A DNA stretch of 64,000 nucleotides from Ruminococcus sp. NK3A76 (GTDB lineage: Bacteria; Bacillota; Clostridia; Oscillospirales; Ruminococcaceae). Below the pieces are notes generated by a model. That model was not told the origin of the DNA. It was given only the letters and a program-made list of their open reading frames with translations, and did not search any database. Position numbers and translations under genes: made by a program. Shown piece by piece: positions 1 through 64,000 of this stretch. How positions within the stretch are numbered: position 1 is the stretch's first letter; each line of letters starts with the position of its first letter. The DNA lies in assembly GCF_000686125.1 (NCBI RefSeq), contig NZ_JMMA01000002.1, positions 1,054,001 to 1,118,000 of the forward strand, written 5' to 3'.

Positions 1-410
1 GCCGCTATAGACAGGCGCTCGATATATTCGATGCGAGCCGTGGCCAGCTTGAAAAGTTCTTCTGCGGCGAGGGCGGCAGTGCCTGCTCTTTCTATGATGA
101 TGCCGCACTCTGCTCAGCGATAAGACGTGATTTCCAGACTGCCGAGGGCTTCCGTATCAAGGCGGCTGAGGCAGCAGCGGCTCACCCCGACCGTGCTCAC
201 AGCCCTTATATGATAATGGCCGAGCTGTTTATCCTTGACGGCAACGAGTTTGAAGCACAGCGTGCTATCGAAGCTGCTCGCCAGGCTGCAATAAACTGCC
301 AGAAGTATAAATACCCCTGGCAGCGTGACAGCGTGCTGCACTCGCTTGATATCAGCTTTGCCCTTGCAAGAAAGATAAGACACGATGTCTTTGAGTCACA
401 GATGCAGTAG
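1..410 (+). CDS. C-terminal part of an unknown helical protein (5' truncated)
   Basis: An open frame runs from the window edge (codons in phase with base 3) to the TAG at 408-410, giving about 135 residues. The visible part is rich in Ala, Arg, Phe and Tyr, with repeated amphipathic stretches (EFEAQRAIEAARQAA and similar) that look like TPR or other alpha-solenoid helices. There is no signal peptide or membrane segment in this part. I do not recognise a family; the start and any N-terminal domain lie outside the window. It is followed by a rho-independent terminator. Confidence 0.7.
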   Translation, partial: RYRQALDIFDASRGQLEKFFCGEGGSACSFYDDAALCSAIRRDFQTAEGFRIKAAEAAAAHPDRAHSPYMIMAELFILDGNEFEAQRAIEAARQAAINCQKYKYPWQRDSVLHSLDISFALARKIRHDVFESQMQ

Positions 411-441
411 GCTCTGCCCCTTTATCAATACCAATAAATAT

Positions 442-492
442 GCTCTCCCGGACGGCTCTCTTATGCTTTGACCGCCGCAGGGGGAGCTTTTT
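442..492 (+). terminator. Rho-independent terminator
   Basis: GCTCTCCC (442-449) pairs with GGGGGAGC (480-487) with one mismatch, followed directly by TTTTT. It closes the truncated first gene. Confidence 0.65.
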
Positions 493-556
493 GTCTGCCT
501 GGTGTGTCTGAGCACCTGAAAAGATTAATGTGTGCGTATTAAGACTTTAGTTTTTA

Positions 557-585
557 TTGACTTTTTCATTTGATTGTGATATAAT
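557..585 (+). promoter_or_regulatory. Sigma-A promoter of the lipoprotein gene
   Basis: TTGACT (557-562), a 17-base spacer and TATAAT (580-585) with a TGn extension. It lies 45 bases upstream of the lipoprotein start. Confidence 0.75.
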
Positions 586-629
586 TTTACTATGAGTAAT
601 TATAGGCAAAATCATAAGGAGAGTGACCC

Positions 630-1976
630 ATGCGACGTGTAGGTAAGACAGCTGCTTTAATAGTGTCGGCAGCGATGACGCTTGCTCTTAGCTCGTGTAC
701 GCTTACGGGCTTTTCGGCTGAGGGCGCACTTACAGCACCTAAGCTCTCCGAACAGCAGAGCCTGATACATAAGGCGCTGATAAACAGCGTCGGCGGCAGT
801 ATAACGCTCAAATACCCCCGAAACGGCGACAACCGCTCGGCGTATGTTATCGCCAATATCGACGATGAGCCTGATAACGAGGCGCTGGTCTTCTACCAGT
901 ATACCTCGATGATTGACGGCTCTGAGGGCATACGCTTAAACCTTCTCGATACCGACGGCGAAGGCAACTGGTATTCGGTAAAGGAGCTTGCAGGCGCAGG
1001 CACAGATGTTGACAGGGTAATGATATCCAACGAGGGCGCAAGCTCTGCTGCAAATATAGTCGTCGGCTATCAGAATATCGGTACTGCTGATAAGTCTCTT
1101 GAAATATACAGGTATAAAGACGGCAGCTTTGACCGTATCGGCTCAGACAGCTATACGATACTCGAATCTGCCGATATAGACGGCGACGGGTATAAGAATT
1201 TCATAACAGTCAAGTCATCAACTGACGAGAACGGCTCTCCGTCCGGCGCATCGGCTTCCTTGCTCAGGATAAGGAATAACGAGATAGTCAGCGAGGGCAG
1301 TATCTCGATGTGCGATAACATGGTCGATTATGTCAGAAGCTCGGTCGGCAGGCTTGAAGACAGCTCGTATGCTGTGTATGTTGACGGCATAAACTCCAAA
1401 GGCGAGCTCCAGACAGAGCTGCTTTTCTACCGCTACGGCTCGATGCAGGACCCTGTAGCGCAGAGACAGTCAAAGCTCGCACCGCATACTGTCAGGCTTC
1501 CGGGCTACTACAGCGCTGATATAGACGGCGACGGCGTGGTCGAGGTGCCGCATACAACGGTCATGAAGGGGTATGAGAGTATCTCTAACGAGGATAAGCT
1601 CTACCGCACCGAATGGTATGTTTACAGAGATTTCTATAACTTCGAGCAGAAGTATTCAGGCTTCTATTCGCTGTCTGACGGATATTTTCTCAACTTCCTC
1701 TCACGCTGGGGCGATGAGGTGACAGTCAAGAAGGACGCTTTGTCAGGCGAGTATGTATTTTGCCGCTATACAGGCGATATATCGAGCGATATGACGGAGC
1801 TTATGCGTATTGCAGTGCAGTCGGAAAACGACAGCGAGAAATTCATTGACAACGGCTATGAGATAATAGCAAAAAAGGGTCAGATGAACTACCTCGTCAA
1901 GCTGCCGACAGTAAGGCGTGAAAAGCTGATACCGACAGTCGATGAGGTCAAAAACAGCCTGCTGATAATAAGCTGA
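630..1976 (+). CDS. Secreted lipoprotein with calcium-loop (DxDGDG) motifs
   Basis: A 448-residue protein with a lipoprotein signal: basic start MRRVGK, a hydrophobic core, and lipobox LSSC ending at about Cys23, so it should be lipidated and held on the outer face of the membrane. The mature part has two DIDGDG loops near residues 182-187 and 297-302. These resemble the calcium-binding loops of dockerin, EF-hand and FG-GAP/VCBS proteins. No catalytic motif is visible. The start is supported by AAGGAG eight bases upstream. It lies 88 bases before a two-component pair on the same strand and may supply or share its signal, but that is inference. Function unknown. Confidence 0.75.
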   Translation: MRRVGKTAALIVSAAMTLALSSCTLTGFSAEGALTAPKLSEQQSLIHKALINSVGGSITLKYPRNGDNRSAYVIANIDDEPDNEALVFYQYTSMIDGSEGIRLNLLDTDGEGNWYSVKELAGAGTDVDRVMISNEGASSAANIVVGYQNIGTADKSLEIYRYKDGSFDRIGSDSYTILESADIDGDGYKNFITVKSSTDENGSPSGASASLLRIRNNEIVSEGSISMCDNMVDYVRSSVGRLEDSSYAVYVDGINSKGELQTELLFYRYGSMQDPVAQRQSKLAPHTVRLPGYYSADIDGDGVVEVPHTTVMKGYESISNEDKLYRTEWYVYRDFYNFEQKYSGFYSLSDGYFLNFLSRWGDEVTVKKDALSGEYVFCRYTGDISSDMTELMRIAVQSENDSEKFIDNGYEIIAKKGQMNYLVKLPTVRREKLIPTVDEVKNSLLIIS

Positions 1977-2064
1977 TGAAGCTGTTTGCAAACAGCAGGG
2001 AAGTTGTTTATCATTATGTATTGTGGAAATAACAGCAAAACGAATGAAAGGCAGGTAATTCTTT

Positions 2065-2763
2065 ATGAAAAAGGTTCTTGTTTGCGAGGATGAGGATTCA
2101 ATAAGAGAGTTCGTCGTCATCAACCTCAAGCGCAGCGGCTATGAGGTCGTAGATGTCAACTGCGGCGAGGAAGCTCTCAAGGTCTTTGAGGAGCAGGGAA
2201 ATTTCGATGTAGCTCTGCTCGATATAATGATGCCCGGCATCGACGGTATGAAGGTGTGCAAGAAGATAAGAGAAAAAAACACCACAATGGGTATCATCAT
2301 GCTTTCTGCCAAGAGTCAGGAAATGGATAAGATATCGTCTCTTATGATAGGCGCTGATGACTATATCACAAAGCCCTTCTCTATCTCCGAGCTTATCGCA
2401 AGAGTTGACGCTGTGTGCAGGAGAGTGGGTATGTCTCACGTCAAGCCCGAGGAGCAGTCGCTTCTTACATCAGGCCCCTTCACACTTAACCTTAAGAGCA
2501 GGACAGTGTTCAAAAACGGCAAGCAGATAGACCTCACACAGGTCGAGTATCAGATAATGGAGTATTTCTTCAAGAACCAGAATACAGCGCTTGACCGTAC
2601 ATCTATCCTCAACCATATCTGGGGCGAGAGCTACTACGGTGATGATAAGATAGTAGACGTAAATATAAGAAGAATAAGAATGAAGATAGAGGACGAGCCT
2701 TCAAGCCCGAAGTATATCCTGACTATATGGGGCTTCGGGTATAAGTGGAGCGCTATGAATTGA
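2065..2763 (+). CDS. OmpR/PhoB-type response regulator
   Basis: 232 residues. The N-terminal receiver domain has the acidic pocket EDED (8-11), phosphoacceptor Asp53 in LLDIMMPG and Lys103 in ITKPF. The C-terminal half is a winged-helix DNA-binding domain with the typical GYKW near its end. It is 14 bases upstream of a sensor kinase gene, so the two form a two-component system, probably of the PhoP/PhoR type. The signal and targets are not visible. The nearest candidate targets are the lipoprotein upstream and the DUF1385-prmC pair downstream. Confidence 0.93.
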   Translation: MKKVLVCEDEDSIREFVVINLKRSGYEVVDVNCGEEALKVFEEQGNFDVALLDIMMPGIDGMKVCKKIREKNTTMGIIMLSAKSQEMDKISSLMIGADDYITKPFSISELIARVDAVCRRVGMSHVKPEEQSLLTSGPFTLNLKSRTVFKNGKQIDLTQVEYQIMEYFFKNQNTALDRTSILNHIWGESYYGDDKIVDVNIRRIRMKIEDEPSSPKYILTIWGFGYKWSAMN

Positions 2764-2776
2764 GTGTGATATAGTT

Positions 2777-4258
2777 TTGAAAGCATTTAAGGCAGGCAGA
2801 AAAAGTATAACCACCCACTGGCTGATAAACGGCGTGGGCGTTATAATAGCTGTGCTCATAATCATAGAGATACTGCTTATCGTGTCGATAAGGAGCTATT
2901 ACTACAGCTCTGTCAGACAGTACCTGAGCTCCAAGATGAACGTCATCACAGGCTCTATCCTCAATGAGAAGGAACAGTCGGTAAACTATAACTCCGAGAT
3001 ACGCTCGCTCGTTGCAGGCTATGCCGATAAGGATAAGATAGAGCTTATGGCGATAGACCAGAAGGGCGAGGTGGATATCACCTCCTCAGGCTTCAAGCCG
3101 GTGGAGAAGACCTTTGCCGACTACGAGAGCGCTAAGGCTTCATCAACAGGCAGCGGCTATGAGGTCTACAGAACATCGACCGGCGAAAAGGTGCTGGCTT
3201 TCACGACAGTCTTTTCGGTCAAGGGCTGTGAGTATGAAGCGCTCAGAATGATAGTGTCACTCAGCGAGATAGACCGTAAGGTGCTCAGCTTTGCGGTCAT
3301 TATCACGCTCATAGGCGTGCTTATCATTCTTATAGTCTTTTTCTCGGGTATGTTCTTTATCAAGGGCATAGTTCACCCTGTTATCGAGATAGGCGACGTT
3401 GCACGACAGTACGCAAAGGGCGACTTCTCAAAGCGACTTGAAAAGCAGACCAACGACGAGCTCGGCGAGCTGTGTGATTCGATAAACTATATGGCGGACG
3501 AGCTGTCAAATACCGAGCAGATGAAAAACGAGTTCATCTCCTCAGTCTCGCACGAGCTCAGGACTCCGCTCACGGCTATCAAGGGCTGGAGCGAGACGAT
3601 GATGAGCATAGACGACAGAGAGACATTCATCAAGGGTATGCGTGTTATCACCAGCGAGACAGAGCGCCTTTCGCAGATGGTCGAGGAGCTGCTCGACTTC
3701 TCCCGTATCCAGGACGGCAGGCTGTATCTGCAAAAGGCTAAAATGGATATCCTTGCCGAGCTTGGCGAGACGGTGCTCATTTACCAGCAGCGTGCCAAGG
3801 CTCTCGGCATTACTTTAAACTACTACGAGCCCGAGATGCTGCCCTTTATCTACGGCGACAGAAACAGGCTCAGACAGGTGTTTATCAACATAGTCGATAA
3901 CGCCATAAAGTATTCCGACAAGGGCGATACCGTGTCGGTCGAGGCTTACCAGCAGGGCGATATGATAGTCATATGCGTGTCTGATACAGGCATCGGCATA
4001 AGCAAGGAAGATCTGCCGAAGGTAAAGCAGAAGTTCTTTAAATCAAACCAGACAAGACGTGGCTCGGGCATAGGCCTTGCCGTGGCTGACGAGATAGTGA
4101 GGATGCACGGCGGCTCGCTCGATATCAGGAGCGAGGAGAACGTCGGCACGACTGTTATCATGGAGCTGCCCTTTATAGACGAGGGCAAGTCGTCAGGCGC
4201 TGACAATGAAAAGGTCAATGTTGAGATAATCTCGACCGAGAACAGCGGCGAGTTATAA
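2777..4258 (+). CDS. Membrane sensor histidine kinase (HAMP, HisKA, HATPase)
   Basis: 493 residues. Transmembrane segments at about 16-38 and 171-195 flank an extracytoplasmic sensing region of about 130 residues. A HAMP linker follows (about 196-248), then a HisKA domain with His259 in SSVSHELRTPLTAIKGW and an ATP-binding domain with N box (NIVDNAIKYS), DTGIGIS and GSGIGLAV. Length and order fit the PhoR/VicK class without a PAS domain. The only in-phase start near the gene border is TTG at 2777 with a poor ribosome site, so translation is probably coupled to the regulator ending at 2763. It phosphorylates the upstream regulator. Confidence 0.92.
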   Translation: MKAFKAGRKSITTHWLINGVGVIIAVLIIIEILLIVSIRSYYYSSVRQYLSSKMNVITGSILNEKEQSVNYNSEIRSLVAGYADKDKIELMAIDQKGEVDITSSGFKPVEKTFADYESAKASSTGSGYEVYRTSTGEKVLAFTTVFSVKGCEYEALRMIVSLSEIDRKVLSFAVIITLIGVLIILIVFFSGMFFIKGIVHPVIEIGDVARQYAKGDFSKRLEKQTNDELGELCDSINYMADELSNTEQMKNEFISSVSHELRTPLTAIKGWSETMMSIDDRETFIKGMRVITSETERLSQMVEELLDFSRIQDGRLYLQKAKMDILAELGETVLIYQQRAKALGITLNYYEPEMLPFIYGDRNRLRQVFINIVDNAIKYSDKGDTVSVEAYQQGDMIVICVSDTGIGISKEDLPKVKQKFFKSNQTRRGSGIGLAVADEIVRMHGGSLDIRSEENVGTTVIMELPFIDEGKSSGADNEKVNVEIISTENSGEL

Positions 4259-4293
4259 AGTTTATACATACAGATAGAAAGAGGACAAAAGAT

Positions 4294-5259
4294 ATGAGCA
4301 ATCAAAGCTCTAACGAGAAATTCAAAGCTAAAACAGGCGGCCAGGCGGTCATAGAGGGCGTTATGATGAAAAGCATCAAAAAAGAGGCTATGGCTTGCAG
4401 GCTCCCGAACGGCGAGATAGACCTTGAGGTGTGGGATCTCAAATATACACCCGATAATATGCCGTTTTACCGCAAGGTGCCTTTCCTTAGGGGGATATTC
4501 AACTTCCTCGACAGCCTGATCGACGGCTATAAGTGCCTTTCCAAGTCGGCCGACAAGCAGATGACGGACGACGACGAGGAGGAAATGACAAAGTTTGAAA
4601 AATGGCTCACAGAAAAGCTCGGCGATAAGCTGATGCCGATAGTCTCGGGCTTGTCAATGGTGCTGGGGCTTGGTATCGCCGTGGTGCTGTTTATGATATT
4701 CCCGGCATTTATCTCAAAGCTGATAGATAAGCATATCATATCCCTCTCACCGTTTGCTAAAAACTGTATCGAGGGCGTTCTGAAGATAAGCATTTTCCTT
4801 GCATATACAAAGCTGACATCGTTTATGAGCGATATAGCGACTACCTACCGCTACCACGGTGCAGAGCATAAGACGATAGCCTGCTACGAGAGCGGCGAGG
4901 AGCTGACAGTCGAGAACGTCAAAAAGCATATCCGCTTCCACCCGAGGTGCGGCACAAGCTTTATATTCCTTGTGCTGTTTATAAGCATTTTCGTGTTCAC
5001 CGTTGTGGGCGTGCCGTGGGATAATATATTTGTGAGAATGCTATTTAAGCTCGCACTCCTGCCGGTCATCGTGGGTATAGCCTATGAGCTTATAAGGCTT
5101 GCAGGCAGGCATGATAATATCGTCACACGCATTATCTCAGCCCCCGGCCTGTGGATACAGCGCATAACCACAAGCGAGCCGAACGACGGCCAGATAGAAT
5201 GTGCCATAGCCGCACTTAAAGCAGTCGTTCCCGAAGATACGGAGGAAGACCGTTGGTAA
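4294..5259 (+). CDS. DUF1385 membrane protein (YqhQ-like)
   Basis: 321 residues. The N-terminus has the family hallmark GGQAVIEGVMMK. The central part has a second conserved block, YHGAEHKTIACYE, followed by a His/Cys-containing stretch (RFHPRCGTSF). Three to four hydrophobic segments place it in the membrane. The family (B. subtilis YqhQ) is described as a possible metal-dependent membrane protein, but its reaction is unknown. It overlaps prmC by 7 bases, the common clostridial arrangement in which DUF1385 precedes prmC. Confidence 0.85.
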   Translation: MSNQSSNEKFKAKTGGQAVIEGVMMKSIKKEAMACRLPNGEIDLEVWDLKYTPDNMPFYRKVPFLRGIFNFLDSLIDGYKCLSKSADKQMTDDDEEEMTKFEKWLTEKLGDKLMPIVSGLSMVLGLGIAVVLFMIFPAFISKLIDKHIISLSPFAKNCIEGVLKISIFLAYTKLTSFMSDIATTYRYHGAEHKTIACYESGEELTVENVKKHIRFHPRCGTSFIFLVLFISIFVFTVVGVPWDNIFVRMLFKLALLPVIVGIAYELIRLAGRHDNIVTRIISAPGLWIQRITTSEPNDGQIECAIAALKAVVPEDTEEDRW

Positions 5260-6113
5260 ACAAGGATATTTTGGAAAGTGCCGTCAAAGCCCTTGAAGAC
5301 TGCGGCAACGATAACGCAAGGTTTGATGCGGCACAGCTCTTTGAGAAAGCATTCGGAGTAAAATATGAGCTCACCTGTAAAAGCGCCCCTGCCGATGAAA
5401 AGGCGGCAGGGCTTTTTAATGAGTATATAACTAAACGCTGCGAGGGTTATCCCTTGCAGTATATTTTAGGCGAGTGGGAGTTTTACGGCCTGCCTGTCAA
5501 AGTGGGCGAGGGCGTGCTTATCCCAAGACAGGACACCGAAACTCTTGTCGAGACTGTGATAAGGAAAAACCGCACCCCTGACCCTCTTATCATCGACCTG
5601 TGCTCGGGCAGCGGCTGTATTTCACTTGCTCTTGAAAAGGAGCTTTCGGCAAAAGAAGTCCACGCAGTCGAGATAAGCGAAAAGGCAGCAGGATACCTTC
5701 GTGAGAATATCACACTTAATAGATCAAATGTCAGACTTACAGTCGGTGACTGCCTTGACAGCGAGGTGATATCCCATCTGCCAAAGGCTGATATAATAGT
5801 CTGCAATCCGCCATACCTGACAAAGCAGGATATGGAGCAGCTTCAAAAGGAAGTCACGCACGAGCCGGCACAGGCACTTTTCGGCGGCGAGGACGGGCTT
5901 GACTTTTACCGTGACATCACACGAGCCTATAAGACACGCCTGAATAATAACGGTATGCTTGCCTTTGAGGTAGGGCACACCCAGGCCGAGGAGGTCATGG
6001 AGATACTTATTCAGGCGGGTTTTGAAGACGTGCGCTCGTTCGTTGACTACTGCGGCATAAAGCGTGCAGTGATAGGCTTTTATGTTGAGGGAACTAATGT
6101 TAAGGTCTACTGA
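5253..6113 (+). CDS. prmC: Peptide chain release factor glutamine N5-methyltransferase
   Basis: 286 residues, normal family length. PrmC methylates the glutamine of the GGQ motif of release factors with S-adenosylmethionine. The C-terminal Rossmann methyltransferase domain shows the SAM loop (DLCSGSGCISLALE) and the diagnostic NPPY (VCNPPYL). An N-terminal helical release-factor-binding region and the PRQDTE segment precede it. It starts at TTG 5253, ten bases behind GGAGG (5241-5245), and overlaps the DUF1385 gene, so the two are co-translated. prfA is not adjacent here. Confidence 0.93.
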   Translation: MVNKDILESAVKALEDCGNDNARFDAAQLFEKAFGVKYELTCKSAPADEKAAGLFNEYITKRCEGYPLQYILGEWEFYGLPVKVGEGVLIPRQDTETLVETVIRKNRTPDPLIIDLCSGSGCISLALEKELSAKEVHAVEISEKAAGYLRENITLNRSNVRLTVGDCLDSEVISHLPKADIIVCNPPYLTKQDMEQLQKEVTHEPAQALFGGEDGLDFYRDITRAYKTRLNNNGMLAFEVGHTQAEEVMEILIQAGFEDVRSFVDYCGIKRAVIGFYVEGTNVKVY

Positions 6114-6204
6114 CAATGCATAATTGTTGTGCGCCTGCATTTAAAATCCGTCCTGCGAAGCAGGACACCTTCATTATGCATTATGAATTATGCATTATGC
6201 ATTA
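6114..6204. repeat. Interspersed repeat, short copy (ACAATGCATAATT type)
   Basis: Starts ACAATGCATAATTG followed by GTGCGCCTG, contains the hairpin GTCCTGCgaaGCAGGAC, and ends in a run of ATTATGCATT units complementary to its start. The same parts, in the same order, recur at 8880-9079 in a longer copy. This looks like a small non-autonomous repeat family with inverted ends. Confidence 0.6.
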
Positions 6205-6238
6205 AATTTTTGCTGTCCAAAAAAAGTTACCCACTTTT

Positions 6239-6257
6239 TTGAAAAGTATGTTATAAT
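6239..6257 (+). promoter_or_regulatory. recA promoter region (-10)
   Basis: An extended -10, TGTTATAAT (6249-6257), lies about 50 bases before recA. A clear -35 is not seen. GAAAAGTATGTTAT (6241-6254) overlaps the -10 and only weakly resembles a Gram-positive LexA box; the right half (GTT) fits, the left half does not. Confidence 0.45.
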
Positions 6258-6309
6258 ATATATGAGGCAAGGGGAGAACCCTTAGCAAACACCGAAAGGA
6301 GAAAAAGAT

Positions 6310-7521
6310 ATGGCTATCGACAAGAAGAAGAAGGAAAAGGAAAAGGTCACTAAAATAACCGACGAGGCTGAAAAGAAAAAGGCGCTCGACTCGGCGATAT
6401 CAGTAATAGAAAAGCAGTTCGGCAAGGGCGCTATCATGCGTCTCGGCGAGGATAAGGCTATGGACGTTGAGGCTATCTCAACAGGCTCGATGACGCTCGA
6501 TATGGCGCTTGGTATAGGCGGCGTTCCGAGAGGCAGAGTTATCGAGATATACGGCCCTGAGTCTTCCGGTAAGACGACTGTTGCGCTGCATATCGTTGCT
6601 GAGGCTCAGAAGCTCGGCGGCAACGTTGCATTTATCGACGTTGAGCACGCTCTTGACCCGGTGTATGCAAGAAAGCTCGGCGTCAATATCGACGATATGC
6701 TCGTTTCGCAGCCTGACTGCGGCGAGGACGCACTTTCGATCGCAGAATACCTCGCACGCTCCGGTGCTGTTGACGTAATAGTTCTCGACTCGGTCGCTGC
6801 TATGGTAACAAAGGCCGAGATAGACGGCGAGATGGGCGATGCACACGTCGGCCAGCTTGCAAGACTTATGAGCCAGGCTATGAGAAAGCTCACATCAGTT
6901 ATCAGCAAGTCAAACTGCGTGGCTGTGTTCATCAACCAGGTAAGAGAGAAGATAGGCGTAATGTACGGCAACCCCGAGACTACCCCTGGCGGCAGAGCGC
7001 TCAAATTCTACGCATCTGTCCGTATCGAGGTAAGACGTGGCGAGCAGATCAAGGACGGCTCTGAGGTCATAGGCAACCGCACACGCTGCAAGGTAGTCAA
7101 GAACAAGGTCGCACCGCCGTTCAAGGAGGCAGAATTCGACCTGCTCTACGGCAAGGGTGTTTCCCGTGTCGGCGAGATACTTGACGCAGGCGTTGAGCTC
7201 GGCTTTATCAAGAAGGGCGGCGCATGGTTCAGCTATGAGGATAACAAGCTCGGCCAGGGCAGAGAGAATTCCAAGGAGTTCCTGCTCGCACACGAGGATA
7301 TCATGAACGAGATACTCCATAAGATAATGGACACTGTCAAGGATTCGGACGACCTTGTTTCAAGAGACGACGAAAAGAAGACAGAGCTCGAAAAGCGTGC
7401 CGAGGCTGCTGCGGCTGCTGCACCTGCTGCTGAGAGCAAGCCGGCAGGCAGAGCTTCAAAGGTCGATGTGACAGTTTCGGCCGATGAGGATTTTGAGGAG
7501 TTTTCGCCTGTTGATGTATAA
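6310..7521 (+). CDS. recA: Recombinase A
   Basis: 403 residues. RecA forms ATP-dependent filaments on single-stranded DNA, catalyses strand exchange and triggers LexA self-cleavage. Visible are Walker A GPESSGKT, the conserved [14 protein letters not shown] and LDSVAAMV blocks, the [22 protein letters not shown] core and the C-terminal DNA-contacting domain. It is longer than the usual 345-350 residues because of a Lys-rich start (KKKKEKEK) and an Ala-rich acidic tail. The ribosome site is AAAGGAG. recX follows after 9 bases, a common pairing. Confidence 0.98.
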
Positions 7522-7530
7522 GGAGCAGTT

Positions 7531-8145
7531 ATGCCAAAAATAACCGACATCGCCCCCTACAAGGGCAGCACCGTCAAGGTGGAGCTTGAAGACTGCGAGC
7601 CGCTGTTTTTAAACAGCGAGGTGGTGTATTCCGCCAATATCAAAAAGGGCATGGATATCCCGCAGGCGGCTGTTGACCAGCTTATCCACGACAACGACCT
7701 GCGCAAGGCCAGAGAGCGTGGGCTGTATCTTATGGACTACGGCGATAACACCTACGTTCAGCTTTTTGGCAAGCTGCGCCGCAATTATTCCGAGGATATC
7801 TGCTACGAGGTTTGCGATAAGCTCGCCGAGATAGGCGTTATAAACGACAGGCGCTATGCCGAGAACTTAGCACGCCGTCTGGTCGAGGTCAAGCTCATGG
7901 GGCGCTACAGGGCAGTGAATGACATGAAGCAGAAGGGTCTGCCAAAGAGCCTGATAGACGAGGCCTTGGAGCCCTACGCTGACGGCTACAGGGAAAGGCT
8001 CAGACAGCTGATAGAAAAGAAGTATATGTCTAAGCTCGACTATGAAGACCGCAACCGCAAGGTGACAGCCTCGCTCGTGAGATACGGCTACAGCTTTGAT
8101 GATATCAGGGCTGTGCTGAAGGAGATAGAGGAAGAAATCGGCTGA
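7531..8145 (+). CDS. recX: RecA regulatory protein RecX
   Basis: 204 residues, highly charged and all-helical, made of repeated three-helix units. Recognisable family segments are DRRYAENLARRLVEVKLMGRYRA and the C-terminal VTASLVRYGYSFDDIRAVL read in parts. RecX binds RecA filaments and modulates their growth. It starts 9 bases after the recA stop behind AAGGAG, so recA and recX form one operon closed by the terminator at 8202. Confidence 0.9.
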   Translation: MPKITDIAPYKGSTVKVELEDCEPLFLNSEVVYSANIKKGMDIPQAAVDQLIHDNDLRKARERGLYLMDYGDNTYVQLFGKLRRNYSEDICYEVCDKLAEIGVINDRRYAENLARRLVEVKLMGRYRAVNDMKQKGLPKSLIDEALEPYADGYRERLRQLIEKKYMSKLDYEDRNRKVTASLVRYGYSFDDIRAVLKEIEEEIG

Positions 8146-8201
8146 TAACATCAGACACGCCCTTGGATAATGCCCCCTTCACGAAAAGTATTCAACACAT
8201 A

Positions 8202-8231
8202 CCCCCTTGCCGAGCGGCAGGGGGGCGTTTT
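8202..8231 (+). terminator. Rho-independent terminator of recA-recX
   Basis: CCCCCTTGCC (8202-8211 region) pairs with GGCAGGGGGG around a GAGC loop, followed by CGTTTT. Confidence 0.8.
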
Positions 8232-8245
8232 ATGCCTGCCCTTGC

Positions 8246-8299
8246 TTAAGGCAACACCGCACAAAGACCGCCTGAAGGCTTCGTGCGGTGTTGCCTTAA
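8246..8299. repeat. 17-bp perfect inverted repeat (TTAAGGCAACACCGCAC)
   Basis: TTAAGGCAACACCGCAC (8246-8262) and its exact complement (8283-8299) enclose a 20-base loop. There is no U-tract on either strand, so it is not an ordinary terminator. Part of the same arm (AAGGCAACACCGCAC) recurs at 45419-45433 behind the dgt gene. This suggests a dispersed hairpin repeat. Confidence 0.7.
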
Positions 8300-8316
8300 T
8301 AATGCTCCCAAAAGGC

Positions 8317-8345
8317 TTGACAAACCGCCTGTTATAGTGTATAAT
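8317..8345 (+). promoter_or_regulatory. greA promoter
   Basis: TTGACA (8317-8322), 17-base spacer, TATAAT (8340-8345): a consensus sigma-A promoter. Confidence 0.85.
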
Positions 8346-8391
8346 TATATTTTGAGATATTGTCTTAAAATCTATTTAGGAGTTGATAAAT

Positions 8392-8871
8392 ATGGCAGAG
8401 AATAAGGGTCGTACAGTATCTAAGGCAGGTTATGCGAAATTACAGGAAGATCTCGAATATCTTGTTACCGTCAGAAGAAGTGAGGTGGCTCAGAAGCTGA
8501 AGGAAGCCCGCTCTTTCGGTGACTTATCCGAGAACGCTGAGTACGATGAAGCTAAAAACGACCAGGCTATACTTGAAGCAAGGATCAATGAGCTTGAATA
8601 TATCATCGCAAATGCTAATGTTGTTGACGATGATGATATCTCTGTTGATGAGATAGGCGTAGGCTCTGTTATCAAGCTGCGTGACCTTGAGCTCGACGAG
8701 ATAGAGGAGCTCCAGATCGTTGGTTCTACTGAGTCTGATCCCGACGAGGGTAAAATTTCGGACGAGTCGCCTATAGGCAAGGCAGCTCTCGGCAAGAAGC
8801 TCGGCGAGGTGTTCGAGGTAGAAGCACCTATGGGCACTATCAAGTTTGAGGTAATAGATATCTCTAAGTAA
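8392..8871 (+). CDS. greA: Transcription elongation factor GreA
   Basis: 159 residues, standard length. GreA enters the secondary channel of RNA polymerase and stimulates cleavage of backtracked transcripts. The N-terminal antiparallel coiled coil contains SFGDLSENAEYDEAK with the acidic tip residues. The C-terminal FKBP-like domain ends with APMGTIKFEVIDI. I chose ATG 8392, nine bases behind AGGAG (8378-8382). A TTG at 8383 is in phase but abuts the ribosome site. Confidence 0.95.
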   Translation: MAENKGRTVSKAGYAKLQEDLEYLVTVRRSEVAQKLKEARSFGDLSENAEYDEAKNDQAILEARINELEYIIANANVVDDDDISVDEIGVGSVIKLRDLELDEIEELQIVGSTESDPDEGKISDESPIGKAALGKKLGEVFEVEAPMGTIKFEVIDISK

Positions 8872-8879
8872 GCTACGCT

Positions 8880-9079
8880 TACAATGCATAATGCATAATT
8901 GAGGTGTGCGCCTGACGGCGCAGGGATTATAAAAAGTGTTTCGATGGCATTGTGTAAATCAAGTGCATTGAAAATAATCAGATCACAGCAAAGATCAGAA
9001 TTAGTTGACATAGTTCGGTTTGAACGCCCGAATGGGCATCTGTCCTGCGCTGAGCAGGACACAATAATTGTGCATTGAA
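8880..9079. repeat. Interspersed repeat, long copy (ACAATGCATAAT type)
   Basis: Begins ACAATGCATAATGCATAATT with GTGTGCGCCTG. It holds about 100 bases of unique sequence and then TCCTGCGctgaGCAGGACAC, and ends AATTGTGCATTG, the complement of its start. The order matches the short copy at 6114-6204, so the two look like size variants of one MITE-like element. It separates greA from lysS. Confidence 0.6.
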
Positions 9080-9101
9080 AAGGACAGGTGTAAAACAATA
9101 A

Positions 9102-10682
9102 ATGAGTGAAGAAAAGAAGGTAAATGCTGCTCCCGAGGAGGAGGCAGAGCTTACCGCTGAGCAGGTAAACGGCCTGCGTCAGGTAAGGATAGACAAGTTA
9201 AATGACTTAAAGGCTCAGGGCAGAGACCCGTTTGAGATAACAAAGTATGACGTAACTGCAAGCTGCGCTAAGGCAAGGGCTGACTATGAGGCTCTCGAAG
9301 CAAGACTTAAGGACGAAGCAGGCGACGACGAGGAAAAGCTCGCACAGCTGCTTGAAGAAAACAAGGTAGAAGTCAGCATCGCAGGCAGAGTAATGTCAAG
9401 AAGACTTATGGGCAAGGCAGGCTTCTTAGACCTTCGTGACAAGTCAGGCAAGATACAGTCGTATGTCAAGCGTGACGATGTAGGCGTTGAGGCTTTCCAG
9501 GACTACAAGAAGGGCGATATCGGCGATATCATAGGCATAAAGGGCTTTGTTTTCCGTACAAGAATGGGCGAGATATCCGTTCATGCGCAGGAGATAACAC
9601 TGCTCTCCAAGTCGCTGCTCCCTCTTCCTGAAAAGTGGCACGGCCTTAAGGATCAGGACACACGCTACAGACAGCGCTACACAGACCTTATCTGCAACCC
9701 CGAGGTAAAGGACACATTCATCAAGCGCTCAAAGATAATCTCCGCTATAAGAAGATATCTTGACGAGCTGGGCTTTATGGAGGTCGAGACTCCTATGCTC
9801 GTGTCCAATGCCGGCGGCGCTGCTGCAAGGCCTTTTGAGACACACTACAACGCTCTTGACGAGGACGTTAAGCTGAGAATTTCCTTAGAGCTCTATCTTA
9901 AGAGACTTATCGTCGGCGGCTTGGAGCGTGTTTACGAGATAGGCAGAGTTTTCAGAAACGAGGGCGTTGATGCAAGGCACAATCCTGAGTTCACACTTAT
10001 GGAGCTCTACCAGGCATACACTGACTATCACGGTATGATGGATTTGACTGAGAATATGTTTCGTTATCTTGCCGAGACTGTATGCGGCACTACAAAGATA
10101 ATCTACGGCGAGAACGAGATGGATCTCGGCAAGCCTTTTGAGCGTCTTACAATGACCGAGGCTGTTAAGAAGTATTCCGGTGTTGATTTCTCACAGATAA
10201 GAGACCTCGAGGGCGCCCGTGCTGCTGCAAAGGAGCATCACATCGAGTTTGAAGAAAGGCACAAGAGGGGAGACATCTTAAATCTCTTCTTTGAGGAGTT
10301 CGTTGAGAAGCACCTCATTCAGCCGACATTCATCATGGATCATCCGATCGAGATATCGCCGCTTACCAAGCGCAAACCCGACGACCCCGATCATGTTGAG
10401 CGTTTTGAGCTGTTCATGAACGGCTGGGAGATGTGCAATGCATACTCCGAGCTCAACGACCCGATCGACCAGCGTGAGCGTTTCAAGGCTCAGGAGGAGG
10501 CTCTTTCGCAGGGCGACGAGGAAGCAAACCGCACCGACGAGGACTTCCTGCGTGCTCTCGAGATAGGTATGCCCCCCACAGGCGGCATCGGCTACGGCAT
10601 TGACAGACTTGTCATGCTGCTTACCAACTCGCCTGCTATCAGGGATGTGCTGCTGTTCCCGACGATGAAGTCGCTGGATTAA
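9102..10682 (+). CDS. lysS: Lysyl-tRNA synthetase, class II
   Basis: 526 residues. It charges tRNA-Lys with lysine. An N-terminal OB-fold anticodon-binding domain (about 75-190) is followed by the class II catalytic core with motif 2 (FRNEGVDARHNPEFTLME) and motif 3 (GIGYGIDRLVMLL). The last eight codons (FPTMKSLD and stop) lie inside the 26-bp repeat that bounds the integrated element, so insertion leaves the protein intact. The lysS 3' end is therefore the attachment site. Promoter and ribosome site lie within or just after the interspersed repeat. Confidence 0.97.
   Translation: MSEEKKVNAAPEEEAELTAEQVNGLRQVRIDKLNDLKAQGRDPFEITKYDVTASCAKARADYEALEARLKDEAGDDEEKLAQLLEENKVEVSIAGRVMSRRLMGKAGFLDLRDKSGKIQSYVKRDDVGVEAFQDYKKGDIGDIIGIKGFVFRTRMGEISVHAQEITLLSKSLLPLPEKWHGLKDQDTRYRQRYTDLICNPEVKDTFIKRSKIISAIRRYLDELGFMEVETPMLVSNAGGAAARPFETHYNALDEDVKLRISLELYLKRLIVGGLERVYEIGRVFRNEGVDARHNPEFTLMELYQAYTDYHGMMDLTENMFRYLAETVCGTTKIIYGENEMDLGKPFERLTMTEAVKKYSGVDFSQIRDLEGARAAAKEHHIEFEERHKRGDILNLFFEEFVEKHLIQPTFIMDHPIEISPLTKRKPDDPDHVERFELFMNGWEMCNAYSELNDPIDQRERFKAQEEALSQGDEEANRTDEDFLRALEIGMPPTGGIGYGIDRLVMLLTNSPAIRDVLLFPTMKSLD
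10657..10682. repeat. Attachment site, left copy (attL) at lysS 3' end
   Basis: A 26-bp sequence covering the last codons of lysS is repeated exactly, in direct orientation, at 22573-22598. An Int gene lies just inside the far copy. This is the expected product of site-specific integration. Confidence 0.9.
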
Positions 10683-10727
10683 AACACCCCCTATTTTCAA
10701 GGCTTTTGAGCACACGGCACGGTGATT

Positions 10728-10748
10728 TGACACCAATCTGACACCAAT
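10728..10748. repeat. Candidate integrase arm sites, left end
   Basis: Two TGACACCAAT copies with an 11-base period (10728-10737, 10739-10748), 45 bases inside attL. The same decamer pair with the same period is at 22438-22458 near attR. The symmetry suggests arm-type binding sites of the integrase N-terminal domain. Confidence 0.6.
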
Positions 10749-10793
10749 TTTTTGAAAATTGCAAAAAGGGTCTTGGTATAACATAATATAATT

Positions 10794-10832
10794 AACTCCC
10801 GAAGTTGACTTGTGGTGTCAGCTTCGGGAGTT
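10794..10832. terminator. Hairpin terminator at the left end of the element
   Basis: AACTCCCGAAG (10794-10804) pairs with CTTCGGGAGTT (10822-10832). It lies 12 bases past the stop of the minus-strand SLOG gene; AT-rich sequence follows on both sides. Confidence 0.6.
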
Positions 10833-10844
10833 ATCTTATATGTA

Positions 10845-11315
10845 TTAGTTTTCATCTGCAAGGTTTACTATCTTCTTGCCTTGTTTCTCAGCGTATTGTA
10901 TCGTGCGGTATGCTCCACCGCTTTTGTGTTGAATACAGCACACTATAAGGTCTGATCGGTCAATCATGCTCCGATTGCGGACTTGGATAGCAGACTTTGG
11001 GTGAGCTTCGGACGATTCGGTACACACCTCGACTTCATCATAATAGTCAAGGTACTCCTTTTCGTTGTCACGGTACTCCGCTTTCATGTATGGCAGAACG
11101 AGCGTAAAATGGGTATTGCCGTACCCGTAACTGCGGATAGCTCGCTTAATGGCAGCAGAAGCAAGCAAATCAAACTCTCCGTCCCGTCCGATCAGGAAGT
11201 CAACATACTCCTTCTGCGTTATCAGGTCATGCAGGAGCTTGTCAAGGCGGCTTTCTATCTCCGTTCCACGCTCTATGTATCTATGGCCGAAAAAGCTGAC
11301 GGTGTAGATGTTCAT
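10845..11315 (-). CDS. SLOG-family nucleotide-binding protein
   Basis: 156 residues from ATG 11315, which follows GGAGGG; the longer in-phase upstream start lacks a ribosome site. The start MNIYTVSFFGHRY is typical of the SLOG/DUF1273 (YpsA-like) Rossmann group. A central charged block, IGRDGEFDLLASAAIKRA, and a C-terminal GGAYRTIQYAEKQGK also fit. SLOG proteins are thought to bind nucleotide-derived ligands, and stand-alone copies are frequent on mobile elements. It diverges from the XRE gene over a shared control region. Exact role unknown. Confidence 0.75.
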   Translation of the reverse strand: MNIYTVSFFGHRYIERGTEIESRLDKLLHDLITQKEYVDFLIGRDGEFDLLASAAIKRAIRSYGYGNTHFTLVLPYMKAEYRDNEKEYLDYYDEVEVCTESSEAHPKSAIQVRNRSMIDRSDLIVCCIQHKSGGAYRTIQYAEKQGKKIVNLADEN

Positions 11316-11349
11316 GGTTATCCCTCCAAATTGTCTTTTATCTATTATA

Positions 11350-11414
11350 ACGCAAAATAAGTGCATTTACAACGCTATACAGCACTTATTTTTTGCGTGG
11401 TGCTGTACTATAAT
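11350..11414. promoter_or_regulatory. Divergent promoters with paired operator half-sites
   Basis: AAAATAAGTGC (11354-11364) and its complement GCACTTATTTT (11382-11392) sit between two outward -10 boxes with the same context, TATAATAGATAAA (minus strand 11337-11349; plus strand from 11409). TACAGCAC/GTGCTGTA (11378-11385 and 11400-11407) adds a second dyad. This is a natural binding region for the XRE protein encoded just downstream. Confidence 0.6.
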
Positions 11415-11438
11415 AGATAAAGAGAGGAGATGAGCCTG

Positions 11439-11744
11439 ATGGACATAGCAGAGCGGCTGAAAAAAGCCCGAACAGCAAAGAATTTGAGCGTATACAAGCT
11501 GTCCCAGATTTCGGGAGTATCGGAAACGCACATAAGAGATTTGGAGCGTGGTGATCGCAATCCCTCTTTCGATACGCTTAGTCGCTTGGTAAAACCTTTG
11601 GGGTTATCTCTTGCGGAGATGTTCAGAGACTCGGAAGATGTGTCCTACCTGAACAGTAACGAGAGGGAGCTTGTAGAGTGCTATCGTATGCTTTCCGATG
11701 AAAGGGCAGAAAAGCTCCTGCAATTCTTGAAAACGCTTGTCTGA
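11439..11744 (+). CDS. XRE-family transcriptional regulator
   Basis: 101 residues. An N-terminal Cro/CI helix-turn-helix spans about residues 3-58 (AERLKKARTAKNLSVYKLSQ, then VSETHIRDLERGDRNPSFDTL). A short charged C-terminal helix follows, with no peptidase or metal motif. I chose ATG 11439, nine bases behind GAGAGGAG; the ATG at 11430 abuts that site. It probably represses itself and the divergent SLOG gene through the paired half-sites upstream. Confidence 0.85.
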   Translation: MDIAERLKKARTAKNLSVYKLSQISGVSETHIRDLERGDRNPSFDTLSRLVKPLGLSLAEMFRDSEDVSYLNSNERELVECYRMLSDERAEKLLQFLKTLV

Positions 11745-11762
11745 GTGAATAATGGCAAATCA

Positions 11763-11798
11763 AAGGCTATTGCGGAATGCGATAGCCTTTCGTTTTAT
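11763..11798 (+). terminator. Rho-independent terminator after the XRE gene
   Basis: AAAGGCTATTGC (11763-11774) pairs with GCGATAGCCTTT (11779-11790), followed by CGTTTTAT. Confidence 0.75.
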
Positions 11799-11863
11799 CT
11801 GCCGAAATCGTATAATTGCGAAAAATCCCCAGTGAAAAATATAGATTTTTCGCTGTCGAATCA

Positions 11864-11892
11864 TTGACTATTTGTGCAGATTGTGCTATAAT
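11864..11892 (+). promoter_or_regulatory. Promoter of the hsd remnant
   Basis: TTGACT (11864-11869), 17-base spacer and TATAAT (11887-11892) with a TGC extension. Confidence 0.75.
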
Positions 11893-11942
11893 ATAATGGA
11901 TAATACCTCGCTGTAAGCGTAGGTTTAAGAGGTGTAAATACT

Positions 11943-12539
11943 ATGGCTGAAAAGAATACCGCCAATATTGGCTTTGAGAAGCAGATTTGGGATGCTGCCT
12001 GCGTGTTGTGGGGGCATATTCCGGCTGCCGAATACAGAAAAGTTATCGTGGGACTTATCTTCCTGCGTTACATATCAAGTGCTTTTGAGAAGCGTTATAA
12101 CGAGCTTGTGGCTGAGGGTGACGGCTTTGAGGACGAGCCTGACGCATACCTTATGGACAATATCTTCTTCGTGCCTGAAAAGGCACGGTGGTCTGTGGTG
12201 TCTGCTGCCGCCCATACGCCTGAGATTGGCTCGGTCATTGATGATGCTATGAGAGCTATCGAGGAAGAAAACAAGACCTTGAAGAATGTTCTCCCAAAGA
12301 ACTATGCAAGCCCCGATCTCGACAAGCGTGTTCTCGGTGATGTGGTCGATTTGTTCACCAATATGGATATGACCGACACGGAGGACAGCAAGGACTTGCT
12401 CGGTCGCACCTACGAATACTGTATTGCTCAGTTTGCAGCCTATGAGGGCGTTAAGGGCGGTGAGTTCTACACGCCTTCAAGTGTTGTTCGCACACTGGTT
12501 GAGATACTGCGCCCGTTTGAAAACTGCCGTGTTTACGAT
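11943..12539 (+). pseudogene. hsdM: Type I restriction-modification M subunit, truncated
   Basis: Starts at ATG 11943 behind GAGGTG and reads as a normal HsdM N-terminus. The helical domain FEKQIWDAACVLWGHIP and FLRYISSAFEKR is followed by the entry to the methylase domain, GGEFYTPSSVVRTLVEIL. Homology stops at VYD (12539), one step before the expected P-x-x-G-S-G SAM motif, and 18 foreign codons follow to a stop at 12596. About 300 C-terminal residues, including the NPPF catalytic motif, are missing. The protein cannot methylate. The matching hsdR tail is at 16230-17005. Confidence 0.85.
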
Positions 12540-12592
12540 ATAAAAACACCGAGATTGATACAATTTAATTATCCCTCCGCCGATTTTGCCGC

Positions 12593-12626
12593 TTGAGGGG
12601 TAAGTTGGCGTTTGAGGGGTAAGTTG
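12593..12626. repeat. Tandem TTGAGGGGTAAGTTG repeat at the island's left edge
   Basis: Two exact 15-base copies (12593-12607 and 12612-12626) with a 19-base period. Tandem terminal repeats of this sort occur at ends of insertion sequences such as the IS21 family, but no transposase is present. It is probably the stump of an element end. Confidence 0.4.
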
Positions 12627-12772
12627 TGGAAGTCGGTGTGTCCCGGCTGTTTTTATCAGTAGAAATGTTCATACATCGTCGGTATAATAGACGACAAGAA
12701 ATCGGGATTTCTCTTAGAGATATTTGATGGACGAGAATTACCAGAGTATATGACAATGAATAAGGGGAAGAT

Positions 12773-13639
12773 ATGTGGCTGATCATGGCGGCTTTGTCCG
12801 CGCTCTTTGCCGGACTTACGGCGATACTTGCGAAATGCGGGATCAAAAAGACTGATTCAGACGTGGCGACTGCTCTGCGGACGGTCGTTGTACTCCTTTT
12901 TGCCTGGATCATGGTGTTTATCGTTGGCTCTGCCGGAACGATCACGGAAATATCGGCAAAATCTATCCTCTTCTTAATTCTGTCCGGCCTTGCGACAGGA
13001 GCCTCGTGGATCTGCTATTTTAAAGCCCTGTCCGTCGGCGATGTGAACAAGGTCGTTCCCGTCGATAAATCCAGCACGGTTCTGACAGTGCTTCTCGCAA
13101 TCATCCTTTTCAGTGAGACAGAACATCTGGCGGTCAAGCTGATCGGTACTGCGCTTCTTGCGGCAGGCGTGTTTCTGATGATCGAAAAGAAGAAAACTGA
13201 AGCAAAGGACACAAAGCGCACGTGGCTGCCCTACGCAATCGGTTCCGCTGTTTTTGCTACCCTGACCTCTATTCTGGGAAAGATTGGCATAACGGATGTA
13301 GAATCAAATCTCGGGACGGCGATTCGTACAGGTGTTGTTCTTGTTATGGCTTGGCTGATCGTTTTCGTTAAAGGCAAAGGTGCTGAACTGAAAAATACTG
13401 ATTCCAAAGAACTTGTATTCATAGCTCTGTCCGGGATTGCCACAGGCGCATCATGGCTCTGTTACTATTACTCCATACAGAACGGCGTCGTCAGCGTTGT
13501 CGTACCGATCGATAAGCTCAGCATTATCGTTTCCGTCGCTTTTTCCTATTTCGTATTCAAAGAAAAGTTGAGCAGAAAGGCGCTTGCCGGGTTGATTCTG
13601 ATCGTTGTCGGCACTTTGGCGATGGCAATCTGGGCATAG
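12773..13639 (+). CDS. EamA/DMT-family transporter
   Basis: 288 residues with about ten hydrophobic segments arranged as two homologous halves. The repeats are easy to see: SGLATGASWICYFKALSVGDVNKVVPVDK in the first half against SGIATGASWLCYYYSIQNGVVSVVVPIDK in the second, compared piecewise. This inverted duplication defines the drug/metabolite transporter superfamily. The substrate cannot be told. It starts at ATG 12773 behind GGGGAAG. It is the first gene of the nested island, 44 bases before a small unknown gene. Confidence 0.85.
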   Translation: MWLIMAALSALFAGLTAILAKCGIKKTDSDVATALRTVVVLLFAWIMVFIVGSAGTITEISAKSILFLILSGLATGASWICYFKALSVGDVNKVVPVDKSSTVLTVLLAIILFSETEHLAVKLIGTALLAAGVFLMIEKKKTEAKDTKRTWLPYAIGSAVFATLTSILGKIGITDVESNLGTAIRTGVVLVMAWLIVFVKGKGAELKNTDSKELVFIALSGIATGASWLCYYYSIQNGVVSVVVPIDKLSIIVSVAFSYFVFKEKLSRKALAGLILIVVGTLAMAIWA

Positions 13640-13682
13640 GAAACAAATAACGGCAAATTCTAGTTTAACGAGGTGACCGCCC

Positions 13683-13868
13683 ATGAAGCAAATCACAAAT
13701 AAGGAATACGAAGTGTGGCAGAAATACAAAGCGGAGAAAGCAAAGGGCCACATCCTTTTGCCGGATACAGTTCGGTTCATCTGCGAGGCAAACGGATATG
13801 ACGCAGAAAAGATCGGTCAGCACTTCCTTGAAATCCTGCCGAATCCTGCCGAAGATCTGTCCGCCTAA
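13683..13868 (+). CDS. Small unknown protein, 61 residues
   Basis: A charged soluble protein (MKQITNKEYEVWQKYKAEKA at its start) with a good ribosome site, GAGGTGA, seven bases upstream. It follows the transporter by 43 bases and ends at the terminator-like repeat at 13881. No motif is recognised. Confidence 0.55.
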   Translation: MKQITNKEYEVWQKYKAEKAKGHILLPDTVRFICEANGYDAEKIGQHFLEILPNPAEDLSA

Positions 13869-13880
13869 GCAGAAATAACA

Positions 13881-13914
13881 AAACGCCTCCGAGCCGATGT
13901 GGTTCAGAGGCGTT
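13881..13914 (+). terminator. Terminator that is also one copy of a 34-bp direct repeat
   Basis: AACGCCTC pairs with GAGGCGTT around a 15-base loop, followed by TTCTCTGTTT. The whole 34-base unit recurs at 16064-16097 with a single difference (C to A). The two copies flank the MarR/radical SAM operon exactly. Confidence 0.75.
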
Positions 13915-13973
13915 TCTCTGTTTCGGTGATATATATTATTCATTTATCTGGAAGAGTGTTCACAGTTTATCCA

Positions 13974-14025
13974 TTGACAAAAACACTCCTATATAGTAGA
14001 ATTATAGAAACTACGATATAGGAGT
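13974..14025 (+). promoter_or_regulatory. Promoter and MarR operator of the radical SAM operon
   Basis: TTGACA (13974-13979), 17-base spacer and TAGAAT (13997-14002). ACTCCTATATAGTAG (13985-13999) and CTACGATATAGGAGT (14011-14025) form a 15-base inverted repeat with one mismatch over the -10 and start region. This is the expected position for autorepression by the first gene product. Confidence 0.8.
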
Positions 14026-14032
14026 ATCTGTG

Positions 14033-14464
14033 ATGAATGGTGGATTTTTAGTAACGAAAATAAAACAGCTTGGGGACAGGGTTTTCGAGCGGATTTTATT
14101 AAAAAAAGGCATCGACGCCTTCAATGGCGCACAGGGACGTATTCTTTATGCGCTATGGCAGGAGGACGGTGTGCCAATCAAAACCGTGTCGGAAAAATGT
14201 GGTCTTGCCATCACATCGCTTACTACCATGCTTGAAAGAATGGAGAAAAGCGGCCTTATCCGCCGTGAACAGGATCAGCAGGATAAGCGAAAAACACTTC
14301 TCTATCTTACTGAAAAAGCACATAAATTAAAAGTTGATTATGACGATGTCTCTGCCGGAATGGGCAGGATCTATTATAAAGGCTTTTCGGAAAACGAGAT
14401 TGTGCAGTTTGAGTCATATCTCGAACGCATTCAAAAAAATCTTGAAGGGTGGCGTGAAGAATGA
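14033..14464 (+). CDS. MarR-family regulator of a radical SAM mobile pair
   Basis: 143 residues from ATG 14033, eight bases behind GGAG; the preceding GTG is less well placed. The winged-helix core reads GAQGRILYALWQEDGVPIKT, SEKCGLAITSLTTMLERMEKSGL and the wing RREQDQQDKRKTLLYLTEKA. Its TGA overlaps the start of the next gene by 4 bases (ATGA), so the three genes are co-translated. A MarR gene ahead of a radical SAM pair is the arrangement NCBI families name 'radical SAM mobile pair system'. The ligand is unknown. Confidence 0.88.
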   Translation: MNGGFLVTKIKQLGDRVFERILLKKGIDAFNGAQGRILYALWQEDGVPIKTVSEKCGLAITSLTTMLERMEKSGLIRREQDQQDKRKTLLYLTEKAHKLKVDYDDVSAGMGRIYYKGFSENEIVQFESYLERIQKNLEGWREE

Positions 14465-15150
14465 GCGTTTGTATAAAGGACCAGATACAGAACATGAATC
14501 TGGTCATCGGCTGTACTGTTGGCTGTCAATACTGCTACGCCCGTAACAACGTGAAACGCTGGCATATGATCGATGATTTTGCCAAACCGGAGTTTTTTCC
14601 GGGGAAGCTCAAAATGATGGAAAAAAAACGTCCGCAGAATTTTCTGCTAACCGGTATGAGCGATCTTGCCGGTTGGCAGGATGAATGGCGGAACGAGGTG
14701 TTTGCGAAGATACGTGAAAACCCACAGCACCAGTTTCTCTTTCTGAGCAAGCGACCCGATTTGTTAAATTTTGATACAGACCTTGATAATGCGTGGTTCG
14801 GAGTGACGGTAACGAGAAAGTCAGAACTATGGAGAATCGATGCTCTTCGGAAGAATATCCGGGCAAAGCATTATCATGTGACATTTGAACCGCTGTTTGA
14901 TGATCCCAGTGAAGTAGACCTTTCCTGCATTGATTGGCTCGTTGTCGGTACCATGACCGGAGCGCAAAGCAAGAAGGTGCGTACCGAGCCGGAATGGGCA
15001 TGGTCACTTACGGATCAGGCACACGAAGCCGGAATTCCCGTTTTTATGAAGGAAGATCTTGAACCTATCATTGGGGATGAAAATATGATTCAGGAGCTGC
15101 CGGAGTCTTTTAATAAGGTATTGGAGGAACAAAGAGCATGGCACAGATAA
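14461..15150 (+). CDS. Radical SAM mobile pair protein A
   Basis: 229 residues. The radical SAM cluster motif CX3CX2C is in GCTVGCQYCYA (Cys18, 22, 25), which would bind a 4Fe-4S cluster and cleave SAM. The compact barrel that follows (FLLTGMSDLAGWQDEW, FLFLSKRPDLL, WFGVTVTR, WLVVGTMTGAQ) resembles the DUF5131/phage Gp37-Gp68 group, close to spore photoproduct lyase-like enzymes. There is no extra iron-sulfur domain. It overlaps the MarR gene by 4 bases and protein B by 13. The substrate is unknown; its tie to a second radical SAM enzyme suggests they act together. Confidence 0.88.
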   Translation: MSVCIKDQIQNMNLVIGCTVGCQYCYARNNVKRWHMIDDFAKPEFFPGKLKMMEKKRPQNFLLTGMSDLAGWQDEWRNEVFAKIRENPQHQFLFLSKRPDLLNFDTDLDNAWFGVTVTRKSELWRIDALRKNIRAKHYHVTFEPLFDDPSEVDLSCIDWLVVGTMTGAQSKKVRTEPEWAWSLTDQAHEAGIPVFMKEDLEPIIGDENMIQELPESFNKVLEEQRAWHR

Positions 15151-16058
15151 ATATGGACGGCGTTCTCATCGGTGAGGTCGAAACAAAAAATATCATGACA
15201 AAATCCAGTCTGCCCGTGGGCGGATATTCTGTGAATCCCTACGTGGGATGTACCCATGCCTGTAAGTACTGCTATGCTTCATTTATGAAACGCTTTACTG
15301 GACATGCTGAAGAATGGGGAACCTTTCTCGATGTTAAGCGTTGGCCTAAAATAAAAAATCCGAAGAAGTATTCCGGTCAGCGAGTGGTAATCGGCTCGGT
15401 CACTGACGGATACAATCCGCAAGAGGAGCGGTTTGGCAATACAAGAAAGCTGTTGGAGCAGCTTATCGGCAGCGGTGCGGATATCCTGATCTGCACGAAG
15501 TCCGATCTGGTAGTGCGTGACATTGATCTGCTGAAAAAGCTGGGACAGGTTACCGTTTCGTGGTCGATAAATACGCTTGATGAGAATTTCAAAAACGAAA
15601 TGGATGCCGCAGTCAGCATTGAACGCAGAATTGCCGCCATGAAAAAGATATACGATGCAGGTATCCGCACAGTCTGTTTCGTATCTCCCGTATTTCCCGG
15701 CATCACAGACTTGGAAGCCATTTTTGAGCGTGTGCATAATCAATGCGATTTGTTCTGGCTTGAGAATCTGAATCTGCGAGGCGGCTTCAAGAAGACAATT
15801 ATGGATTATATTGCCGAAAAGCGTCCTGATCTTTTGCCACTTTATGATGAGATATACAACAAGCATAATCGCAGCTACTTTGAAGCATTGGAGAAAAAAG
15901 CGGAAGAAATGGCAAAGACATATGACTGTCCGTTCGTGGATAATGAAATGCCATATGGCAGGGTTCCGCAGGGGCATCCAGTAATAGTGGATTATTTCTA
16001 CCACGAAGAGATCAGAGGGTCGGATAATACTGGAAAACGAAATAAATTAGAAATATAA
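15138..16058 (+). CDS. Radical SAM mobile pair protein B (SPL-like)
   Basis: 306 residues. CX3CX2C is in VGCTHACKYCYASFMKR (about residues 37-47), then a SAM-barrel resembling spore photoproduct lyase-like Rv2578c proteins (VVIGSVTDGYNPQEE, ILICTKSDLVVRD, VSWSINTLDENF). The end has an aromatic and acidic region with no second cluster. The start at ATG 15138 lies inside gene A behind GGAGG, so synthesis is coupled. It is the last gene before the second 34-bp repeat. DNA-lesion or nucleic-acid repair is a possible role from the fold, but this is inference. Confidence 0.88.
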   Translation: MAQINMDGVLIGEVETKNIMTKSSLPVGGYSVNPYVGCTHACKYCYASFMKRFTGHAEEWGTFLDVKRWPKIKNPKKYSGQRVVIGSVTDGYNPQEERFGNTRKLLEQLIGSGADILICTKSDLVVRDIDLLKKLGQVTVSWSINTLDENFKNEMDAAVSIERRIAAMKKIYDAGIRTVCFVSPVFPGITDLEAIFERVHNQCDLFWLENLNLRGGFKKTIMDYIAEKRPDLLPLYDEIYNKHNRSYFEALEKKAEEMAKTYDCPFVDNEMPYGRVPQGHPVIVDYFYHEEIRGSDNTGKRNKLEI

Positions 16059-16063
16059 CGTAG

Positions 16064-16097
16064 AAACGCATCCGAGCCGATGTGGTTCAGAGGCGTT
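16064..16097 (+). repeat. Second copy of the 34-bp direct repeat
   Basis: Matches 13881-13914 at 33 of 34 positions. The change falls in the left stem arm and weakens the hairpin, and no U-tract follows, so this copy is a poor terminator. Confidence 0.75.
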
Positions 16098-16112
16098 GCT
16101 GCGTCTGTTGGG

Positions 16113-16239
16113 TTATGCTTTGATCTCGGTGCCGTCCTTGAAGGTCACCCGGATGTCGTCCTTGCTGTGAACGGTGATGTAGTCCACCATCGCCAGCCAG
16201 TCTGTTTCCCGGAACTCCGTCACTCTCGCTGTGTTCCTC
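16113..16239 (-). pseudogene. C-terminal remnant of a large serine recombinase
   Basis: Minus-strand codons from about 16239 to the TAA at 16113-16115 read VTEFRETDWLAMVDYITVHS, then KDDIRVTFKDGTEIKA and stop. This ending is characteristic of the Tn4451/TnpX-type large serine recombinases of clostridial transposons. The catalytic Ser domain is gone; the fragment joins directly onto the hsdR tail. It marks an old transposon end. Confidence 0.7.
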
Positions 16240-17005
16240 TATCGCTGAGGAAGATGAACGTGAAGAAGCCGCATTCTTTGAAGCGGTGCGTGTTCTGCTG
16301 ATGCGTATTCTCAATCAGGGCGGCGGCAAAAAGCTCTCGCTCCCTGAGATAAATGCTAAGATCAATGAACTGTTGAAGCAGAGCATCAAGAGCGACGGCG
16401 TTATCAACCTTTTCTCCGACAAGGAACAGGACTTCTCGCTGTTTGATCCGAAATTCTTGGAGGAGATCTCCAAAATGAAGGAAAAGAACCTTGCTGTTGA
16501 GCTTCTGAAACGCCTGATTGCTGAACAGGTGCATATCTACAAGCGGACAAACCTTGTAAAATCGGAGAAATTCAGCGAGATCATGCAAAGTGCTATGAAC
16601 CGCTATCTCAACGGTATGCTGACCAATGAGGAAGTCATTCAGGAAATGCTCAATCTTGCAAAGCAGATCAGAGAAGCCCAAAAAGCAGGTGAAGATCTCG
16701 GTCTGACTGCTGATGAGCTTGCTTTCTACGATGCACTCACCAAACCGCAGGCGATAAAAGACTTCTACGAGAATGAGGAACTTATCGCTATCACAAAGGA
16801 GCTTGCCGATAAGCTTCGCCGTAATCGAACGATCGACTGGCAAAAGCGTGAGAGTGCAAGAGCCAGAATGCGTATGATGATAAAGAAACTTCTGAAAAGT
16901 CATCGCTATCCGCCGGAGGGAATGGACGATGCGGTGGCAACAGTTATGAGCCAGTGCGAATTGTGGGTAGATAATAGCTTTTTTGCAGAAAACAAGCATT
17001 ACTAA
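16230..17005 (+). pseudogene. hsdR: Type I restriction R subunit, C-terminal remnant
   Basis: The open frame enters from the recombinase junction (about 16230) and runs to TAA 17005. The nearest start-like codon, GTG 16286, has no ribosome site. The sequence is the C-terminal helical region of HsdR (EAVRVLLMRILNQGGGKKLS, INLFSDKEQDFSLFDPKFLEE, FYDALTKPQAIKDFYENEEL). The nuclease and helicase motor, roughly 750 residues, are missing. It is therefore a stump of the same locus as the hsdM fragment and probably inactive. Confidence 0.82.
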
Positions 17006-17028
17006 TAATCATTATGTAGGTGTAGATT

Positions 17029-17955
17029 ATGAAAATAGGAAAACTTCAAGAAGTAGAGATTAGGGACTTATGGCATTATGAGCAGTATGACTTCTCCGCT
17101 TGGCTTGTTAAGGACGATAATATTGCCCTGCTGAACGAAAAGCTCGGTTTAACGCTCGTTGATATTAACACCGAAGCCTACGTCGGAGCATATAGATGTG
17201 ATATTGTTGCCGTTGATGAAACAACAGGTATCAAGGTAATTATCGAAAATCAGCTTGAAAACTCAAATCATGATCATCTCGGTAAGATCATAACATACGC
17301 TTCGGGGCTTGATGCAAAAGTCATTGTATGGATCGTAAAGGAAGCAAGAGATGAACATAGAAGTGCTATCGAATGGCTGAATAACAACACTTCAAAGGAT
17401 ATAAACTTTTTCCTGATCGAGCTTCACGCATACAAGATCGGGGACTCTGATCCTGCACCAATGTTTCAGATCATTGAGCAGCCCAATGATTTCATCAAAG
17501 AGTCCAAAAACAACAAATCCGCTGATGCTATGAATAAAAGGCAGTCTGAACGAGTTGAATTTTGGACTATGTTTAATGAGCATATCATTGATCGTGGAAA
17601 ACCGTTTAGTGTAAGGAAAGCCACAACAGACCATTGGTATGATATTGCAATTGGCACAAGTGCCGCACATATCAGCGTAACTCTTGTAAACAAGGATTCA
17701 TATGTAGGTGTGGAACTCTATATCAATTCCAACAAAGCATTATTTGATAAGCTATATGAAGATCGGGAAGAAATAGAAGAACGGCTCGGTTTTAAGTTAG
17801 ATTGGCAGAGGCTTGATAACGCAAAGGCAAGCCGAATACTTTATAGGATAGACGGCTTGAATTTTGATGACCATAGCAATTATGATGCTCTAATTGACGA
17901 AGCGATAGATAAGGTTATCAAGATGAAGTCGGTATTTAAGGATAGAGTGAAATAA
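17029..17955 (+). CDS. DUF4268 protein with PD-(D/E)XK-like N-terminus
   Basis: 308 residues, apparently intact. The N-terminal half has a nuclease-like core: CDIVAVDETTGIKVIIENQL (Asp, then the E-x-Q variant of the PD-(D/E)XK signature) followed by HLGKIITYASGLDAKVIVWI. The C-terminal half is the DUF4268 domain (EFWTMFNEHIIDRG, VGVELYINSNKALFDKLYED). Such proteins often accompany type I restriction loci and other defence genes. It starts at ATG 17029, 23 bases after the hsdR tail, and so was the last gene of the hsd locus. It may still act as a stand-alone nuclease, but no activity is proven for this context. Confidence 0.75.
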   Translation: MKIGKLQEVEIRDLWHYEQYDFSAWLVKDDNIALLNEKLGLTLVDINTEAYVGAYRCDIVAVDETTGIKVIIENQLENSNHDHLGKIITYASGLDAKVIVWIVKEARDEHRSAIEWLNNNTSKDINFFLIELHAYKIGDSDPAPMFQIIEQPNDFIKESKNNKSADAMNKRQSERVEFWTMFNEHIIDRGKPFSVRKATTDHWYDIAIGTSAAHISVTLVNKDSYVGVELYINSNKALFDKLYEDREEIEERLGFKLDWQRLDNAKASRILYRIDGLNFDDHSNYDALIDEAIDKVIKMKSVFKDRVK

Positions 17956-18071
17956 TAATTTACAAACCATTAGTCTATTGGCACATCTATAAATAGTTCA
18001 ACACATATTAGTTTTGTATTTTTTACGCATACCACGATAACAACATACTCTATTTTATCAGAATAACAATG

Positions 18072-18113
18072 AAGCCCTAAGATTTGCTTGAAGCATTTCT
18101 CAGGGCTTTTCAT
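18072..18113 (+). terminator. Terminator of the DUF4268 gene
   Basis: AAGCCCTAAGATTTGC (18072-18087) pairs, with three mismatches, with GCATTTCTCAGGGCTT, followed by TTCATTTT. Confidence 0.7.
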
Positions 18114-18243
18114 TTTGGACGACAAAAAATCCAATTCGTAAGAGAGCATGCTCAAGAAATTCTGACATAACAACTCACATTGTTGGTTATTCGTTATCAT
18201 CACTGCACTTGTAAAGCTCCTCATATAAATGAATATAAAGCTA

Positions 18244-18291
18244 ACAGGACGCTGGGTTCGCAAATGAACCAGTGGCCTGTTTCTGTTTTAT
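18244..18291 (+). terminator. Second terminator-like hairpin
   Basis: ACAGG and CTGGGTTCG pair with GAACCAG and CCTGT around a short AT loop, with TTTCTGTTTTATT after it. Confidence 0.55.
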
Positions 18292-18829
18292 TAGGGTGGA
18301 ATTCTGTTGTAAATCTAAATATTTTGTGAACGATGCTGATTTTGCCTTAACTTTTTGCCCGAAATCCTAGGTATAAGTGAGAGGCTATTATTTTCGATGA
18401 ATATTTATCTTTATCAAACCGCTAGAGCCCTCTTTAATCAAAATGCTGTGCAAGTCGCACATTTTCCATAGGGCTGATTTGTTGAATACAGAGAATTTGT
18501 ATCGTGAGAGCAAAATATCACTTAAAAATATGCTGCATTATGTAGTGTCTTATGAAGAGTAGTCTTACTAAGTCACGATAAAGACCATGTTCAGAAAGGT
18601 GGGGCGACTACTCCGCAGCAGCTATATGCAAACCATACATTTTTCGCAGGGCGGATTTGTTTAATACTGAGATAATTATTACAATTTTCTCGAAACCGCT
18701 TATATAATCGGCTCAAACTGTCCTTACTATTGGAAAGCAGTTTAGTCACGGCTGCATACGCAGCAAAGAATGCATATCAATCAACATCCCATACGGGCAA
18801 AGCAGTTATTCAGGAGGTTTTTCCAATGG

Positions 18830-19084
18830 TCATTTGAAATGACAAATCATAATGCAATAATCAAAATTCAGCCCTATCGGGCAAAGGTATAGCTGTTTGA
18901 AAAATCGCATTTTTACCCTAATTTCACAGCTATCAGATAGCAAGCATAGATTTTTCCGTACACCGAAAAAATCCGTATCCCGATTTTGCGATACCCTCGC
19001 AAAATCGTTGTTTAGGGAACCCGCCGCCCTAAACCGAAAGCCCTCATTCGAGGGGAACACAAAGAAGATCACCAAAAGAAAGGA
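18830..19084. other. Candidate origin of transfer (oriT)
   Basis: A run of dyads directly upstream of mobC: ATAGCTGT/ACAGCTAT (18888 and about 18936), CGATTTTGCG/CGCAAAATCG (about 18981-19007, perfect 10-bp arms), GTTTAGGG/CCCTAAAC (about 19010-19034) and CCCTC/GAGGG. Such nested hairpins next to mobC-mobA are typical of MOBP transfer origins. No nic site can be assigned by eye. The short open frame across it (18897-19088) looks fortuitous. Confidence 0.55.
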
Positions 19085-19435
19085 TTGATAAAAATAGCAA
19101 GAAAATACAAACAAGTAAAACGCAAGGAACTGACATTTGACCTTAGTGACTGGGAGAAAATCGAGCGTCGGGCTGAGGCTTGTCACACCGACACAACGAA
19201 ATATCTCCGCAGAATGATACTTGACCATGAGCCGATCTTTTACGATATGAAAAATGTCGCACCGATGATAAACGGAATGCGAACTATCTCACGCAACATC
19301 AACCAGATTGCAAAAAAGGCGAACGAAACAAACACGCTCAACGCTGAGGACTACGAAACTTTGAGAAAAGAGGTGGAATCGCTATTCCGTACTGTAAATC
19401 TATCGCTCTCCACGCTACTGTCGAGAAAAGTCTGA
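19085..19435 (+). CDS. mobC: MobC-like accessory mobilization protein
   Basis: 116 residues as drawn from TTG 19085. The core, KRKELTFDLSDWEKIERRAE followed by YLRRMIL and the C-terminal NINQIAKKANETNTL motif, is the ribbon-helix-helix MobC family that binds oriT and recruits the relaxase. The start is uncertain. GAAAGGA (19078-19084) abuts the TTG, whereas the family-like start (M)ARKYKQ would need initiation at ATA 19094, nine bases behind that site. It overlaps the relaxase frame. Confidence 0.85.
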   Translation: MIKIARKYKQVKRKELTFDLSDWEKIERRAEACHTDTTKYLRRMILDHEPIFYDMKNVAPMINGMRTISRNINQIAKKANETNTLNAEDYETLRKEVESLFRTVNLSLSTLLSRKV

Positions 19436-20808
19436 GGTACATTCTCAACCCCGACAAGACCGAGGACTTGCTTTACACGGCATCGGTAAATTGCATGACC
19501 GACGCTGAATCCGCTTACTTGCAGATGCGGCTGGTCTATGACCAATTTGCCAAAGACCATTTTAACAGCCCTCCGCCGCTGCAAGGCAAAGGCTCGGTAA
19601 AAGCTATCCACTATATACAGAGTTTCGCTACTGATGACAATGTCACGCCCGAACTCGCCCACAAGATTGCAAAAGCATTTCTCCGCAAGGCTTTCGGTGA
19701 TGATGTGCAGGCGGTCATCGCAACGCACGTTGACAAGGATCATCTTCACAGCCATATCATCATAAATTCCTATTCGCTGTCCGGGAAGAAATATTATGCG
19801 AACCGCAAGTCTTTGAAGAGAATCCGTGAAATATCGGACGGAGTGTGCAAGGCATTTAGCATAGACATTCACCCCAACCTCACAGGCAAGGACAAATCAA
19901 TAAACCATAAAGAATGGGAGCACAAGAAGAACGGCACCTCTTGGAAACAGCAAATTCGTGATGAGATCGACAAGCTGATACCTACTGTCAATTCGCTTGA
20001 CGAACTCTTGCAGATGCTCGAAGAACATGGCTATGAAGTCAAGCGTAGCAAGTATATCTCAATCAGAGCTCCCGGGCAGGAACGCTTTGTAAGAACGAAA
20101 ACGCTGGGCGATGAGTACACCGAGGATAGCTTGAATACCCGCATTCGCTATCGTGAGGTGGGTGCTGGAAATACGCCCGAGCAAACTGAAAACTCAAAGT
20201 TGCAGGCTGCCTATGTTGCTATAATTGGTGACGTTCGCATACTTGCCGCCCAACGAAAGAAAGTCCCTCGCAAGAGAATCGTCACAGCTGCATACTCTGT
20301 TGAAAATGATCTTGATGTGTATAAGTTGTCGGCACAGATTGCGGTAATAAACAAGGATAATATCAAATCCGTTGGTGACCTGCAAGGGAGAATTGCTAAG
20401 CTGCGTGCTGACTATGAAAAACAGAGGAGAGAGATCAATAACTATATTGATGCACACAACAGGCTTGTAAGCCTATGGGAGCAGGCACAGCTTTTTGATG
20501 AATTATCATCTAAGGACAAGCTGTTAGACGCCGAGCAGCTTCAACTCACAATTTGCAGGCAGGCTATGGAACAGAATAACATTCACAGCAAGGCAGACAT
20601 TGACCACCTGCGTAATCAAACCTACAGCCTGCAAACAAAGATCAATGCCCTAAAAGATACGCTTGAAAAGACTCGCCAGCGCTATGACGTGTACTGCGAT
20701 ATTGCCAAAACCTATGGGGAGATTTCAAAGGGTGACTATATCAGCAATCTTGTCGAAGAAGAAAAGCATCGCAAAACACAGACAAACAAAAAGAAACCAC
20801 ACAGATAA
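19378..20808 (+). CDS. mobA: MOBP-type relaxase (MobA/VirD2-like)
   Basis: Drawn from ATC 19378, giving 476 residues. It nicks oriT and pilots the single strand. Motif I, SLRYILNPDKT with the presumed catalytic Tyr at 19438-19440, lies upstream of the first canonical start (TTG 19468), so that start would remove the active site. In phase between the TGA at 19345 and this Tyr there is no ATG, GTG or TTG. The family-like start (M)AIPYCKSIALH falls at ATC 19378, with AGAGGTGG just ahead. Motif III HVDKDHLHSH is near residue 117. The C-terminal half is a long coiled coil. It overlaps mobC by 58 bases. Confidence 0.85.
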   Translation: MAIPYCKSIALHATVEKSLRYILNPDKTEDLLYTASVNCMTDAESAYLQMRLVYDQFAKDHFNSPPPLQGKGSVKAIHYIQSFATDDNVTPELAHKIAKAFLRKAFGDDVQAVIATHVDKDHLHSHIIINSYSLSGKKYYANRKSLKRIREISDGVCKAFSIDIHPNLTGKDKSINHKEWEHKKNGTSWKQQIRDEIDKLIPTVNSLDELLQMLEEHGYEVKRSKYISIRAPGQERFVRTKTLGDEYTEDSLNTRIRYREVGAGNTPEQTENSKLQAAYVAIIGDVRILAAQRKKVPRKRIVTAAYSVENDLDVYKLSAQIAVINKDNIKSVGDLQGRIAKLRADYEKQRREINNYIDAHNRLVSLWEQAQLFDELSSKDKLLDAEQLQLTICRQAMEQNNIHSKADIDHLRNQTYSLQTKINALKDTLEKTRQRYDVYCDIAKTYGEISKGDYISNLVEEEKHRKTQTNKKKPHR

Positions 20809-20832
20809 AGAATAGCAGAGAAGGTGATAGAA

Positions 20833-20868
20833 ATGCACTATTTCAATTGCACCAATAAGAGAGAATAA
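20833..20868 (+). CDS. Possible 11-residue leader peptide upstream of xis
   Basis: ATG at 20833, six bases behind AAGGTGA, encodes MHYFNCTNKRE and stops at 20868, 22 bases before the Xis start. It is too short to identify. It may be a translational leader controlling xis. Confidence 0.3.
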   Translation: MHYFNCTNKRE

Positions 20869-20890
20869 CTATTTATAAGGGGGAAGATAT

Positions 20891-21100
20891 TTGAACAAAA
20901 AGACAACAAACGAAGTGCCAATTTGGGAGAAAAGTAATCTAACGCTCGCTGAAGCCGCACTCTATTCCGGTATCGGGATAAATCGGCTGAGAGTGCTTTC
21001 AGATGAAAAGAACTGTCCATTCGTGCTGTGGGTCGGCAGTAAGAGGCTCATCAAGAGAAAGAAGCTGGACGAGTTTCTTGAAAGGCAGTTTTCTATATAA
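20891..21100 (+). CDS. xis: Excisionase-like small DNA-binding protein
   Basis: 69 residues from TTG 20891 behind AAGGGGGAAG. The pattern VPIWEKSNLTLAEAALYSGI followed by GINRLRVLSDE and RLIKRKKLDEFLERQ is that of Tn916-type Xis/MerR-like winged helices. Xis bends the element ends and directs Int toward excision. It lies 92 bases before int, the usual order. Confidence 0.85.
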   Translation: MNKKTTNEVPIWEKSNLTLAEAALYSGIGINRLRVLSDEKNCPFVLWVGSKRLIKRKKLDEFLERQFSI

Positions 21101-21136
21101 AAAATATGTGTAACTATTTCAAATCGGGAACCGGTG

Positions 21137-21145
21137 TGCTATAAT
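21137..21145 (+). promoter_or_regulatory. Extended -10 upstream of int
   Basis: TGCTATAAT (21137-21145), 48 bases before the integrase start; no good -35, as expected for an extended -10 promoter. Confidence 0.5.
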
Positions 21146-21192
21146 ACAGATATACCAAGTTTCCTTTTTGCATTCATGAAAGGAGTATAAAA

Positions 21193-22425
21193 ATGCAGAA
21201 AAGGAAAGATCATAAAGGCAGAGTTTTGAAGGATGGCGAATCCTACCGTAATTCCGAAAACAGGTATTCCTACCGTTGGACCGACAAGCAGGGTAAACGT
21301 CACAGCATATATTCGCAGACGCTGGAAGGACTCCGCAAAAGAGAAGCTGAGATCACGAATGATATTTATGAGGGTATCCGCACCGACTCAAGAAACATCA
21401 CGGTGAATGATATGTTTCAGGCATGGAAAAATGATAAAAAGGGTCTGCGCTCCTCCACAAGAGGAAACTACACTTATATGTATGAACAGTATGTCAGGGA
21501 CGGATTTGGAAAGACTAAATTGAAAGATGTACGCAAGTCCGATGTCCGCAGATTTTATAACGAGCTTCACGATACACGAAATTTATCTTTCAATACTATC
21601 GAGATCATTCATAATGTGATACATCAGTTGTTTGCACTCGCAGTCGATGATGAGTATATCAGGAACAATCCGACCGATATGGCATTAAAGGACTGCAAGC
21701 TGGCTCACAACTATCAGCGGCCTAAGCGTCACGCTCTCACGATACCCGAACAAACAGCGTTCATCGAGTACATAAAGAACGATCCCAAGTTCAGGCACTG
21801 GCTGCCGCTGTTCACGTTCTTTCTCGGTACGGGCTGTCGTGTGTCGGAGGTCATCGCACTTCGCTGGGAGGATATTGATTTTGATGATGGTATTATCAAC
21901 ATCAATCACGGTATCACATATTATCAGCGTGAGGAGAACAAATGCTATTTCAGCATTTCCGAGGACACCAAGACCGAAGCAGGCAAAAGGATAATACCTA
22001 TGCTTTCAGAGGTCAGGCAGGCGCTTCTGAACGAGCGTGAGTACCAGAAGGAAGCGGAGATCACCTGTCAGGTAACTATCGACGGTTATACAGATTTTGT
22101 GTTTCTTAATCGCTATGGCAATGTTCACAATCCGCAGACGATAAATCGGGCGATCAGCCGGATAGTGCAGGCACACAACATTGAAGAGATAGAGCTTGCC
22201 GAAAAGCAGAAGCGTGAGCCGGTCATCATACCTCATTTCTCCTGCCACAATTTAAGACACACATTCGCCACTCGCTACTGCGAGAATGAGAACAACATCA
22301 AGGTCATTCAGGAGATCTTAGGTCATAAAGACATAGCGACTACGATGGACGTATATGCTGAAGCCACAAAGGACGCTAAGAAAAAATCGTTCACCGAGCT
22401 TGACGGCAAGATCAAAATAACCTGA
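21193..22425 (+). CDS. int: Tyrosine integrase, Tn916 Int type
   Basis: 410 residues. An N-terminal arm-binding domain (about 1-65, DHKGRVLKDGESYRNSENRY), a SAM-like core-binding domain (about 70-165) and the catalytic domain. Catalytic residues are visible: Arg in GTGCRVSEVIALRWEDID, His and Arg in HNLRHTFATRYCE, His in LGHKDIATTM and the nucleophile Tyr in MDVYAEAT. It starts at ATG 21193 behind AAAGGAG. It sits next to the right end, 150 bases from attR, and should catalyse integration at lysS. Confidence 0.96.
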   Translation: MQKRKDHKGRVLKDGESYRNSENRYSYRWTDKQGKRHSIYSQTLEGLRKREAEITNDIYEGIRTDSRNITVNDMFQAWKNDKKGLRSSTRGNYTYMYEQYVRDGFGKTKLKDVRKSDVRRFYNELHDTRNLSFNTIEIIHNVIHQLFALAVDDEYIRNNPTDMALKDCKLAHNYQRPKRHALTIPEQTAFIEYIKNDPKFRHWLPLFTFFLGTGCRVSEVIALRWEDIDFDDGIININHGITYYQREENKCYFSISEDTKTEAGKRIIPMLSEVRQALLNEREYQKEAEITCQVTIDGYTDFVFLNRYGNVHNPQTINRAISRIVQAHNIEEIELAEKQKREPVIIPHFSCHNLRHTFATRYCENENNIKVIQEILGHKDIATTMDVYAEATKDAKKKSFTELDGKIKIT

Positions 22426-22458
22426 TGACACCACCGCTGACACCAATTTGACACCAAT
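22426..22458. repeat. Candidate integrase arm sites, right end
   Basis: TGACACCAAT at 22438-22447 and 22449-22458 (11-base period), preceded by a degenerate TGACACCACC at 22426-22435. Same decamer, direction and period as at the left end. Confidence 0.6.
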
Positions 22459-22572
22459 TTTTATAAACGAGCGTAGATCAGCGTAGAGATATGTGTCAGG
22501 CGGTATTATAAAAAGCTTGAAAAATAGAGCGTTGGAGAGCTGTGAAGGGTTATGTTATGATCTGAAAAGCAA

Positions 22573-22598
22573 TCCCGACGATGAAGTCGCTGGATTAA
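22573..22598. repeat. Attachment site, right copy (attR)
   Basis: Exact 26-bp copy of 10657-10682, the end of lysS. It is also positioned as the left boundary of the ghost element to its right. Confidence 0.9.
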
Positions 22599-22641
22599 GA
22601 AACGGCGTAAATACGCAGATTTTTTGACCTGATGGACGAGA

Positions 22642-22661
22642 TTTACGACCAATTTACGACC
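22642..22661. repeat. Ghost arm sites of a second lysS-site element
   Basis: TTTACGACC at 22642-22650 and 22653-22661, again with an 11-base period, 44 bases beyond the att copy. This is the same geometry as the left end of the resident element (45 bases, 11-base period) but a different sequence. Confidence 0.5.
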
Positions 22662-22715
22662 GAATTATTGAGGACACGTTTGATATGAAACAGAATACCG
22701 AAGCTGACGAGGAAT

Positions 22716-22793
22716 GAAATGCTCCCCTTTTGTTAGACAATGTGGTATAATAGAAACATACCAATTAGGAATCTAACGAAAGGGGAGCATTTC
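22716..22793. repeat. 22-bp inverted repeat around an extended -10
   Basis: Arms 22716-22737 and 22772-22793 match at 21 of 22 positions and enclose TGGTATAAT (22743-22751). The right arm contains AAAGGGGAG, a ribosome site that the hairpin would hide, followed by GTG 22796 and a short dead frame. It looks like the decapitated 5' end of a transposase gene. Confidence 0.55.
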
Positions 22794-22916
22794 AGTGGTC
22801 GGCTTCGGGATTTTTTTGTAATATGTATTTTTGGCGATATTCGTTGATATGCATTTATCTTTCATTTCTTACTCCCTTCAACTTCTCCAGCGCATCATAC
22901 ACCTTGTGATACTGCT

Positions 22917-23091
22917 GCTTTATGTTTGCGAAGGCAAGAGCCTTACGGAGATATCTGCGATCAGGGATTCCAATGTAATGCGCATAAAACAAATCCTTGA
23001 CAAATCCGAGCGTATAATTAAGTATAGAATAAAAAACATCGGCAATAAGTATATAAGCGACGATCTTGACAGAACGGAGGACAACGTATGA
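22917..23091 (+). pseudogene. Sigma-70-like region 4 remnant
   Basis: The frame reads CEGKSLTEISAIRDSNVMRI and KQILDKSERIIKYRIKN before a stop at 23091. This fits the helix-turn-helix of region 4 in small sigma-like regulators of conjugative elements and phages. No region 2 and no plausible start are present. Confidence 0.45.
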
Positions 23092-23103
23092 AATCTTTTT
23101 TGC

Positions 23104-23132
23104 TTGACATACTCGTCACCCTGTGTTAAACT
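23104..23132 (+). promoter_or_regulatory. Promoter of the NlpC/P60 gene
   Basis: TTGACA (23104-23109), 17-base spacer, TAAACT (23127-23132) with TG extension. A GGAGG at 23155 with ATG 23170 would make only MVVLE, possibly the stump of a deleted gene. Confidence 0.65.
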
Positions 23133-23200
23133 AAGAATAACAACACCCAAAACGGAGGAAACCCAAGCAATGGTTGTTTTAGAATAAAGGGGGAGAGATA

Positions 23201-23749
23201 ATGGGCAAGGTAATGACAAACAAGGAGCTTGCTGCAAAGCTGATCGACATAGTAAAAAACTATAAAACGCTGTATATCATGGGCTGCTACGGCGCACCGA
23301 TGACCGCCGAGAACAAGAAGATATATATTCCCAAATACAGCTTCAATATGCGCCCCGACAGGGTCGAGAGGATAAACGCTGCCGATGACGAGACTTTCGG
23401 CTTTGACTGCGTCTGCCTTATCAAGGGCGTTCTGTGGGGCTGGTCGGGCGACAAGACGCACATTGACGGCGGAGCTGAGTATGATTCAAACGGCGTGCCT
23501 GATATCTGCTCTGATGTTATGATAACCGTCTGCGAGGAGCTGTCTGAGGATTTTTCTCACATCGAGATAGGCGAGGCCGTGTGGGAGCTCAACCATATAG
23601 GCATATACGTTGGCGACGGCCTTGTGGTCGAGTGCAGCTCACGGTGGGAGGACGGCGTGCAGCTGACCGCCTGCAACCGGGACATAGAGGGCTACCCCCG
23701 GCGTGACTGGGTCAAGCACGGCAAGCTGCCGTATATTGAATATCTATAG
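23201..23749 (+). CDS. NlpC/P60-like cell-wall hydrolase
   Basis: 182 residues with no signal peptide or anchor. The papain-like elements are a Cys in FGFDCVCLIKGVLWGW (about residue 69) and a His in LNHIGIYVGDGLVVECSS (about residue 131), which fit the NlpC/P60 endopeptidase family cutting peptide stems of peptidoglycan. The lack of a signal resembles phage or conjugative-element lysins. The start is ATG 23201 behind GGGGGAGAG. It lies between mobile-element debris and a pseudogene. Confidence 0.75.
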   Translation: MGKVMTNKELAAKLIDIVKNYKTLYIMGCYGAPMTAENKKIYIPKYSFNMRPDRVERINAADDETFGFDCVCLIKGVLWGWSGDKTHIDGGAEYDSNGVPDICSDVMITVCEELSEDFSHIEIGEAVWELNHIGIYVGDGLVVECSSRWEDGVQLTACNRDIEGYPRRDWVKHGKLPYIEYL

Positions 23750-23758
23750 AAGAAATAA

Positions 23759-23795
23759 CCGGCTGCTTGACGAGGGCAGCCGGTCTCTTATGTCT
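23759..23795 (+). terminator. Hairpin after the NlpC/P60 gene
   Basis: ACCGGCTGC pairs with GCAGCCGGT (23759-23787), followed by TCTCTTAT; a weak U-tract. Confidence 0.6.
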
Positions 23796-23866
23796 CGAAA
23801 TACCAAAATCTAACTTTCATATCCTTACATATATGTTAATAAAAATGAATATGTTGCAGAAAACCA

Positions 23867-23895
23867 TTGCAATATGTATTTGTTTGTGGTATAAT
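23867..23895 (+). promoter_or_regulatory. Promoter of the diguanylate cyclase pseudogene
   Basis: TTGCAA (23867-23872), 17-base spacer, TATAAT (23890-23895) with TGG extension. Confidence 0.65.
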
Positions 23896-23964
23896 AAAAC
23901 CATATACTAATGATGAATTAATATTTTTCCATAAACTGTATATAACAGACTACGAGTTGGGCAT

Positions 23965-24949
23965 ATGAATGATACTAACCAAAATACAGCCCTTATCAAG
24001 GATCTGACACTTTTCTTCGGCGGTTTTCTGCTGTTTACTGATGTATTCTTTCTTTTATCCGGTATGTGATATATGTAAAGCTCGTTGTAAACACTTCAAA
24101 TATCTACCTGATACTGAAAAAGCACTATCTTATATCCACGCTGATAATCTATACCGTGATACTTGCGATGATGATAGCCGGTGTTGTGAGTATGGGTACA
24201 CGGCCTGCGTTTCAGATATATGCGCTGGGTATGCTCGTTTGTATAAGCTATAACAGCTATATGCATAAACGAGTGCTCAAAAAGTAGCTGCCCTTCGTGC
24301 CTATACTGGCAGTACACGTCCTCGCTTACGCAGGCGTATATGCCTATGCAAGAAATAATGAGCCGCTTTACGATGTGCCTCAGAGTGCGGTGGATATACT
24401 TGTGCCGTTTAATTCGGTAGCTTGTTCAGTATAGTTATGCTCTATGTGTGGATGTTCCATAACGTTGCTATCAGGTCGGAGGAGAAGCTCGAAGAAATGG
24501 CTATGAGAGATAATCTCACAGGGCTTTATAACCGGCATTTCCTGCTGGGTACACTTGATAATATGAGTATAGGTGCATCTAAGGAGCGCTGGCTCGCACT
24601 GCTTGATATTGACGATTTCAAGAACGTCAACGATACCTACGGCCATAACTGCGGCGACTACATACTCCATAGGGTCGCAGAGATAGCTCAGGAGGTGTGC
24701 AGCGGCTGTATCATATGCCGCTGGGGCGGTGAGGAGTTTATTATCCTTTCCTCAGTAAATGACAGCACAGGCCTTGTAGAATCGCTCAGACAGAGGATAT
24801 CCGACGAGGAGTTCAGCTACGACACGACAACGCTGCATATAACTGTTACTATCGGTGTGGCAAGCTATGATGAGGAAATGACTAACGACGGCTGGATATC
24901 AAAAGCCGACGAGAGGCTCTATTCAGGCAAGAATAAGGTCGTGACATAA
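23965..24949 (+). pseudogene. Membrane diguanylate cyclase (GGDEF), decayed
   Basis: Begins at ATG 23965 (MNDTNQNTALIKDL), with several transmembrane segments followed by a GGDEF domain (DNLTGLYNRHF, LDIDDFKNVNDTYGH, RWGGEEF). The frame is broken three times. A shift near 24067 moves phase (TGA at 24067-24069). A TAG stands at 24285-24287 within otherwise readable membrane sequence. Another shift lies near 24420. The catalytic domain from TTG 24422 to 24949 is intact and keeps GGEEF, but it has lost its sensor. Probably not expressed as a functional cyclic-di-GMP synthase. Confidence 0.85.
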
Positions 24950-25001
24950 AAGCGCAGCCGATGAAATAAGAAATAATAAAGAAGATAGAATAATGAAAAA
25001 T

Positions 25002-25066
25002 AGAGGTATCGTCTTTGTCGATGATTTTAAATATCATCGTCTGTGGGACGATACCTCTGTTTTTAT
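25002..25066 (+). terminator. Long terminator hairpin
   Basis: AGAGGTATCGTC (25002-25013) pairs with GACGATACCTCT (25047-25058), with an inner GATGAT/ATCATC stem, followed by GTTTTTATT. Confidence 0.75.
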
Positions 25067-25133
25067 TATTTATTCATTTGGCAGGCAAACTACATAATTG
25101 CGCCTGCGCTGTGCTTTCGGGTCTTGTTGTTTA

Positions 25134-26579
25134 TCATTTATCGGCAACTTCCTGCTTTTTGCGTCTCAGCGCAAGTATGTATACTATAAACGCTGCAGCC
25201 GAAGCGGATATACCTGCTATGACTGAAACATTGTAGTCAAGCCCGAAGCCTTCTTTGGCGGTGAGTATGTAGGTCAGGCTCACAGCGGTCATAAACGATG
25301 CCGGCAGGGCTGTAAGCAGCGAGCCGAAACGGTATTTGCCCTGCTTTAAGAGGTAGGCTGTTGCAGTCCATAGCGCAACCATTGCAAGCGTCTGATTGCT
25401 CCATGAGAAATAGCGCCATACCGTCTGAAAGCCGTTGTCGTTTATCACCGCGAACCATGTCAGCAGTCCGCCGATGATAAGCAGGGGAATAGTTATGAGC
25501 AGGCGGTTCTTTATCTTCTTCTGTTCAAGGTTGAATGTCTCGGCGATTATGAGCCTTGCGCTCCTGAATGCAGTGTCACCCGATGTGATAGGGCAGATAA
25601 CCACGCCTGCAACGGCGAGTATGCCGCCGAAGGTGCCGAGCACGCCTGTTGAGATGTCATATACGACGTTAGATGCGCCCTTTGACAGCGCTTCACTGAG
25701 CAGCTGTGTGGTGCCGTAGAATGACACGCCTGCCGCCGCCCACACGAGAGCAATGACCGACTCGGATATCATAGCGCCGTAGAACACCTTCCTGCCGACC
25801 TTCTCTGTGGTGATGCACTTGGCTATCATAGGAGACTGTGTTGCATGAAAGCCCGATATCGCACCGCAGGCGACCGTGATGAACATATAAGGCCACACCG
25901 GCGTGCCGTCAGGGGAGATGTTTTTGATCGACAGCTCAGGGATAGTGTATTCTCCGCCCGAGAATACGATGCCGCCGATGACTGCCCCTGCCATGACTAT
26001 GAGCAGCACGGCAAACACCGGGTAAAGGCTGCCGATGAGCTTGTCTATAGGCAGCAGAGTAGCAAGTAGGTAGTATGCAAGTATGATTACAGCCCACACT
26101 GTCGAGCTCATCCAGTCGGGGGTGAGCTTGTCAAGAAGACCGGCAGGGCTCGTGACGAAGACGGTTCCGCACAGCACGAGCAGCACGACCGAGAACACAC
26201 GCATGACCCACCTTGCACCCTTGCCGAGATATGTGCCGGACAGCTCGGCTACAGATGCGCCGCTGTGGCGTGAGCTTATCATACCGCTCATATAGTCATG
26301 TACAGCTCCGCCGAGTATCGAGCCGAAGACTATCCACAAAAACACCACCGGCCCGAACACAGCCCCCATGAGTGCCCCGAAGATAGGCCCCGTGCCTGCA
26401 ATATTTAGCAGCTGCACCAAAAACGCCTTCCAGGTCTTCATAGGCACGCAGTCCACGCCGTCGTTTATTGCGACAGCCGGTGTCTGCCTGTCATCAGGCG
26501 AGAACACCCTCTCAGCAAGTCTGCCGTATATCAGATATCCCACTATCAGCACAGCAAATGAAACAAGCAGCGATATCAT
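25134..26579 (-). CDS. cstA: CstA-family carbon starvation/peptide transporter
   Basis: 481 residues from the second of two adjacent ATGs (26579), seven bases behind GGAGG. The long open frame further upstream has no ribosome site. There are about 13-14 hydrophobic segments. The N-terminal family signature is visible (LLNIAGTGPIFGALMGAVFG, then VFLWIVFGSILGGAVHDY and SGMISSRHSGASVAELSG). CstA proteins import peptides or pyruvate under carbon limitation. It is monocistronic with its own promoter (26611-26639). This is the shorter Gram-positive form. Confidence 0.92.
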   Translation of the reverse strand: MISLLVSFAVLIVGYLIYGRLAERVFSPDDRQTPAVAINDGVDCVPMKTWKAFLVQLLNIAGTGPIFGALMGAVFGPVVFLWIVFGSILGGAVHDYMSGMISSRHSGASVAELSGTYLGKGARWVMRVFSVVLLVLCGTVFVTSPAGLLDKLTPDWMSSTVWAVIILAYYLLATLLPIDKLIGSLYPVFAVLLIVMAGAVIGGIVFSGGEYTIPELSIKNISPDGTPVWPYMFITVACGAISGFHATQSPMIAKCITTEKVGRKVFYGAMISESVIALVWAAAGVSFYGTTQLLSEALSKGASNVVYDISTGVLGTFGGILAVAGVVICPITSGDTAFRSARLIIAETFNLEQKKIKNRLLITIPLLIIGGLLTWFAVINDNGFQTVWRYFSWSNQTLAMVALWTATAYLLKQGKYRFGSLLTALPASFMTAVSLTYILTAKEGFGLDYNVSVIAGISASAAAFIVYILALRRKKQEVADK

Positions 26580-26610
26580 CATAAAACCTCCTTTATTATT
26601 CGTTGATATA

Positions 26611-26639
26611 AGTATACCACAAATTGTAAGAGTTTTCAA
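26611..26639 (-). promoter_or_regulatory. cstA promoter
   Basis: On the minus strand: TTGAAA (26639-26634), 17-base spacer, TATACT (26616-26611) with TGG extension. Confidence 0.7.
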
Positions 26640-26728
26640 GAGGCGCGTTATAGGGGAGCAAGGGGACAGAAAAAGCCCCGAAGCGTAAGCTGAACCGCTC
26701 AGGGAAAAAACGTACAATGACAAAAAAG

Positions 26729-26827
26729 ACCTCCTATGGTAAAATAGAAACCATAGGAGGTTTTGTTATGGAAAGAAGTTACAGACACATGGCGCATTTG
26801 TCATGCCTAAGAATAGCAAATCTATAA
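26729..26827 (+). pseudogene. 5' stub of an IS30-like transposase gene
   Basis: A 12-bp perfect inverted repeat (ACCTCCTATGGT 26729-26740, complement 26750-26761) covers the GGAGG ribosome site of ATG 26768. The frame reads MERSYRHMAHLSCLRIANL and stops at 26827. The start resembles the SYKHL-type N-terminus of IS30-family transposases. The rest is lost. Confidence 0.4.
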
Positions 26828-26915
26828 TTCTTTTTGCCTTCAATCTATTATTATAAATACAGGAGTGCTACCGTCAGGTTTTAAGCAGTTTCCAGCGTGA
26901 TTTTCATGCATAAAG

Positions 26916-26948
26916 AAAACCTCGCAAACGTGGTGTTTACGAGGTTTT
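26916..26948 (-). terminator. Terminator of rplM-rpsI
   Basis: AAAACCTCG-(C)AAAC pairs with GTTT-(A)CGAGGTTTT. On the minus strand it is followed by CTTTA, on the plus strand by TCG. Confidence 0.7.
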
Positions 26949-26982
26949 TCGTTGTTTTTGATAAAAATACGTTCGGGAATGA

Positions 26983-27384
26983 TTATCTCTTGCTGAACTG
27001 CGGAGCACGTCTTGCAGCCTTGAGACCGTACTTCTTTCTTTCCTTCATTCTGGGGTCACGAGTGAGGAAGCCTTCCTTTTTGAGGACAGCTCTGAACTCG
27101 GGATCAGCCTGAAGAAGAGCTCTTGAGAGGCCGTGTCTGATAGCACCAGCCTGACCGGTAACGCCGCCGCCTGCAACAGTGCAAACGATGTCGTACTTGC
27201 CGTTAGTGTCAGTAACGCCAAAGGGCTGACGAACGATGAGCTTGAGAGTTTCAAGACCAAAGTAATCATCAATGTCTCTGCCGTTGATGGTTATTTTACC
27301 TTCGCCCTCGTAAACACGAACTCGTGCTACAGAGTGCTTTCTTCTTCCTGTGCCGTAGAAGTAGGGCTTCTTAGATTCGTACAT
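26983..27384 (-). CDS. rpsI: 30S ribosomal protein S9
   Basis: 133 residues. Conserved blocks [34 protein letters not shown] and the basic C-terminus RRAPQFSKR, whose last Arg contacts the P-site tRNA anticodon loop. It follows rplM by 17 bases with GAAAGGAGAG before the start. Confidence 0.98.
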
Positions 27385-27401
27385 TTAAAACTCTCCTTTC
27401 A

Positions 27402-27833
27402 TTAAAGCTCGTATTTCTCAGGCTTCTGAGCAGCGTTGTTGTGCTCAGCGCCGATGTATGTTCTGAGTCTTGTAGCAGCCTTTCTGCCAAGAGTGTTGTT
27501 GGGGAGCATACCCTCAACAGCGATCTTCATAGCTCTGTCAGCCTGCTTTTCCATGAGATCCTTGTAGCTGATCTCCTTAAGGCCGCCTATCCAGCCTGTG
27601 TGCCATCTGAAATACTTCTGCTCGAGCTTCTTGCCTGTGAGAACAGCCTTCTCGCAGTTGATGATGATAACATGATCACCGCAGTCAGCGTGGGGAGCAT
27701 AAGTTACCTTGTGCTTGCCTCTTAAAATGTGAGCAGCCTTAGCAGCAACTCTACCGAGAGACTGGCCTTCTGCATCGAGGATGTACCACTTGCGTGCATC
27801 AAGATCAGCGGCCTTGGGCATATATGTTGCCAT
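27402..27833 (-). CDS. rplM: 50S ribosomal protein L13
   Basis: 143 residues. Recognised by KWYILDAEGQSLGRVAAKAA, CGDHVIIINCEKAVLTGKK and MLPNNTLGRKAATRLRTY. The ribosome site CGGAGGAATAAACT precedes ATG 27833. rplM and rpsI form the usual two-gene operon, here with a structured leader. Confidence 0.98.
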   Translation of the reverse strand: MATYMPKAADLDARKWYILDAEGQSLGRVAAKAAHILRGKHKVTYAPHADCGDHVIIINCEKAVLTGKKLEQKYFRWHTGWIGGLKEISYKDLMEKQADRAMKIAVEGMLPNNTLGRKAATRLRTYIGAEHNNAAQKPEKYEL

Positions 27834-27854
27834 AGTTTATTCCTCCGTTTCTTA

Positions 27855-27916
27855 TTGTGACATACTGTAAAATGTATGCCTTTGGGTCATCAGGCATAAA
27901 GCCTGCGTTTTCACAA
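27855..27916 (-). promoter_or_regulatory. L13-type structured leader
   Basis: Read on the minus strand, an outer stem TTGTGA/TCACAA (27911-27916 with 27855-27860) encloses two hairpins, CAGGC-tttat-GCCTG and CATAC-attttaca-GTATG. This three-way junction between the promoter and rplM fits an autoregulatory L13 leader. No covariance model was run. Confidence 0.5.
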
Positions 27917-27924
27917 CAAAGCCT

Positions 27925-27953
27925 ATTATACAGTATTTCTCCACGCTTGTCAA
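27925..27953 (-). promoter_or_regulatory. rplM-rpsI promoter
   Basis: Minus strand TTGACA (27953-27948), 17-base spacer, TATAAT (27930-27925): consensus. Confidence 0.88.
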
Positions 27954-28124
27954 TAGTCATTTTGCCTGAAATTTAATTTATATCCCTCAATCTCTTTAAT
28001 TCTCTTTAAATCTCTGCGTTTTTCTCTCGTTCTCGTCTGTCATTCCAGTTTTGCATTTTTGGTGAAAATGCCCCGAAATGTCGTGCTTTGTTATCCTAAA
28101 GGTGTTAAATTTTACCCAGAAGAT

Positions 28125-28153
28125 TTGACAAGAGATCAGATTTGTGGTATAAT
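28125..28153 (+). promoter_or_regulatory. Promoter of the arsR-prmA group
   Basis: TTGACA (28125-28130), 17-base spacer, TATAAT (28148-28153) with TGG extension. The AT-rich 27960-28124 stretch before it shows nothing else. Confidence 0.85.
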
Positions 28154-28212
28154 AACTATATCATTTGTTGAAGATGATGTAATGTTATTTTACGCAGCAG
28201 GGGAGTGGAGCT

Positions 28213-28545
28213 ATGGCTCATGAGCATTTAAAAGCAGATATCAATGCAATTGACAGTAAAATGCCTGTCGAGGAGGAGGTTCTTGACCTCTCGGAACTCT
28301 TTAAGGTGCTCGGCGACCCTACCCGTATCAGGATACTCTGCGCCCTGAAAAACGGCGAGCTCGGCGTTTCTGATATTGCTGCACTTCTTGGAGTTACCCA
28401 GTCGGGTATATCACACCAGCTGCGTGTTCTCAAACAGGCAAGACTCGTGAAATACAGACGTGAGGGTAAGGCAGTCTACTATTCGGTATCGGATGACCAT
28501 GTGCATACTATTATGTCTATGGGTCTTGAACATATCAATGAATAA
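28213..28545 (+). CDS. ArsR/SmtB regulator with an alpha-5 zinc site
   Basis: 110 residues. The winged helix contains LGDPTRIRILCALKNGELGV and VTQSGISHQLRVLKQARLVK. The last helix has Asp94-x-His96-x10-His107-x2-Glu110, an exact match to the alpha-5 metal motif of CzrA/SmtB, which senses zinc or cobalt. The alpha-3 Cys box (CVC) of ArsR/CadC is absent. It starts at ATG 28213 behind GGGGAGTGG. No zinc transporter is adjacent; its targets probably lie elsewhere, or include its own operon with prmA. Confidence 0.88.
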   Translation: MAHEHLKADINAIDSKMPVEEEVLDLSELFKVLGDPTRIRILCALKNGELGVSDIAALLGVTQSGISHQLRVLKQARLVKYRREGKAVYYSVSDDHVHTIMSMGLEHINE

Positions 28546-28605
28546 CTGCCTGCTGTGTGAATACTATAATTATATATAGGCGAAGTATCGAAAGGAAGAT
28601 AAACT

Positions 28606-29622
28606 ATGCAATGGCGTGAGATAGAGATATTTACTACCAAGGAGGGTCTTGAACCGCTTACAGGCTGCCTGGAGCTTCTTGGTATCAATGGCTTCGTGAT
28701 AAACGACAGCGAGGAATTCAAGGCCTTTACAGAGGATAAGTCGGCTAACTGGGATTATATCGACGATTCGCTCCTCGGCCTTAAGAATAAGGAAAACAGC
28801 GTTACCTGCTACCTGCCTGAAAATGAGCAGGGCGAGCAGATGCTTAAAGACCTCGGCGCTGAGCTTGCGGCTATGAAGCAGCGTGATACTGAGGGTAAGT
28901 TCGGTAAGCTCGAATATGTCGAGAAGACTGTAAATGAGGAAGACTGGGCAAATAACTGGAAGCAGTATTTCAAGCCCTTCGCAGTCGGTGAGAGGATAGT
29001 CGTCAGCCCCTCGTGGGAAAAGGTCAACGTCGCTCCCGACAGGAGAGTTATCTATATCGACCCTGAATCCAGCTTCGGTACAGGCCAGCATGATACTACT
29101 AAAATGTGCCTTGACCTGCTTGACGGCAGAGTGTGTGAGGGCGATAAGGTGCTCGACCTCGGCTGCGGCAGCGGTATTCTGTCTGTGGCTATGGCAAAGC
29201 TCGGTGCAACAAAGCTCACGGCTGTCGATATCGACCAGAACTCGGTCAAGATAGCAAGACAGAACCTCGAAAAGAACGGTATCCCTGCTGAGAGCTATGA
29301 GCTCTACTGCGGCAATATCTGTGAAGACGAGGAGCTCAGGAAAAAGATAGGCGGCGGCTACCAGCAGGTGTGCGCTAATATCGTGGCTGATGTTTTGATA
29401 GCTATGAGCGACTATTTTGCAGATTTCCTCAGCGATGACGGCGTGCTTATCGTGTCAGGCATCATAAGGGAAAGGGCAGAGGAAGTCCATAAGGTGCTAA
29501 AGTCAAAGGGTCTTATCTCCTGCGGCGTGAGAATAAGCAACGACTGGGTGGCAGGAATGTTCACCACCCCGAGAAACCCTAATCTAAGTGACTATACCGA
29601 AGATGATGAGGAAGAAGGCTAA
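28606..29622 (+). CDS. prmA: Ribosomal protein L11 methyltransferase
   Basis: 338 residues. An N-terminal substrate-binding domain precedes a SAM-dependent Rossmann domain (VLDLGCGSGILSVAMAKLG). The PrmA signatures IDPESSFGTGQHDTTKMCL and VCANIVADVLIAM are present. It trimethylates L11. It is slightly longer than usual, with an acidic tail EDDEEEG. The ribosome site is AAAGGAAG. It lies 60 bases after the arsR gene and is probably co-transcribed with it and the PII-like gene. Confidence 0.93.
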   Translation: MQWREIEIFTTKEGLEPLTGCLELLGINGFVINDSEEFKAFTEDKSANWDYIDDSLLGLKNKENSVTCYLPENEQGEQMLKDLGAELAAMKQRDTEGKFGKLEYVEKTVNEEDWANNWKQYFKPFAVGERIVVSPSWEKVNVAPDRRVIYIDPESSFGTGQHDTTKMCLDLLDGRVCEGDKVLDLGCGSGILSVAMAKLGATKLTAVDIDQNSVKIARQNLEKNGIPAESYELYCGNICEDEELRKKIGGGYQQVCANIVADVLIAMSDYFADFLSDDGVLIVSGIIRERAEEVHKVLKSKGLISCGVRISNDWVAGMFTTPRNPNLSDYTEDDEEEG

Positions 29623-29665
29623 GGCGTAAAAAAGCGGAAATGAAAAATGATGGAGGGAGTTACAA

Positions 29666-30004
29666 ATGCAGCTGCTATTTATAATCATAAAGAGAACGGA
29701 ACTGCTTGACGATATAATGAAGTCTCTTGCAGCTTCCGGTATACATGGAGGCACAGCGCTCGATTCAACGGGCATGGCAAAGTCTATCTCGGGTATGGAT
29801 AACCTGCCGGCTATATCGGTGCTGCGTGAGATACTTAAAGGCAACGACGAGGCTCAGAAGGGCAAGACTATCTTCGTCGCAGTGCATGATGACCAGCTCG
29901 ATACAGCTATAAAGGCAGTCAAGAGCGTGACAGGTGAGTTCGATAAGCCCAATGCAGGCGTGCTATTTGCACTTCCTATCACCTATTCTGAGGGACTTAA
30001 TTGA
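29666..30004 (+). CDS. PII-like small protein
   Basis: 112 residues with a ferredoxin-like alternation of strands and helices (QLLFIIIKRTELLDDIMKSL at the start, GKTIFVAVHDDQLDTAIKAV in the second half). It resembles the P-II/CutA-like superfamily often annotated as nitrogen regulators in clostridia. The T-loop uridylylation Tyr of GlnB is not evident, so the ligand is unknown. It follows prmA by 43 bases behind GGAGGG. Confidence 0.6.
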   Translation: MQLLFIIIKRTELLDDIMKSLAASGIHGGTALDSTGMAKSISGMDNLPAISVLREILKGNDEAQKGKTIFVAVHDDQLDTAIKAVKSVTGEFDKPNAGVLFALPITYSEGLN

Positions 30005-30052
30005 GCAGATTGTACAAAATTTTAAGGAATTATAAAAAATCCTGAAAACCCC

Positions 30053-30081
30053 TTGCATTTTCCGGGGATAAATGTTATAAT
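30053..30081 (+). promoter_or_regulatory. rpmB promoter
   Basis: TTGCAT (30053-30058), 17-base spacer, TATAAT (30076-30081) with TGT extension. Confidence 0.75.
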
Positions 30082-30137
30082 ATATTTTGTTGTGAATATT
30101 AGTTAATCAGTTATTTTTAAGAAGGGGGTGCAACCTA

Positions 30138-30323
30138 ATGGCAAAATGTGATATTTGCGGAAAGGGTGTAACTTTCGGTATCAAGGTATCTCACTCACAC
30201 AGAAGAACAAACAGGACATGGAAGCCTAACGTAAAGAGAGTTAAGGCAGTAGTAGCAGGCTCGCCTAAGCATATCTATGCTTGCACAAGATGCTTACGTT
30301 CAGGTCTTGTTGAGAGAGCTTGA
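30138..30323 (+). CDS. rpmB: 50S ribosomal protein L28
   Basis: 61 residues. Zinc-binding form: CDIC near residues 4-7 and CTRC near 51-54, with the conserved SHSHRRTNRTWKPN. It starts behind AAGGGGGTG and is monocistronic between its own promoter and terminator. Confidence 0.97.
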   Translation: MAKCDICGKGVTFGIKVSHSHRRTNRTWKPNVKRVKAVVAGSPKHIYACTRCLRSGLVERA

Positions 30324-30349
30324 TAACAAGTAGTAACACAGATAATATT

Positions 30350-30385
30350 GACCGTTCACTTTGATGTGTGCGGTCTTTTTATTTT
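30350..30385 (+). terminator. rpmB terminator
   Basis: GACCG with CAC pairs with GTG and CGGTC (30350-30375), followed by TTTTTATTTT. Confidence 0.75.
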
Positions 30386-30563
30386 GTGTGTAAAGGCGTG
30401 AAATGGTATTTTGTAAAAATATTTGGCAACGTTGCATAATTGCTTAAACGTTTTTTGTGCAGCTTTACAAGTGTGGTTACAGTTGTGTAATAATGTCTTG
30501 CAAAAATCATCATGAGCATTTATAATGTTTTCAGCGGATAAAAATTAAAGGGAGGTATCGGTC

Positions 30564-30689
30564 ATGAGAAAGTATGTTATAACAGCCGCAGCATTCGTTC
30601 TGGCGTTCGTTGTCGCCGCATATTCTGAGGAGGCTGAGTCTCAGCCCGATAACACCACGCAGAACTATCAAGTGGTTCAGTTCCTCTGA
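30564..30689 (+). CDS. 41-residue membrane or secreted peptide
   Basis: ATG 30564 lies behind a good GGGAGG. The product has a basic start (MRKYV), a hydrophobic stretch (about 5-20, ITAAAFVLAFVVAAY) and a short polar, acidic tail ending VVQFL. It could be a secreted peptide or a single-pass membrane peptide. It sits alone between the rpmB terminator and its own terminator. No family recognised. Confidence 0.5.
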   Translation: MRKYVITAAAFVLAFVVAAYSEEAESQPDNTTQNYQVVQFL

Positions 30690-30704
30690 TATGAGATAAA
30701 AAAC

Positions 30705-30747
30705 ACCTGCCGTAAGGATAATAAGCTCCTTGCCGGCAGGTTTTTCA
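30705..30747. terminator. Bidirectional terminator
   Basis: ACCTGCCG (30705-30712) pairs with CGGCAGGT (30734-30741). TTTTT follows on the plus strand and TTTTTT (AAAAAA on plus) on the minus strand, so it serves both the small peptide and the ABC-F gene. Confidence 0.8.
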
Positions 30748-30750
30748 TTT

Positions 30751-32685
30751 TCAGTCTTCAAGCGATGCCCATTCGTCCATCTTCTCATCAAGTGATGCCC
30801 TGGCAGCATCAAGCTCGCTGCACTTTTCGCTCATCACCTCAAAATGAGAGGATATCTCAGGGTCGGCTATCTCGTTTTCAAGCTGGAATATCTTTACTTC
30901 AAGCGCTTCTATCTCCTTTTCAAGCTCGGAGATACGCAGGCGTTTTTTTGCACTCTCGGCTCTCTGCTGCTTCGAGCGGTACTGGTTCTGCTTCTTCTGC
31001 TCGTATTCAGCCCTCTGCTGCTGCTCACGCTTTTGCTGCTCGGTCATCGCCATAGCCTGCGCTGCGAGCTTCTTCTGCTCAAAGTAGTCGTCGTAGTTGC
31101 CCTCAAACTGTTCTGTGCCGTCTTCTGTCACCTCTATGACCTTCGTTGCGACCTTGTTTATCAGGTATCTGTCGTGCGATACGAGGATAATAGTACCCTC
31201 AAACGCCGCCAGTACGTCGTCAAGCACTTCCTTTGTCGCAAGGTCAAGGTGGTTGGTCGGCTCGTCGAGAATGAGCACGTTGCCCCTTGTGAAAGCCATT
31301 ATCGCAAAGCATAGCTTGGCTCGCTCGCCGCCGCTGAGCACTGATGTAGGCTTTGTCACGTCCTCAGCGCCTATCAGAACGGCTGCTAAGGCGCTCCTTG
31401 CGTCCTTCTCAGTCAGCCTCGGGAAGCGGTGCATTATCTCGTCAAGCACAGTCGAGTGCGGGTTGAGTGTCGTGTTCTCCTGCTCGAAGTAGGAGAGCTT
31501 TACGTTTCCGCCCCAGCGTATAGTGCCGTTCTCGTGCGGTATTATGCCCTGTATCACTTTGAGCACAGAGGTCTTGCCTATGCCGTTTGCCCCGACAATG
31601 GCTATGTGCTCGCTCCTTCTGACGTGCAGGTCAAGACTCTTTATCAGCTCACGCCGTTTCTCGCCCTCGCCTACAGCGACCTCAACGCCCTTTATGTCGA
31701 GTACGTCCTTTACAGGCTCTATGTCGTATTCGAGCTTTATCCTCGGCGGCTTCTGATACATCAGCGGCTTGTCTACTATCTCCATGCGGTCGAGCATAGC
31801 CTGCCTGCTCTTTGCCATTTTTGCGGTGGAAGCCCTTGTCTTGTTGCGTACTATGTAGTCTTCGAGCTTGGCTATCTCCTTCTGCTGTGCCTCGTATTCC
31901 TTTAGCTGACGCTCGTTCTGCATCTCCTTCTGTACAAGATACGCCGAGTAATCGCCCTTGTAGCTTGTGAGAACACAGTTTTCTATCTCGCATATCCTTG
32001 TGCAGAGCTTGTTTAAAAAATATCTGTCGTGCGAGACTATCAGCACGGAGCCCTTGTAGCCCTTTAAATGGTCTTCCAGCCAGCCGAGCGTTCTGAGGTC
32101 AAGGTGGTTGGTCGGCTCGTCAAGTATCAGCAGGTTGGGCTCTTCAAGCAGCAGCTTCGCCATAGCAAGCCTTGTCTTCTCGCCGCCCGACAGGGTAGAT
32201 ATTATCCTGTCCTTGGGCGTGTTCTCAAAGCCCATGCCGTTAAGTATCGTGTTTATCTTGACTTCTATCCTGTAGCCGTCTCTTGCCTCGAAGTAAGCCG
32301 ACAGTTCAGCATATCTCTCTGCCGCCTCGTTCATCTCACCGTCAACCGACATCACCTGTTCGAGCTCTTTCATCTGCTTCTGTATGTCAATAAGCTCCTT
32401 GAAGGGGAGGTGCATCGCCTCATCTATCGTGGAATCAACGTCAAGGCCGCTGTTCTGCTGTAAAAAGCCTATAGTCGTCTTGCCCGATATGTTCACAGAG
32501 CCCTTGCCGTCAACTGTCCTGTCAAGCTCCTCCATGCCGGTGATTATCCTGAGCAGCGTGCTCTTTCCGCAGCCGTTTCGCCCCACTAAGCCGACTGTCT
32601 CTCTGTCTTCTATTGTCAGGCATATATCTTTGAGTATCAGATTTCCGTCAAAATACTTGTATACGTTCTGAAGATCTATCAGCAT
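30751..32685 (-). CDS. ABC-F family ATPase
   Basis: 644 residues, no membrane segment. Two ABC cassettes: Walker A GRNGCGKST with signature LSGGEKTRLAMAKLL, then GANGIGKTS with LSGGERAKLCFAIM, each followed by LILDEPTNHLDL. A charged inter-domain linker (about 235-320, the P-site tRNA-interaction motif of ABC-F factors) contains ARASTAKMAKSRQAMLDRM-like sequence, and a C-terminal coiled coil is rich in KREQQQR and ELEKEIEALE. ABC-F proteins act on ribosomes as translation factors or in antibiotic resistance. Length and layout resemble YdiF/YfmR housekeeping members; resistance cannot be inferred. Confidence 0.93.
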   Translation of the reverse strand: MLIDLQNVYKYFDGNLILKDICLTIEDRETVGLVGRNGCGKSTLLRIITGMEELDRTVDGKGSVNISGKTTIGFLQQNSGLDVDSTIDEAMHLPFKELIDIQKQMKELEQVMSVDGEMNEAAERYAELSAYFEARDGYRIEVKINTILNGMGFENTPKDRIISTLSGGEKTRLAMAKLLLEEPNLLILDEPTNHLDLRTLGWLEDHLKGYKGSVLIVSHDRYFLNKLCTRICEIENCVLTSYKGDYSAYLVQKEMQNERQLKEYEAQQKEIAKLEDYIVRNKTRASTAKMAKSRQAMLDRMEIVDKPLMYQKPPRIKLEYDIEPVKDVLDIKGVEVAVGEGEKRRELIKSLDLHVRRSEHIAIVGANGIGKTSVLKVIQGIIPHENGTIRWGGNVKLSYFEQENTTLNPHSTVLDEIMHRFPRLTEKDARSALAAVLIGAEDVTKPTSVLSGGERAKLCFAIMAFTRGNVLILDEPTNHLDLATKEVLDDVLAAFEGTIILVSHDRYLINKVATKVIEVTEDGTEQFEGNYDDYFEQKKLAAQAMAMTEQQKREQQQRAEYEQKKQNQYRSKQQRAESAKKRLRISELEKEIEALEVKIFQLENEIADPEISSHFEVMSEKCSELDAARASLDEKMDEWASLED

Positions 32686-32815
32686 TTTGTTTTCTCCTTG
32701 CGCTAAGTGTCTTATGTTATACTTTTATTATACATTATATCCATTTATTTTTCAAGATGATATTAATATTAAAATAATAATCTGCTCAAAAAATCAAGTA
32801 CAAAAAGCTACAAAT

Positions 32816-32828
32816 TGAAACCGTTTCA
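32816..32828. promoter_or_regulatory. Palindrome resembling a cre/LacI-family operator
   Basis: TGAAACCGTTTCA, 13 bases, is symmetric about its centre. It sits 54 bases upstream of the PTS IIA promoter. It is one base short of a standard cre. Confidence 0.35.
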
Positions 32829-32881
32829 TTTGTGTATTTATACAATAATTATGAAATTATGAATTTTTGCTCATTTACCCC

Positions 32882-32910
32882 TTGAAAAATACAGTGAAAT
32901 GTGATATAAT
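32882..32910 (+). promoter_or_regulatory. Promoter of the PTS IIA gene
   Basis: TTGAAA (32882-32887), 17-base spacer, TATAAT (32905-32910) with TGA extension. Confidence 0.78.
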
Positions 32911-32943
32911 TATGAATAACAAAAGAATTGTTCGAGGAATGGG

Positions 32944-33438
32944 GTGTCTGCGTTGTTTGGAATGGGTAAGAATGAAAACTATGATCCTTCGTATAAATAT
33001 ATGACTGCTGCCTGCACCGGTGTGGTTATCCCTATCTCCGAGTTGGGCGACACGATATATTCTACAGGTGTCCTCGGAGACGGCTATGCGGTAACTACCG
33101 AGAGCGATGAGGTGTTCAGCCCTGTGAGCGGTATCATCGAGAAGATATCGAATAACGGGCATTCGTATAATATCATATCCGACGACGGCATGAAGGTGCT
33201 CGTCCACGTCGGGAAGGACAGTAAGTGTGACTCTATGCAGCCGTCGACCCCTCATATAGTCGAGAAGGAGACTATAGCCCAGGGGCAGCGGCTCTGCGTG
33301 ATAGGCTGTAAGCAGCCTGATGAGGATAATAAATGCACAGTCGAGGTAGTTGTCAGCAACAGCGATAAGTTTGATACCTTCGAGCTTTTGCCGCAGAAGG
33401 TGCTTGATGTCAAAAGCTCCGTGCTGCGCTATAAATAA
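32944..33438 (+). CDS. PTS glucose-type IIA component (Crr-like)
   Basis: 164 residues. Both active-site His of EIIA-Glc are in place: GHSYNI and the phosphoacceptor in VLVHVGKDS. The flanking VFSPVSGIIE is also conserved. It receives phosphate from HPr and passes it to an EIIB, and may have regulatory roles. No IIB/IIC is nearby, so it probably serves IIBC permeases elsewhere. It starts at GTG 32944, six bases behind GAGGA. It is monocistronic with a strong terminator. Confidence 0.9.
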   Translation: MSALFGMGKNENYDPSYKYMTAACTGVVIPISELGDTIYSTGVLGDGYAVTTESDEVFSPVSGIIEKISNNGHSYNIISDDGMKVLVHVGKDSKCDSMQPSTPHIVEKETIAQGQRLCVIGCKQPDEDNKCTVEVVVSNSDKFDTFELLPQKVLDVKSSVLRYK

Positions 33439-33467
33439 TTGAAAAGCTTTGTTTTTATATTAGAATG

Positions 33468-33509
33468 AGGCCTGCAGGACCTGAACCACCCTGCAGGCCT
33501 TGCTTTTTT
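33468..33509 (+). terminator. Rho-independent terminator of the PTS IIA gene
   Basis: AGGCCTGCAGG (33468-33478) pairs perfectly with CCTGCAGGCCT (33490-33500), followed by TGCTTTTTTG. Confidence 0.9.
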
Positions 33510-33551
33510 GTAAAAAAAGTCTTAAAAGGACTATACATTTTCATAATTATA

Positions 33552-33577
33552 TGTTATAATATATCGTATATACGATA
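33552..33577 (+). promoter_or_regulatory. Polyamine operon promoter with a 16-bp palindrome
   Basis: Extended -10 TGTTATAAT (33552-33560) is followed at once by TATCGTATATACGATA (33562-33577), a perfect palindrome over the likely transcription start. This is a good repressor-site candidate for the operon. Confidence 0.6.
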
Positions 33578-33593
33578 AATATGAAGGGGCGGG

Positions 33594-34403
33594 ATGTTTA
33601 ACATGGAACAGAAGCTGACTCTTTATGGGTTCAATAATCTCACCAAAACACTGAGCTTTAATATATATGATGTCTGCTACGCAAAAAGTGAGCGTGAGCA
33701 GAAGGATTATATTGCATATATAGATGAACAGTATAACAGCGAGCGTCTGACTAAGATACTGTGCGATGTGACCGAGATGATAGGCGCAAGGGTGCTCAAT
33801 ATCTCAAAGCAGGACTATGATCCTCAGGGTGCATCGGTAAACGTGCTCATAGCCGAGAAGGAGCTTGATGAGAGCTCTATTGATATCTCCTGTAACCAGG
33901 GCAACTATAAGGCAGCACATAAGTCAGTACACGCTCACCTTGATAAGAGCCACGTTACCGTGCATACCTTCCCTGAATACCACCCGGATAACTCTATATC
34001 CACCTTCCGTGTCGATATAGACGTTTCCACCTGCGGTATGATATCACCGCTTAATGCCCTCAATTACCTTATCGCCAGCTTTGACAGCGATATCATCACT
34101 ATCGACTACAGGGTAAGGGGCTTTACGAGAGATGTGCTCGGCAAGAAGTATTTCATCGACCACGATATAAAGTCTATCCAGGATTATATCGACAGGTCAA
34201 CTCTCGAGAAATACGATGCAATTGATGTTAATGTGTATCAGTCAAATATATTCCATACCAAGATGCTCATAAAGGATATCGAGCTTCAGAACTATCTCTT
34301 CAATAAGGACGTGTATGAGCTCTCGCCCAAGCAGAGGCTCGATATCACAGACAGCCTCAGGCGTGAGATGATAGAGATATTCAGCGGCCAGAATATATAC
34401 TGA
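33594..34403 (+). CDS. speD: S-adenosylmethionine decarboxylase proenzyme, E. coli type
   Basis: 269 residues. It makes decarboxylated SAM, the aminopropyl donor for spermidine. It aligns along its length with E. coli Spe[50 protein letters not shown] and [14 protein letters not shown]. The self-cleavage site is LDK/S at Ser119 in [10 protein letters not shown], which yields the pyruvoyl group. It starts at ATG 33594 behind AAGGGGCGGG; ATG 33603 is also possible. First gene of a seven-gene operon. Confidence 0.96.
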
Positions 34404-34425
34404 TAAAAAAGGAGCATTTGATAAA

Positions 34426-35871
34426 TTGGGCAAAGACCAGAACACAGCACCGATATATGATGCACTTAAACGCCACCTGAGAAACAGGGTGGTAAGGCTC
34501 GATGTCCCCGGTCATAAGGGCGGGCGTATGAATAAGGAGCTTCGGGACTTTCTGGGGGAGAACTGCCTTAAGGTAGACGTAAACTCCATGAAGCCCCTTG
34601 ATAACCTCTGCCACCCGGTCTCTGTTATCAAAGAGGCTGAGGAGCTCGCAAGCGAGGCCTTCGGCGCAGAGCATACGTTTTTTATAGTCAACGGCACAAC
34701 AGCTGCCGTGCAGGCAATGGTCTTCACAGCCTGTAAGGCAGGGGATAAGATAATCATGCCCCGTAACGTCCACAGAAGCGCTATAAATGCGCTCGTTGTG
34801 TGCGGCGCTGTGCCTGTTTATGTTAATCCCGGTACGAATAAGCAGCTCGGTATCCCTCTCGGAATGAGCGTAAGGGACGTTGAAGCTGCTATCCTTGCAA
34901 ATCCCGATGCCAAGGCGGTGCTTGTAAATAATCCGACCTACTACGGTGTCTGCTCGGATATAAGAAAAATATGCGAGATAGCCCACGCCCACGGTATGCT
35001 CGTGCTCGCTGACGAAGCGCACGGCACCCACCTTTATTTCGGCGAGGGGCTGCCTGTCAATGCTATGGCGGCAGGGGCTGATATGGCGGCTGTTTCTATC
35101 CATAAGACAGGCGGCTCGCTTACACAGTCTTCATTCCTGCTTTGCAGTAAGAGCATCAGCGAGGGCTATGTTAGACAGATAATCAACCTCACCCAGACGA
35201 CCAGCGGCTCATACCTGCTCATGGTGTCTTTAGACCTTGCAAGAAAGAACCTCTGCTTAAACGGCAGGGAGATGTTCAGAAAGTCGGTCGATTACGCCGA
35301 CTATGCAAGAGAGGAGATAAATAAGATAGGCGGCTACTACGCCTTCGGCCGAGAGCTTGAAAACGGTGATGATTTCTTCGCATTCGACAGCACCAAGCTG
35401 TCCGTCCATACAAGAGAGGTCGGGCTCGCAGGCGTTGAGGTGTACGATATTCTCAGAGATGACTACGATATTCAGATAGAGTTCGGCGATATAGGCAATA
35501 TCCTCGCTATCGTCTCGGCAGGCGACAGAGAGCTCGAAATAGAGCGCTTTATCTCCTCGCTCGGCGAGATAAAAAGGCTCTACGGCAAAGACCCCTCGGG
35601 AATGTTCGACCACGAATATATAAACCCTCAGGTAGTCCTTGCGCCGCAGCAGGCTTTCTACAGCGAGAAAAAAAGCGTGCCTATAGGCAGCTCGGAGGGC
35701 ATGATATGCGGAGAGTTCGTTATGTGCTATCCGCCCGGAATACCTATCCTTGCCCCCGGCGAGAGGATAACAGGCGATATCCTCGACTATATAGCCTACT
35801 GCAAGGAAAAGGGCTGCTTCCTCACAGGTACAGAGGATCTTGAGATAAACAATATCAACGTTGTAATATAA
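34426..35871 (+). CDS. speA: PLP-dependent Orn/Lys/Arg decarboxylase, probably arginine decarboxylase
   Basis: 481 residues, fold-type I short form as in B. subtilis SpeA. N-terminal DVPGHKGGRMNKEL, the PLP-contact region FFIVNGTTAAVQAMV, ADEAHGTHL and the Schiff-base Lys227 in VSIHKTGGSLTQSS are all present. With agmatinase in the same operon the substrate is most likely arginine, giving agmatine; lysine remains possible. It starts at TTG 34426, 11 bases behind AAAAGGAG and 22 bases after speD. Confidence 0.9.
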   Translation: MGKDQNTAPIYDALKRHLRNRVVRLDVPGHKGGRMNKELRDFLGENCLKVDVNSMKPLDNLCHPVSVIKEAEELASEAFGAEHTFFIVNGTTAAVQAMVFTACKAGDKIIMPRNVHRSAINALVVCGAVPVYVNPGTNKQLGIPLGMSVRDVEAAILANPDAKAVLVNNPTYYGVCSDIRKICEIAHAHGMLVLADEAHGTHLYFGEGLPVNAMAAGADMAAVSIHKTGGSLTQSSFLLCSKSISEGYVRQIINLTQTTSGSYLLMVSLDLARKNLCLNGREMFRKSVDYADYAREEINKIGGYYAFGRELENGDDFFAFDSTKLSVHTREVGLAGVEVYDILRDDYDIQIEFGDIGNILAIVSAGDRELEIERFISSLGEIKRLYGKDPSGMFDHEYINPQVVLAPQQAFYSEKKSVPIGSSEGMICGEFVMCYPPGIPILAPGERITGDILDYIAYCKEKGCFLTGTEDLEINNINVVI

Positions 35872-35884
35872 GGGAAGGCACATT

Positions 35885-36733
35885 ATGGATCTTTGGTTTA
35901 CAGAAAAGCATACAGATGATGTCAATTTCACTATCAAGGTGAAAAAACAGCTTTACTCGGGCAAGAGCTATTATCAGGATATAGATGTGTTCGATACCTA
36001 TGAGTTCGGCAGAGTGCTCGTGCTTGACGGGTTTATAATGCTCACCGAAAAGGACGAGTATATCTACCACGAAATGGTGACGGCTGTTCCTATGGCTGTC
36101 AACCCGGATATAAAGAATGTTCTCGTTATCGGCGCAGGCGACGGCGGCACGATAAGAGAGCTGACACGCTACCCGACTATCGAGCATATAGATATGGTCG
36201 AGATAGACAAGCAGGTGGTCGAGGTCTGCAAGCAGTACCTCCCTCAGACAGCCTGCAAATTCGACGACGAGAGGGTCGAGCTCTATTTTGAGGACGGGCT
36301 AAAATATGTCCGCAGAAAGCAGAATGAGTATGACCTCATAATCGTTGATTCGACTGACCCCTTCGGCCCGGGCGAGGGTCTTTTTACAAAGGAATTCTAC
36401 GGCAACTGCTTCAAGGCGCTCACAGATACAGGAATACTCATAAACCAGCATGAGAGCACCTACTACGACAGCTATGTCGATATGGTAAAGCGCACACATA
36501 AGCGTATAGGCTCGGCTTTCCCGGTGACAATGGTCTACCAGGCGCATATACCGACATACCCTTCGGGGCACTGGCTCTTTGGCTTTGCATCAAAGAACCT
36601 GCACCCGGTGTACGATATGCAGGCTGAGAAGTGGGAGCAGTTCGGCCTTAAGATGAAATACTATAACACAAAACTGCATCAGGGCTGCTTCGCACTCCCG
36701 AATGATGTGCTGGAGGTGCTTGAAGATGCTTGA
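35885..36733 (+). CDS. speE: Spermidine synthase (aminopropyltransferase)
   Basis: 282 residues. It transfers the aminopropyl group from decarboxylated SAM to putrescine. Typical segments: DTYEFGRVLVLDGFIMLTEK, the nucleotide loop VLVIGAGDGGTIRE and IVDSTDPFGPGEGLF. It is preceded by AAGGGAAGG and overlaps speB by 8 bases. The pairing with SpeD gives the classical route. Confidence 0.96.
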   Translation: MDLWFTEKHTDDVNFTIKVKKQLYSGKSYYQDIDVFDTYEFGRVLVLDGFIMLTEKDEYIYHEMVTAVPMAVNPDIKNVLVIGAGDGGTIRELTRYPTIEHIDMVEIDKQVVEVCKQYLPQTACKFDDERVELYFEDGLKYVRRKQNEYDLIIVDSTDPFGPGEGLFTKEFYGNCFKALTDTGILINQHESTYYDSYVDMVKRTHKRIGSAFPVTMVYQAHIPTYPSGHWLFGFASKNLHPVYDMQAEKWEQFGLKMKYYNTKLHQGCFALPNDVLEVLEDA

Positions 36734-37577
36734 TAAGAATGTTTCGACCTTTATCGGGTGCGACTGCGAGTATGAGGACGCAAAGATAGTCCTTTTCGGC
36801 GCTCCCTTTGACAGTACGACCTCTTTCAGACCCGGCACACGCTTTGCGTCAGCTGCTATGAGGAGCGAGAGCTTCGGTATAGAGACTTTTTCTCCCTATC
36901 AGGAGAAGGACCTTCTCGATGTCAGGGTGTTCGACAGCGGTGACCTTGAGCTGCCATTCGGTGAGCCGACACAGGCTCTTGCCGATATCGAAGAAAGAAC
37001 TGCGACGATACTTAATGACGGAAAGATACCCTGCATGATAGGCGGCGAGCATCTTGTCACCCTCGGCGCTGTAAGGGCGGTTGCTAAAAAGTACAGTGAC
37101 CTGCATATGATCCACTTCGATGCCCATGCAGACCTGCGAGATGACTACCTCGGTGTCAAACTCTCACACGCCTGCGTGCTGCACAGATGCCACGATATAG
37201 TGGGGGATAATAAGATATTCCAGTTCGGCATCAGGTCGGGCGACAGAGATGAGTTTGAGTTTGCAAAGGCTCATACCACAATGCATAGATTTGACCTTGA
37301 AACGCTTGATGAGGTCGTCAAAAAGCTAAAGGGCAAGCCTGTTTACTTCACGCTTGACCTTGATGTGCTCGACCCCTCGGAGTTCCCCGGCACTGGCACT
37401 CCCGAGGCAGGCGGTGTCAGCTTCAAGGAGCTTCTGAAGGCCGTTATAAGCCTTTCAGAGCTTGATATAGTAGGCTTTGATGTCAACGAGCTTTCCCCTG
37501 TGTATGACCAGACAGGACGCTCGACAGCCCTTGCCTGCAAGATACTAAGAGAAATAATACTCAGCTTTATAGGTTAG
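36726..37577 (+). CDS. speB: Agmatinase
   Basis: 283 residues from ATG 36726, nine bases behind GGAGG, overlapping the speE stop. It hydrolyses agmatine to putrescine and urea. The dinuclear Mn ligands are visible in MIGGEHLVT, HFDAHADLRDDY and TLDLDVLDPSEFPGTGTPEAG. FDVNELSP near the end is also conserved. The metal-site context favours agmatinase over arginase. Confidence 0.95.
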   Translation: MLDKNVSTFIGCDCEYEDAKIVLFGAPFDSTTSFRPGTRFASAAMRSESFGIETFSPYQEKDLLDVRVFDSGDLELPFGEPTQALADIEERTATILNDGKIPCMIGGEHLVTLGAVRAVAKKYSDLHMIHFDAHADLRDDYLGVKLSHACVLHRCHDIVGDNKIFQFGIRSGDRDEFEFAKAHTTMHRFDLETLDEVVKKLKGKPVYFTLDLDVLDPSEFPGTGTPEAGGVSFKELLKAVISLSELDIVGFDVNELSPVYDQTGRSTALACKILREIILSFIG

Positions 37578-37603
37578 AATATAATAGAAAGGAATGATGC
37601 TAA

Positions 37604-38806
37604 ATGTCAAGAGCACTTATAATCGGTGCAGGCGGCGTTGCAGGTGTTGTAATACACAAGTGCTGCCAGAACAGTGAGGTGTTTACCGATATCTGTATCG
37701 CAAGCCGTACAAAGGCAAAGTGCGATAAATTCAAGGAGGAGCTCCAGGGCAAGACTAAGACCAATATCACTACTGCACAGGTAAATGCTGATAATGTCCC
37801 TGAGCTTGTGGCTCTTATGAAGGAGTATAAGCCTGATATATGCATAAACGTTGCACTCCCGTATCAGGATCTGCATATAATGGACGCTTGCCTGGAATGC
37901 AAGGTCGATTACCTTGACACAGCAAACTATGAGCCCGAGGATACAGCTAAGTTTGAATACAGCTGGCAGTGGGCATACCGTGAGAGATTTGAAAAAGCAG
38001 GCATCACAGCCGTGCTTGGCTCAGGCTTTGACCCCGGCGTTACAGGCGTGTTCTGCGCTTATGCTCAGAAGCATTATTTCGATGAGATAAACTATATAGA
38101 TATCCTCGACTGCAACGGCGGCGACCACGGCTACCCGTTTGCTACTAACTTTAACCCCGAGATAAATATCCGCGAGGTTTCCGCTAAGGGCAGCTATATC
38201 GAGGACGGCAAGTGGGTAGAGACAGAGCCTATGGAGATAAAGAGAGTATATAACTTCGACCAGGTGGGCGAGAAGGATATGTATCTTCTCCACCACGAGG
38301 AGCTTGAATCTCTCGCTCTCAATATCAAGGGCATCAAGAGGATACGCTTCTTCATGACCTTCGGCCAGAGCTATCTTACACACCTTAAGTGCTTAGAGAA
38401 CGTCGGCATGACATCTATCGAGCCTATCATGTACGAGGGCAAGGAGATAGTTCCGCTCCAGTTCTTAAAGGCTGTTCTGCCTGACCCTGCATCTTTAGGC
38501 CCCAGAACAAAGGGCAAGACCAATATCGGCTGTATCTTCCAGGGCAAGAAGGACGGCAAGGACAAGACCTACTATGTATATAACGTCTGCGACCACCAGG
38601 AATGCTATAAGGAGGTCGGCTCGCAGGCTATATCCTACACCACAGGCGTTCCTGCAATGATAGGCGCTATGATGGTGCTCACAGGCAAGTGGAAGAAGCC
38701 CGGCGTTTATAACGTCGAGGAATTCGATCCCGATCCGTTCATGGAAGCGCTCAATAAGTGGGGCCTGCCCTGGACAGAGAATTTCGATCCCGTGCTCGTA
38801 GACTGA
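37604..38806 (+). CDS. Carboxy(nor)spermidine dehydrogenase, Lys1-like
   Basis: 400 residues, saccharopine dehydrogenase-like with an N-terminal NAD(P) loop LIIGAGGVAGVVIHKC. It reductively condenses putrescine (or diaminopropane) with aspartate semialdehyde to carboxyspermidine (or carboxynorspermidine). GSGFDPGVTGVFCAYA and NGGDHGYPFATNF are family hallmarks. With agmatinase next door putrescine is the likely substrate, hence CASDH. It is 26 bases after speB behind GAAAGGAATG. Confidence 0.93.
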   Translation: MSRALIIGAGGVAGVVIHKCCQNSEVFTDICIASRTKAKCDKFKEELQGKTKTNITTAQVNADNVPELVALMKEYKPDICINVALPYQDLHIMDACLECKVDYLDTANYEPEDTAKFEYSWQWAYRERFEKAGITAVLGSGFDPGVTGVFCAYAQKHYFDEINYIDILDCNGGDHGYPFATNFNPEINIREVSAKGSYIEDGKWVETEPMEIKRVYNFDQVGEKDMYLLHHEELESLALNIKGIKRIRFFMTFGQSYLTHLKCLENVGMTSIEPIMYEGKEIVPLQFLKAVLPDPASLGPRTKGKTNIGCIFQGKKDGKDKTYYVYNVCDHQECYKEVGSQAISYTTGVPAMIGAMMVLTGKWKKPGVYNVEEFDPDPFMEALNKWGLPWTENFDPVLVD

Positions 38807-38824
38807 TGAGAGGAGTTTTATATC

Positions 38825-39127
38825 ATGACTTTATTATTGGATGACGCTATTTTTCAGAATAAGGATAATTTTTTCTATTACATAAACAATAACTTCGGCG
38901 ACAGAGATGTGTTTGATACCGATGCTTTATTCAACGTTCTTTCCGATGATGACCCGGATATCGAGGTCATTCTGAGCGATTTTGATGATCTCAAAGGCGA
39001 GGCAAAGGAGTTTGCAAGTGAGATACTTAAGGTATTATACGATGCAAAGAATGCAAACCCCAACCTTAAGATTATAAATATGAGCGTTAAGAGCATCAAC
39101 TCAAAAATGGAAGTACCTAACGACTGA
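38825..39127 (+). CDS. Small acidic unknown protein inside the polyamine operon
   Basis: 100 residues, very rich in Asp, Asn and Phe (FQNKDNFFYYINNNFGDRDV, LSDDDPDIEVILSDFDDL). No signal peptide or membrane segment. The strand-helix pattern is somewhat barstar-like, but I do not recognise the family. It sits 18 bases after the dehydrogenase and shares one base with the decarboxylase start (TGATG), so its output is tied to both enzymes. A structural or regulatory partner of the carboxyspermidine pathway is a reasonable guess only. Confidence 0.75.
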   Translation: MTLLLDDAIFQNKDNFFYYINNNFGDRDVFDTDALFNVLSDDDPDIEVILSDFDDLKGEAKEFASEILKVLYDAKNANPNLKIINMSVKSINSKMEVPND

Positions 39128-40263
39128 TGAAAACGGATCTTTATGATAAGGTAAAAACCCCATGCTATGTCATAGATAAGCAGCTGCTTGAAAACAACTT
39201 AAAGATTTTAAAAGATGTCAGAGAGCAGAGCGGCTGTAAGATACTCCTTGCGCAGAAGGCTTTCTCGATGTACAGCGTGTATCCGCTTATCATGCAGTAT
39301 CTTGACGGTACTGCCGCAAGCGGCCTGTATGAAGCCATGCTCGGCCGTGAGGAGGCAGGCGAGGGCGAGGTCCACGTCTACAGCCCGGCGTTCAAGGCTG
39401 ATGATATGGCAGAGCTTGTCAAGATATGCGACCATATCGTGTTCAACAGCCCTTCGCAGTACAGAATGCATAAGGACACTGTCTTGCTAAGCGGCAGGCA
39501 TATCTCCTGCGGCCTGAGGGTCAATCCTGAGTACAGCGAATCAGAGCACGAGATATATGACCCCTGCGCCCCCGGTTCAAGGCTCGGCACAGTTGCGGCA
39601 AATCTCACGGAAGCTGACCTTGAAGGCATAGAGGGGCTGCATTTCCACTGCCTGTGTGAGCAGGGCGAGGACGTTTTAGAAAGAACGCTTCCGCACTTTG
39701 AGGAAAAGTTCGGAAAATATCTTAGCAAGCTCAAATGGGTCAACTTCGGCGGCGGTCACCATATAACTAAAGAGGGCTACGACACAAAGGCTCTAATCGG
39801 GCTTATCAAGCGATTTAAGAGCAAGTACGGCGTCGAGGTGTATCTTGAGCCGGGCGAGGCTGTTGCGCTCAATGCAGGCTTTCTTGTCTGCGAGGTGCTC
39901 GATACCCTCAAAAACGGCATGGATATCGCAATAGTCGATACCTCCGCTGCCTGCCATATGCCCGATGTGCTTGAAATGCCATACCGCCCGAATATCATCG
40001 GCGCCGGCCAGCCGGACGAAAAGAAATACACCTACCGCCTTGGCGGCCCTACCTGCCTTGCAGGGGATATAATAGGTGACTACTCCTTCGATGAGCCGCT
40101 TAAGCCCGGCGACAGGCTGGTGTTCTGCGACATGGCTATCTATACGACAGTCAAGAACAACACCTTCAACGGTATGCCGCTCCCGTCTATTTATCTCAGT
40201 GATGAAGATGGTATTAGGCTTATAAAGAGCTTCTCATATAAGAATTTTAAATCAAGAATTTGA
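39127..40263 (+). CDS. nspC: Carboxy(nor)spermidine decarboxylase
   Basis: 378 residues, alanine racemase-fold PLP decarboxylase. The PLP Lys is Lys44 in LLAQKAFSMY; the Gly-rich NFGGGHHI and the second-subunit Cys loop DTSAACHMPDV complete the active site. It converts carboxyspermidine to spermidine. It starts at ATG 39127, overlapping the preceding stop. Last gene of the operon, closed by a strong terminator. Confidence 0.94.
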   Translation: MKTDLYDKVKTPCYVIDKQLLENNLKILKDVREQSGCKILLAQKAFSMYSVYPLIMQYLDGTAASGLYEAMLGREEAGEGEVHVYSPAFKADDMAELVKICDHIVFNSPSQYRMHKDTVLLSGRHISCGLRVNPEYSESEHEIYDPCAPGSRLGTVAANLTEADLEGIEGLHFHCLCEQGEDVLERTLPHFEEKFGKYLSKLKWVNFGGGHHITKEGYDTKALIGLIKRFKSKYGVEVYLEPGEAVALNAGFLVCEVLDTLKNGMDIAIVDTSAACHMPDVLEMPYRPNIIGAGQPDEKKYTYRLGGPTCLAGDIIGDYSFDEPLKPGDRLVFCDMAIYTTVKNNTFNGMPLPSIYLSDEDGIRLIKSFSYKNFKSRI

Positions 40264-40272
40264 AAAAAATCA

Positions 40273-40308
40273 GCCTTTCCCCGGTCAGCTTCGGGGAAAG
40301 GCTTTTTT
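40273..40308 (+). terminator. Terminator of the polyamine operon
   Basis: GCCTTTCCCCG (40273-40283) pairs perfectly with CGGGGAAAGGC (40292-40302), followed by TTTTTT. Confidence 0.92.
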
Positions 40309-40378
40309 GCATATCCTATGTTTATGATGCATAAAATCAAAAGAGCAGCCACTTAGTTGACCGCTCTTTGTAATACAT

Positions 40379-40624
40379 TTATTTGCTTGCATTCAGTTCT
40401 TTGATACAGTGTGCGCATACCATCTTGCCCTTGTATTCTGTAAGGCCGTCAGTTGAGCTGCAAAATACGCAGGCCTGCTGAAACCTTTTAAGAATAATGG
40501 CATCGTTGTCTGTAAAGATCTCTACGGAGTCCTTTACGTTGATACCAAGAGTACGCCTCAATTCTATTGGAAGAACTATTCTGCCAAGATTGTCAACATC
40601 ACGAACTATGCCGGTCGATTTCAT
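40379..40624 (-). CDS. AbrB/SpoVT-type regulator with zinc-knuckle tail
   Basis: 81 residues from ATG 40624, behind AAGGAG; the longer upstream open frame is unsupported. The N-terminal swapped-hairpin domain reads KSTGIVRDVDNLGRIVLPIE and LRRTLGINVKDSVEIF, as in AbrB/SpoVT. The C-terminal 30 residues hold CVFC and CAHC pairs, a likely zinc ribbon replacing AbrB's dimerising tail. It is probably a transition-state or sporulation-linked regulator, in line with the adjacent, divergently read spmAB. Its own promoter is at 40682-40710. Confidence 0.88.
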   Translation of the reverse strand: MKSTGIVRDVDNLGRIVLPIELRRTLGINVKDSVEIFTDNDAIILKRFQQACVFCSSTDGLTEYKGKMVCAHCIKELNASK

Positions 40625-40681
40625 AACTATGCTTCTCCTTCCATTGATCGTTATGGCTATTTTGGAACTTTTTCCAATTAA

Positions 40682-40710
40682 ATTATACATAAAACACCAC
40701 AAAATGTCAA
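40682..40710 (-). promoter_or_regulatory. Promoter of the AbrB-like gene
   Basis: Minus strand TTGACA (40710-40705), 17-base spacer, TATAAT (40687-40682). Confidence 0.85.
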
Positions 40711-40864
40711 GAGTATATACAATTATTTTACAACTCGATATAAATATATTAAACAGCAGAATATGCAAATTGCAAAACGCGGAATTGAGAAAATGTGTAA
40801 AATGTTTTATTGTCACACAAAACCCATTAGAATGGTGATATATATGCAAATGAGGTGGTATATG

Positions 40865-41446
40865 ATGATAGGTAAACTGACGTGCGGAATTATGGTATTT
40901 TCTGTGATTTTTTCAGCCTTTTACGGTACCCTTGACAAAGTCTGCGAGAGCGCTCTTGGCAGTTGTGATGACATTTTGCAATTGTCATTGACACTTTGTG
41001 CCGTCATGGCGTTCTGGGGAGGAATAATGAATATAGCCCATAAAGCGAAGCTGACAGATAAGATAGCGTATCTTCTCTCGCCGGTGATAAGGCTGCTTTT
41101 TCGTGGTGTAGAGCGTGGCAGCAGGGCGTATAATGCGATAAGCATGAATATCACAGCTAACCTCCTTGGCCTCGGAAATGCTGCAACACCGCTCGGAATC
41201 GAGGCTGTCAAGGCACTCGATGACAACAGCCGCCACTCACGCAGGAATATCTCTATGCTCGTTGTTATAAACACAGCATCTATCCAGCTTATCCCTGCAA
41301 CAGTCGCAGCTATACGCCTTTCTCATGGCTCGCAGCACCCCTATGAGATAATCCCGGCGGTGCTGCTTACATCTCTTGTCTCTGTCATGGCAGGCTGTGT
41401 CATGACTTGCATTATGTACCCGGGGGAGAAGCGTCATGACAGGTGA
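40865..41446 (+). CDS. spmA: Spore maturation protein A
   Basis: 193 residues from ATG 40865, six bases behind GAGGTGG. Nucleoside-recognition (Gate) domain membrane protein with about five hydrophobic segments. Signatures: LCAVMAFWGGIMNIAHKAKL, NITANLLGLGNAATPLGIEA and VVINTASIQLIPATVAAIR. In B. subtilis SpmA and SpmB are needed for spore core dehydration. It overlaps spmB by 11 bases. Confidence 0.92.
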   Translation: MIGKLTCGIMVFSVIFSAFYGTLDKVCESALGSCDDILQLSLTLCAVMAFWGGIMNIAHKAKLTDKIAYLLSPVIRLLFRGVERGSRAYNAISMNITANLLGLGNAATPLGIEAVKALDDNSRHSRRNISMLVVINTASIQLIPATVAAIRLSHGSQHPYEIIPAVLLTSLVSVMAGCVMTCIMYPGEKRHDR

Positions 41447-41948
41447 GTTATTTGCAGTAGGCGTGATATGCTTTATCTGTATCTATGGCCTTGCTAAGGA
41501 TAAGGATATCTTCTCCGCCTTCACCGAGGGTGCTAAGGAAAACGCCAAGGCCGCTTTTGATATCTTCCCGGCACTGCTTATGCTGCTCACAGCCGTTTCA
41601 ATGCTTCGTGCAAGCGGCGCTATCGACTTTCTGGCAGATAAGCTGTCATTAGTCTTTGCAAGCATCGGCTTTCCGGCCGAGTGCCTGCCGCTTGTTATGA
41701 TAAGGGGCATCTCCGGCAGCGGCGCTCTTGCTGTGCTCGGCGATATCTTAAGCGATGTCTCGCCCGATTCGTTCACAGGCCGTGTGGCAAGCGTTATGAT
41801 GGGCAGCACCGAGACTACCTTTTATACTATAGCAGTTTATTTCTCAGCAGTAAAGCTCAGATGCACCGGCAAAACTGTTATCCCGGCTGTCACGGCTGAT
41901 ATCTTTGGCTTTATCTTCTCGGTCATATTTGTAAGGCTTTTATTCTGA
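41436..41948 (+). CDS. spmB: Spore maturation protein B
   Basis: 170 residues, Gate-domain membrane protein with FTEGAKENAKAAFDIFPALL, MIRGISGSGALAVLGDIL and MMGSTETTFYTIAVYFSAV. It works with SpmA. Start ATG 41436 lies inside spmA, so the two are co-translated. Confidence 0.93.
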   Translation: MTGELFAVGVICFICIYGLAKDKDIFSAFTEGAKENAKAAFDIFPALLMLLTAVSMLRASGAIDFLADKLSLVFASIGFPAECLPLVMIRGISGSGALAVLGDILSDVSPDSFTGRVASVMMGSTETTFYTIAVYFSAVKLRCTGKTVIPAVTADIFGFIFSVIFVRLLF

Positions 41949-41953
41949 AAAAA

Positions 41954-41988
41954 GAAGACTGCCGAACCCGACAGTCTTCCATGTTTTC
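41954..41988. terminator. Bidirectional terminator between spmB and rrf2
   Basis: GAAGACTG (41954-41961) pairs with CAGTCTTC (41972-41979). AT-rich runs on both sides serve the convergent genes. Confidence 0.7.
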
Positions 41989-41991
41989 CTA

Positions 41992-42396
41992 TTATTCGCC
42001 CAGAAGGTCTCTGAACGTGTTCTGTGCAAGCTGCACCCTTACAGAATCGGTTATCTTTTCAAATACCTTCCTGTAGCAGCAGCCGTCAGAATTGCCCATA
42101 GTGCATACCGACTCGTTCTGCAAGCATTTCGAGAAGCGGTATGTACCCTCTATCGCCTCGATGACTTCGAGCAGGGTAGTCTCCTGCGGCTCCTTGGCAG
42201 CGATGTAGCCGCCGTGTGTGCCCTTGAATGACTTCACCAGCCCTGCCGATACGAGCTTTCTGAGTATCTTGAGTGTGAAGCTGGGCGTAACACACGCACG
42301 CTTTGATATCTCGCCGGCATCAGTCCTGACATTGCCTGCTTTGCAAAGCACCTGCATTATTCTTACTGCATAGTCGGCTTCAAGTGTCAAATGCAT
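41992..42396 (-). CDS. Rrf2-family regulator with a Cys cluster
   Basis: 134 residues. Winged helix LTLEADYAVRIMQVLCK, ISKRACVTPSFTLKILRKLV and the wing FKGTHGGYIAAKEP. The C-terminal part has Cys residues in CLQNESVC and CC, placed as in iron-sulfur members such as IscR and NsrR. It may therefore sense iron-sulfur status, redox or NO. It is the last gene of the rpoD block, 19 bases after rpoD. Confidence 0.85.
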   Translation of the reverse strand: MHLTLEADYAVRIMQVLCKAGNVRTDAGEISKRACVTPSFTLKILRKLVSAGLVKSFKGTHGGYIAAKEPQETTLLEVIEAIEGTYRFSKCLQNESVCTMGNSDGCCYRKVFEKITDSVRVQLAQNTFRDLLGE

Positions 42397-42415
42397 ATCA
42401 TGCTCCTGTTCATTA

Positions 42416-43522
42416 TCAGTCGAGATAATCTCTTACTCTGTTGCTTCTGTTGGGGTGGCGGAGCTTTCTCAGAGCCTTTGCCTCTATCTGTCTTATACGC
42501 TCTCTTGTTACCTTGAACTGCTGGCCTACTTCTTCGAGAGTTCTCGATCTGCCGTCCTCTAAGCCGAAGCGCAGTCTGAGCACCTTTGCCTCTCTGTCAG
42601 TAAGAGTAGAGAGCACCTGGTTTATCTGCTCCTTAAGAAGTACGAGCGATGCAGCCTCAGCAGGTGCAGGAGCGTCCTCATCAGGGATAAAGTCGCCGAG
42701 GTGTGAATCCTCCTCCTCGCCGATAGGTGTTTCAAGTGAAACAGGATCCTGAGCTATCCTCATTATCTCTCTTACTCTCTCAACAGGCATCTCAAGCTCC
42801 TCAGCTATCTCCTCAGGTGTAGCATCGTGGCCGTTCTTGTGGAGAAGCTGGCTCGATACCTTCTTTACCTTGGTTATAGTTTCTACCATGTGAACAGGTA
42901 TTCTGATAGTTCTTGCCTGGTCGGCTATAGCTCTTGTTATAGCCTGTCTTATCCACCATGTAGCATATGTCGAGAACTTGAAGCCCTTTGTGTAGTCAAA
43001 CTTCTCAACAGCCTTGATAAGACCCATGTTGCCTTCCTGTATAAGGTCAAGGAAGCTCATGCCTCTGCCGACGTATCTCTTAGCTATAGAAACAACGAGC
43101 CTGAGGTTAGCCTCTGCAAGTCTCTTTCTTGCAGCAGCGGCCTCTTTTTCGTTGCCGCTCGACATCTTCTCAGCAAGCTGTATCTCCTCCTCAGAGGTAA
43201 GAAGCGGAACACGGCCTATCTCCTTAAGGTAGATCTTTACCGGGTCATCAATAGCGATGCCGTCAGTCGAGAGGGATATGTCGTCCATATCAGGCGAGAG
43301 CTCCTCCTCGCTGGTGGTAAGAAGATCAAGCGGATCCTCAGGGATAATGTCGTCGATTATCTCGATGTTGTATTCTGTGCAGTTGTCGTAGAATGCGTCC
43401 ATCTGCTCGACATCGTAATCGACCTTTTCAAAAGCATCGGTTATCTCCTTGGCTGTGAGCTTACCGGTGGTCTTGCCCTTTTCCATAAGGTTTTCCATTA
43501 CAGTCTTTTTGCTTTCATTCAT
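42416..43522 (-). CDS. rpoD: Primary sigma factor (sigma-A/RpoD)
   Basis: 368 residues from ATG 43522; an in-phase GTG at 43534 abuts the ribosome site. Region 1.1-like N-terminus, region 1.2 ([18 protein letters not shown]), region 2 with [20 protein letters not shown], region 3 and region 4 ([15 protein letters not shown]-like, [20 protein letters not shown]). It recognises the TTGACA/TATAAT promoters seen all over this window. It lies downstream of dnaG, the standard Gram-positive order. Confidence 0.98.
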
Positions 43523-43612
43523 TAGCTTTAACACTCCGTTCCTTTTTTCAGCCTGTGAAAAGGGGAGAATGACCCCCGTTTGGCAGATGCTGATATATAT
43601 TGTTATTTATCC

Positions 43613-45385
43613 TTATATTCCTTTGGTAGAATAAAATGCCTTTAAAAACTCGTCGTCTGAAAGCTCACTTGCTTTCTTTTCCCGCAGCGAGCTGAATTTC
43701 TTGTTTATAACAGCCGCATAATCCTCAGCGACCTCGAGCGTTATGCCCATATCGTATCCTGAGCTGAGTATCTCGGTTATTTTACCCATCTCATCGGGAG
43801 AAAATTCACCGTTGAAGGCCGACACCGAGAAATCCTCTCCTGAGTTTATCTTGTCAGTCAGGCTTTTGTATATCCTGCGGTTGAGCTCTGTCACAAAACA
43901 CTCAGGCGGTATCAGCGCCATTATCTCTTTGGTGTCGTCAGGGTTGTTGAACAGGTAATAGATTATTCCCTGCTCAGCTATGACCTCTTTCGGGTAAAGA
44001 TAAGCATCCGGATTGAGCGGGTCACGGGTCCTGTCGGTAAAAGTCATCAACTCACGGTCGGTCTTTTTCTTCTGCTGCTTGCGCCTTGAATTGATTATTG
44101 AGTTTACCTCTCTTGTGATGCTCTCGGTCGAGATGCCTTCTTCTCGTGAGAGCTTGCCGATGTACACCTCACGCTCTGAGGGCGACCTCAGCTGAGATAT
44201 CACCTGGTAGGCCTTTTTGAGATACTCTACCTTGTCAGTCTCCGTTTCAAGGTCAAGCCCCTGCTTTGCGGTCTGTAACTTGTAATTCACAGCCCCGTCA
44301 GCCTTGCCGAGCAGGTTCTTGAATGCCACCGGCCCGAACCTCTGTATGTATTCATCAGGGTCCTTAGCCTTTTCGATTTTTATAACTCTCGGCTTTAGCC
44401 CTGCGTCTGTCAGTATTGGTATCGCCCTGTTGGTCGCCTTCTGGCCGGCCTCGTCAGAGTCGTAGCAGATTATCACCGTGTCGGCGTAATTCGAGAGCAG
44501 CTTTGCCTGCTCAGGCGTGAGCGCCGTTCCGCAGGAAGCCACAGCATTCTCTATCCCTGCCTGGTTAAGCGATATAACGTCAAGGTTGCCCTCGCAGAGC
44601 ACTATCTCTCTCGTTTTCACGCTTGCGTCCTTGGCGAAGTTCATGCTGAAAAGAAACCTGTTCTTGTTATACCCCACAGTGTCCTTTGAGTTCAGATACT
44701 TGCGCTTGTCATCGCTGCTGAGCGCTCTGCCGCCGAAGCCCACGATGTGCCCTGTCAGGTCAATAAACGGGAAAACTGCCCTGTTCATGAAAAAATCGTA
44801 TGTCTTCTTGTTCTTCTCGCTCCTAAACAGCAGCGAAGCATCAACAAGCTCCTTTTCGCTGTACCCCTCTGCAAGCATATAGTCCTTAAGTGCTGTGAAG
44901 CTGTTTTTTGCATAGCCCATGCCGTATTTCTGTATGGTCTTGCTCGTCAGCCCACGCATTTTAAGATACTGCCTGCACGGCGCACCCTCTGGCGAGCGCA
45001 GGTTCTCAAAGAAAAACCTCGCTGCTACCTTGTTTATCTCATACAGCCGCTTTTTTTGCAGCCCCTGAGGCTTTCTCTGCGAGTATTCGTCCTCAGGCAT
45101 AGTGATGCCGCCCCTCTCGGCAAGCATCTTTATAGCCTCGACATAGTCAAGGTTGTGGTATTTCATTATAAATGTTATCACGTCTCCGCCTGCGCCGCAG
45201 CCGAAGCAGTGGAAGTATTCCTTGTCAGTGTGTACATGACAGGAGGGTGTCTTTTCATTGTGGAACGGGCAAAGACACACAAAATCTCTGCCGCTCGATT
45301 TCTTCAAAGACACATATGAGCCTATAACATCGGCTATAGGGTTCGCTGTTTTCAGCCTGTCAATAAACTCGGCCGGAAAAGCCAT
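43613..45385 (-). CDS. dnaG: DNA primase
   Basis: 590 residues. The N-terminal CHC2 zinc finger (CPFHNEKTPSCHVH and CFGCGAGGDV) is followed by the DnaG catalytic core with the TOPRIM motif (EGNLDVISLNQAG, DSDEAGQKA). A C-terminal helicase-binding region completes it. It synthesises RNA primers for replication. It sits 46 bases after dgt and 90 bases before rpoD. Confidence 0.97.
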   Translation of the reverse strand: MAFPAEFIDRLKTANPIADVIGSYVSLKKSSGRDFVCLCPFHNEKTPSCHVHTDKEYFHCFGCGAGGDVITFIMKYHNLDYVEAIKMLAERGGITMPEDEYSQRKPQGLQKKRLYEINKVAARFFFENLRSPEGAPCRQYLKMRGLTSKTIQKYGMGYAKNSFTALKDYMLAEGYSEKELVDASLLFRSEKNKKTYDFFMNRAVFPFIDLTGHIVGFGGRALSSDDKRKYLNSKDTVGYNKNRFLFSMNFAKDASVKTREIVLCEGNLDVISLNQAGIENAVASCGTALTPEQAKLLSNYADTVIICYDSDEAGQKATNRAIPILTDAGLKPRVIKIEKAKDPDEYIQRFGPVAFKNLLGKADGAVNYKLQTAKQGLDLETETDKVEYLKKAYQVISQLRSPSEREVYIGKLSREEGISTESITREVNSIINSRRKQQKKKTDRELMTFTDRTRDPLNPDAYLYPKEVIAEQGIIYYLFNNPDDTKEIMALIPPECFVTELNRRIYKSLTDKINSGEDFSVSAFNGEFSPDEMGKITEILSSGYDMGITLEVAEDYAAVINKKFSSLREKKASELSDDEFLKAFYSTKGI

Positions 45386-45418
45386 CGTGTATCAGCTCCG
45401 TTTTTATATCTATATCTA

Positions 45419-45433
45419 AGGCAACACCGCACT
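45419..45433. repeat. Fragment of the AAGGCAACACCGCAC repeat
   Basis: The 15-base arm also found in the hairpin at 8246-8299 lies here against the dgt stop codon, without its partner arm. Confidence 0.55.
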
Positions 45434-46433
45434 AATTGAAATACTGCCAGCCCTTCGGCACGAAGATATCCTCAAACACCTGTGTTGCATAAACGTCTGT
45501 CATGCCGGCTATGTAATCGCACACAGCCTGGTCGATGCCGAACTGGTAGGCGAGGTTCATGTACAGTGCAGGCAGCTTTTCAATGTGCGCCGAGAAATGC
45601 TTGTAAAGCTCGGCTATCATCGCCTGCGCCTTTGTTTCCTCCGATTTGCACTTGGGGTTTGTGTATACACTGTCAAACATAAACCTGTGCAGCGTCTCAA
45701 AGGCCTTGCTTATCTCATCATCTTTAATGGATATAGTCTCAGCGCCGCCGTCTATAACAGCGCTTACGAGATTTGTTATCCTCTCGCTCTTTGAATGTCC
45801 TAAAACATCAGTGATGCTTTTTGGTATGTCAGCCTCGGTGATTATGTTTCCTCTCACCGAGTCGTCAATGTCGTGGTTGATGTAGGCTATCACATCAGCT
45901 ATCCTGACTATGCAGCCCTCTCTTGTAAGTGCAGTCTGGTTGGTGTGCTTAAGTATGCCGTCTCTTACCTCATATGTAAGGTCAAGCCCCTTGCCGTCCT
46001 TCTCGATAAAGTCAACCACCCTTAAGCTCTGCTCGTAGTGGTGGAACCCGCCGGGGGAGAGCTCGTTTAGTATCCTTTCTCCTGCGTGCCCGAAAGGCGT
46101 GTGCCCGAGGTCGTGCCCTAAAGCTATAGCTTCCGTCAGGTCTTCATTGAGCCTCAGCGCCCGGGATATTGTCCTTGCTATCTGCGCCACTTCAAGCGTG
46201 TGGGTAAGCCTTGTGCGGTAATGGTCGCCGGCAGGGCTTAAGAACACCTGCGTCTTGTGCTTCAGCCGCCTGAAAGAATTGCAGTGTATTATCCTGTCAC
46301 GGTCACGCTGGAATTCTGTCCTGAGCTTACACTTTTCGTCAGACCTTTTCCTGCCCTGTGTGTCCTTGGAGAAAAAAGCATACTCGCAAAACAGCAGCTC
46401 TTCATTCTTCTCGGTTATCTCTCTCGGAAGCAT
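45432..46433 (-). CDS. dgt: dGTP triphosphohydrolase-like HD protein
   Basis: 333 residues. The HD phosphohydrolase metal site is visible in HTLEVAQIARTISRALRL and ALGHDLGHTPFGHAGE. Also conserved are RDRDRIIHCNSFRRLKHKTQ and VRDGILKHT. It hydrolyses dNTPs to deoxynucleoside and triphosphate. A dgt-dnaG-rpoD order is common in clostridia. The start is behind AAGGGTGAT. Confidence 0.92.
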   Translation of the reverse strand: MLPREITEKNEELLFCEYAFFSKDTQGRKRSDEKCKLRTEFQRDRDRIIHCNSFRRLKHKTQVFLSPAGDHYRTRLTHTLEVAQIARTISRALRLNEDLTEAIALGHDLGHTPFGHAGERILNELSPGGFHHYEQSLRVVDFIEKDGKGLDLTYEVRDGILKHTNQTALTREGCIVRIADVIAYINHDIDDSVRGNIITEADIPKSITDVLGHSKSERITNLVSAVIDGGAETISIKDDEISKAFETLHRFMFDSVYTNPKCKSEETKAQAMIAELYKHFSAHIEKLPALYMNLAYQFGIDQAVCDYIAGMTDVYATQVFEDIFVPKGWQYFN

Positions 46434-46518
46434 AGCATCACCCTTTTGTATTTTGTCTGTACTATAATATACAATACAGCTTCAAAAAAGCCTTTTTTTA
46501 TACGAAAAAAATATCCTG

Positions 46519-47139
46519 TCAGGCAAAATCTTCCCACAGCCCGTCAGTTTCGTCAATAACTATCCTGCCGTTTGTAAGCTCTGTCAGTTCCTTTTTCAGC
46601 TCATCACACTGCTCGGCCTTTACAAAGAAGCTGAGCTTGACATTCTCCTCAAACAGCTCGTCTTTCATCTTAACGCCGAATTTCGGCAGCAGGAAAGAGA
46701 GCTTTGAATACATATTGTAGTCAGTCACAGCCTCAATGAGCGAGCATTCGCAGAATTCCTGCCGCTGTGCCGAGTCAACTGCTATCTTGCAGGCATGAGA
46801 GTAAGCCCTCACAAGGCCGTTTGCACCGAGCAGCACGCCGCCAAAGTACCTCGTCACGACAACGCATACATCGACAAGGCCTTCCTTGTTAAGCACATCG
46901 AGCACCGGCACGCCGCCCGTGCCCTGCGGCTCTCCGTCGTCCGAGTAGCGTGAGAGGTTAGATGCCCTCAGCCTGTAGGCGTAAACATTGTGCCTTGCCT
47001 TTCTGTTCTTTGCCTTTATGGCATTGATGAAGGCCACAGCCTCCTCCTCGCTCTCGACGTGGCAGATATATCCTATGAATTCTGACTTTTTCTCGGTAAA
47101 GCTGTCAGATGAATGTCCGCTGACGGTCAGGTATCCCAT
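46519..47139 (-). CDS. yigZ: YigZ/IMPACT-family protein
   Basis: 206 residues. N-terminal UPF0029 domain: SEFIGYICHVESEEEAVAFI, RHNVYAYRL, DDGEPQGTGG and TRYFGGVLLGANGLVRAY. A ferredoxin-like C-terminal domain follows. The family is linked to translation or stress control, but its biochemical role is uncertain. It is a separate gene upstream of dgt. Confidence 0.9.
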   Translation of the reverse strand: MGYLTVSGHSSDSFTEKKSEFIGYICHVESEEEAVAFINAIKAKNRKARHNVYAYRLRASNLSRYSDDGEPQGTGGVPVLDVLNKEGLVDVCVVVTRYFGGVLLGANGLVRAYSHACKIAVDSAQRQEFCECSLIEAVTDYNMYSKLSFLLPKFGVKMKDELFEENVKLSFFVKAEQCDELKKELTELTNGRIVIDETDGLWEDFA

Positions 47140-47174
47140 ATCTATACTCCTAATAGTCTCGTTTAGATAAAAAT

Positions 47175-47199
47175 AAAGGGCGGAATAACCGCCCTCTTT
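47175..47199 (-). terminator. rpmE terminator
   Basis: AAAGGGCGG and CCGCCCTCTTT form a 7-bp GC stem around AATAA (47175-47199). On the minus strand it is followed by a T-rich TTTATTTTT. Confidence 0.8.
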
Positions 47200-47212
47200 G
47201 CCGAAATTGATA

Positions 47213-47413
47213 TCAGTCCAGCTTAAATCTCTTCTTGAACTTGTCTACACGGCCGCCCACGTCGTTGAGCTTCTGCTTACCTGTAAAGTAAGGGTGGCAC
47301 TTGGAGCAAACCTCGACCTTGATATCCTTCTTTGTTGAACGAGTCCTGATAACATTACCGCAAGAGCAAGTAATAGTTGTCTCCTCGTATACAGGATGTA
47401 TACCTTCTCTCAT
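47213..47413 (-). CDS. rpmE: 50S ribosomal protein L31, zinc-binding form
   Basis: 66 residues. [20 protein letters not shown] and [13 protein letters not shown] show the CxC/CxxC zinc ligands of the C+ form. The ribosome site AAAGGAGG is ideal. It is monocistronic, with promoter at 47528-47556. Confidence 0.97.
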
Positions 47414-47725
47414 CTTGAAACGTCCTCCTTTCTGAAATTGGCTTATGACTCATAGAAGCCCATCATCCTAACTTCAGACAGTAGTTCTATGTAGTATTCT
47501 TAATTGTATGATTTATCATACCCAAATATTATATCAGATTTGCCCTTATTTGTCAATACCTTTTTGCAAATTTACGCAGGAATTTGTGATTTGTACAATT
47601 TAAAAAGTTACAGTTTGGTGAAAATCATTAAAATTACAAAAAAACTGATGACAAATCTATAAATATATGATATAATATGCTTTGGAAGTGAATAAGCTAA
47701 TATGTGTTTTTGCGGAGGTGAATGA
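47414..47725. other. Divergent rpmE/GH5 control region
   Basis: 312 bases without a gene. Minus side: rpmE promoter TTGACA (47556-47551), 17-base spacer, TATAAT (47533-47528), and a leader with the hairpins GTATGAT-aa-ATCATAC and CATAGAA...TTCTATG. Plus side: GH5 promoter ATGACA (47648-47653), 17-base spacer, TATAAT (47671-47676) with TGA extension. Confidence 0.75.
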
Positions 47726-48874
47726 ATGACATATAAAAGAATATTGCTCAAAGGTGCAGCGCTGATGCTCTCGGCTTCTATGCTTGCGGCCACAGGCTGT
47801 GACAGCTCAGACAGCAGCGGCAGCTCGGACAGTGAGCCTAAGGTCTATTCCGAGTGCGAAAAGGCTCAGAAGGCGGTCGATAAATTCGGTGCCGGCTGGA
47901 ATCTCGGCAATACCCTTGATGCCACAGGCGGCAGCCGTGACGATGTCTTTTCCTGTGAGACCTCGTGGGGCAACCCGGAGACGACCCAGGAGATGATAAC
48001 GCTTGTCAAGGAGTCGGGCTTCAACGCAGTCAGGGTGCCTGTCACCTGGAACAACCATATCGACGAGGACGGCACAGTCGATAAGGAATGGATGGACAGG
48101 GTGCAGGAGATAGTCGATTATGTTGTTTCGGAAGACCTTTACTGTATCATAAACGTTCATCACGACGGCGGCGAGAACGGCTGGGTAAAGGCTACCAACG
48201 AGAGCTATGAAAAGTATGGCGACCGTTTCGGAAAGATATGGGAGCAGGTGGCTGAACGCTTTGCTGACTACGACGAGAAGCTGCTCTTTGAATCTATCAA
48301 TGAGATACTTGATAAGAGCAATAACTGGAACGGCGGCGGAAGAGGCGAGTCGGTCGAGGCGCTTGCCAAGTATAATCAGAAATTCGTCGATACCGTCAGG
48401 GCAGGCGAGGGCTATAACAAGACAAGAAACCTTGTTATCATGACCTATGCCGGCAGCTACGGCAAGATAAAGAACCTTGAGCTCCCGAAGGATACCGCTG
48501 ACGGCCATATGCTCCTTGAGGTGCATGACTACGACCCGCAGGGCTTCTGCTGGAAGAATGCCTCGTGGACTAATATGACTGATGAGTGGGGCTCTGATGA
48601 GGATAAGCAGGCGATAGACGCTTCTATGAAGCAGATAGCAGACGATGCTAAGGAAAAGGGTCTGCCTGTCATCATAGGTGAGTACGGCTCGCAGGATAAG
48701 GGCGGCAATGAGGACGCAAGAGCGTTACACGCAGGGTATTTTACAAAGGCCGCCAAGGACAACGGCATCAAGTGTTTCTGGTGGGACTGTGAAGCATTTG
48801 CGATAATCGACAGGACGATGCTTGAACAGAAATGCCCCAAGATAGTCGAAGCTATCATCGAGGCAGTAAAGTAA
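47726..48874 (+). CDS. GH5 cellulase/endoglucanase lipoprotein
   Basis: 382 residues. Lipoprotein signal with lipobox LAATGC (Cys25) and a Ser/Asp-rich spacer, then one glycoside hydrolase family 5 barrel: GWNLGNTLDA, VRVPVTWNNHID, NVHHDGG. The acid/base Glu is in FESINEILDK and the nucleophile Glu in VIIGEYGSQDKG. It hydrolyses beta-1,4-glucan or a related hemicellulose backbone at the cell surface. There is no dockerin or carbohydrate-binding module. The ribosome site is GGAGGTGA. It is 54 bases before the membrane-anchored surface protein gene. Confidence 0.93.
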   Translation: MTYKRILLKGAALMLSASMLAATGCDSSDSSGSSDSEPKVYSECEKAQKAVDKFGAGWNLGNTLDATGGSRDDVFSCETSWGNPETTQEMITLVKESGFNAVRVPVTWNNHIDEDGTVDKEWMDRVQEIVDYVVSEDLYCIINVHHDGGENGWVKATNESYEKYGDRFGKIWEQVAERFADYDEKLLFESINEILDKSNNWNGGGRGESVEALAKYNQKFVDTVRAGEGYNKTRNLVIMTYAGSYGKIKNLELPKDTADGHMLLEVHDYDPQGFCWKNASWTNMTDEWGSDEDKQAIDASMKQIADDAKEKGLPVIIGEYGSQDKGGNEDARALHAGYFTKAAKDNGIKCFWWDCEAFAIIDRTMLEQKCPKIVEAIIEAVK

Positions 48875-48928
48875 GGATTATATCAGGCGACTGATAGGAT
48901 ATATTTAACAAAATTGGAGGAATCAATA

Positions 48929-49891
48929 ATGTTATTGAAAAGATCACTGACAGCTTTAGGCGCAGCAGCTATCCTTGCTGCAACAACGGTAATGCCTGCA
49001 TTTGCAGACGAAGAGCTCCCTGTTCCCAAGGCAGATGAAAACGGCGTTTACTGCCAGGCAGGTATCATCTGGCAGATAAGAGACCAGTGGGATCACAAGA
49101 CCGAGATTGACCGTGAGCCTACCGACGAGAAGGAGACCGTAACTCTTGACGGTACCTACAAGAATGTTAACATCACAGGTAACGGCGAGTACACTGTTGA
49201 GATGAGTGGTTATCACGTTGAAGATGACTGGATCGAAGCTGGTATCCAGGTAGGTTATCTCGGCGTTGAGCTCAACCTTGACTTTGATACATACTCTGAT
49301 GTTGAGGAGCACAAGGGTGTTCTCTTCGAGATAAAGAAGGCTACTATCGACGGCGTTGAGTACACATTCACAAACGAGAAGAACGAAGAGGGCGAATATC
49401 CTCAGGTATTAGAAGACCCCGAGAACACAACAGACGGTCAGAAGGTAATCAAAGTAAAGAACAGCTGGGGCTGGACTGAGCCGCCCGCTCACATCACACC
49501 TGCAATGACAAATGATGCATGGACAACTACCGATCCTATCACCATTACATTCGAGGTAACAGGTCTTCCTACCGATAAGATAGAGGGCTATGAGAACGAG
49601 TTCTATGAGCAGGTTTACGGCAACGGCACAATAGATGCTGCCGGCGGCGATGACGCATCAAGCGAAGAAGAGGCTTCCTCCGTTGAGGAGAGCAAGGCTG
49701 ATGAGTCTGTTGCAGAGTCTAAGGCTGCTGATTCTTCCAAGGCTGACGCTTCATCTACAGCTTCATCTTCTTCTGACAGCAGCTCCAAGTCTGACAGCAA
49801 GGACAGCAACATAGGCCTTATCGCAGGTATTGCCGGCGGCGCTGTACTGGTAATAATCATAATCGCTGTTATAGTTAAGAAAAAGTCCTGA
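48929..49891 (+). CDS. Membrane-anchored surface protein with Ser-rich stalk
   Basis: 320 residues from ATG 48929 behind GGAGG. Signal peptide cleaved after AFA (about residue 26); a roughly 190-residue beta-rich extracellular domain with many aromatic residues (AGIIWQIRDQWDHK, KVKNSWGWTEPPAH); a 60-residue Ser/Glu/Ala/Lys-rich stalk; a C-terminal transmembrane helix (IGLIAGIAGGAVLVIIIIAV) and a basic KKKS stop. There is no LPXTG. Trp-rich beta domains often bind carbohydrate, and the neighbour is a cellulase, so a substrate-binding surface protein is likely, but this is inference. Confidence 0.75.
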   Translation: MLLKRSLTALGAAAILAATTVMPAFADEELPVPKADENGVYCQAGIIWQIRDQWDHKTEIDREPTDEKETVTLDGTYKNVNITGNGEYTVEMSGYHVEDDWIEAGIQVGYLGVELNLDFDTYSDVEEHKGVLFEIKKATIDGVEYTFTNEKNEEGEYPQVLEDPENTTDGQKVIKVKNSWGWTEPPAHITPAMTNDAWTTTDPITITFEVTGLPTDKIEGYENEFYEQVYGNGTIDAAGGDDASSEEEASSVEESKADESVAESKAADSSKADASSTASSSSDSSSKSDSKDSNIGLIAGIAGGAVLVIIIIAVIVKKKS

Positions 49892-49913
49892 TAATTCAAG
49901 ACAATGAATAACA

Positions 49914-49990
49914 AAAGCCCGGGCATCTGTCCGGGCTTTATCTTTTGTGAGGATATAAACAAAGCCCGGAACAGACTTCCGGGCTTTTTG
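49914..49990. terminator. Tandem terminator hairpins between convergent genes
   Basis: Two near-identical hairpins, AAAGCCCGG/CCGGGCTTT at 49914-49939 and 49961-49987. The second is followed by TTG, and the minus strand carries T-rich runs for argS. Confidence 0.85.
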
Positions 49991-49996
49991 TGTATA

Positions 49997-51679
49997 TCAC
50001 ATCTTTTCAGGAACAGTGACCTTCAGCATAGTGAGAATGTTGAATATCAGCTGCTTTACAGCAAGACAAAGTGTCAGCCTTGCCTGCATTATCTCGCTGC
50101 TCTCGCCGATTATGCGGCAGTTGTTGTAGAACTTGTGGTAAAGTGTCGCAAGCTCTATGACATAGCGTGTCATTCTTGCCGGGTCGTAGTTTTTAGCAGC
50201 ATCGTTTACCGCATCGGGAAGAGTTGCTATAAACTTTATAAGCTCCTGCTCGTCAGATGTGCTGAGTACGGAAAGGTCAGCGTTGCTGCCTATCTCAATG
50301 CCTTCTTCCTTTGCCTTTGCAAGGATAGAGCATATCCTTGCGTGAGCATACTGAACGTAGTAAACAGGGTTCTGTGAGCTCTCTGATGCTGCAAGGTCAA
50401 GGTCAAAATCAAAGTGTGAGTTTGCCTCTCTTAAGTTGAAGAAAAATCTTGCTGCATCTATCGGCACCTCGTCAAGCAGCGTTGCAAGTGTTATAGCCTT
50501 GCCGGAACGCTTTGAGAGCTTGTAAACCTCGCCGTCACGCACAAGCCTTACCATCTGCATGATGACAACATCGAGCCTGTTCTCGTCAACGCCGAGCGCT
50601 TTGAGGGCAGCCTTCATTCTCGGAACATAGCCGTGGTGGTCAGCACCGAGCACGTCTATAGCCTTGTCAAAGCCTCTTGTCACGAGCTTGTTATAGTGGT
50701 ATGCGATGTCGGGAACAAAGTATGTAGGCACGCCGTTTGCACGCACGAGCACTCTGTCCTTCTCGTCGCCCAGCTCAGACGACTTGAACCATAATGCCCC
50801 TTCGAGCTCGTAGGTGTAGCCGCTTTCCTTGAGCTTTTCAACTATTTCCTTTACAGCGCCGCTTTTGTGCAGCGAGCTCTCTGTGAACCACTTGTCGTAG
50901 TTTATCCTGTACTTGCTAAGGTCGTCATGGAGCGTCTGTATGTTCTTGGGAAGCGCAAAATCGCACAGCGCCTGCCTTCTCTCCTCGCTGTCAGCATTGA
51001 CATACTTGTCGCCGTATACCTCGTTGAAAGCCTTTGCGTGCTCAACAATGTCCTGACCCTGATAAGCGTCCTCAGGAAGCTCAGTCTCGGGCTTGTATAT
51101 CTGTAAGTATCTCACTTCAAGAGATGTCTTGAATTTCTCTATCTGGTTGCCTGCGTCGTTGACGTAGAACTCTCTTGCAACATTGTAGCCTGCCTTTTCA
51201 AGTACAGCCGACAGACAGTCGCCTATAGCGCCGCCTCTTGCGTTGCCTATGTGCATAGGCCCTGTGGGGTTTGCAGAAACGAACTCAACGAGCACGCTCT
51301 TGCCCTTGCCAAGCTCTGTGCTGCCGTAGTTCTCCTTCTCATCAAGCACAGCCTTTACGACCTCGCCGTACCAGCTGCTCGCAAAGAAGAAGTTTATAAA
51401 TCCAGCCCCTGCTACCTCGCACTTTTCAAAGTATGTCTCGCCTAAGTCTATCTTAGCGACTATCTCCTCTGCTATCTTTCTCGGAGCGCTTCTGAAAGCC
51501 TTTGCGCATACCATTGCAGCGTTTGTCGAAACGTCGCCGTTTTTAGGGTCAGCCGGCCTTTCAACATTGAATGGGTTTATCGGCTCAGCCGGGAATATCC
51601 CGTCACGGATGCATACTCCGAGGGCATTCATAACAAGCTCTCTTACCTGCCCGAATGCGTCCTGAATAAGATTTGCCAT
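49997..51679 (-). CDS. argS: Arginyl-tRNA synthetase
   Basis: 560 residues, class I. N-terminal additional domain, HIGH motif in FVSANPTGPMHIGNARGGAI, KMSKS-type loop YKLSKRSGKAITL and the C-terminal DALR anticodon-binding domain (VQYAHARICSIL). No T-box was found upstream. The ribosome site is AAAGGAAG. Confidence 0.97.
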   Translation of the reverse strand: MANLIQDAFGQVRELVMNALGVCIRDGIFPAEPINPFNVERPADPKNGDVSTNAAMVCAKAFRSAPRKIAEEIVAKIDLGETYFEKCEVAGAGFINFFFASSWYGEVVKAVLDEKENYGSTELGKGKSVLVEFVSANPTGPMHIGNARGGAIGDCLSAVLEKAGYNVAREFYVNDAGNQIEKFKTSLEVRYLQIYKPETELPEDAYQGQDIVEHAKAFNEVYGDKYVNADSEERRQALCDFALPKNIQTLHDDLSKYRINYDKWFTESSLHKSGAVKEIVEKLKESGYTYELEGALWFKSSELGDEKDRVLVRANGVPTYFVPDIAYHYNKLVTRGFDKAIDVLGADHHGYVPRMKAALKALGVDENRLDVVIMQMVRLVRDGEVYKLSKRSGKAITLATLLDEVPIDAARFFFNLREANSHFDFDLDLAASESSQNPVYYVQYAHARICSILAKAKEEGIEIGSNADLSVLSTSDEQELIKFIATLPDAVNDAAKNYDPARMTRYVIELATLYHKFYNNCRIIGESSEIMQARLTLCLAVKQLIFNILTMLKVTVPEKM

Positions 51680-51701
51680 ACTTTTATCTTCCTTTCTTTT
51701 G

Positions 51702-52128
51702 TCAGGCTGTTGGTGTCACGTTTACAAATATCCTGAAATCACCGACAAAGCTCGAATTGATGTCTATTACATACGAAAAATCGAGCTGGCCGCCCTTTGA
51801 GTCGAGCTCCTTCTTTATGGTCTTGGTGTTCACACCCACCATAAAGTCGCCGTAAGGCGTGCCGTACTGGCAGTGATGCTTGATGCCAAGCTCTGCGATA
51901 AGAGTTGACTGCGTAGCGCCTGTGCGCTCCATAGCTATCTTCGTGCCGCTGTCAAACGCCCTTTATCTTGGTGGTCGAGCCGGCATAGCCCGTAGCCTCT
52001 GTCTCGTCGTATTCTATTATATAGCCGTCCTTTTCACGGCCGTATTTTCCTCTTGTGATAAGCTCGGTAGACTCGCTTTCCTCGCCGTCGTTCTGAGTGC
52101 TTATCAGCTTTATCAAAGCATCCTTCAC
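51702..52128 (-). pseudogene. DUF1934 (YwiB-like) gene with a frameshift
   Basis: GTG 52128, six bases behind AAGGAC, starts MKDALIKLISTQNDGEESES and reads to KIKGV with TGA at 51954-51952. One base over, the same protein continues as AFDSGTKIAMERTGATQSTL to PYGDFMVGVNT and ends at 51702. Together they give a full-length DUF1934 beta-barrel of about 140 residues. The +1 shift lies near 51955-51965. It could be a recent mutation or a sequence error. It is next to argS, where this family normally sits. Confidence 0.8.
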
Positions 52129-52140
52129 AATACTGTCCTT

Positions 52141-52956
52141 TCACGTTTTAAGTATACATTTTGCGATCTGTGCATTGTTGTCCTTGCCTAAGAATGTCGC
52201 CGCTGTCTCGGTGAAAAGCTCGACACTGTCTGTGCAGTAGAGCTTTCTTTGCCCCTCTGTCTGCCTGTCGCTGAGAGCATTATCACGGGTCAGCGCATCT
52301 ACAGCGAACCTTGCAAGCTCAGCGCCAGAGGATATCAGCTTTACATCACTGCCCATAGTGTCCTGTATGATGTCATGCAGGTGAGGGAAGTGCGTGCAGC
52401 CGAGTATCAGCGTATCGACTTCGTTTTTCTTCATTATTTCAAGGTATTCCTCAGCTATCAGCTTTGTTACCTTGCAGTCTCTGTCAGTGTAGCCGTTCTC
52501 GACGAGCGGTACGAACATAGGGCAGGCCTTTGATGTTACCTCTATCCCGGGGTCTATCGCCTTAATGGCGTTTGCAAAGCTCTGGCTCTTGACAGTAGCA
52601 CTTGTGCCTAAAACGCCTATGCGCTTGTTCCTTGTAGCCTTGCAGGCAGCCTCGGCAGTCGGTAAAACAACGCCGCTGTAGCTGACAGTCACGTTTTCAA
52701 ATATCGGCTCGTGCATCATGGCAGAGGATATCGTGCCGCAGGCAACGAGAAGCATCTTTACATCATGCCCGAGCAGAAAGTTTATATCCTGCTTGGCGTA
52801 TGTGGCTATAGTCGTGCTGCTCTTTGTGCCGTAGGGAACTCTTGCTGTGTCGCCGAGATAAACTATATTCTCGTGCGGCAGCAGCTTTACAAGCTCCTTT
52901 ACAGTCGTAAGACCGCCGACACCCGAATCGAACACGCCGATAGGATCATTATTCAT
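52141..52956 (-). CDS. murI: Glutamate racemase
   Basis: 271 residues from ATG 52956, which overlaps the ddl stop by 8 bases. It supplies D-glutamate for peptidoglycan. Signature GVFDSGVGGLTTVKEL. The first catalytic Cys is in LLVACGTISSAMM, where the usual N-T-x-S context has Gly instead of Asn; the second is in LILGCTHFPHL. Downstream partner of ddl, so two cell-wall genes are together. Confidence 0.93.
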   Translation of the reverse strand: MNNDPIGVFDSGVGGLTTVKELVKLLPHENIVYLGDTARVPYGTKSSTTIATYAKQDINFLLGHDVKMLLVACGTISSAMMHEPIFENVTVSYSGVVLPTAEAACKATRNKRIGVLGTSATVKSQSFANAIKAIDPGIEVTSKACPMFVPLVENGYTDRDCKVTKLIAEEYLEIMKKNEVDTLILGCTHFPHLHDIIQDTMGSDVKLISSGAELARFAVDALTRDNALSDRQTEGQRKLYCTDSVELFTETAATFLGKDNNAQIAKCILKT

Positions 52957-54031
52957 AGTCAACGTCAGCCCTTTCAAAAGCGTATCTTATGAGCTTTTCC
53001 TCCTGCTGCTGCGGAGAAAGCCCTGCATTCTCCATGAGCTTGGGATACATACTGATAGGTGTGTGCCCCGGGAGAGTGTTTATCTCGTTGAGCACAGGCT
53101 CATCGCCCTTGCACAGGAAGAAATCCACCCTTGCAAGACCCGAGCAGCCCATAGCCCTGTATGCCTTTATAGCTGTTTCTCTTATCTTTTCGATAGCCTC
53201 GTCGCTTATCCTTGCCGGGATAACCGTCTTTGAAGCCTCGTTGTTGTATTTAGCCTCAAAGTCGTAGATGTCCTCATTTGCAGAGCATATCTCGCCGACA
53301 GTCGATGCAAACGGCTCGTTGTTGCCCATTACAGCGCATTCGCATTCAAGGCCTGCGATGCCCTGCTCAACTATCACCTTCGAGTCGTGAGCAAATGCGA
53401 GCTTGATGCCTGTCTTTAACTGCTCAAGGTCGCAGGCTCTTGAAACGCCCAGCGACGAGCCGCAGTTTGCAGGCTTTACGAACATCGGGTATGAGAGCTT
53501 GCTCTCCATCTCAGCGCATCTTTCATCGAGCTTGTCGAGCTCGCAGTCAAGTATCGGCACATAGGGTGCTGTCTTTATCCCATGGGAATCGAGCACGATA
53601 TGTGTCAGCTCCTTGTCCATGCAGTTAGCCGAGGATATGTGGTCGCACCCTACAAAGGGTATCTGTGCCAGCTCAAAAAGCCCCTGCACAGTTCCGTCCT
53701 CACCGTTCTTGCCGTGAAGCATCGGGAATATGCAGTCAACCTTTATGTTCTGATAGCCGCCGTCCTCATCAAGAGCGATAAAGCCCTTGTGCATCGGGTC
53801 AGGGGAGAGTATGCACCTTACGTTGTCGGGGTGCTTTACCCACTCGCCGTTCCTTATATTCTCTGTGCTGCCGATATATTTATACCAGCTGCCCTTCTTT
53901 GTGATGCCGATGCAGTAAACATCGAATTTATCCTTTGGTATGCTGTCGATAACATGAGCTGCCGAAACAAGCGAAACATCATGCTCGTTTGATCTTCCTC
54001 CGAAGATAACAGCGACTTTTAGCTTTGCCAT
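52949..54031 (-). CDS. ddl: D-alanine--D-alanine ligase
   Basis: 360 residues from ATG 54031 behind AAGGGTGAT. ATP-grasp enzyme with VAVIFGGRSNEHDVSLVSA at its N-terminus, FVKPANCGSSLGVSRA and NEINTLPGHTPISMYPK. The omega-loop reads YDFEAKYNN; Tyr after Lys is the D-Ala-D-Ala type rather than the D-lactate-forming Phe type, so it gives no hint of vancomycin resistance. Confidence 0.95.
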   Translation of the reverse strand: MAKLKVAVIFGGRSNEHDVSLVSAAHVIDSIPKDKFDVYCIGITKKGSWYKYIGSTENIRNGEWVKHPDNVRCILSPDPMHKGFIALDEDGGYQNIKVDCIFPMLHGKNGEDGTVQGLFELAQIPFVGCDHISSANCMDKELTHIVLDSHGIKTAPYVPILDCELDKLDERCAEMESKLSYPMFVKPANCGSSLGVSRACDLEQLKTGIKLAFAHDSKVIVEQGIAGLECECAVMGNNEPFASTVGEICSANEDIYDFEAKYNNEASKTVIPARISDEAIEKIRETAIKAYRAMGCSGLARVDFFLCKGDEPVLNEINTLPGHTPISMYPKLMENAGLSPQQQEEKLIRYAFERADVDYE

Positions 54032-54157
54032 TATTATCACCCTTCCGTACCGATTTTATCATTGACCGGTACAACATATTATTATAACATATTTTATAAA
54101 GAATTGCAATTACAATTTTTCATCTTAATTGCGTGAATTTAGTGTATTTTCACCAAT

Positions 54158-54934
54158 TCAGTCATTAAAGCGGCTGCACACTTCTTCAAAACTGAGGCTG
54201 CCCCCGAAGATATCGAGTGCCGAGCCTATCGTGTAGTCTGATCTTGACTGTGATATGTCACGCAGCTTCTGAATATCCTCAAAGGAATGTATACCGCCTG
54301 CATATGTCACGGGTATCTCGCTAAACGCCCCTATCAGCCCTGCTACATAGTCCTCTATGCCGCTTGCCTTGCCCTCGACGTCTACAGCGTGGATAAGGAA
54401 TTCATCGCACCACTCGGAGAGCTCCTTCATCGTTTCAAGGGTAAGCTCCGTGTCGGTGAACTTCTGCCACCTGTCAGTCACGATGAAATATCTGCCGTCT
54501 TTTTTCCTGCATGAAAGGTCAAGCACCAGCCTCTGCCTGCCTACGGCTTTGTTTATCTTCCCGAGATTGTCGTAATTGATGATACCGCCCTTGAAGACAA
54601 AGCTCGTGACGATGACGTGGCTTGCCCCCTTGTCAAGGAACCTGCCGGCATTGCCGTCGTTTATCCCGCCGCCGATCTGCAGGCCGCCGGGGTATTCTTT
54701 TAAAGCATCGTATGCCGTTTCAAGGTCTGCACCATAGTATTCCGAGCCCTCGGGGTTGAGGATTATTATGTGGCCGCCTTTAAGCCCGTGCTCCTTGTAA
54801 AGGGCTGCGTAATATCCGCCGCCTTTTTGTGATACGAAATTATCCTCAGCCTTGTTTCCGGCATCACTCAGCGACGAGCCGACTATCTGCTTTACGCTTC
54901 CGTTGTGTATGTCTATGCATGGTCTGAATCTCAT
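54158..54934 (-). CDS. hisA: Eukaryotic-type HisA (ProFAR isomerase)
   Basis: 258 residues, TIM barrel. MRFRPCIDIHNGSVKQIVGS, LQIGGGINDGNAGRFLDKGA, VLDLSCRKKDGRYFIVTDRW and YAGGIHSFEDI match the HIS6/plant-type branch of HisA rather than the usual bacterial one. It opens the ring of ProFAR in histidine synthesis. It stands alone, away from other his genes, and 12 bases after the transglutaminase-like gene. Confidence 0.85.
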   Translation of the reverse strand: MRFRPCIDIHNGSVKQIVGSSLSDAGNKAEDNFVSQKGGGYYAALYKEHGLKGGHIIILNPEGSEYYGADLETAYDALKEYPGGLQIGGGINDGNAGRFLDKGASHVIVTSFVFKGGIINYDNLGKINKAVGRQRLVLDLSCRKKDGRYFIVTDRWQKFTDTELTLETMKELSEWCDEFLIHAVDVEGKASGIEDYVAGLIGAFSEIPVTYAGGIHSFEDIQKLRDISQSRSDYTIGSALDIFGGSLSFEEVCSRFND

Positions 54935-54946
54935 TTTAAACCTCTC

Positions 54947-56050
54947 TTATGACAGTCTTCTGTATATTATAAGTACAGTCTCACCGTTTATCCTTGTCTT
55001 TGCAAACTCCAATACCAGGTCCGGCGCGCCCGTGAGCGCAGCATTTATCAGTATATCAGCATTCTCATCAGCGTCAAAGCTGTAGTCATAGCCCTGCGTC
55101 TGTGAATGGAACCTGAGGTTTACCCCAAGCTCACTGCCGGGTCTTATGAACGCCGGGAATTTCTTGCCGCTGGCTGCCATGTCTTTTATCAGTGCTTCGC
55201 ATTCCTCGGCACTGTTTATCTCAGTCAGCTCGTGCGCAGCGTATGTGTCGCAGTCGTCAGCAGTTTCCGGGCAGTCTTCGTATGGCAAATGGTCGTATAA
55301 AAGCTGCGTCTTGTTTATCAGGAAGAATTTGTATCTGTATTCGTCAAGCTCCCTGTCGTCCCAGGTCACATCGACGTAATACCAGTTGCCGCCTATCTTT
55401 ATGCTGTCGTAAAGATGATCTATGTCATCATTGCCCTGCTCATATTCGTAAACAAGCTCGCACTCGATGCCGCACATATTGCAAAGCAGCTTGAAAGCCG
55501 TCGCATACCCCTTGCAGACCGATTCATTCTCTATAAGCACGCCGTAAGGCGACCCTTCATCGACCGTTGACTGTGAAACAGCACTCAGCGCCTCGTCCTT
55601 ATAGGCGTTGTTCAGGCAGATGTAATCGTGAATGGCCTTTGCCTTGTCGTAGTCGCTCATGCTGTCGGTGATGATGTCAGAGAGTATCTCCTGAGCCTTT
55701 ACAAGCACTTCAAACTGCTTGTCTGTAAGCTCCGATGTGTCGCCGCTCATGTGAGCCGAGACAATGGGCATAACGTCGTATGGCAGCTCCCTGCCGCTTG
55801 CGTCACGTTCAGGCTCGGTGGGCTCTTTTTCCCTGATAATTATTATCTCTGACGAGCTGTCGCCCTCAGATGAGCTCTCTCCCTGCGAAGAGACACTGCT
55901 GTCTTTGCCTGATGAGCTTTTTTTGCTGTCAGACACAACAGAGCTGCTCTCGCTGCCGCATATTATAGACGTGTTTGCCGCTGCTATGAATCCTCCGCCG
56001 ATTGCAAAAGCCGTGAGGACTATTATCAATGATATCTTGTTTATACTCAT
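54947..56050 (-). CDS. Membrane-anchored transglutaminase-like protein
   Basis: 367 residues from ATG 56050. An N-terminal transmembrane anchor (about 5-25) and a Ser/Glu/Asp-rich spacer precede a transglutaminase-like core. It has YDKAKAIHDYICLNNAY, the Cys in NESVCKGYATAFKLL, the His in DDIDHLYDSIKIGGNWYYVD and the Asp in VTWDD. The triad is complete. Such extracellular domains act as peptidases or cross-linkers in clostridia; the substrate is unknown. It is probably exported and tethered. Confidence 0.85.
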   Translation of the reverse strand: MSINKISLIIVLTAFAIGGGFIAAANTSIICGSESSSVVSDSKKSSSGKDSSVSSQGESSSEGDSSSEIIIIREKEPTEPERDASGRELPYDVMPIVSAHMSGDTSELTDKQFEVLVKAQEILSDIITDSMSDYDKAKAIHDYICLNNAYKDEALSAVSQSTVDEGSPYGVLIENESVCKGYATAFKLLCNMCGIECELVYEYEQGNDDIDHLYDSIKIGGNWYYVDVTWDDRELDEYRYKFFLINKTQLLYDHLPYEDCPETADDCDTYAAHELTEINSAEECEALIKDMAASGKKFPAFIRPGSELGVNLRFHSQTQGYDYSFDADENADILINAALTGAPDLVLEFAKTRINGETVLIIYRRLS

Positions 56051-56236
56051 TGCCGCCGCCTTTACTGTTCTCCTGTTCAAATCAATACTTATGAATATTA
56101 TACCATTTTATGCATACCTATGTCAAGCAAGGAAACTATTGTTATCTTAAATAATTAATTAAAAAGCTATTGCACTTGGCGTGATTATGTGTTATAATAG
56201 TTAAAACTATCATTTTTTAACGAAAGGACAGTGAAT

Positions 56237-57448
56237 ATGGAGATACTATTCGGGCTTGCCGTTTTGCCGGCGTTTTTGCTTATGATCTACATACGCAGGA
56301 AGGATAAGATCGAGAAAGAGCCGAAGGGTCTTGTTGCCTCGCTCTTTGCGCTCGGCGCACTTACGGTCATATCAGCAGCTTTGCTTGAGGTCTTGATAGA
56401 TTCGTTTGCTAAGGAGATAGTCGATGAGGGAACGCTTGTCTATGCCTTTATCGAGGCTTTCTGTGAAGCGGCACTTATGGAGGAGCTTGGCAAATTCATA
56501 GTGCTTAAGCTGCGCACATGGAAAAACAAGGAATTCAACTACACCTTTGATGCTGTCGTCTACGCAGTTGCCGTATCGCTCGGATTTGCGACGCTTGAAA
56601 ATATTCTCTACGTTATGGGCGGTTCGGTATATGTTGCCGTCATGAGAGGTATCCTCTCCGTTCCGGGTCACGCTATAGATGCGGTGTTCATGGGCTATTA
56701 CTACGGCCTTGCCAAGAGATGTGATTCGCTCGGCGATACTGCCGGAAAGAAAAAGAACCTGCGCAAGGCTATCTTCTCGGCAGTGCTGATACACGGCTTC
56801 TACGACTTCTGCCTTATGGCTGAAAGAGAAGAGCTTATTGTCGTGTTCTTCATCTTCGAGATAATCATAACCATTGTTTCGGTAAAGAAGGTAAACAAGC
56901 TGTCAAGAGAGGATTCTCCTATCGGCCCGCCTATGGGTGTCGGCTTCAACCAGTACGGCAGCTACTTTGCTAATAACCCCTACTATTACGACCCCAACGG
57001 CTATTACAGACGCTACGACAACACCGCAGCAGGCTACAACCAGAACGGCTACGGTTATTACCAGCAGCAGGGCTATCAGCAGAATTATCAGCAGCAGGCT
57101 TACCAGCAGCAGACCTATCAGCAGCCGACCTACCAGCAGCCTGTCTACCAGCGCCAGTCGTATCAGCGTCAGTCTTACCAGCAGCCTGCATATCAGCAGC
57201 AGACATATCAGCAACCTACCTACCAGCAGCAGACTTACAGTCAGCAGGCTGACCCTAACAGATATAACTACAACAACTACTATCAGCAGACACCGAACAA
57301 CAGCCAGTACAGCGGCTATACGCAGCAGACTGCACAGCAGAGCTCCGGCATTGATTATAACAGCTACTACGGCGGCTCAAGCTCAAACACCGGCTACTAC
57401 AGCACATCTAACAGCAGCAACAATAACAACAGCTACTATAACCAGTAA
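56237..57448 (+). CDS. prsW: PrsW-type intramembrane protease with Tyr/Gln-rich tail
   Basis: 403 residues from ATG 56237, seven bases behind AAGGAC. About eight hydrophobic segments with the PrsW metalloprotease motifs EELGK (about 82), FATLENILY, GHAID (about 146) and HGFYDF (about 189). Family members cleave anti-sigma factors or, in some clostridia, other membrane targets. After about residue 230 comes a 170-residue cytosolic tail with no charged clusters. Residues about 275-340 are some 13 tandem pentads of the form YQQ-Q/P-x, followed by an Asn/Ser/Tyr-rich end. Such a prion-like tail is not part of the known family. Confidence 0.9.
   Translation: MEILFGLAVLPAFLLMIYIRRKDKIEKEPKGLVASLFALGALTVISAALLEVLIDSFAKEIVDEGTLVYAFIEAFCEAALMEELGKFIVLKLRTWKNKEFNYTFDAVVYAVAVSLGFATLENILYVMGGSVYVAVMRGILSVPGHAIDAVFMGYYYGLAKRCDSLGDTAGKKKNLRKAIFSAVLIHGFYDFCLMAEREELIVVFFIFEIIITIVSVKKVNKLSREDSPIGPPMGVGFNQYGSYFANNPYYYDPNGYYRRYDNTAAGYNQNGYGYYQQQGYQQNYQQQAYQQQTYQQPTYQQPVYQRQSYQRQSYQQPAYQQQTYQQPTYQQQTYSQQADPNRYNYNNYYQQTPNNSQYSGYTQQTAQQSSGIDYNSYYGGSSSNTGYYSTSNSSNNNNSYYNQ
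57058..57253 (+). repeat. Coding pentad repeats (Y-Q-Q-Q/P-x)
   Basis: About 13 imperfect 15-base units (TAYCAGCAGCMG type) inside the prsW gene. Codon changes between units are mostly silent or Q/P/R, so the peptide pattern is kept. Confidence 0.9.
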
Positions 57449-57466
57449 TAAAGATCAAAAAAGCTC

Positions 57467-57516
57467 TTGACAAATATACCCCCATATGGTATACTGTATA
57501 TACCGTATGGGGGTAT
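57467..57516 (+). promoter_or_regulatory. copA promoter with two CsoR operators
   Basis: TTGACA (57467-57472), 17-base spacer, TATACT (57490-57495). ATACCCCCATATGGTAT (57476-57492) and ATACCGTATGGGGGTAT (57500-57516) are two ATACC-N7-GGTAT sites, inverted to each other. They match the CsoR operator pattern and cover the spacer, -10 and ribosome site. Copper-bound CsoR (60059) should release them. Confidence 0.85.
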
Positions 57517-57521
57517 GCTTT

Positions 57522-60047
57522 ATGGAAAAATATACCGTTACAGGTATGACCTGCGCTGCCTGTCAGGCGAAGGTCGAAAAGGCCGTGAAGGCTGTCGGGG
57601 GCGTTGAGTCCTGCTCTGTCTCGCTGCTCACCAATACTCTCGGTGTCGAGGGCAGTGCAGATGAAAAGGATATAATCAAAGCCGTTACCGCTGCCGGCTA
57701 CGGCGCTAAAAAGCAGGGCGGCGCTGCCGATGCTTCCCCTCAGGACGATTACAGCGCATTGCTTGAAGACCGTGAAACGCCTGTTTTAAAGCGCAGGCTG
57801 ATATTATCGGCAGGCTTTTTGCTGCTGCTCATGTATATATCTATGGGTCACGGAATGCTTGGCCTTTATCTCCCGGCTGCTCTGTCAAACCCTGCGGCAG
57901 TGGGGGTATGTGAGCTCATGCTCGCATCGGCCGTTATGCTTTTCAACAGAAGGTTCTTTGTGTCCGGCAGCAAGGCGCTTTTTAAACGCTCGCCGAATAT
58001 GGATACCCTGGTGTCGCTCGGCTCGTCGGCGGCTTATATTTATTCGCTCGTGCTGCTTTTTGTGATATTTGATAGGCTGAGCAAGGGCGATACCGGTGCG
58101 GCGGCGGATATAGTTATGTCGCTCTATTTTGAGACGGCTGCTATGATACCTACGCTCATAACAGTCGGCAAGCTGCTTGAAGCCATATCAAAGGGCAAGA
58201 CCACCGATGCGCTCAAAGGCCTTATGCGCCTTTCTCCTCAGACTGCGACTGTAGTAAAAGACGGCAAGGAGCAGACTGTCGATATCTCGCAAGTCAGGGT
58301 GGGGGATATAGTTGCCGTCCGCCCGGGCGAGAGAGTGCCTGTTGATGCCGTGATAGTTTCCGGCAGCACTGCGATAGACGAATCAGCCCTTACCGGCGAA
58401 TCAGTCCCGGCTGATAAGGCAGAGGGCGATGAGATATACGCCGCATCTGTCAACTGCTCCGGCTTTATCACCGCAAGGGCCGAAAGGGTCGGCAAGGACA
58501 CGGCGTTATCAAAGATAATCGCCCTTGTATCCGATGCATCAGCCACAAAAGCCCCTATCGCCCGAATAGCCGATAAGGTGAGCGCAGTGTTCGTGCCTGC
58601 CGTTATAGGCATAGCACTGCTTACCTTTGTGGTATGGCTTGCAGCCGGCAGGGAGTATTCCTACGCTCTGTCAAGGGCTATAGCAGTGCTTGTTATTTCC
58701 TGCCCGTGCGCTCTCGGCCTTGCAACGCCCGTTGCGATAATGGTCGGAAGCGGTGTCGGGGCTAAGAACGCTATACTCTTTAAGACCGCCGAGAGCCTTG
58801 AAGCCGCCGGCAGGATAAATGTCTGTGCGCTTGACAAGACAGGCACTATAACCGAGGGCAGGCCGCAGGTAACTGACGTTATCCCTCTTGACAGCTGCGA
58901 TGAGGAGAAGCTGCTCGGTATTGCGTTCTCGCTTGAAAGCCTCTCTGACCACCCGCTCGCAAGGGCTGTAAGCTCATGCTGCGAGGAGCGGGGAGCTTTG
59001 AAAACAGCTCTTTCAGACTTCTCGGAAAGACCCGGCAAGGGCGTTACTGCCATAGCTAACGGGGCAAGGGTCTTCGGCGGCTCGGTTAAATATATCGCAG
59101 AAGCTGTCGGAGACGATGACCGGACTGCCAAGCTCTGCCGTCAGCTGTCGCAGCAGGGCAAGACGCCGATGCTTTTTGCATCTGATAAAGAGATACTGGG
59201 CATAATAGCTGTGAGCGATACGATCAAACCCGATGCTGTGGGCACAGTGAATGAGCTTGCCGGCATGGGTATAGATGTAGTTATGATAACAGGCGATAAC
59301 GAGCTTACGGCGCAGGCTGTAGCAAAGCAGGCAGGGATAGATCATGTTATCGCAGGCGTTCTTCCTGACGGCAAGGACAGCCGGATTAAGGCTCTGCGCT
59401 CTGAGGGTATAACAGCTATGGTAGGCGACGGCATAAACGATGCCCCTGCGCTCACCTCGGCAGATGTCGGAATAGCAGTCGGCGCAGGAGCTGATATAGC
59501 AGTCGATGCGGCAGATATCGTGCTTATGCGCTCGGAGCTCAAAGACGTCGCCGCTGCCGTAAGGCTAAGCCGTGCAGTTGTCAGGAATATCCACCAGAAC
59601 CTTTTCTGGGCGTTTTTCTATAATATCATCTGCATACCGCTCGCAGCAGGCTTTTACTCGGCGCTGTTCGGGCTCGGTTTTGAGATGAGCCCTATGGTGG
59701 GCGCTGCCGCTATGAGTCTTTCGAGCTTTACCGTTTGTATGAATGCTTTGCGTATCGACCGGGTGGATATCCACGACCCCGGCCGTGACAAAAAGCTCAG
59801 TAATAGACCGGGGAATGATAAAAAGGAGTGTATGACTATGGAAAAAACAATGACTATCGAGGGCATGATGTGCCCCCACTGCGAGGCCGCTGTAAAGAAA
59901 GCTCTTGAAGCGCTTGACGGTGTTGCATCTGCACAGGTGAGCCATGAAAAGGGCACGGCTGTTGTTTCGCTCTCGGCAGAGGTAAGCGACGAGGTACTTA
60001 CAAAGGCAGTAGAGGATAAGGATTATACCGTCAAGGGTATAGCCTGA
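57522..60047 (+). CDS. copA: Copper P-type ATPase with C-terminal CopZ-like domain
   Basis: 841 residues from ATG 57522 behind GGGGGT. It exports Cu(I). Order: HMA domain (Cys11/Cys14 in GMTCAAC), eight transmembrane helices, TGES, CPCALGLATP (metal site), DKTGTITEG (phosphorylated Asp), HP motif in SDHPLARA, GDGINDAPAL. After the last helices a linker leads to a second HMA domain from residue 773 (MTIEGMMCPHCEAAVKKALE) that looks like a whole CopZ chaperone. AAAAGGAG (59821-59828) with in-frame ATGs at 59832 and 59838 precedes it. csoR follows after 11 bases. Confidence 0.95.
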   Translation: MEKYTVTGMTCAACQAKVEKAVKAVGGVESCSVSLLTNTLGVEGSADEKDIIKAVTAAGYGAKKQGGAADASPQDDYSALLEDRETPVLKRRLILSAGFLLLLMYISMGHGMLGLYLPAALSNPAAVGVCELMLASAVMLFNRRFFVSGSKALFKRSPNMDTLVSLGSSAAYIYSLVLLFVIFDRLSKGDTGAAADIVMSLYFETAAMIPTLITVGKLLEAISKGKTTDALKGLMRLSPQTATVVKDGKEQTVDISQVRVGDIVAVRPGERVPVDAVIVSGSTAIDESALTGESVPADKAEGDEIYAASVNCSGFITARAERVGKDTALSKIIALVSDASATKAPIARIADKVSAVFVPAVIGIALLTFVVWLAAGREYSYALSRAIAVLVISCPCALGLATPVAIMVGSGVGAKNAILFKTAESLEAAGRINVCALDKTGTITEGRPQVTDVIPLDSCDEEKLLGIAFSLESLSDHPLARAVSSCCEERGALKTALSDFSERPGKGVTAIANGARVFGGSVKYIAEAVGDDDRTAKLCRQLSQQGKTPMLFASDKEILGIIAVSDTIKPDAVGTVNELAGMGIDVVMITGDNELTAQAVAKQAGIDHVIAGVLPDGKDSRIKALRSEGITAMVGDGINDAPALTSADVGIAVGAGADIAVDAADIVLMRSELKDVAAAVRLSRAVVRNIHQNLFWAFFYNIICIPLAAGFYSALFGLGFEMSPMVGAAAMSLSSFTVCMNALRIDRVDIHDPGRDKKLSNRPGNDKKECMTMEKTMTIEGMMCPHCEAAVKKALEALDGVASAQVSHEKGTAVVSLSAEVSDEVLTKAVEDKDYTVKGIA
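59821..60047 (+). other. Internal ribosome site and start for a free CopZ-like protein
   Basis: Inside copA, AAAAGGAG is followed at 3 and 9 bases by in-frame ATG codons (59832, 59838). Initiation at 59838 gives a 69-residue HMA protein ending at the copA stop. That is the size of stand-alone CopZ. Confidence 0.55.
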
Positions 60048-60058
60048 AAGGTGGCGCT

Positions 60059-60361
60059 ATGTCAGAATGCTGCTGTGAACGTAAAAAGCACAAAGCAAGA
60101 ACGCCCGAGGAGGTCAAAGCACTGACTGTCCGCCTCAACCGTATTGAAGGTCAGATAAGCGGCATAAGAAAAATGATCGAAGAAAACCGCTACTGCCCGG
60201 ATATTCTTATTCAGGTGAGCGCTGTGCAGTCGGCTCTCAATTCCTTTAACAAGGAGCTTTTGTCATCGCATATCCGCTCGTGCGTGGTCGATGATATAAG
60301 AGGCGGCAATGATGCCGTCGTCGATGAGCTTTGTGAGCTTTTAAAAAAGACTATGAAATGA
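60059..60361 (+). CDS. csoR: Copper-sensing repressor CsoR
   Basis: 100 residues, all-helical DUF156 family. The Cu(I) ligands Cys46 (NRYCPDIL), His71 and Cys75 (SSHIRSCV) form the C-H-C set of CsoR. An extra CCC at residues 4-6 is unusual. RLNRIEGQISGIRKMIEENR is the family core. It starts behind AAAGGTGG and should repress its own operon through the two sites before copA. Confidence 0.93.
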   Translation: MSECCCERKKHKARTPEEVKALTVRLNRIEGQISGIRKMIEENRYCPDILIQVSAVQSALNSFNKELLSSHIRSCVVDDIRGGNDAVVDELCELLKKTMK

Positions 60362-60367
60362 AAAAAG

Positions 60368-60400
60368 ATCAGGAAGTGCTGCCACTTCCTGATTCTTTTT
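60368..60400. terminator. Bidirectional terminator between csoR and pcrA
   Basis: ATCAGGAAGTG (60368-60378) pairs perfectly with CACTTCCTGAT (60383-60393). TCTTTTT follows on the plus strand, and CTTTTTT on the minus strand. Confidence 0.9.
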
Positions 60401-62762
60401 ATATCTTTTTTATCTTAGCAAAGTTTGCCATTATTTTCTTTGTGCCCTTGCTGTCAAAGGCTATCTCAAGCAGCGTGTCATTTGCGACCTTTGCTGCCGA
60501 AACGACAGTTCCCTCGCCGAATATCTTGTGAGATACCCTGTCACCGGGGGCGTATTCCTCGCCGCTGCCTGCTTTGTTTGCACGCTTCATGGCAAGCTGC
60601 TGCTGTAAGCTCATAGACCTTATGTCACCGAATGCATTGGTTTCGGCTGCTTTCTGTGCGGCAACGTCAATGTCGGTGAGCTTGACCTTAAGCTCGGGCG
60701 GCACTTCCTTGACAAAGCGTGATGTCCTGTTGCGGTCGGTCTTGCCGTATAGCATACGCTCTGTTGCTATGGTGAGGTAGAGCTTCTTTCTTGCTCTTGT
60801 GTATGCAACGTATGCAAGCCTGCGCTCCTCCTCCAGGTCTGCCTCTGACTCCATGCTCCTTGCCGAGGGGAAAAGGTTTTCCTCCATGCCGGCTGCAAAT
60901 ACATAGTCAAATTCAAGACCCTTTGCCGAGTGCATGGTCATGAGCGCCGTGTAATCGCCGTTCTCGTCGAGATTGTCAATGTCCGTGTAAAGCGCTATCT
61001 CCTCCAGAAAGCCCGATAAGCTCGGCTCCTCAGCCTGCTCCTCGTAGGTTATCATGGTGGACTTGAGCTCGCTTATGTTTTCAAGCCTTGTAAGCCCCTC
61101 ATCACCCTGATCTTCAAGCTCTTTCTTGTAGCCCGAGCGTTCAAGCAGCTCGTCAAGCAGATCACCGAGCGGCATATTCTCAGACATCTCGCTTAAGTCA
61201 CAGAACATCTGCGCTACGTTTTTGAGCTTGCCTGCTCTCTTTTCAAGCGGAACATATTCGCCCGAATTCTGCATAACTGTTATCGGGTCTTCCCCGAGGT
61301 CTGATGCTATCTGTTCAAGCGTTGCGACAGTTGCATCGCCTATGCCACGCTTTGGCTCGTTGATTATGCGCCTTAGCCTTAGCATATCGCTGTGATTGTT
61401 TATAACTGCGAGGTAGGAGAGGATATCCCTTATCTCCTTGCGGTCGTAGAATTTAGGGCCGCCGAATATCCTGTAGCTTATTCCTGCTCTGATAAGAGCC
61501 TGCTCTATAGTGTTTGACTGCGCATTTGTCCTGTAAAGAACAGCATAGTCATTGTATTTTCCGCCGTCTTCAACGCCCTTCTTTATCGTGTCGGCAATAA
61601 ACCCTGCCTCGGCACGCTCGTTTGAAGCCTTGAATACGGTTATCTTCTCGCCGTCGCCCTTGTCAGTCCAGAGATTCTTGCCTTTTCTGCCCTGATTGTG
61701 GCTTATAAGCTCGTTTGCGGCTGAGAGTATGTTCTGTGTCGAGCGGTAGTTCTGTTCGAGCTTGATAACGTCAGTCTCGCTGCTGCATTCAAAGCTCTCC
61801 TCGAAAGAGAGGATGTTCTCGATAGTAGCGCCCCTGAATTTGTATATGCTCTGGTCGTCATCGCCGACAACGCATATGTTGTGGTATTTATCGCTCAGCA
61901 GCTTGATAAGCCTGAACTGTACCTTGCTCGTGTCCTGATACTCGTCTACCATTATGTATTTGAAAAGATTCTGATAGTGGTCGAGCACGTCCGGGAACTT
62001 CTCAAAAAGCTCGACAGTGTGGCAGATTATGTCGTCAAAGTCCATGGCATTGGCACTTCTGAGCCTCTGCTGATAGGTCTTGTATACCTTGCCCATTACG
62101 AGATATCTGTAGTCGCCTGCGGCATTCTCGATGTATTCGTCAGGTGTCATCATGTTGTCCTTTGAAGCCGATATCTCAGACATCAGCAGCTTCGGGGGAA
62201 ACATCTTTTCATTAATGTCAAGGTCGCTGAGTATAGCCTTTATGACACGCCTTGAATCATCGGTGTCATAGATAGTGAAATGCTGCTCAAAGCCTATATT
62301 GTGAGCCTCACGCCTGAGTATCCTCACGCACGCCGAGTGGAAGGTCGCAGCAGTAATGCCCTGCGCCTTTTCGCCGAGCATCTTCTCTATCCTTGCCTTA
62401 AGCTCGTTGGCTGCTTTGTTGGTAAATGTTATTGCGAGTATGTTCCAGGGCTTTACACATTCATATGCAACTATGTCTGCGAGCTTCTCACCGTCAGTTT
62501 CCCTGCCGGCTGCGTAGTCTTCAAGGTATTTAAGCTCGTCAGCCGTAGCATTGCCGTAGCCGTTCTCGTCAGCATAAGCATTGCCGAAATGTATCATGTT
62601 CGCTATCCTGTTTACAAGCACGGTCGTCTTGCCGCTGCCTGCGCCAGCAAGTATTAAAAGCGGCCCTTTTATCTTGAACACAGCCTTTTGCTGCTGTGTG
62701 TTCATTCGCTCAAAATATTTTTCAAGTGCTTTGTTTTTAAGGGTGTTGTAATCCATTGCCAT
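60399..62762 (-). CDS. pcrA: UvrD/PcrA-type superfamily 1 DNA helicase
   Basis: 787 residues from ATG 62762, nine bases behind AAAGG; ATGs at 62771 and 62756 are alternatives. Helicase motifs in order: Walker A LAGAGSGKTTVLVNR, ITFTNKAANELKAR, VDEYQDTSKVQF, VVGDDDQSIYKFRGA, LEQNYRST, TMHSAKGLEFDYVF and VAYTRARKKLYL. A C-terminal Tudor-like domain (YAPGDRVSHKIFGEGTVVSA) binds RNA polymerase in PcrA. It acts in repair and rolling-circle replication. Confidence 0.96.
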   Translation of the reverse strand: MAMDYNTLKNKALEKYFERMNTQQQKAVFKIKGPLLILAGAGSGKTTVLVNRIANMIHFGNAYADENGYGNATADELKYLEDYAAGRETDGEKLADIVAYECVKPWNILAITFTNKAANELKARIEKMLGEKAQGITAATFHSACVRILRREAHNIGFEQHFTIYDTDDSRRVIKAILSDLDINEKMFPPKLLMSEISASKDNMMTPDEYIENAAGDYRYLVMGKVYKTYQQRLRSANAMDFDDIICHTVELFEKFPDVLDHYQNLFKYIMVDEYQDTSKVQFRLIKLLSDKYHNICVVGDDDQSIYKFRGATIENILSFEESFECSSETDVIKLEQNYRSTQNILSAANELISHNQGRKGKNLWTDKGDGEKITVFKASNERAEAGFIADTIKKGVEDGGKYNDYAVLYRTNAQSNTIEQALIRAGISYRIFGGPKFYDRKEIRDILSYLAVINNHSDMLRLRRIINEPKRGIGDATVATLEQIASDLGEDPITVMQNSGEYVPLEKRAGKLKNVAQMFCDLSEMSENMPLGDLLDELLERSGYKKELEDQGDEGLTRLENISELKSTMITYEEQAEEPSLSGFLEEIALYTDIDNLDENGDYTALMTMHSAKGLEFDYVFAAGMEENLFPSARSMESEADLEEERRLAYVAYTRARKKLYLTIATERMLYGKTDRNRTSRFVKEVPPELKVKLTDIDVAAQKAAETNAFGDIRSMSLQQQLAMKRANKAGSGEEYAPGDRVSHKIFGEGTVVSAAKVANDTLLEIAFDSKGTKKIMANFAKIKKI

Positions 62763-62794
62763 AATAAACATCCTTTCGTAATGTATACAAGGAT

Positions 62795-62829
62795 ATTATA
62801 CCATATAAGCGGAGCGCATATGGTATAAT
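62795..62829. promoter_or_regulatory. 12-bp dyad with outward-facing extended -10 boxes
   Basis: ATTATACCATAT (62795-62806) and ATATGGTATAAT (62818-62829) are exact complements. Each arm contains TGGTATAAT on one strand. The minus-strand box suits pcrA. The dyad could also be an operator. Confidence 0.55.
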
Positions 62830-63055
62830 TGCCCGATTGCAGGGAGCAGATCTCAAATCTGCGTATCTGCAAGGGCATAAAGATAAAATATAATGAATGC
62901 ATCGCATTCATTATACCATAAAAACAATATTTTGAAAAGGCTTAAAATTCAATTTTTTATTTAATTGTAAAATAAAAAAGCAAACAAAATATCCCGCATA
63001 ATAGCGCTGTCTTTTTCCTATAATGATAATATAAGTATTTTTACTTTCAATTTGC

Positions 63056-63084
63056 TTGACATTTTATCCTAAATGGAGTAAAAT
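63056..63084 (+). promoter_or_regulatory. RNase J gene promoter
   Basis: TTGACA (63056-63061), 17-base spacer, TAAAAT (63079-63084). Transcription would start near 63091, leaving a leader of about 250 bases. Confidence 0.75.
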
Positions 63085-63090
63085 AGTTAT

Positions 63091-63338
63091 AGGTATTTTT
63101 TGTTCGTGAATGGAATATCACGGCAGTTGTGCCGTGCTTTCCTTAGATGGAGCGGTATATCCGTTCCATAGCAGCGTGCTTTTGTCTGATAATTTGTCTA
63201 TGCTAAGGCCTGAACGCCGGGCATTGCTGCTTTAAACAAAGATCTCGTGATATATTATCCGCCGGTGTGCATATGCGCAGTCATTTGTGCTGCGTTTTGT
63301 TTGCTGTGCGGTGTTTGACAGAAACTAAGGAGTAATCA
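63091..63338 (+). promoter_or_regulatory. Long structured leader of the RNase J gene
   Basis: A possible closing stem ATATCACG (63115-63122) with CGTGATAT (63246-63253), extended by GGA/TCC. Inside are CCTTAG (63141-63146) with CTAAGG (63203-63208), enclosing the hairpin ATGGA-CGG/CCG-TCCAT (63147-63169). An alternative hairpin CACGGCA/TGCCGTG (63119-63136) competes with the closing stem. A short CGCAG/CTGCG hairpin (63276-63294) followed by TTTTGTTT could act as an attenuator before the start codon. Confidence 0.5.
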
Positions 63339-64000
63339 ATGAGTACAAAACAAAACATCAAAAACAGAAGAAACGCCAAATCAGGCCGCTTTGTCGTAAT
63401 GAAAAGCGATAAAAGGCTAAAGGGCGAAAAGGTCGCAGAGAATAAGAGAAGACCCGGCAATGACCAGAAAAGAAGCGACCAGCAGCGTCTTTCGCCAAAC
63501 GGCCGTCAGGCAGAGAACAGCGTGAGAACAAACCAGCCGCACAGAAGGACACCCGTTCGTATAATCCCTCTCGGCGGCCTTAACGAGATAGGCAAGAACT
63601 TCACAGTCATAGAATGTGCAAACGATATGTTCGTTATCGACTGCGGCCTTGCTTTCCCTGACAGTGAGATGCTGGGCGTTGATATAGTTATCCCGGATTT
63701 TACCTATGTTGAGCAGAATAAGGATAAGCTCAGGGGCATAGTTCTGACACACGGCCATGAGGATCATATAGGCGGCCTGCCGTATTTCCTCAAAAAGGTC
63801 AATGTGCCTGTTTACGGCACTAAGCTCACCCTCGGCCTTGTCGAAGGCAAGCTCAAAGAGCACGCCCTTCTCGGCGATGTTAAGCTTAATGTGGTAGTTC
63901 CGAGACAGACTGTTAAGCTCGGCTGTATGGCTGTAGAGTTTATAAGAGTCAACCATTCTATCCCCGATGCTGTAGGTATGGCTGTCCATACCCCAGCCGG
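63339..64000 (+). CDS. rnj: Ribonuclease J (3' end outside the window)
   Basis: 220 residues visible from ATG 63339, six bases behind AAGGAG. The first 75 residues are a basic, disordered extension (RRNAKSGRF, KRRPGNDQKRSDQQR). Then comes the metallo-beta-lactamase core: RIIPLGGLNEIGKNF, DCGLAFPDSEMLGVDIVIPD and the zinc motif THGHEDHIGGLPYF (about 137-150). RNase J is a 5'-3' exonuclease and endonuclease of mRNA decay and rRNA processing. The gene continues past the window edge. The basic extension is longer than in B. subtilis RNase J1. Confidence 0.93.
   Translation, partial: MSTKQNIKNRRNAKSGRFVVMKSDKRLKGEKVAENKRRPGNDQKRSDQQRLSPNGRQAENSVRTNQPHRRTPVRIIPLGGLNEIGKNFTVIECANDMFVIDCGLAFPDSEMLGVDIVIPDFTYVEQNKDKLRGIVLTHGHEDHIGGLPYFLKKVNVPVYGTKLTLGLVEGKLKEHALLGDVKLNVVVPRQTVKLGCMAVEFIRVNHSIPDAVGMAVHTPA

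Follow-up and report, generated by a model that had tools for sequence, protein, structure and literature searches.

The locus examined here, in Ruminococcus sp. NK3A76, raises the question of what kind of unit is formed by three tightly packed genes lying between two near-identical repeats, what their products might do together, and how they came to their present place. The genes, which encode a MarR-family regulator and two radical SAM proteins (A and B), form a small part of the 64,000-nucleotide stretch of DNA that was analyzed (the window; Table 1). A sequence-only reading had described a MarR regulator, a DUF5131-like protein A, and an SPL-like protein B as a compact cassette with 4- and 13-base overlaps, and had equated the set with the NCBI radical SAM mobile pair. 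Both statements are borne out, as the end of MarR and the start of A share 4 bases (14461-14464), A and B share 13 (15138-15150), and all three proteins exceed the curated NCBIfam cut-offs for that system. Pfam recognizes DUF5131 in A and a Radical_SAM domain in B. Comparison of A with its counterpart at locus L043 (dN, 0.075; dS, 1.97) was counted as evidence of selection. The open literature gave nothing useful on the radical SAM mobile pair, on DUF5131, or on DUF1848, a family that accompanies some relatives of B.

Table 1. Features of the operon and of its surroundings (coordinates are those of the window)
Feature	Coordinates	Strand	Basis
hsdM 5' part (type I methyltransferase subunit), cut by mobile element	11943..12535	+	Pfam HsdM_N and start of N6_Mtase; junction common to other loci
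Element left end, encodes foreign tail KTPRLIQFNYPSADFAA (to stop) fused to hsdM	12536..12710	+	Same end in L037 (blastn 12536-12710, 91%); L135, L140
EamA transporter, other element cargo	12773..13639	+	Pfam PF00892; L037 has a different gene there
61-aa ORF (begins MKQITNKEYEVW), resident element gene beside slot	13683..13868	+	Same ORF beside slot in L133, L135, L141, L037
Left hairpin repeat copy	13881..13917	+	Repeat alignment, folding, genome search
Promoter-like TTGACA (13974)-N17-TAGAAT (13997)	13974..14002	+	Read directly; consensus match only
Predicted inverted-repeat operator CTCCTATATAGTAG-N11-CTACGATATAGGAG, overlaps promoter	13986..14024	.	Sequence comparison
MarR-family regulator (TIGR04472)	14030..14464	+	276.6 bits, cut-off 240
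Radical SAM protein A (TIGR04471; DUF5131)	14461..15150	+	418.2 bits, cut-off 355; PF07505; CX3CX2C at C18/C22/C25; model pLDDT 92
Radical SAM protein B (TIGR04470; SPL-like)	15138..16058	+	591.7 bits, cut-off 410; CX3CX2C at C38/C42/C45; model pLDDT 90
Right hairpin repeat copy, between convergent B and recombinase genes	16064..16100	+	Repeat alignment, folding, locus comparison
3' remnant of element's serine recombinase	16113..16222	-	3' end shared with the intact recombinases (523 aa) of L133 and L135
hsdR 3' part (type I restriction subunit)	16223..17005	+	Pfam T1RH-like_C, 252 bits; junction also in same-genus G006 (L139)

The operator that had been proposed over the promoter was located as an inverted repeat overlapping the -35/-10 pair. 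It occurs only once in the genome and is kept across clades, including related cassettes with a DNA identity of only about 78%. A putative repressor site in this position fits an inducible response.

Protein A appears to be tied to B more tightly than B is to A. When species genomes, which are unevenly sampled, were scanned with A, 278 relatives were found, and B was adjacent in all of the best 80 of these. Within the family to which the window belongs (248 genomes), A scored above the cut-off at 13 places, every one beside B, whereas 8 of 19 B places had no A. The B gene beside A runs into a contig end in G065 and is broken by a gap of 33 kb in G156; in the latter, about 33 kb of DNA (G156:C1:273064-306647) splits B, and another element thus seems to insert into this gene. 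The 29 B places in 299 Lachnospiraceae comprise about 18 with an intact A, 3 with a damaged A, 7 with none, and 1 at a contig end. At L216, L225, and L228, B is intact and A is internally deleted or a remnant. On plasmids, A stands beside B in 27/27 records. Thus, the proposed functional pairing holds in one direction, as A was never seen without B, but it is asymmetric, as B often occurs without A, and we infer that A depends on B more than the reverse.

The MarR gene is not a constant companion. It is absent in L092-L094 and elsewhere, and the genes upstream at L094 were read by eye as an Rrf2-type regulator and a cupin (several such names, e.g., MerR, cupin, flavin reductase, and Rrf2, were read by eye from translations, with Pfam run on part). 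Bacteroidales plasmids have the gene order AraC, metallo-beta-lactamase (MBL) hydrolase, A, B; L263 and other plasmids of ~98 kb with this arrangement are common to many Bacteroides and Parabacteroides species. The operon has spread as one switchable unit among gut Bacillota, Bacteroidota plasmids, Treponema, and others, and since its DNA is often near-identical across hosts, it probably confers a portable benefit.

As to what that benefit is, the structure of B gives the first lead. Both single-chain AlphaFold models are confident. The solved folds closest to B are, at ranks 1 to 6, all spore photoproduct lyase (Z 16.9 to 17.1; the next about 15), the top match to SplB having Z 17.1 and rmsd 3.6 over 254 residues; SuiB and viperin-like enzymes follow. 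B resembles SplB in the partial barrel of radical SAM enzymes, in the CX3CX2C motif, and in invariant flanking tyrosines (Y44 and Y46). In contrast to SplB, it is accompanied by A and a MarR regulator, it is only 18% identical, and it scores 19.2 bits against TIGR04070, well short of the cut-off of 400. SplB needs a hydrogen-donor cysteine outside CX3CX2C. Among 38 B-family sequences, no cysteine outside the motif is invariant or reaches 90%, so the chemistry of B probably differs from that of spore photoproduct lyase. For A, the fold search gave no clear match (RlmN was top but weak; best E, 0.0019), and a sequence search of the PDB returned no convincing relative of either protein.

The second lead comes from stand-alone B orthologues (53 to 62% identity), which lie a few bases before mutM/fpg in 9 of 12 loci, compared with 0 of the 80 best pair loci. 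These B-fpg genes, drawn from two families (at phylum scale the comparison of B is too sparse to inform), usually follow a MarR gene and often also a gene for DUF1848 (which has a CX3CX2C motif itself) or for a nitroreductase. Just downstream of one more distant B lies a gene whose product has an MGMT DNA-binding domain. The parallel order of MarR, a second CX3CX2C protein, and B hints at a partner for B, a role in which A would replace DUF1848. Conserved chromosomal loci in which MarR, DUF1848 and/or nitroreductase, then B and fpg follow one another (L190-L192, L194, and L241-L245) offer a lead to the function of DUF1848 too. As the fpg neighbors belong to a branch that lacks A and is about 60% identical, the link may not transfer to the pair. 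Together, the fpg neighborhood and the SPL-like fold replace "function unknown" with nucleic acid repair as a hypothesis open to testing.

We therefore favor, tentatively, a ligand-induced pair for nucleic acid repair by base-lesion reversal. MarR would bind the inverted repeat over the promoter and silence the operon, letting go on encountering a ligand or reactive chemical. B would be a SAM-dependent [4Fe-4S] enzyme of SPL-like fold that generates a 5'-deoxyadenosyl radical, the target of which would be a nucleic acid base that is damaged or modified. A, the smaller second radical SAM protein, would be its dedicated partner, produced in step with it through translational coupling. Such an inducible lesion-reversal module could be both useful and movable without other host genes. 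The suggestion that the genes form an inducible repair or modification system is thus plausible, with the fpg neighbors and the fold in its favor, and is best treated as a proposal.

The main rival, which we consider rather unlikely though second in rank, is that the target of the pair is a small molecule sensed by MarR (an antibiotic, nitro compound, quinone, or host metabolite), which would be detoxified or inactivated, the two enzymes acting in sequence or as a complex. Ligand-sensing regulators (MarR, AraC, and Rrf2-like) vary around the pair, as do redox and hydrolase helper genes (flavin reductase, nitroreductase, cupin, and MBL hydrolase), and these changing helpers are also compatible with work on small molecules. 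A chloramphenicol acetyltransferase gene is a neighbor on the Selenomonas plasmid pSRC6, and the wide gut distribution resembles that of a resistance trait. However, the closest fold to B is that of a DNA-lesion enzyme, and the fpg and MGMT-domain neighbors of the B-only branch point the same way. The operon may thus be a shared, switchable kit for damage repair or detoxification.

It is improbable that the pair instead serves phage defense or the modification of RNA or DNA (e.g., of rRNA or of the host genome). A matches the PADLOC candidate defense profiles PDC-M30B (97 bits) and PDC-M41B (96 bits) and a phage family of unknown function, and RlmN, its weak top fold match, could be taken as a hint of modification. 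Yet the PDC matches are generic to DUF5131, no defense island was seen around the operon here, and a MarR switch would be unusual for constant modification.

Base-lesion reversal concerns the products of the operon; how the genes arrived can be read with more assurance from their surroundings. In the window, hsdM is interrupted after its N-terminal part, at 12536, and downstream only the 3' part of hsdR is left. The foreign tail on hsdM is also found on other interrupted genes (at L037, L135, and L140), which identifies it as the left end of a mobile element, and L133 and L135 carry intact recombinases of 523 aa with the 3' end and hairpin of the window type. In Streptococcus, integrative and conjugative elements (ICEs) with serine integrases are known to be inserted in hsdM (PMC4701971). 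The recurrence of the tail, the recombinase 3' end, and these known elements indicate that the window holds a decayed element of that kind. A MobA/VirD2-type relaxase gene on the far side of the hsdR remnant (19468-20808) is possibly part of a second mobile element.

The 34-bp repeats that had been noticed at both borders of the operon were confirmed, with 33/34 positions matching (13881-13914 versus 16064-16097) and 35/37 when extended. Each copy is in addition a strong hairpin (left, -26.3 kcal/mol, z -5.6; right, -23.4 kcal/mol, z -3.8, over the folded stretches). The left copy lies ~115 bp upstream of the MarR start and the right one directly after the 3' end of the serine recombinase gene. 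Allowing up to 3 mismatches, no further copy was found in the 3.56-Mb genome, so that the two are far beyond chance. With up to 2 mismatches, only 6 of 397 genomes of the same family had any match; these counts rule out a multicopy or REP-like family. A search of plasmids with the hairpin repeat gave no match. We conclude that the repeats are the predicted terminator of the serine recombinase of the host element.

In the close clade (the window, L037-L042, L138, and L139), both borders are found at every locus as far as its sequence extends. As a border of the operon, the hairpin is confined to this clade, which rules it out as a universal border. The repeats thus travel with the genes among close relatives, but they are no general determinant of mobility, most relatives being bordered differently. 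That the genes occur elsewhere between unrelated borders that lack these repeats is formally the pattern that had been named as counting against a cassette; yet those other borders are equally sharp, which strengthens the cassette idea.

A site without the operon was found at L141/L201, where a single hairpin is all that stands between the small ORF and the recombinase end. To the left, this site matches the window (88%), L037, and L040; to the right, it shares 96% identity with the filled locus L039 over 3.65 kb. Set against the arrangement hairpin-operon-hairpin, this one-hairpin site indicates that the filled state is a gain of 2,183 bp, and its single repeat copy supports the earlier suggestion that the operon was inserted as a unit. 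The same slot holds other cargo elsewhere (a MerR-like gene in L133 and L135; a two-gene unit in L134). Comparison of the loci shows MarR-A-B to be a compact mobile operon that, on sequence evidence, entered the element's cargo slot at the recombinase terminator hairpin. After entry, the operon was flanked by a hairpin copy at either end; the remainder of the element was lost, which joined the recombinase stub to hsdR. Site-specific recombination and short-homology exchange are candidate routes. There is only a slight chance that the hairpins are unrelated to insertion (two separate terminator placements, or homologous recombination between repeat-bearing elements): terminators are recurrent parts, the operon in other clades lacks such a hairpin, and the repeats are short as a recombination target, but the near-identity of the only two copies in the genome, the single copy at an empty site with both flanks matching, and the presence of left and right copies at every close-clade locus with sequence there argue against it. 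Taken together, a mobile operon in an element slot that carries an inducible module for nucleic acid lesion reversal is the account we prefer, with a probability of about 0.42.

The wider relatives move on other terms. Clade 2, taken as 52 loci (L043-L091 and L095-L097, of which L074, L087, and L088 are nearer the clade of the window), spans about 50 species of several phyla, including Lachnospiraceae, Oscillospiraceae, Erysipelotrichia, Treponema, and others, in which a cassette of ~2.1 kb is mostly 93 to 98% identical in DNA. Similarity ends within tens of bases on each side, and nearly all flanks differ: 27 distinct flanking sequences adjoin the right end, and no fewer than 16 adjoin the left start. 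Most of these loci carry AAMTTCMAGTTTG, a short direct repeat, at the cassette ends, and other gene cassettes share its junctions. The site is enriched (68 matches versus 4 for the reversed pattern in 14 genomes), and an ORF stop codon lies -8 to +5 bases from it at 35 of 66 unique sites, compared with 5 of 66 random points. Judged from these comparisons, the mobility of the pair is far greater than the sequence-only reading could see, and the empty site together with sharp borders in about 50 species opens the route of spread to testing.

In gut Lachnospiraceae and relatives, AAMTTCMAGTTTG sites join compact cassettes, each holding a single gene or a few, into head-to-tail arrays (L043-L091, L143-L162, L264, and L265), for example at L066:7424-15645, L070:8762-9462, and L055:7530-12016. 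On pSRC6 (L264:7257-7952), the chloramphenicol acetyltransferase gene lies between two imperfect sites of the AAMTTCMAGTTTG type and adjoins MarR-A-B; resistance genes may thus use the same route. An integron integrase (IntI) scored above the cut-off in 1 Treponema of 16 genomes, with incomplete or disrupted pieces in a further two Treponema and none in the rest, and the motif did not cluster near IntI in Treponema. Upstream of the site, attC-like arms did not exceed chance in 19 junctions, with weak arms in the long-tailed L044 and L073. Classical integron cassettes were rejected as a description of clade 2, given the absence of IntI from the non-Treponema hosts tested and of attC arms except in those two loci; action of IntI in trans is possible. 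Integrons are very rare in Firmicutes (PMC9024848). The arrays, in hosts tested that have no integron integrase, possibly represent an undescribed cassette system, one that ordinary integron searches would be unlikely to catch. A wider joint reading, unlikely in its entirety, would make the operon a passenger of such a system in gut Bacillota, with cassettes that end at the ORF stop, follow one another head-to-tail at AAMTTCMAGTTTG with neither IntI nor attC, and are moved between phyla by a recombinase acting in trans; it could also drop into the terminator hairpins of serine recombinase elements, and its inducible lesion-reversal pair would be new to biochemistry.

Several known systems can be set beside this locus. 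Clade 2 resembles integron gene cassettes in its head-to-tail placement among other short cassettes and in the short fixed site at which they join, and differs in that the ORF stop codon is often at the site itself. The host element resembles the serine-integrase ICEs of hsdM (PMC4701971) in its place of insertion and in having a serine recombinase at one end, with successive serine recombinases in L133 and L135, whereas the recombinase here is reduced to a stub. By sequence, the nearest named relatives of B are the PA0069 and Rv2578c radical SAM families (NF033668, 130 bits; NF038135, 108 bits), far under their cut-offs of 360 and 430. The closest likeness is to the NCBIfam radical SAM mobile pair (TIGR04470, TIGR04471, and TIGR04472), which agrees in its three genes, their order, overlaps, and scores, although the TIGR04470 model also picks up B proteins without A. 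Those entries give neither a function nor a route of mobility, and to them the present analysis adds the slot in a serine recombinase element, an empty site, and further carriers.
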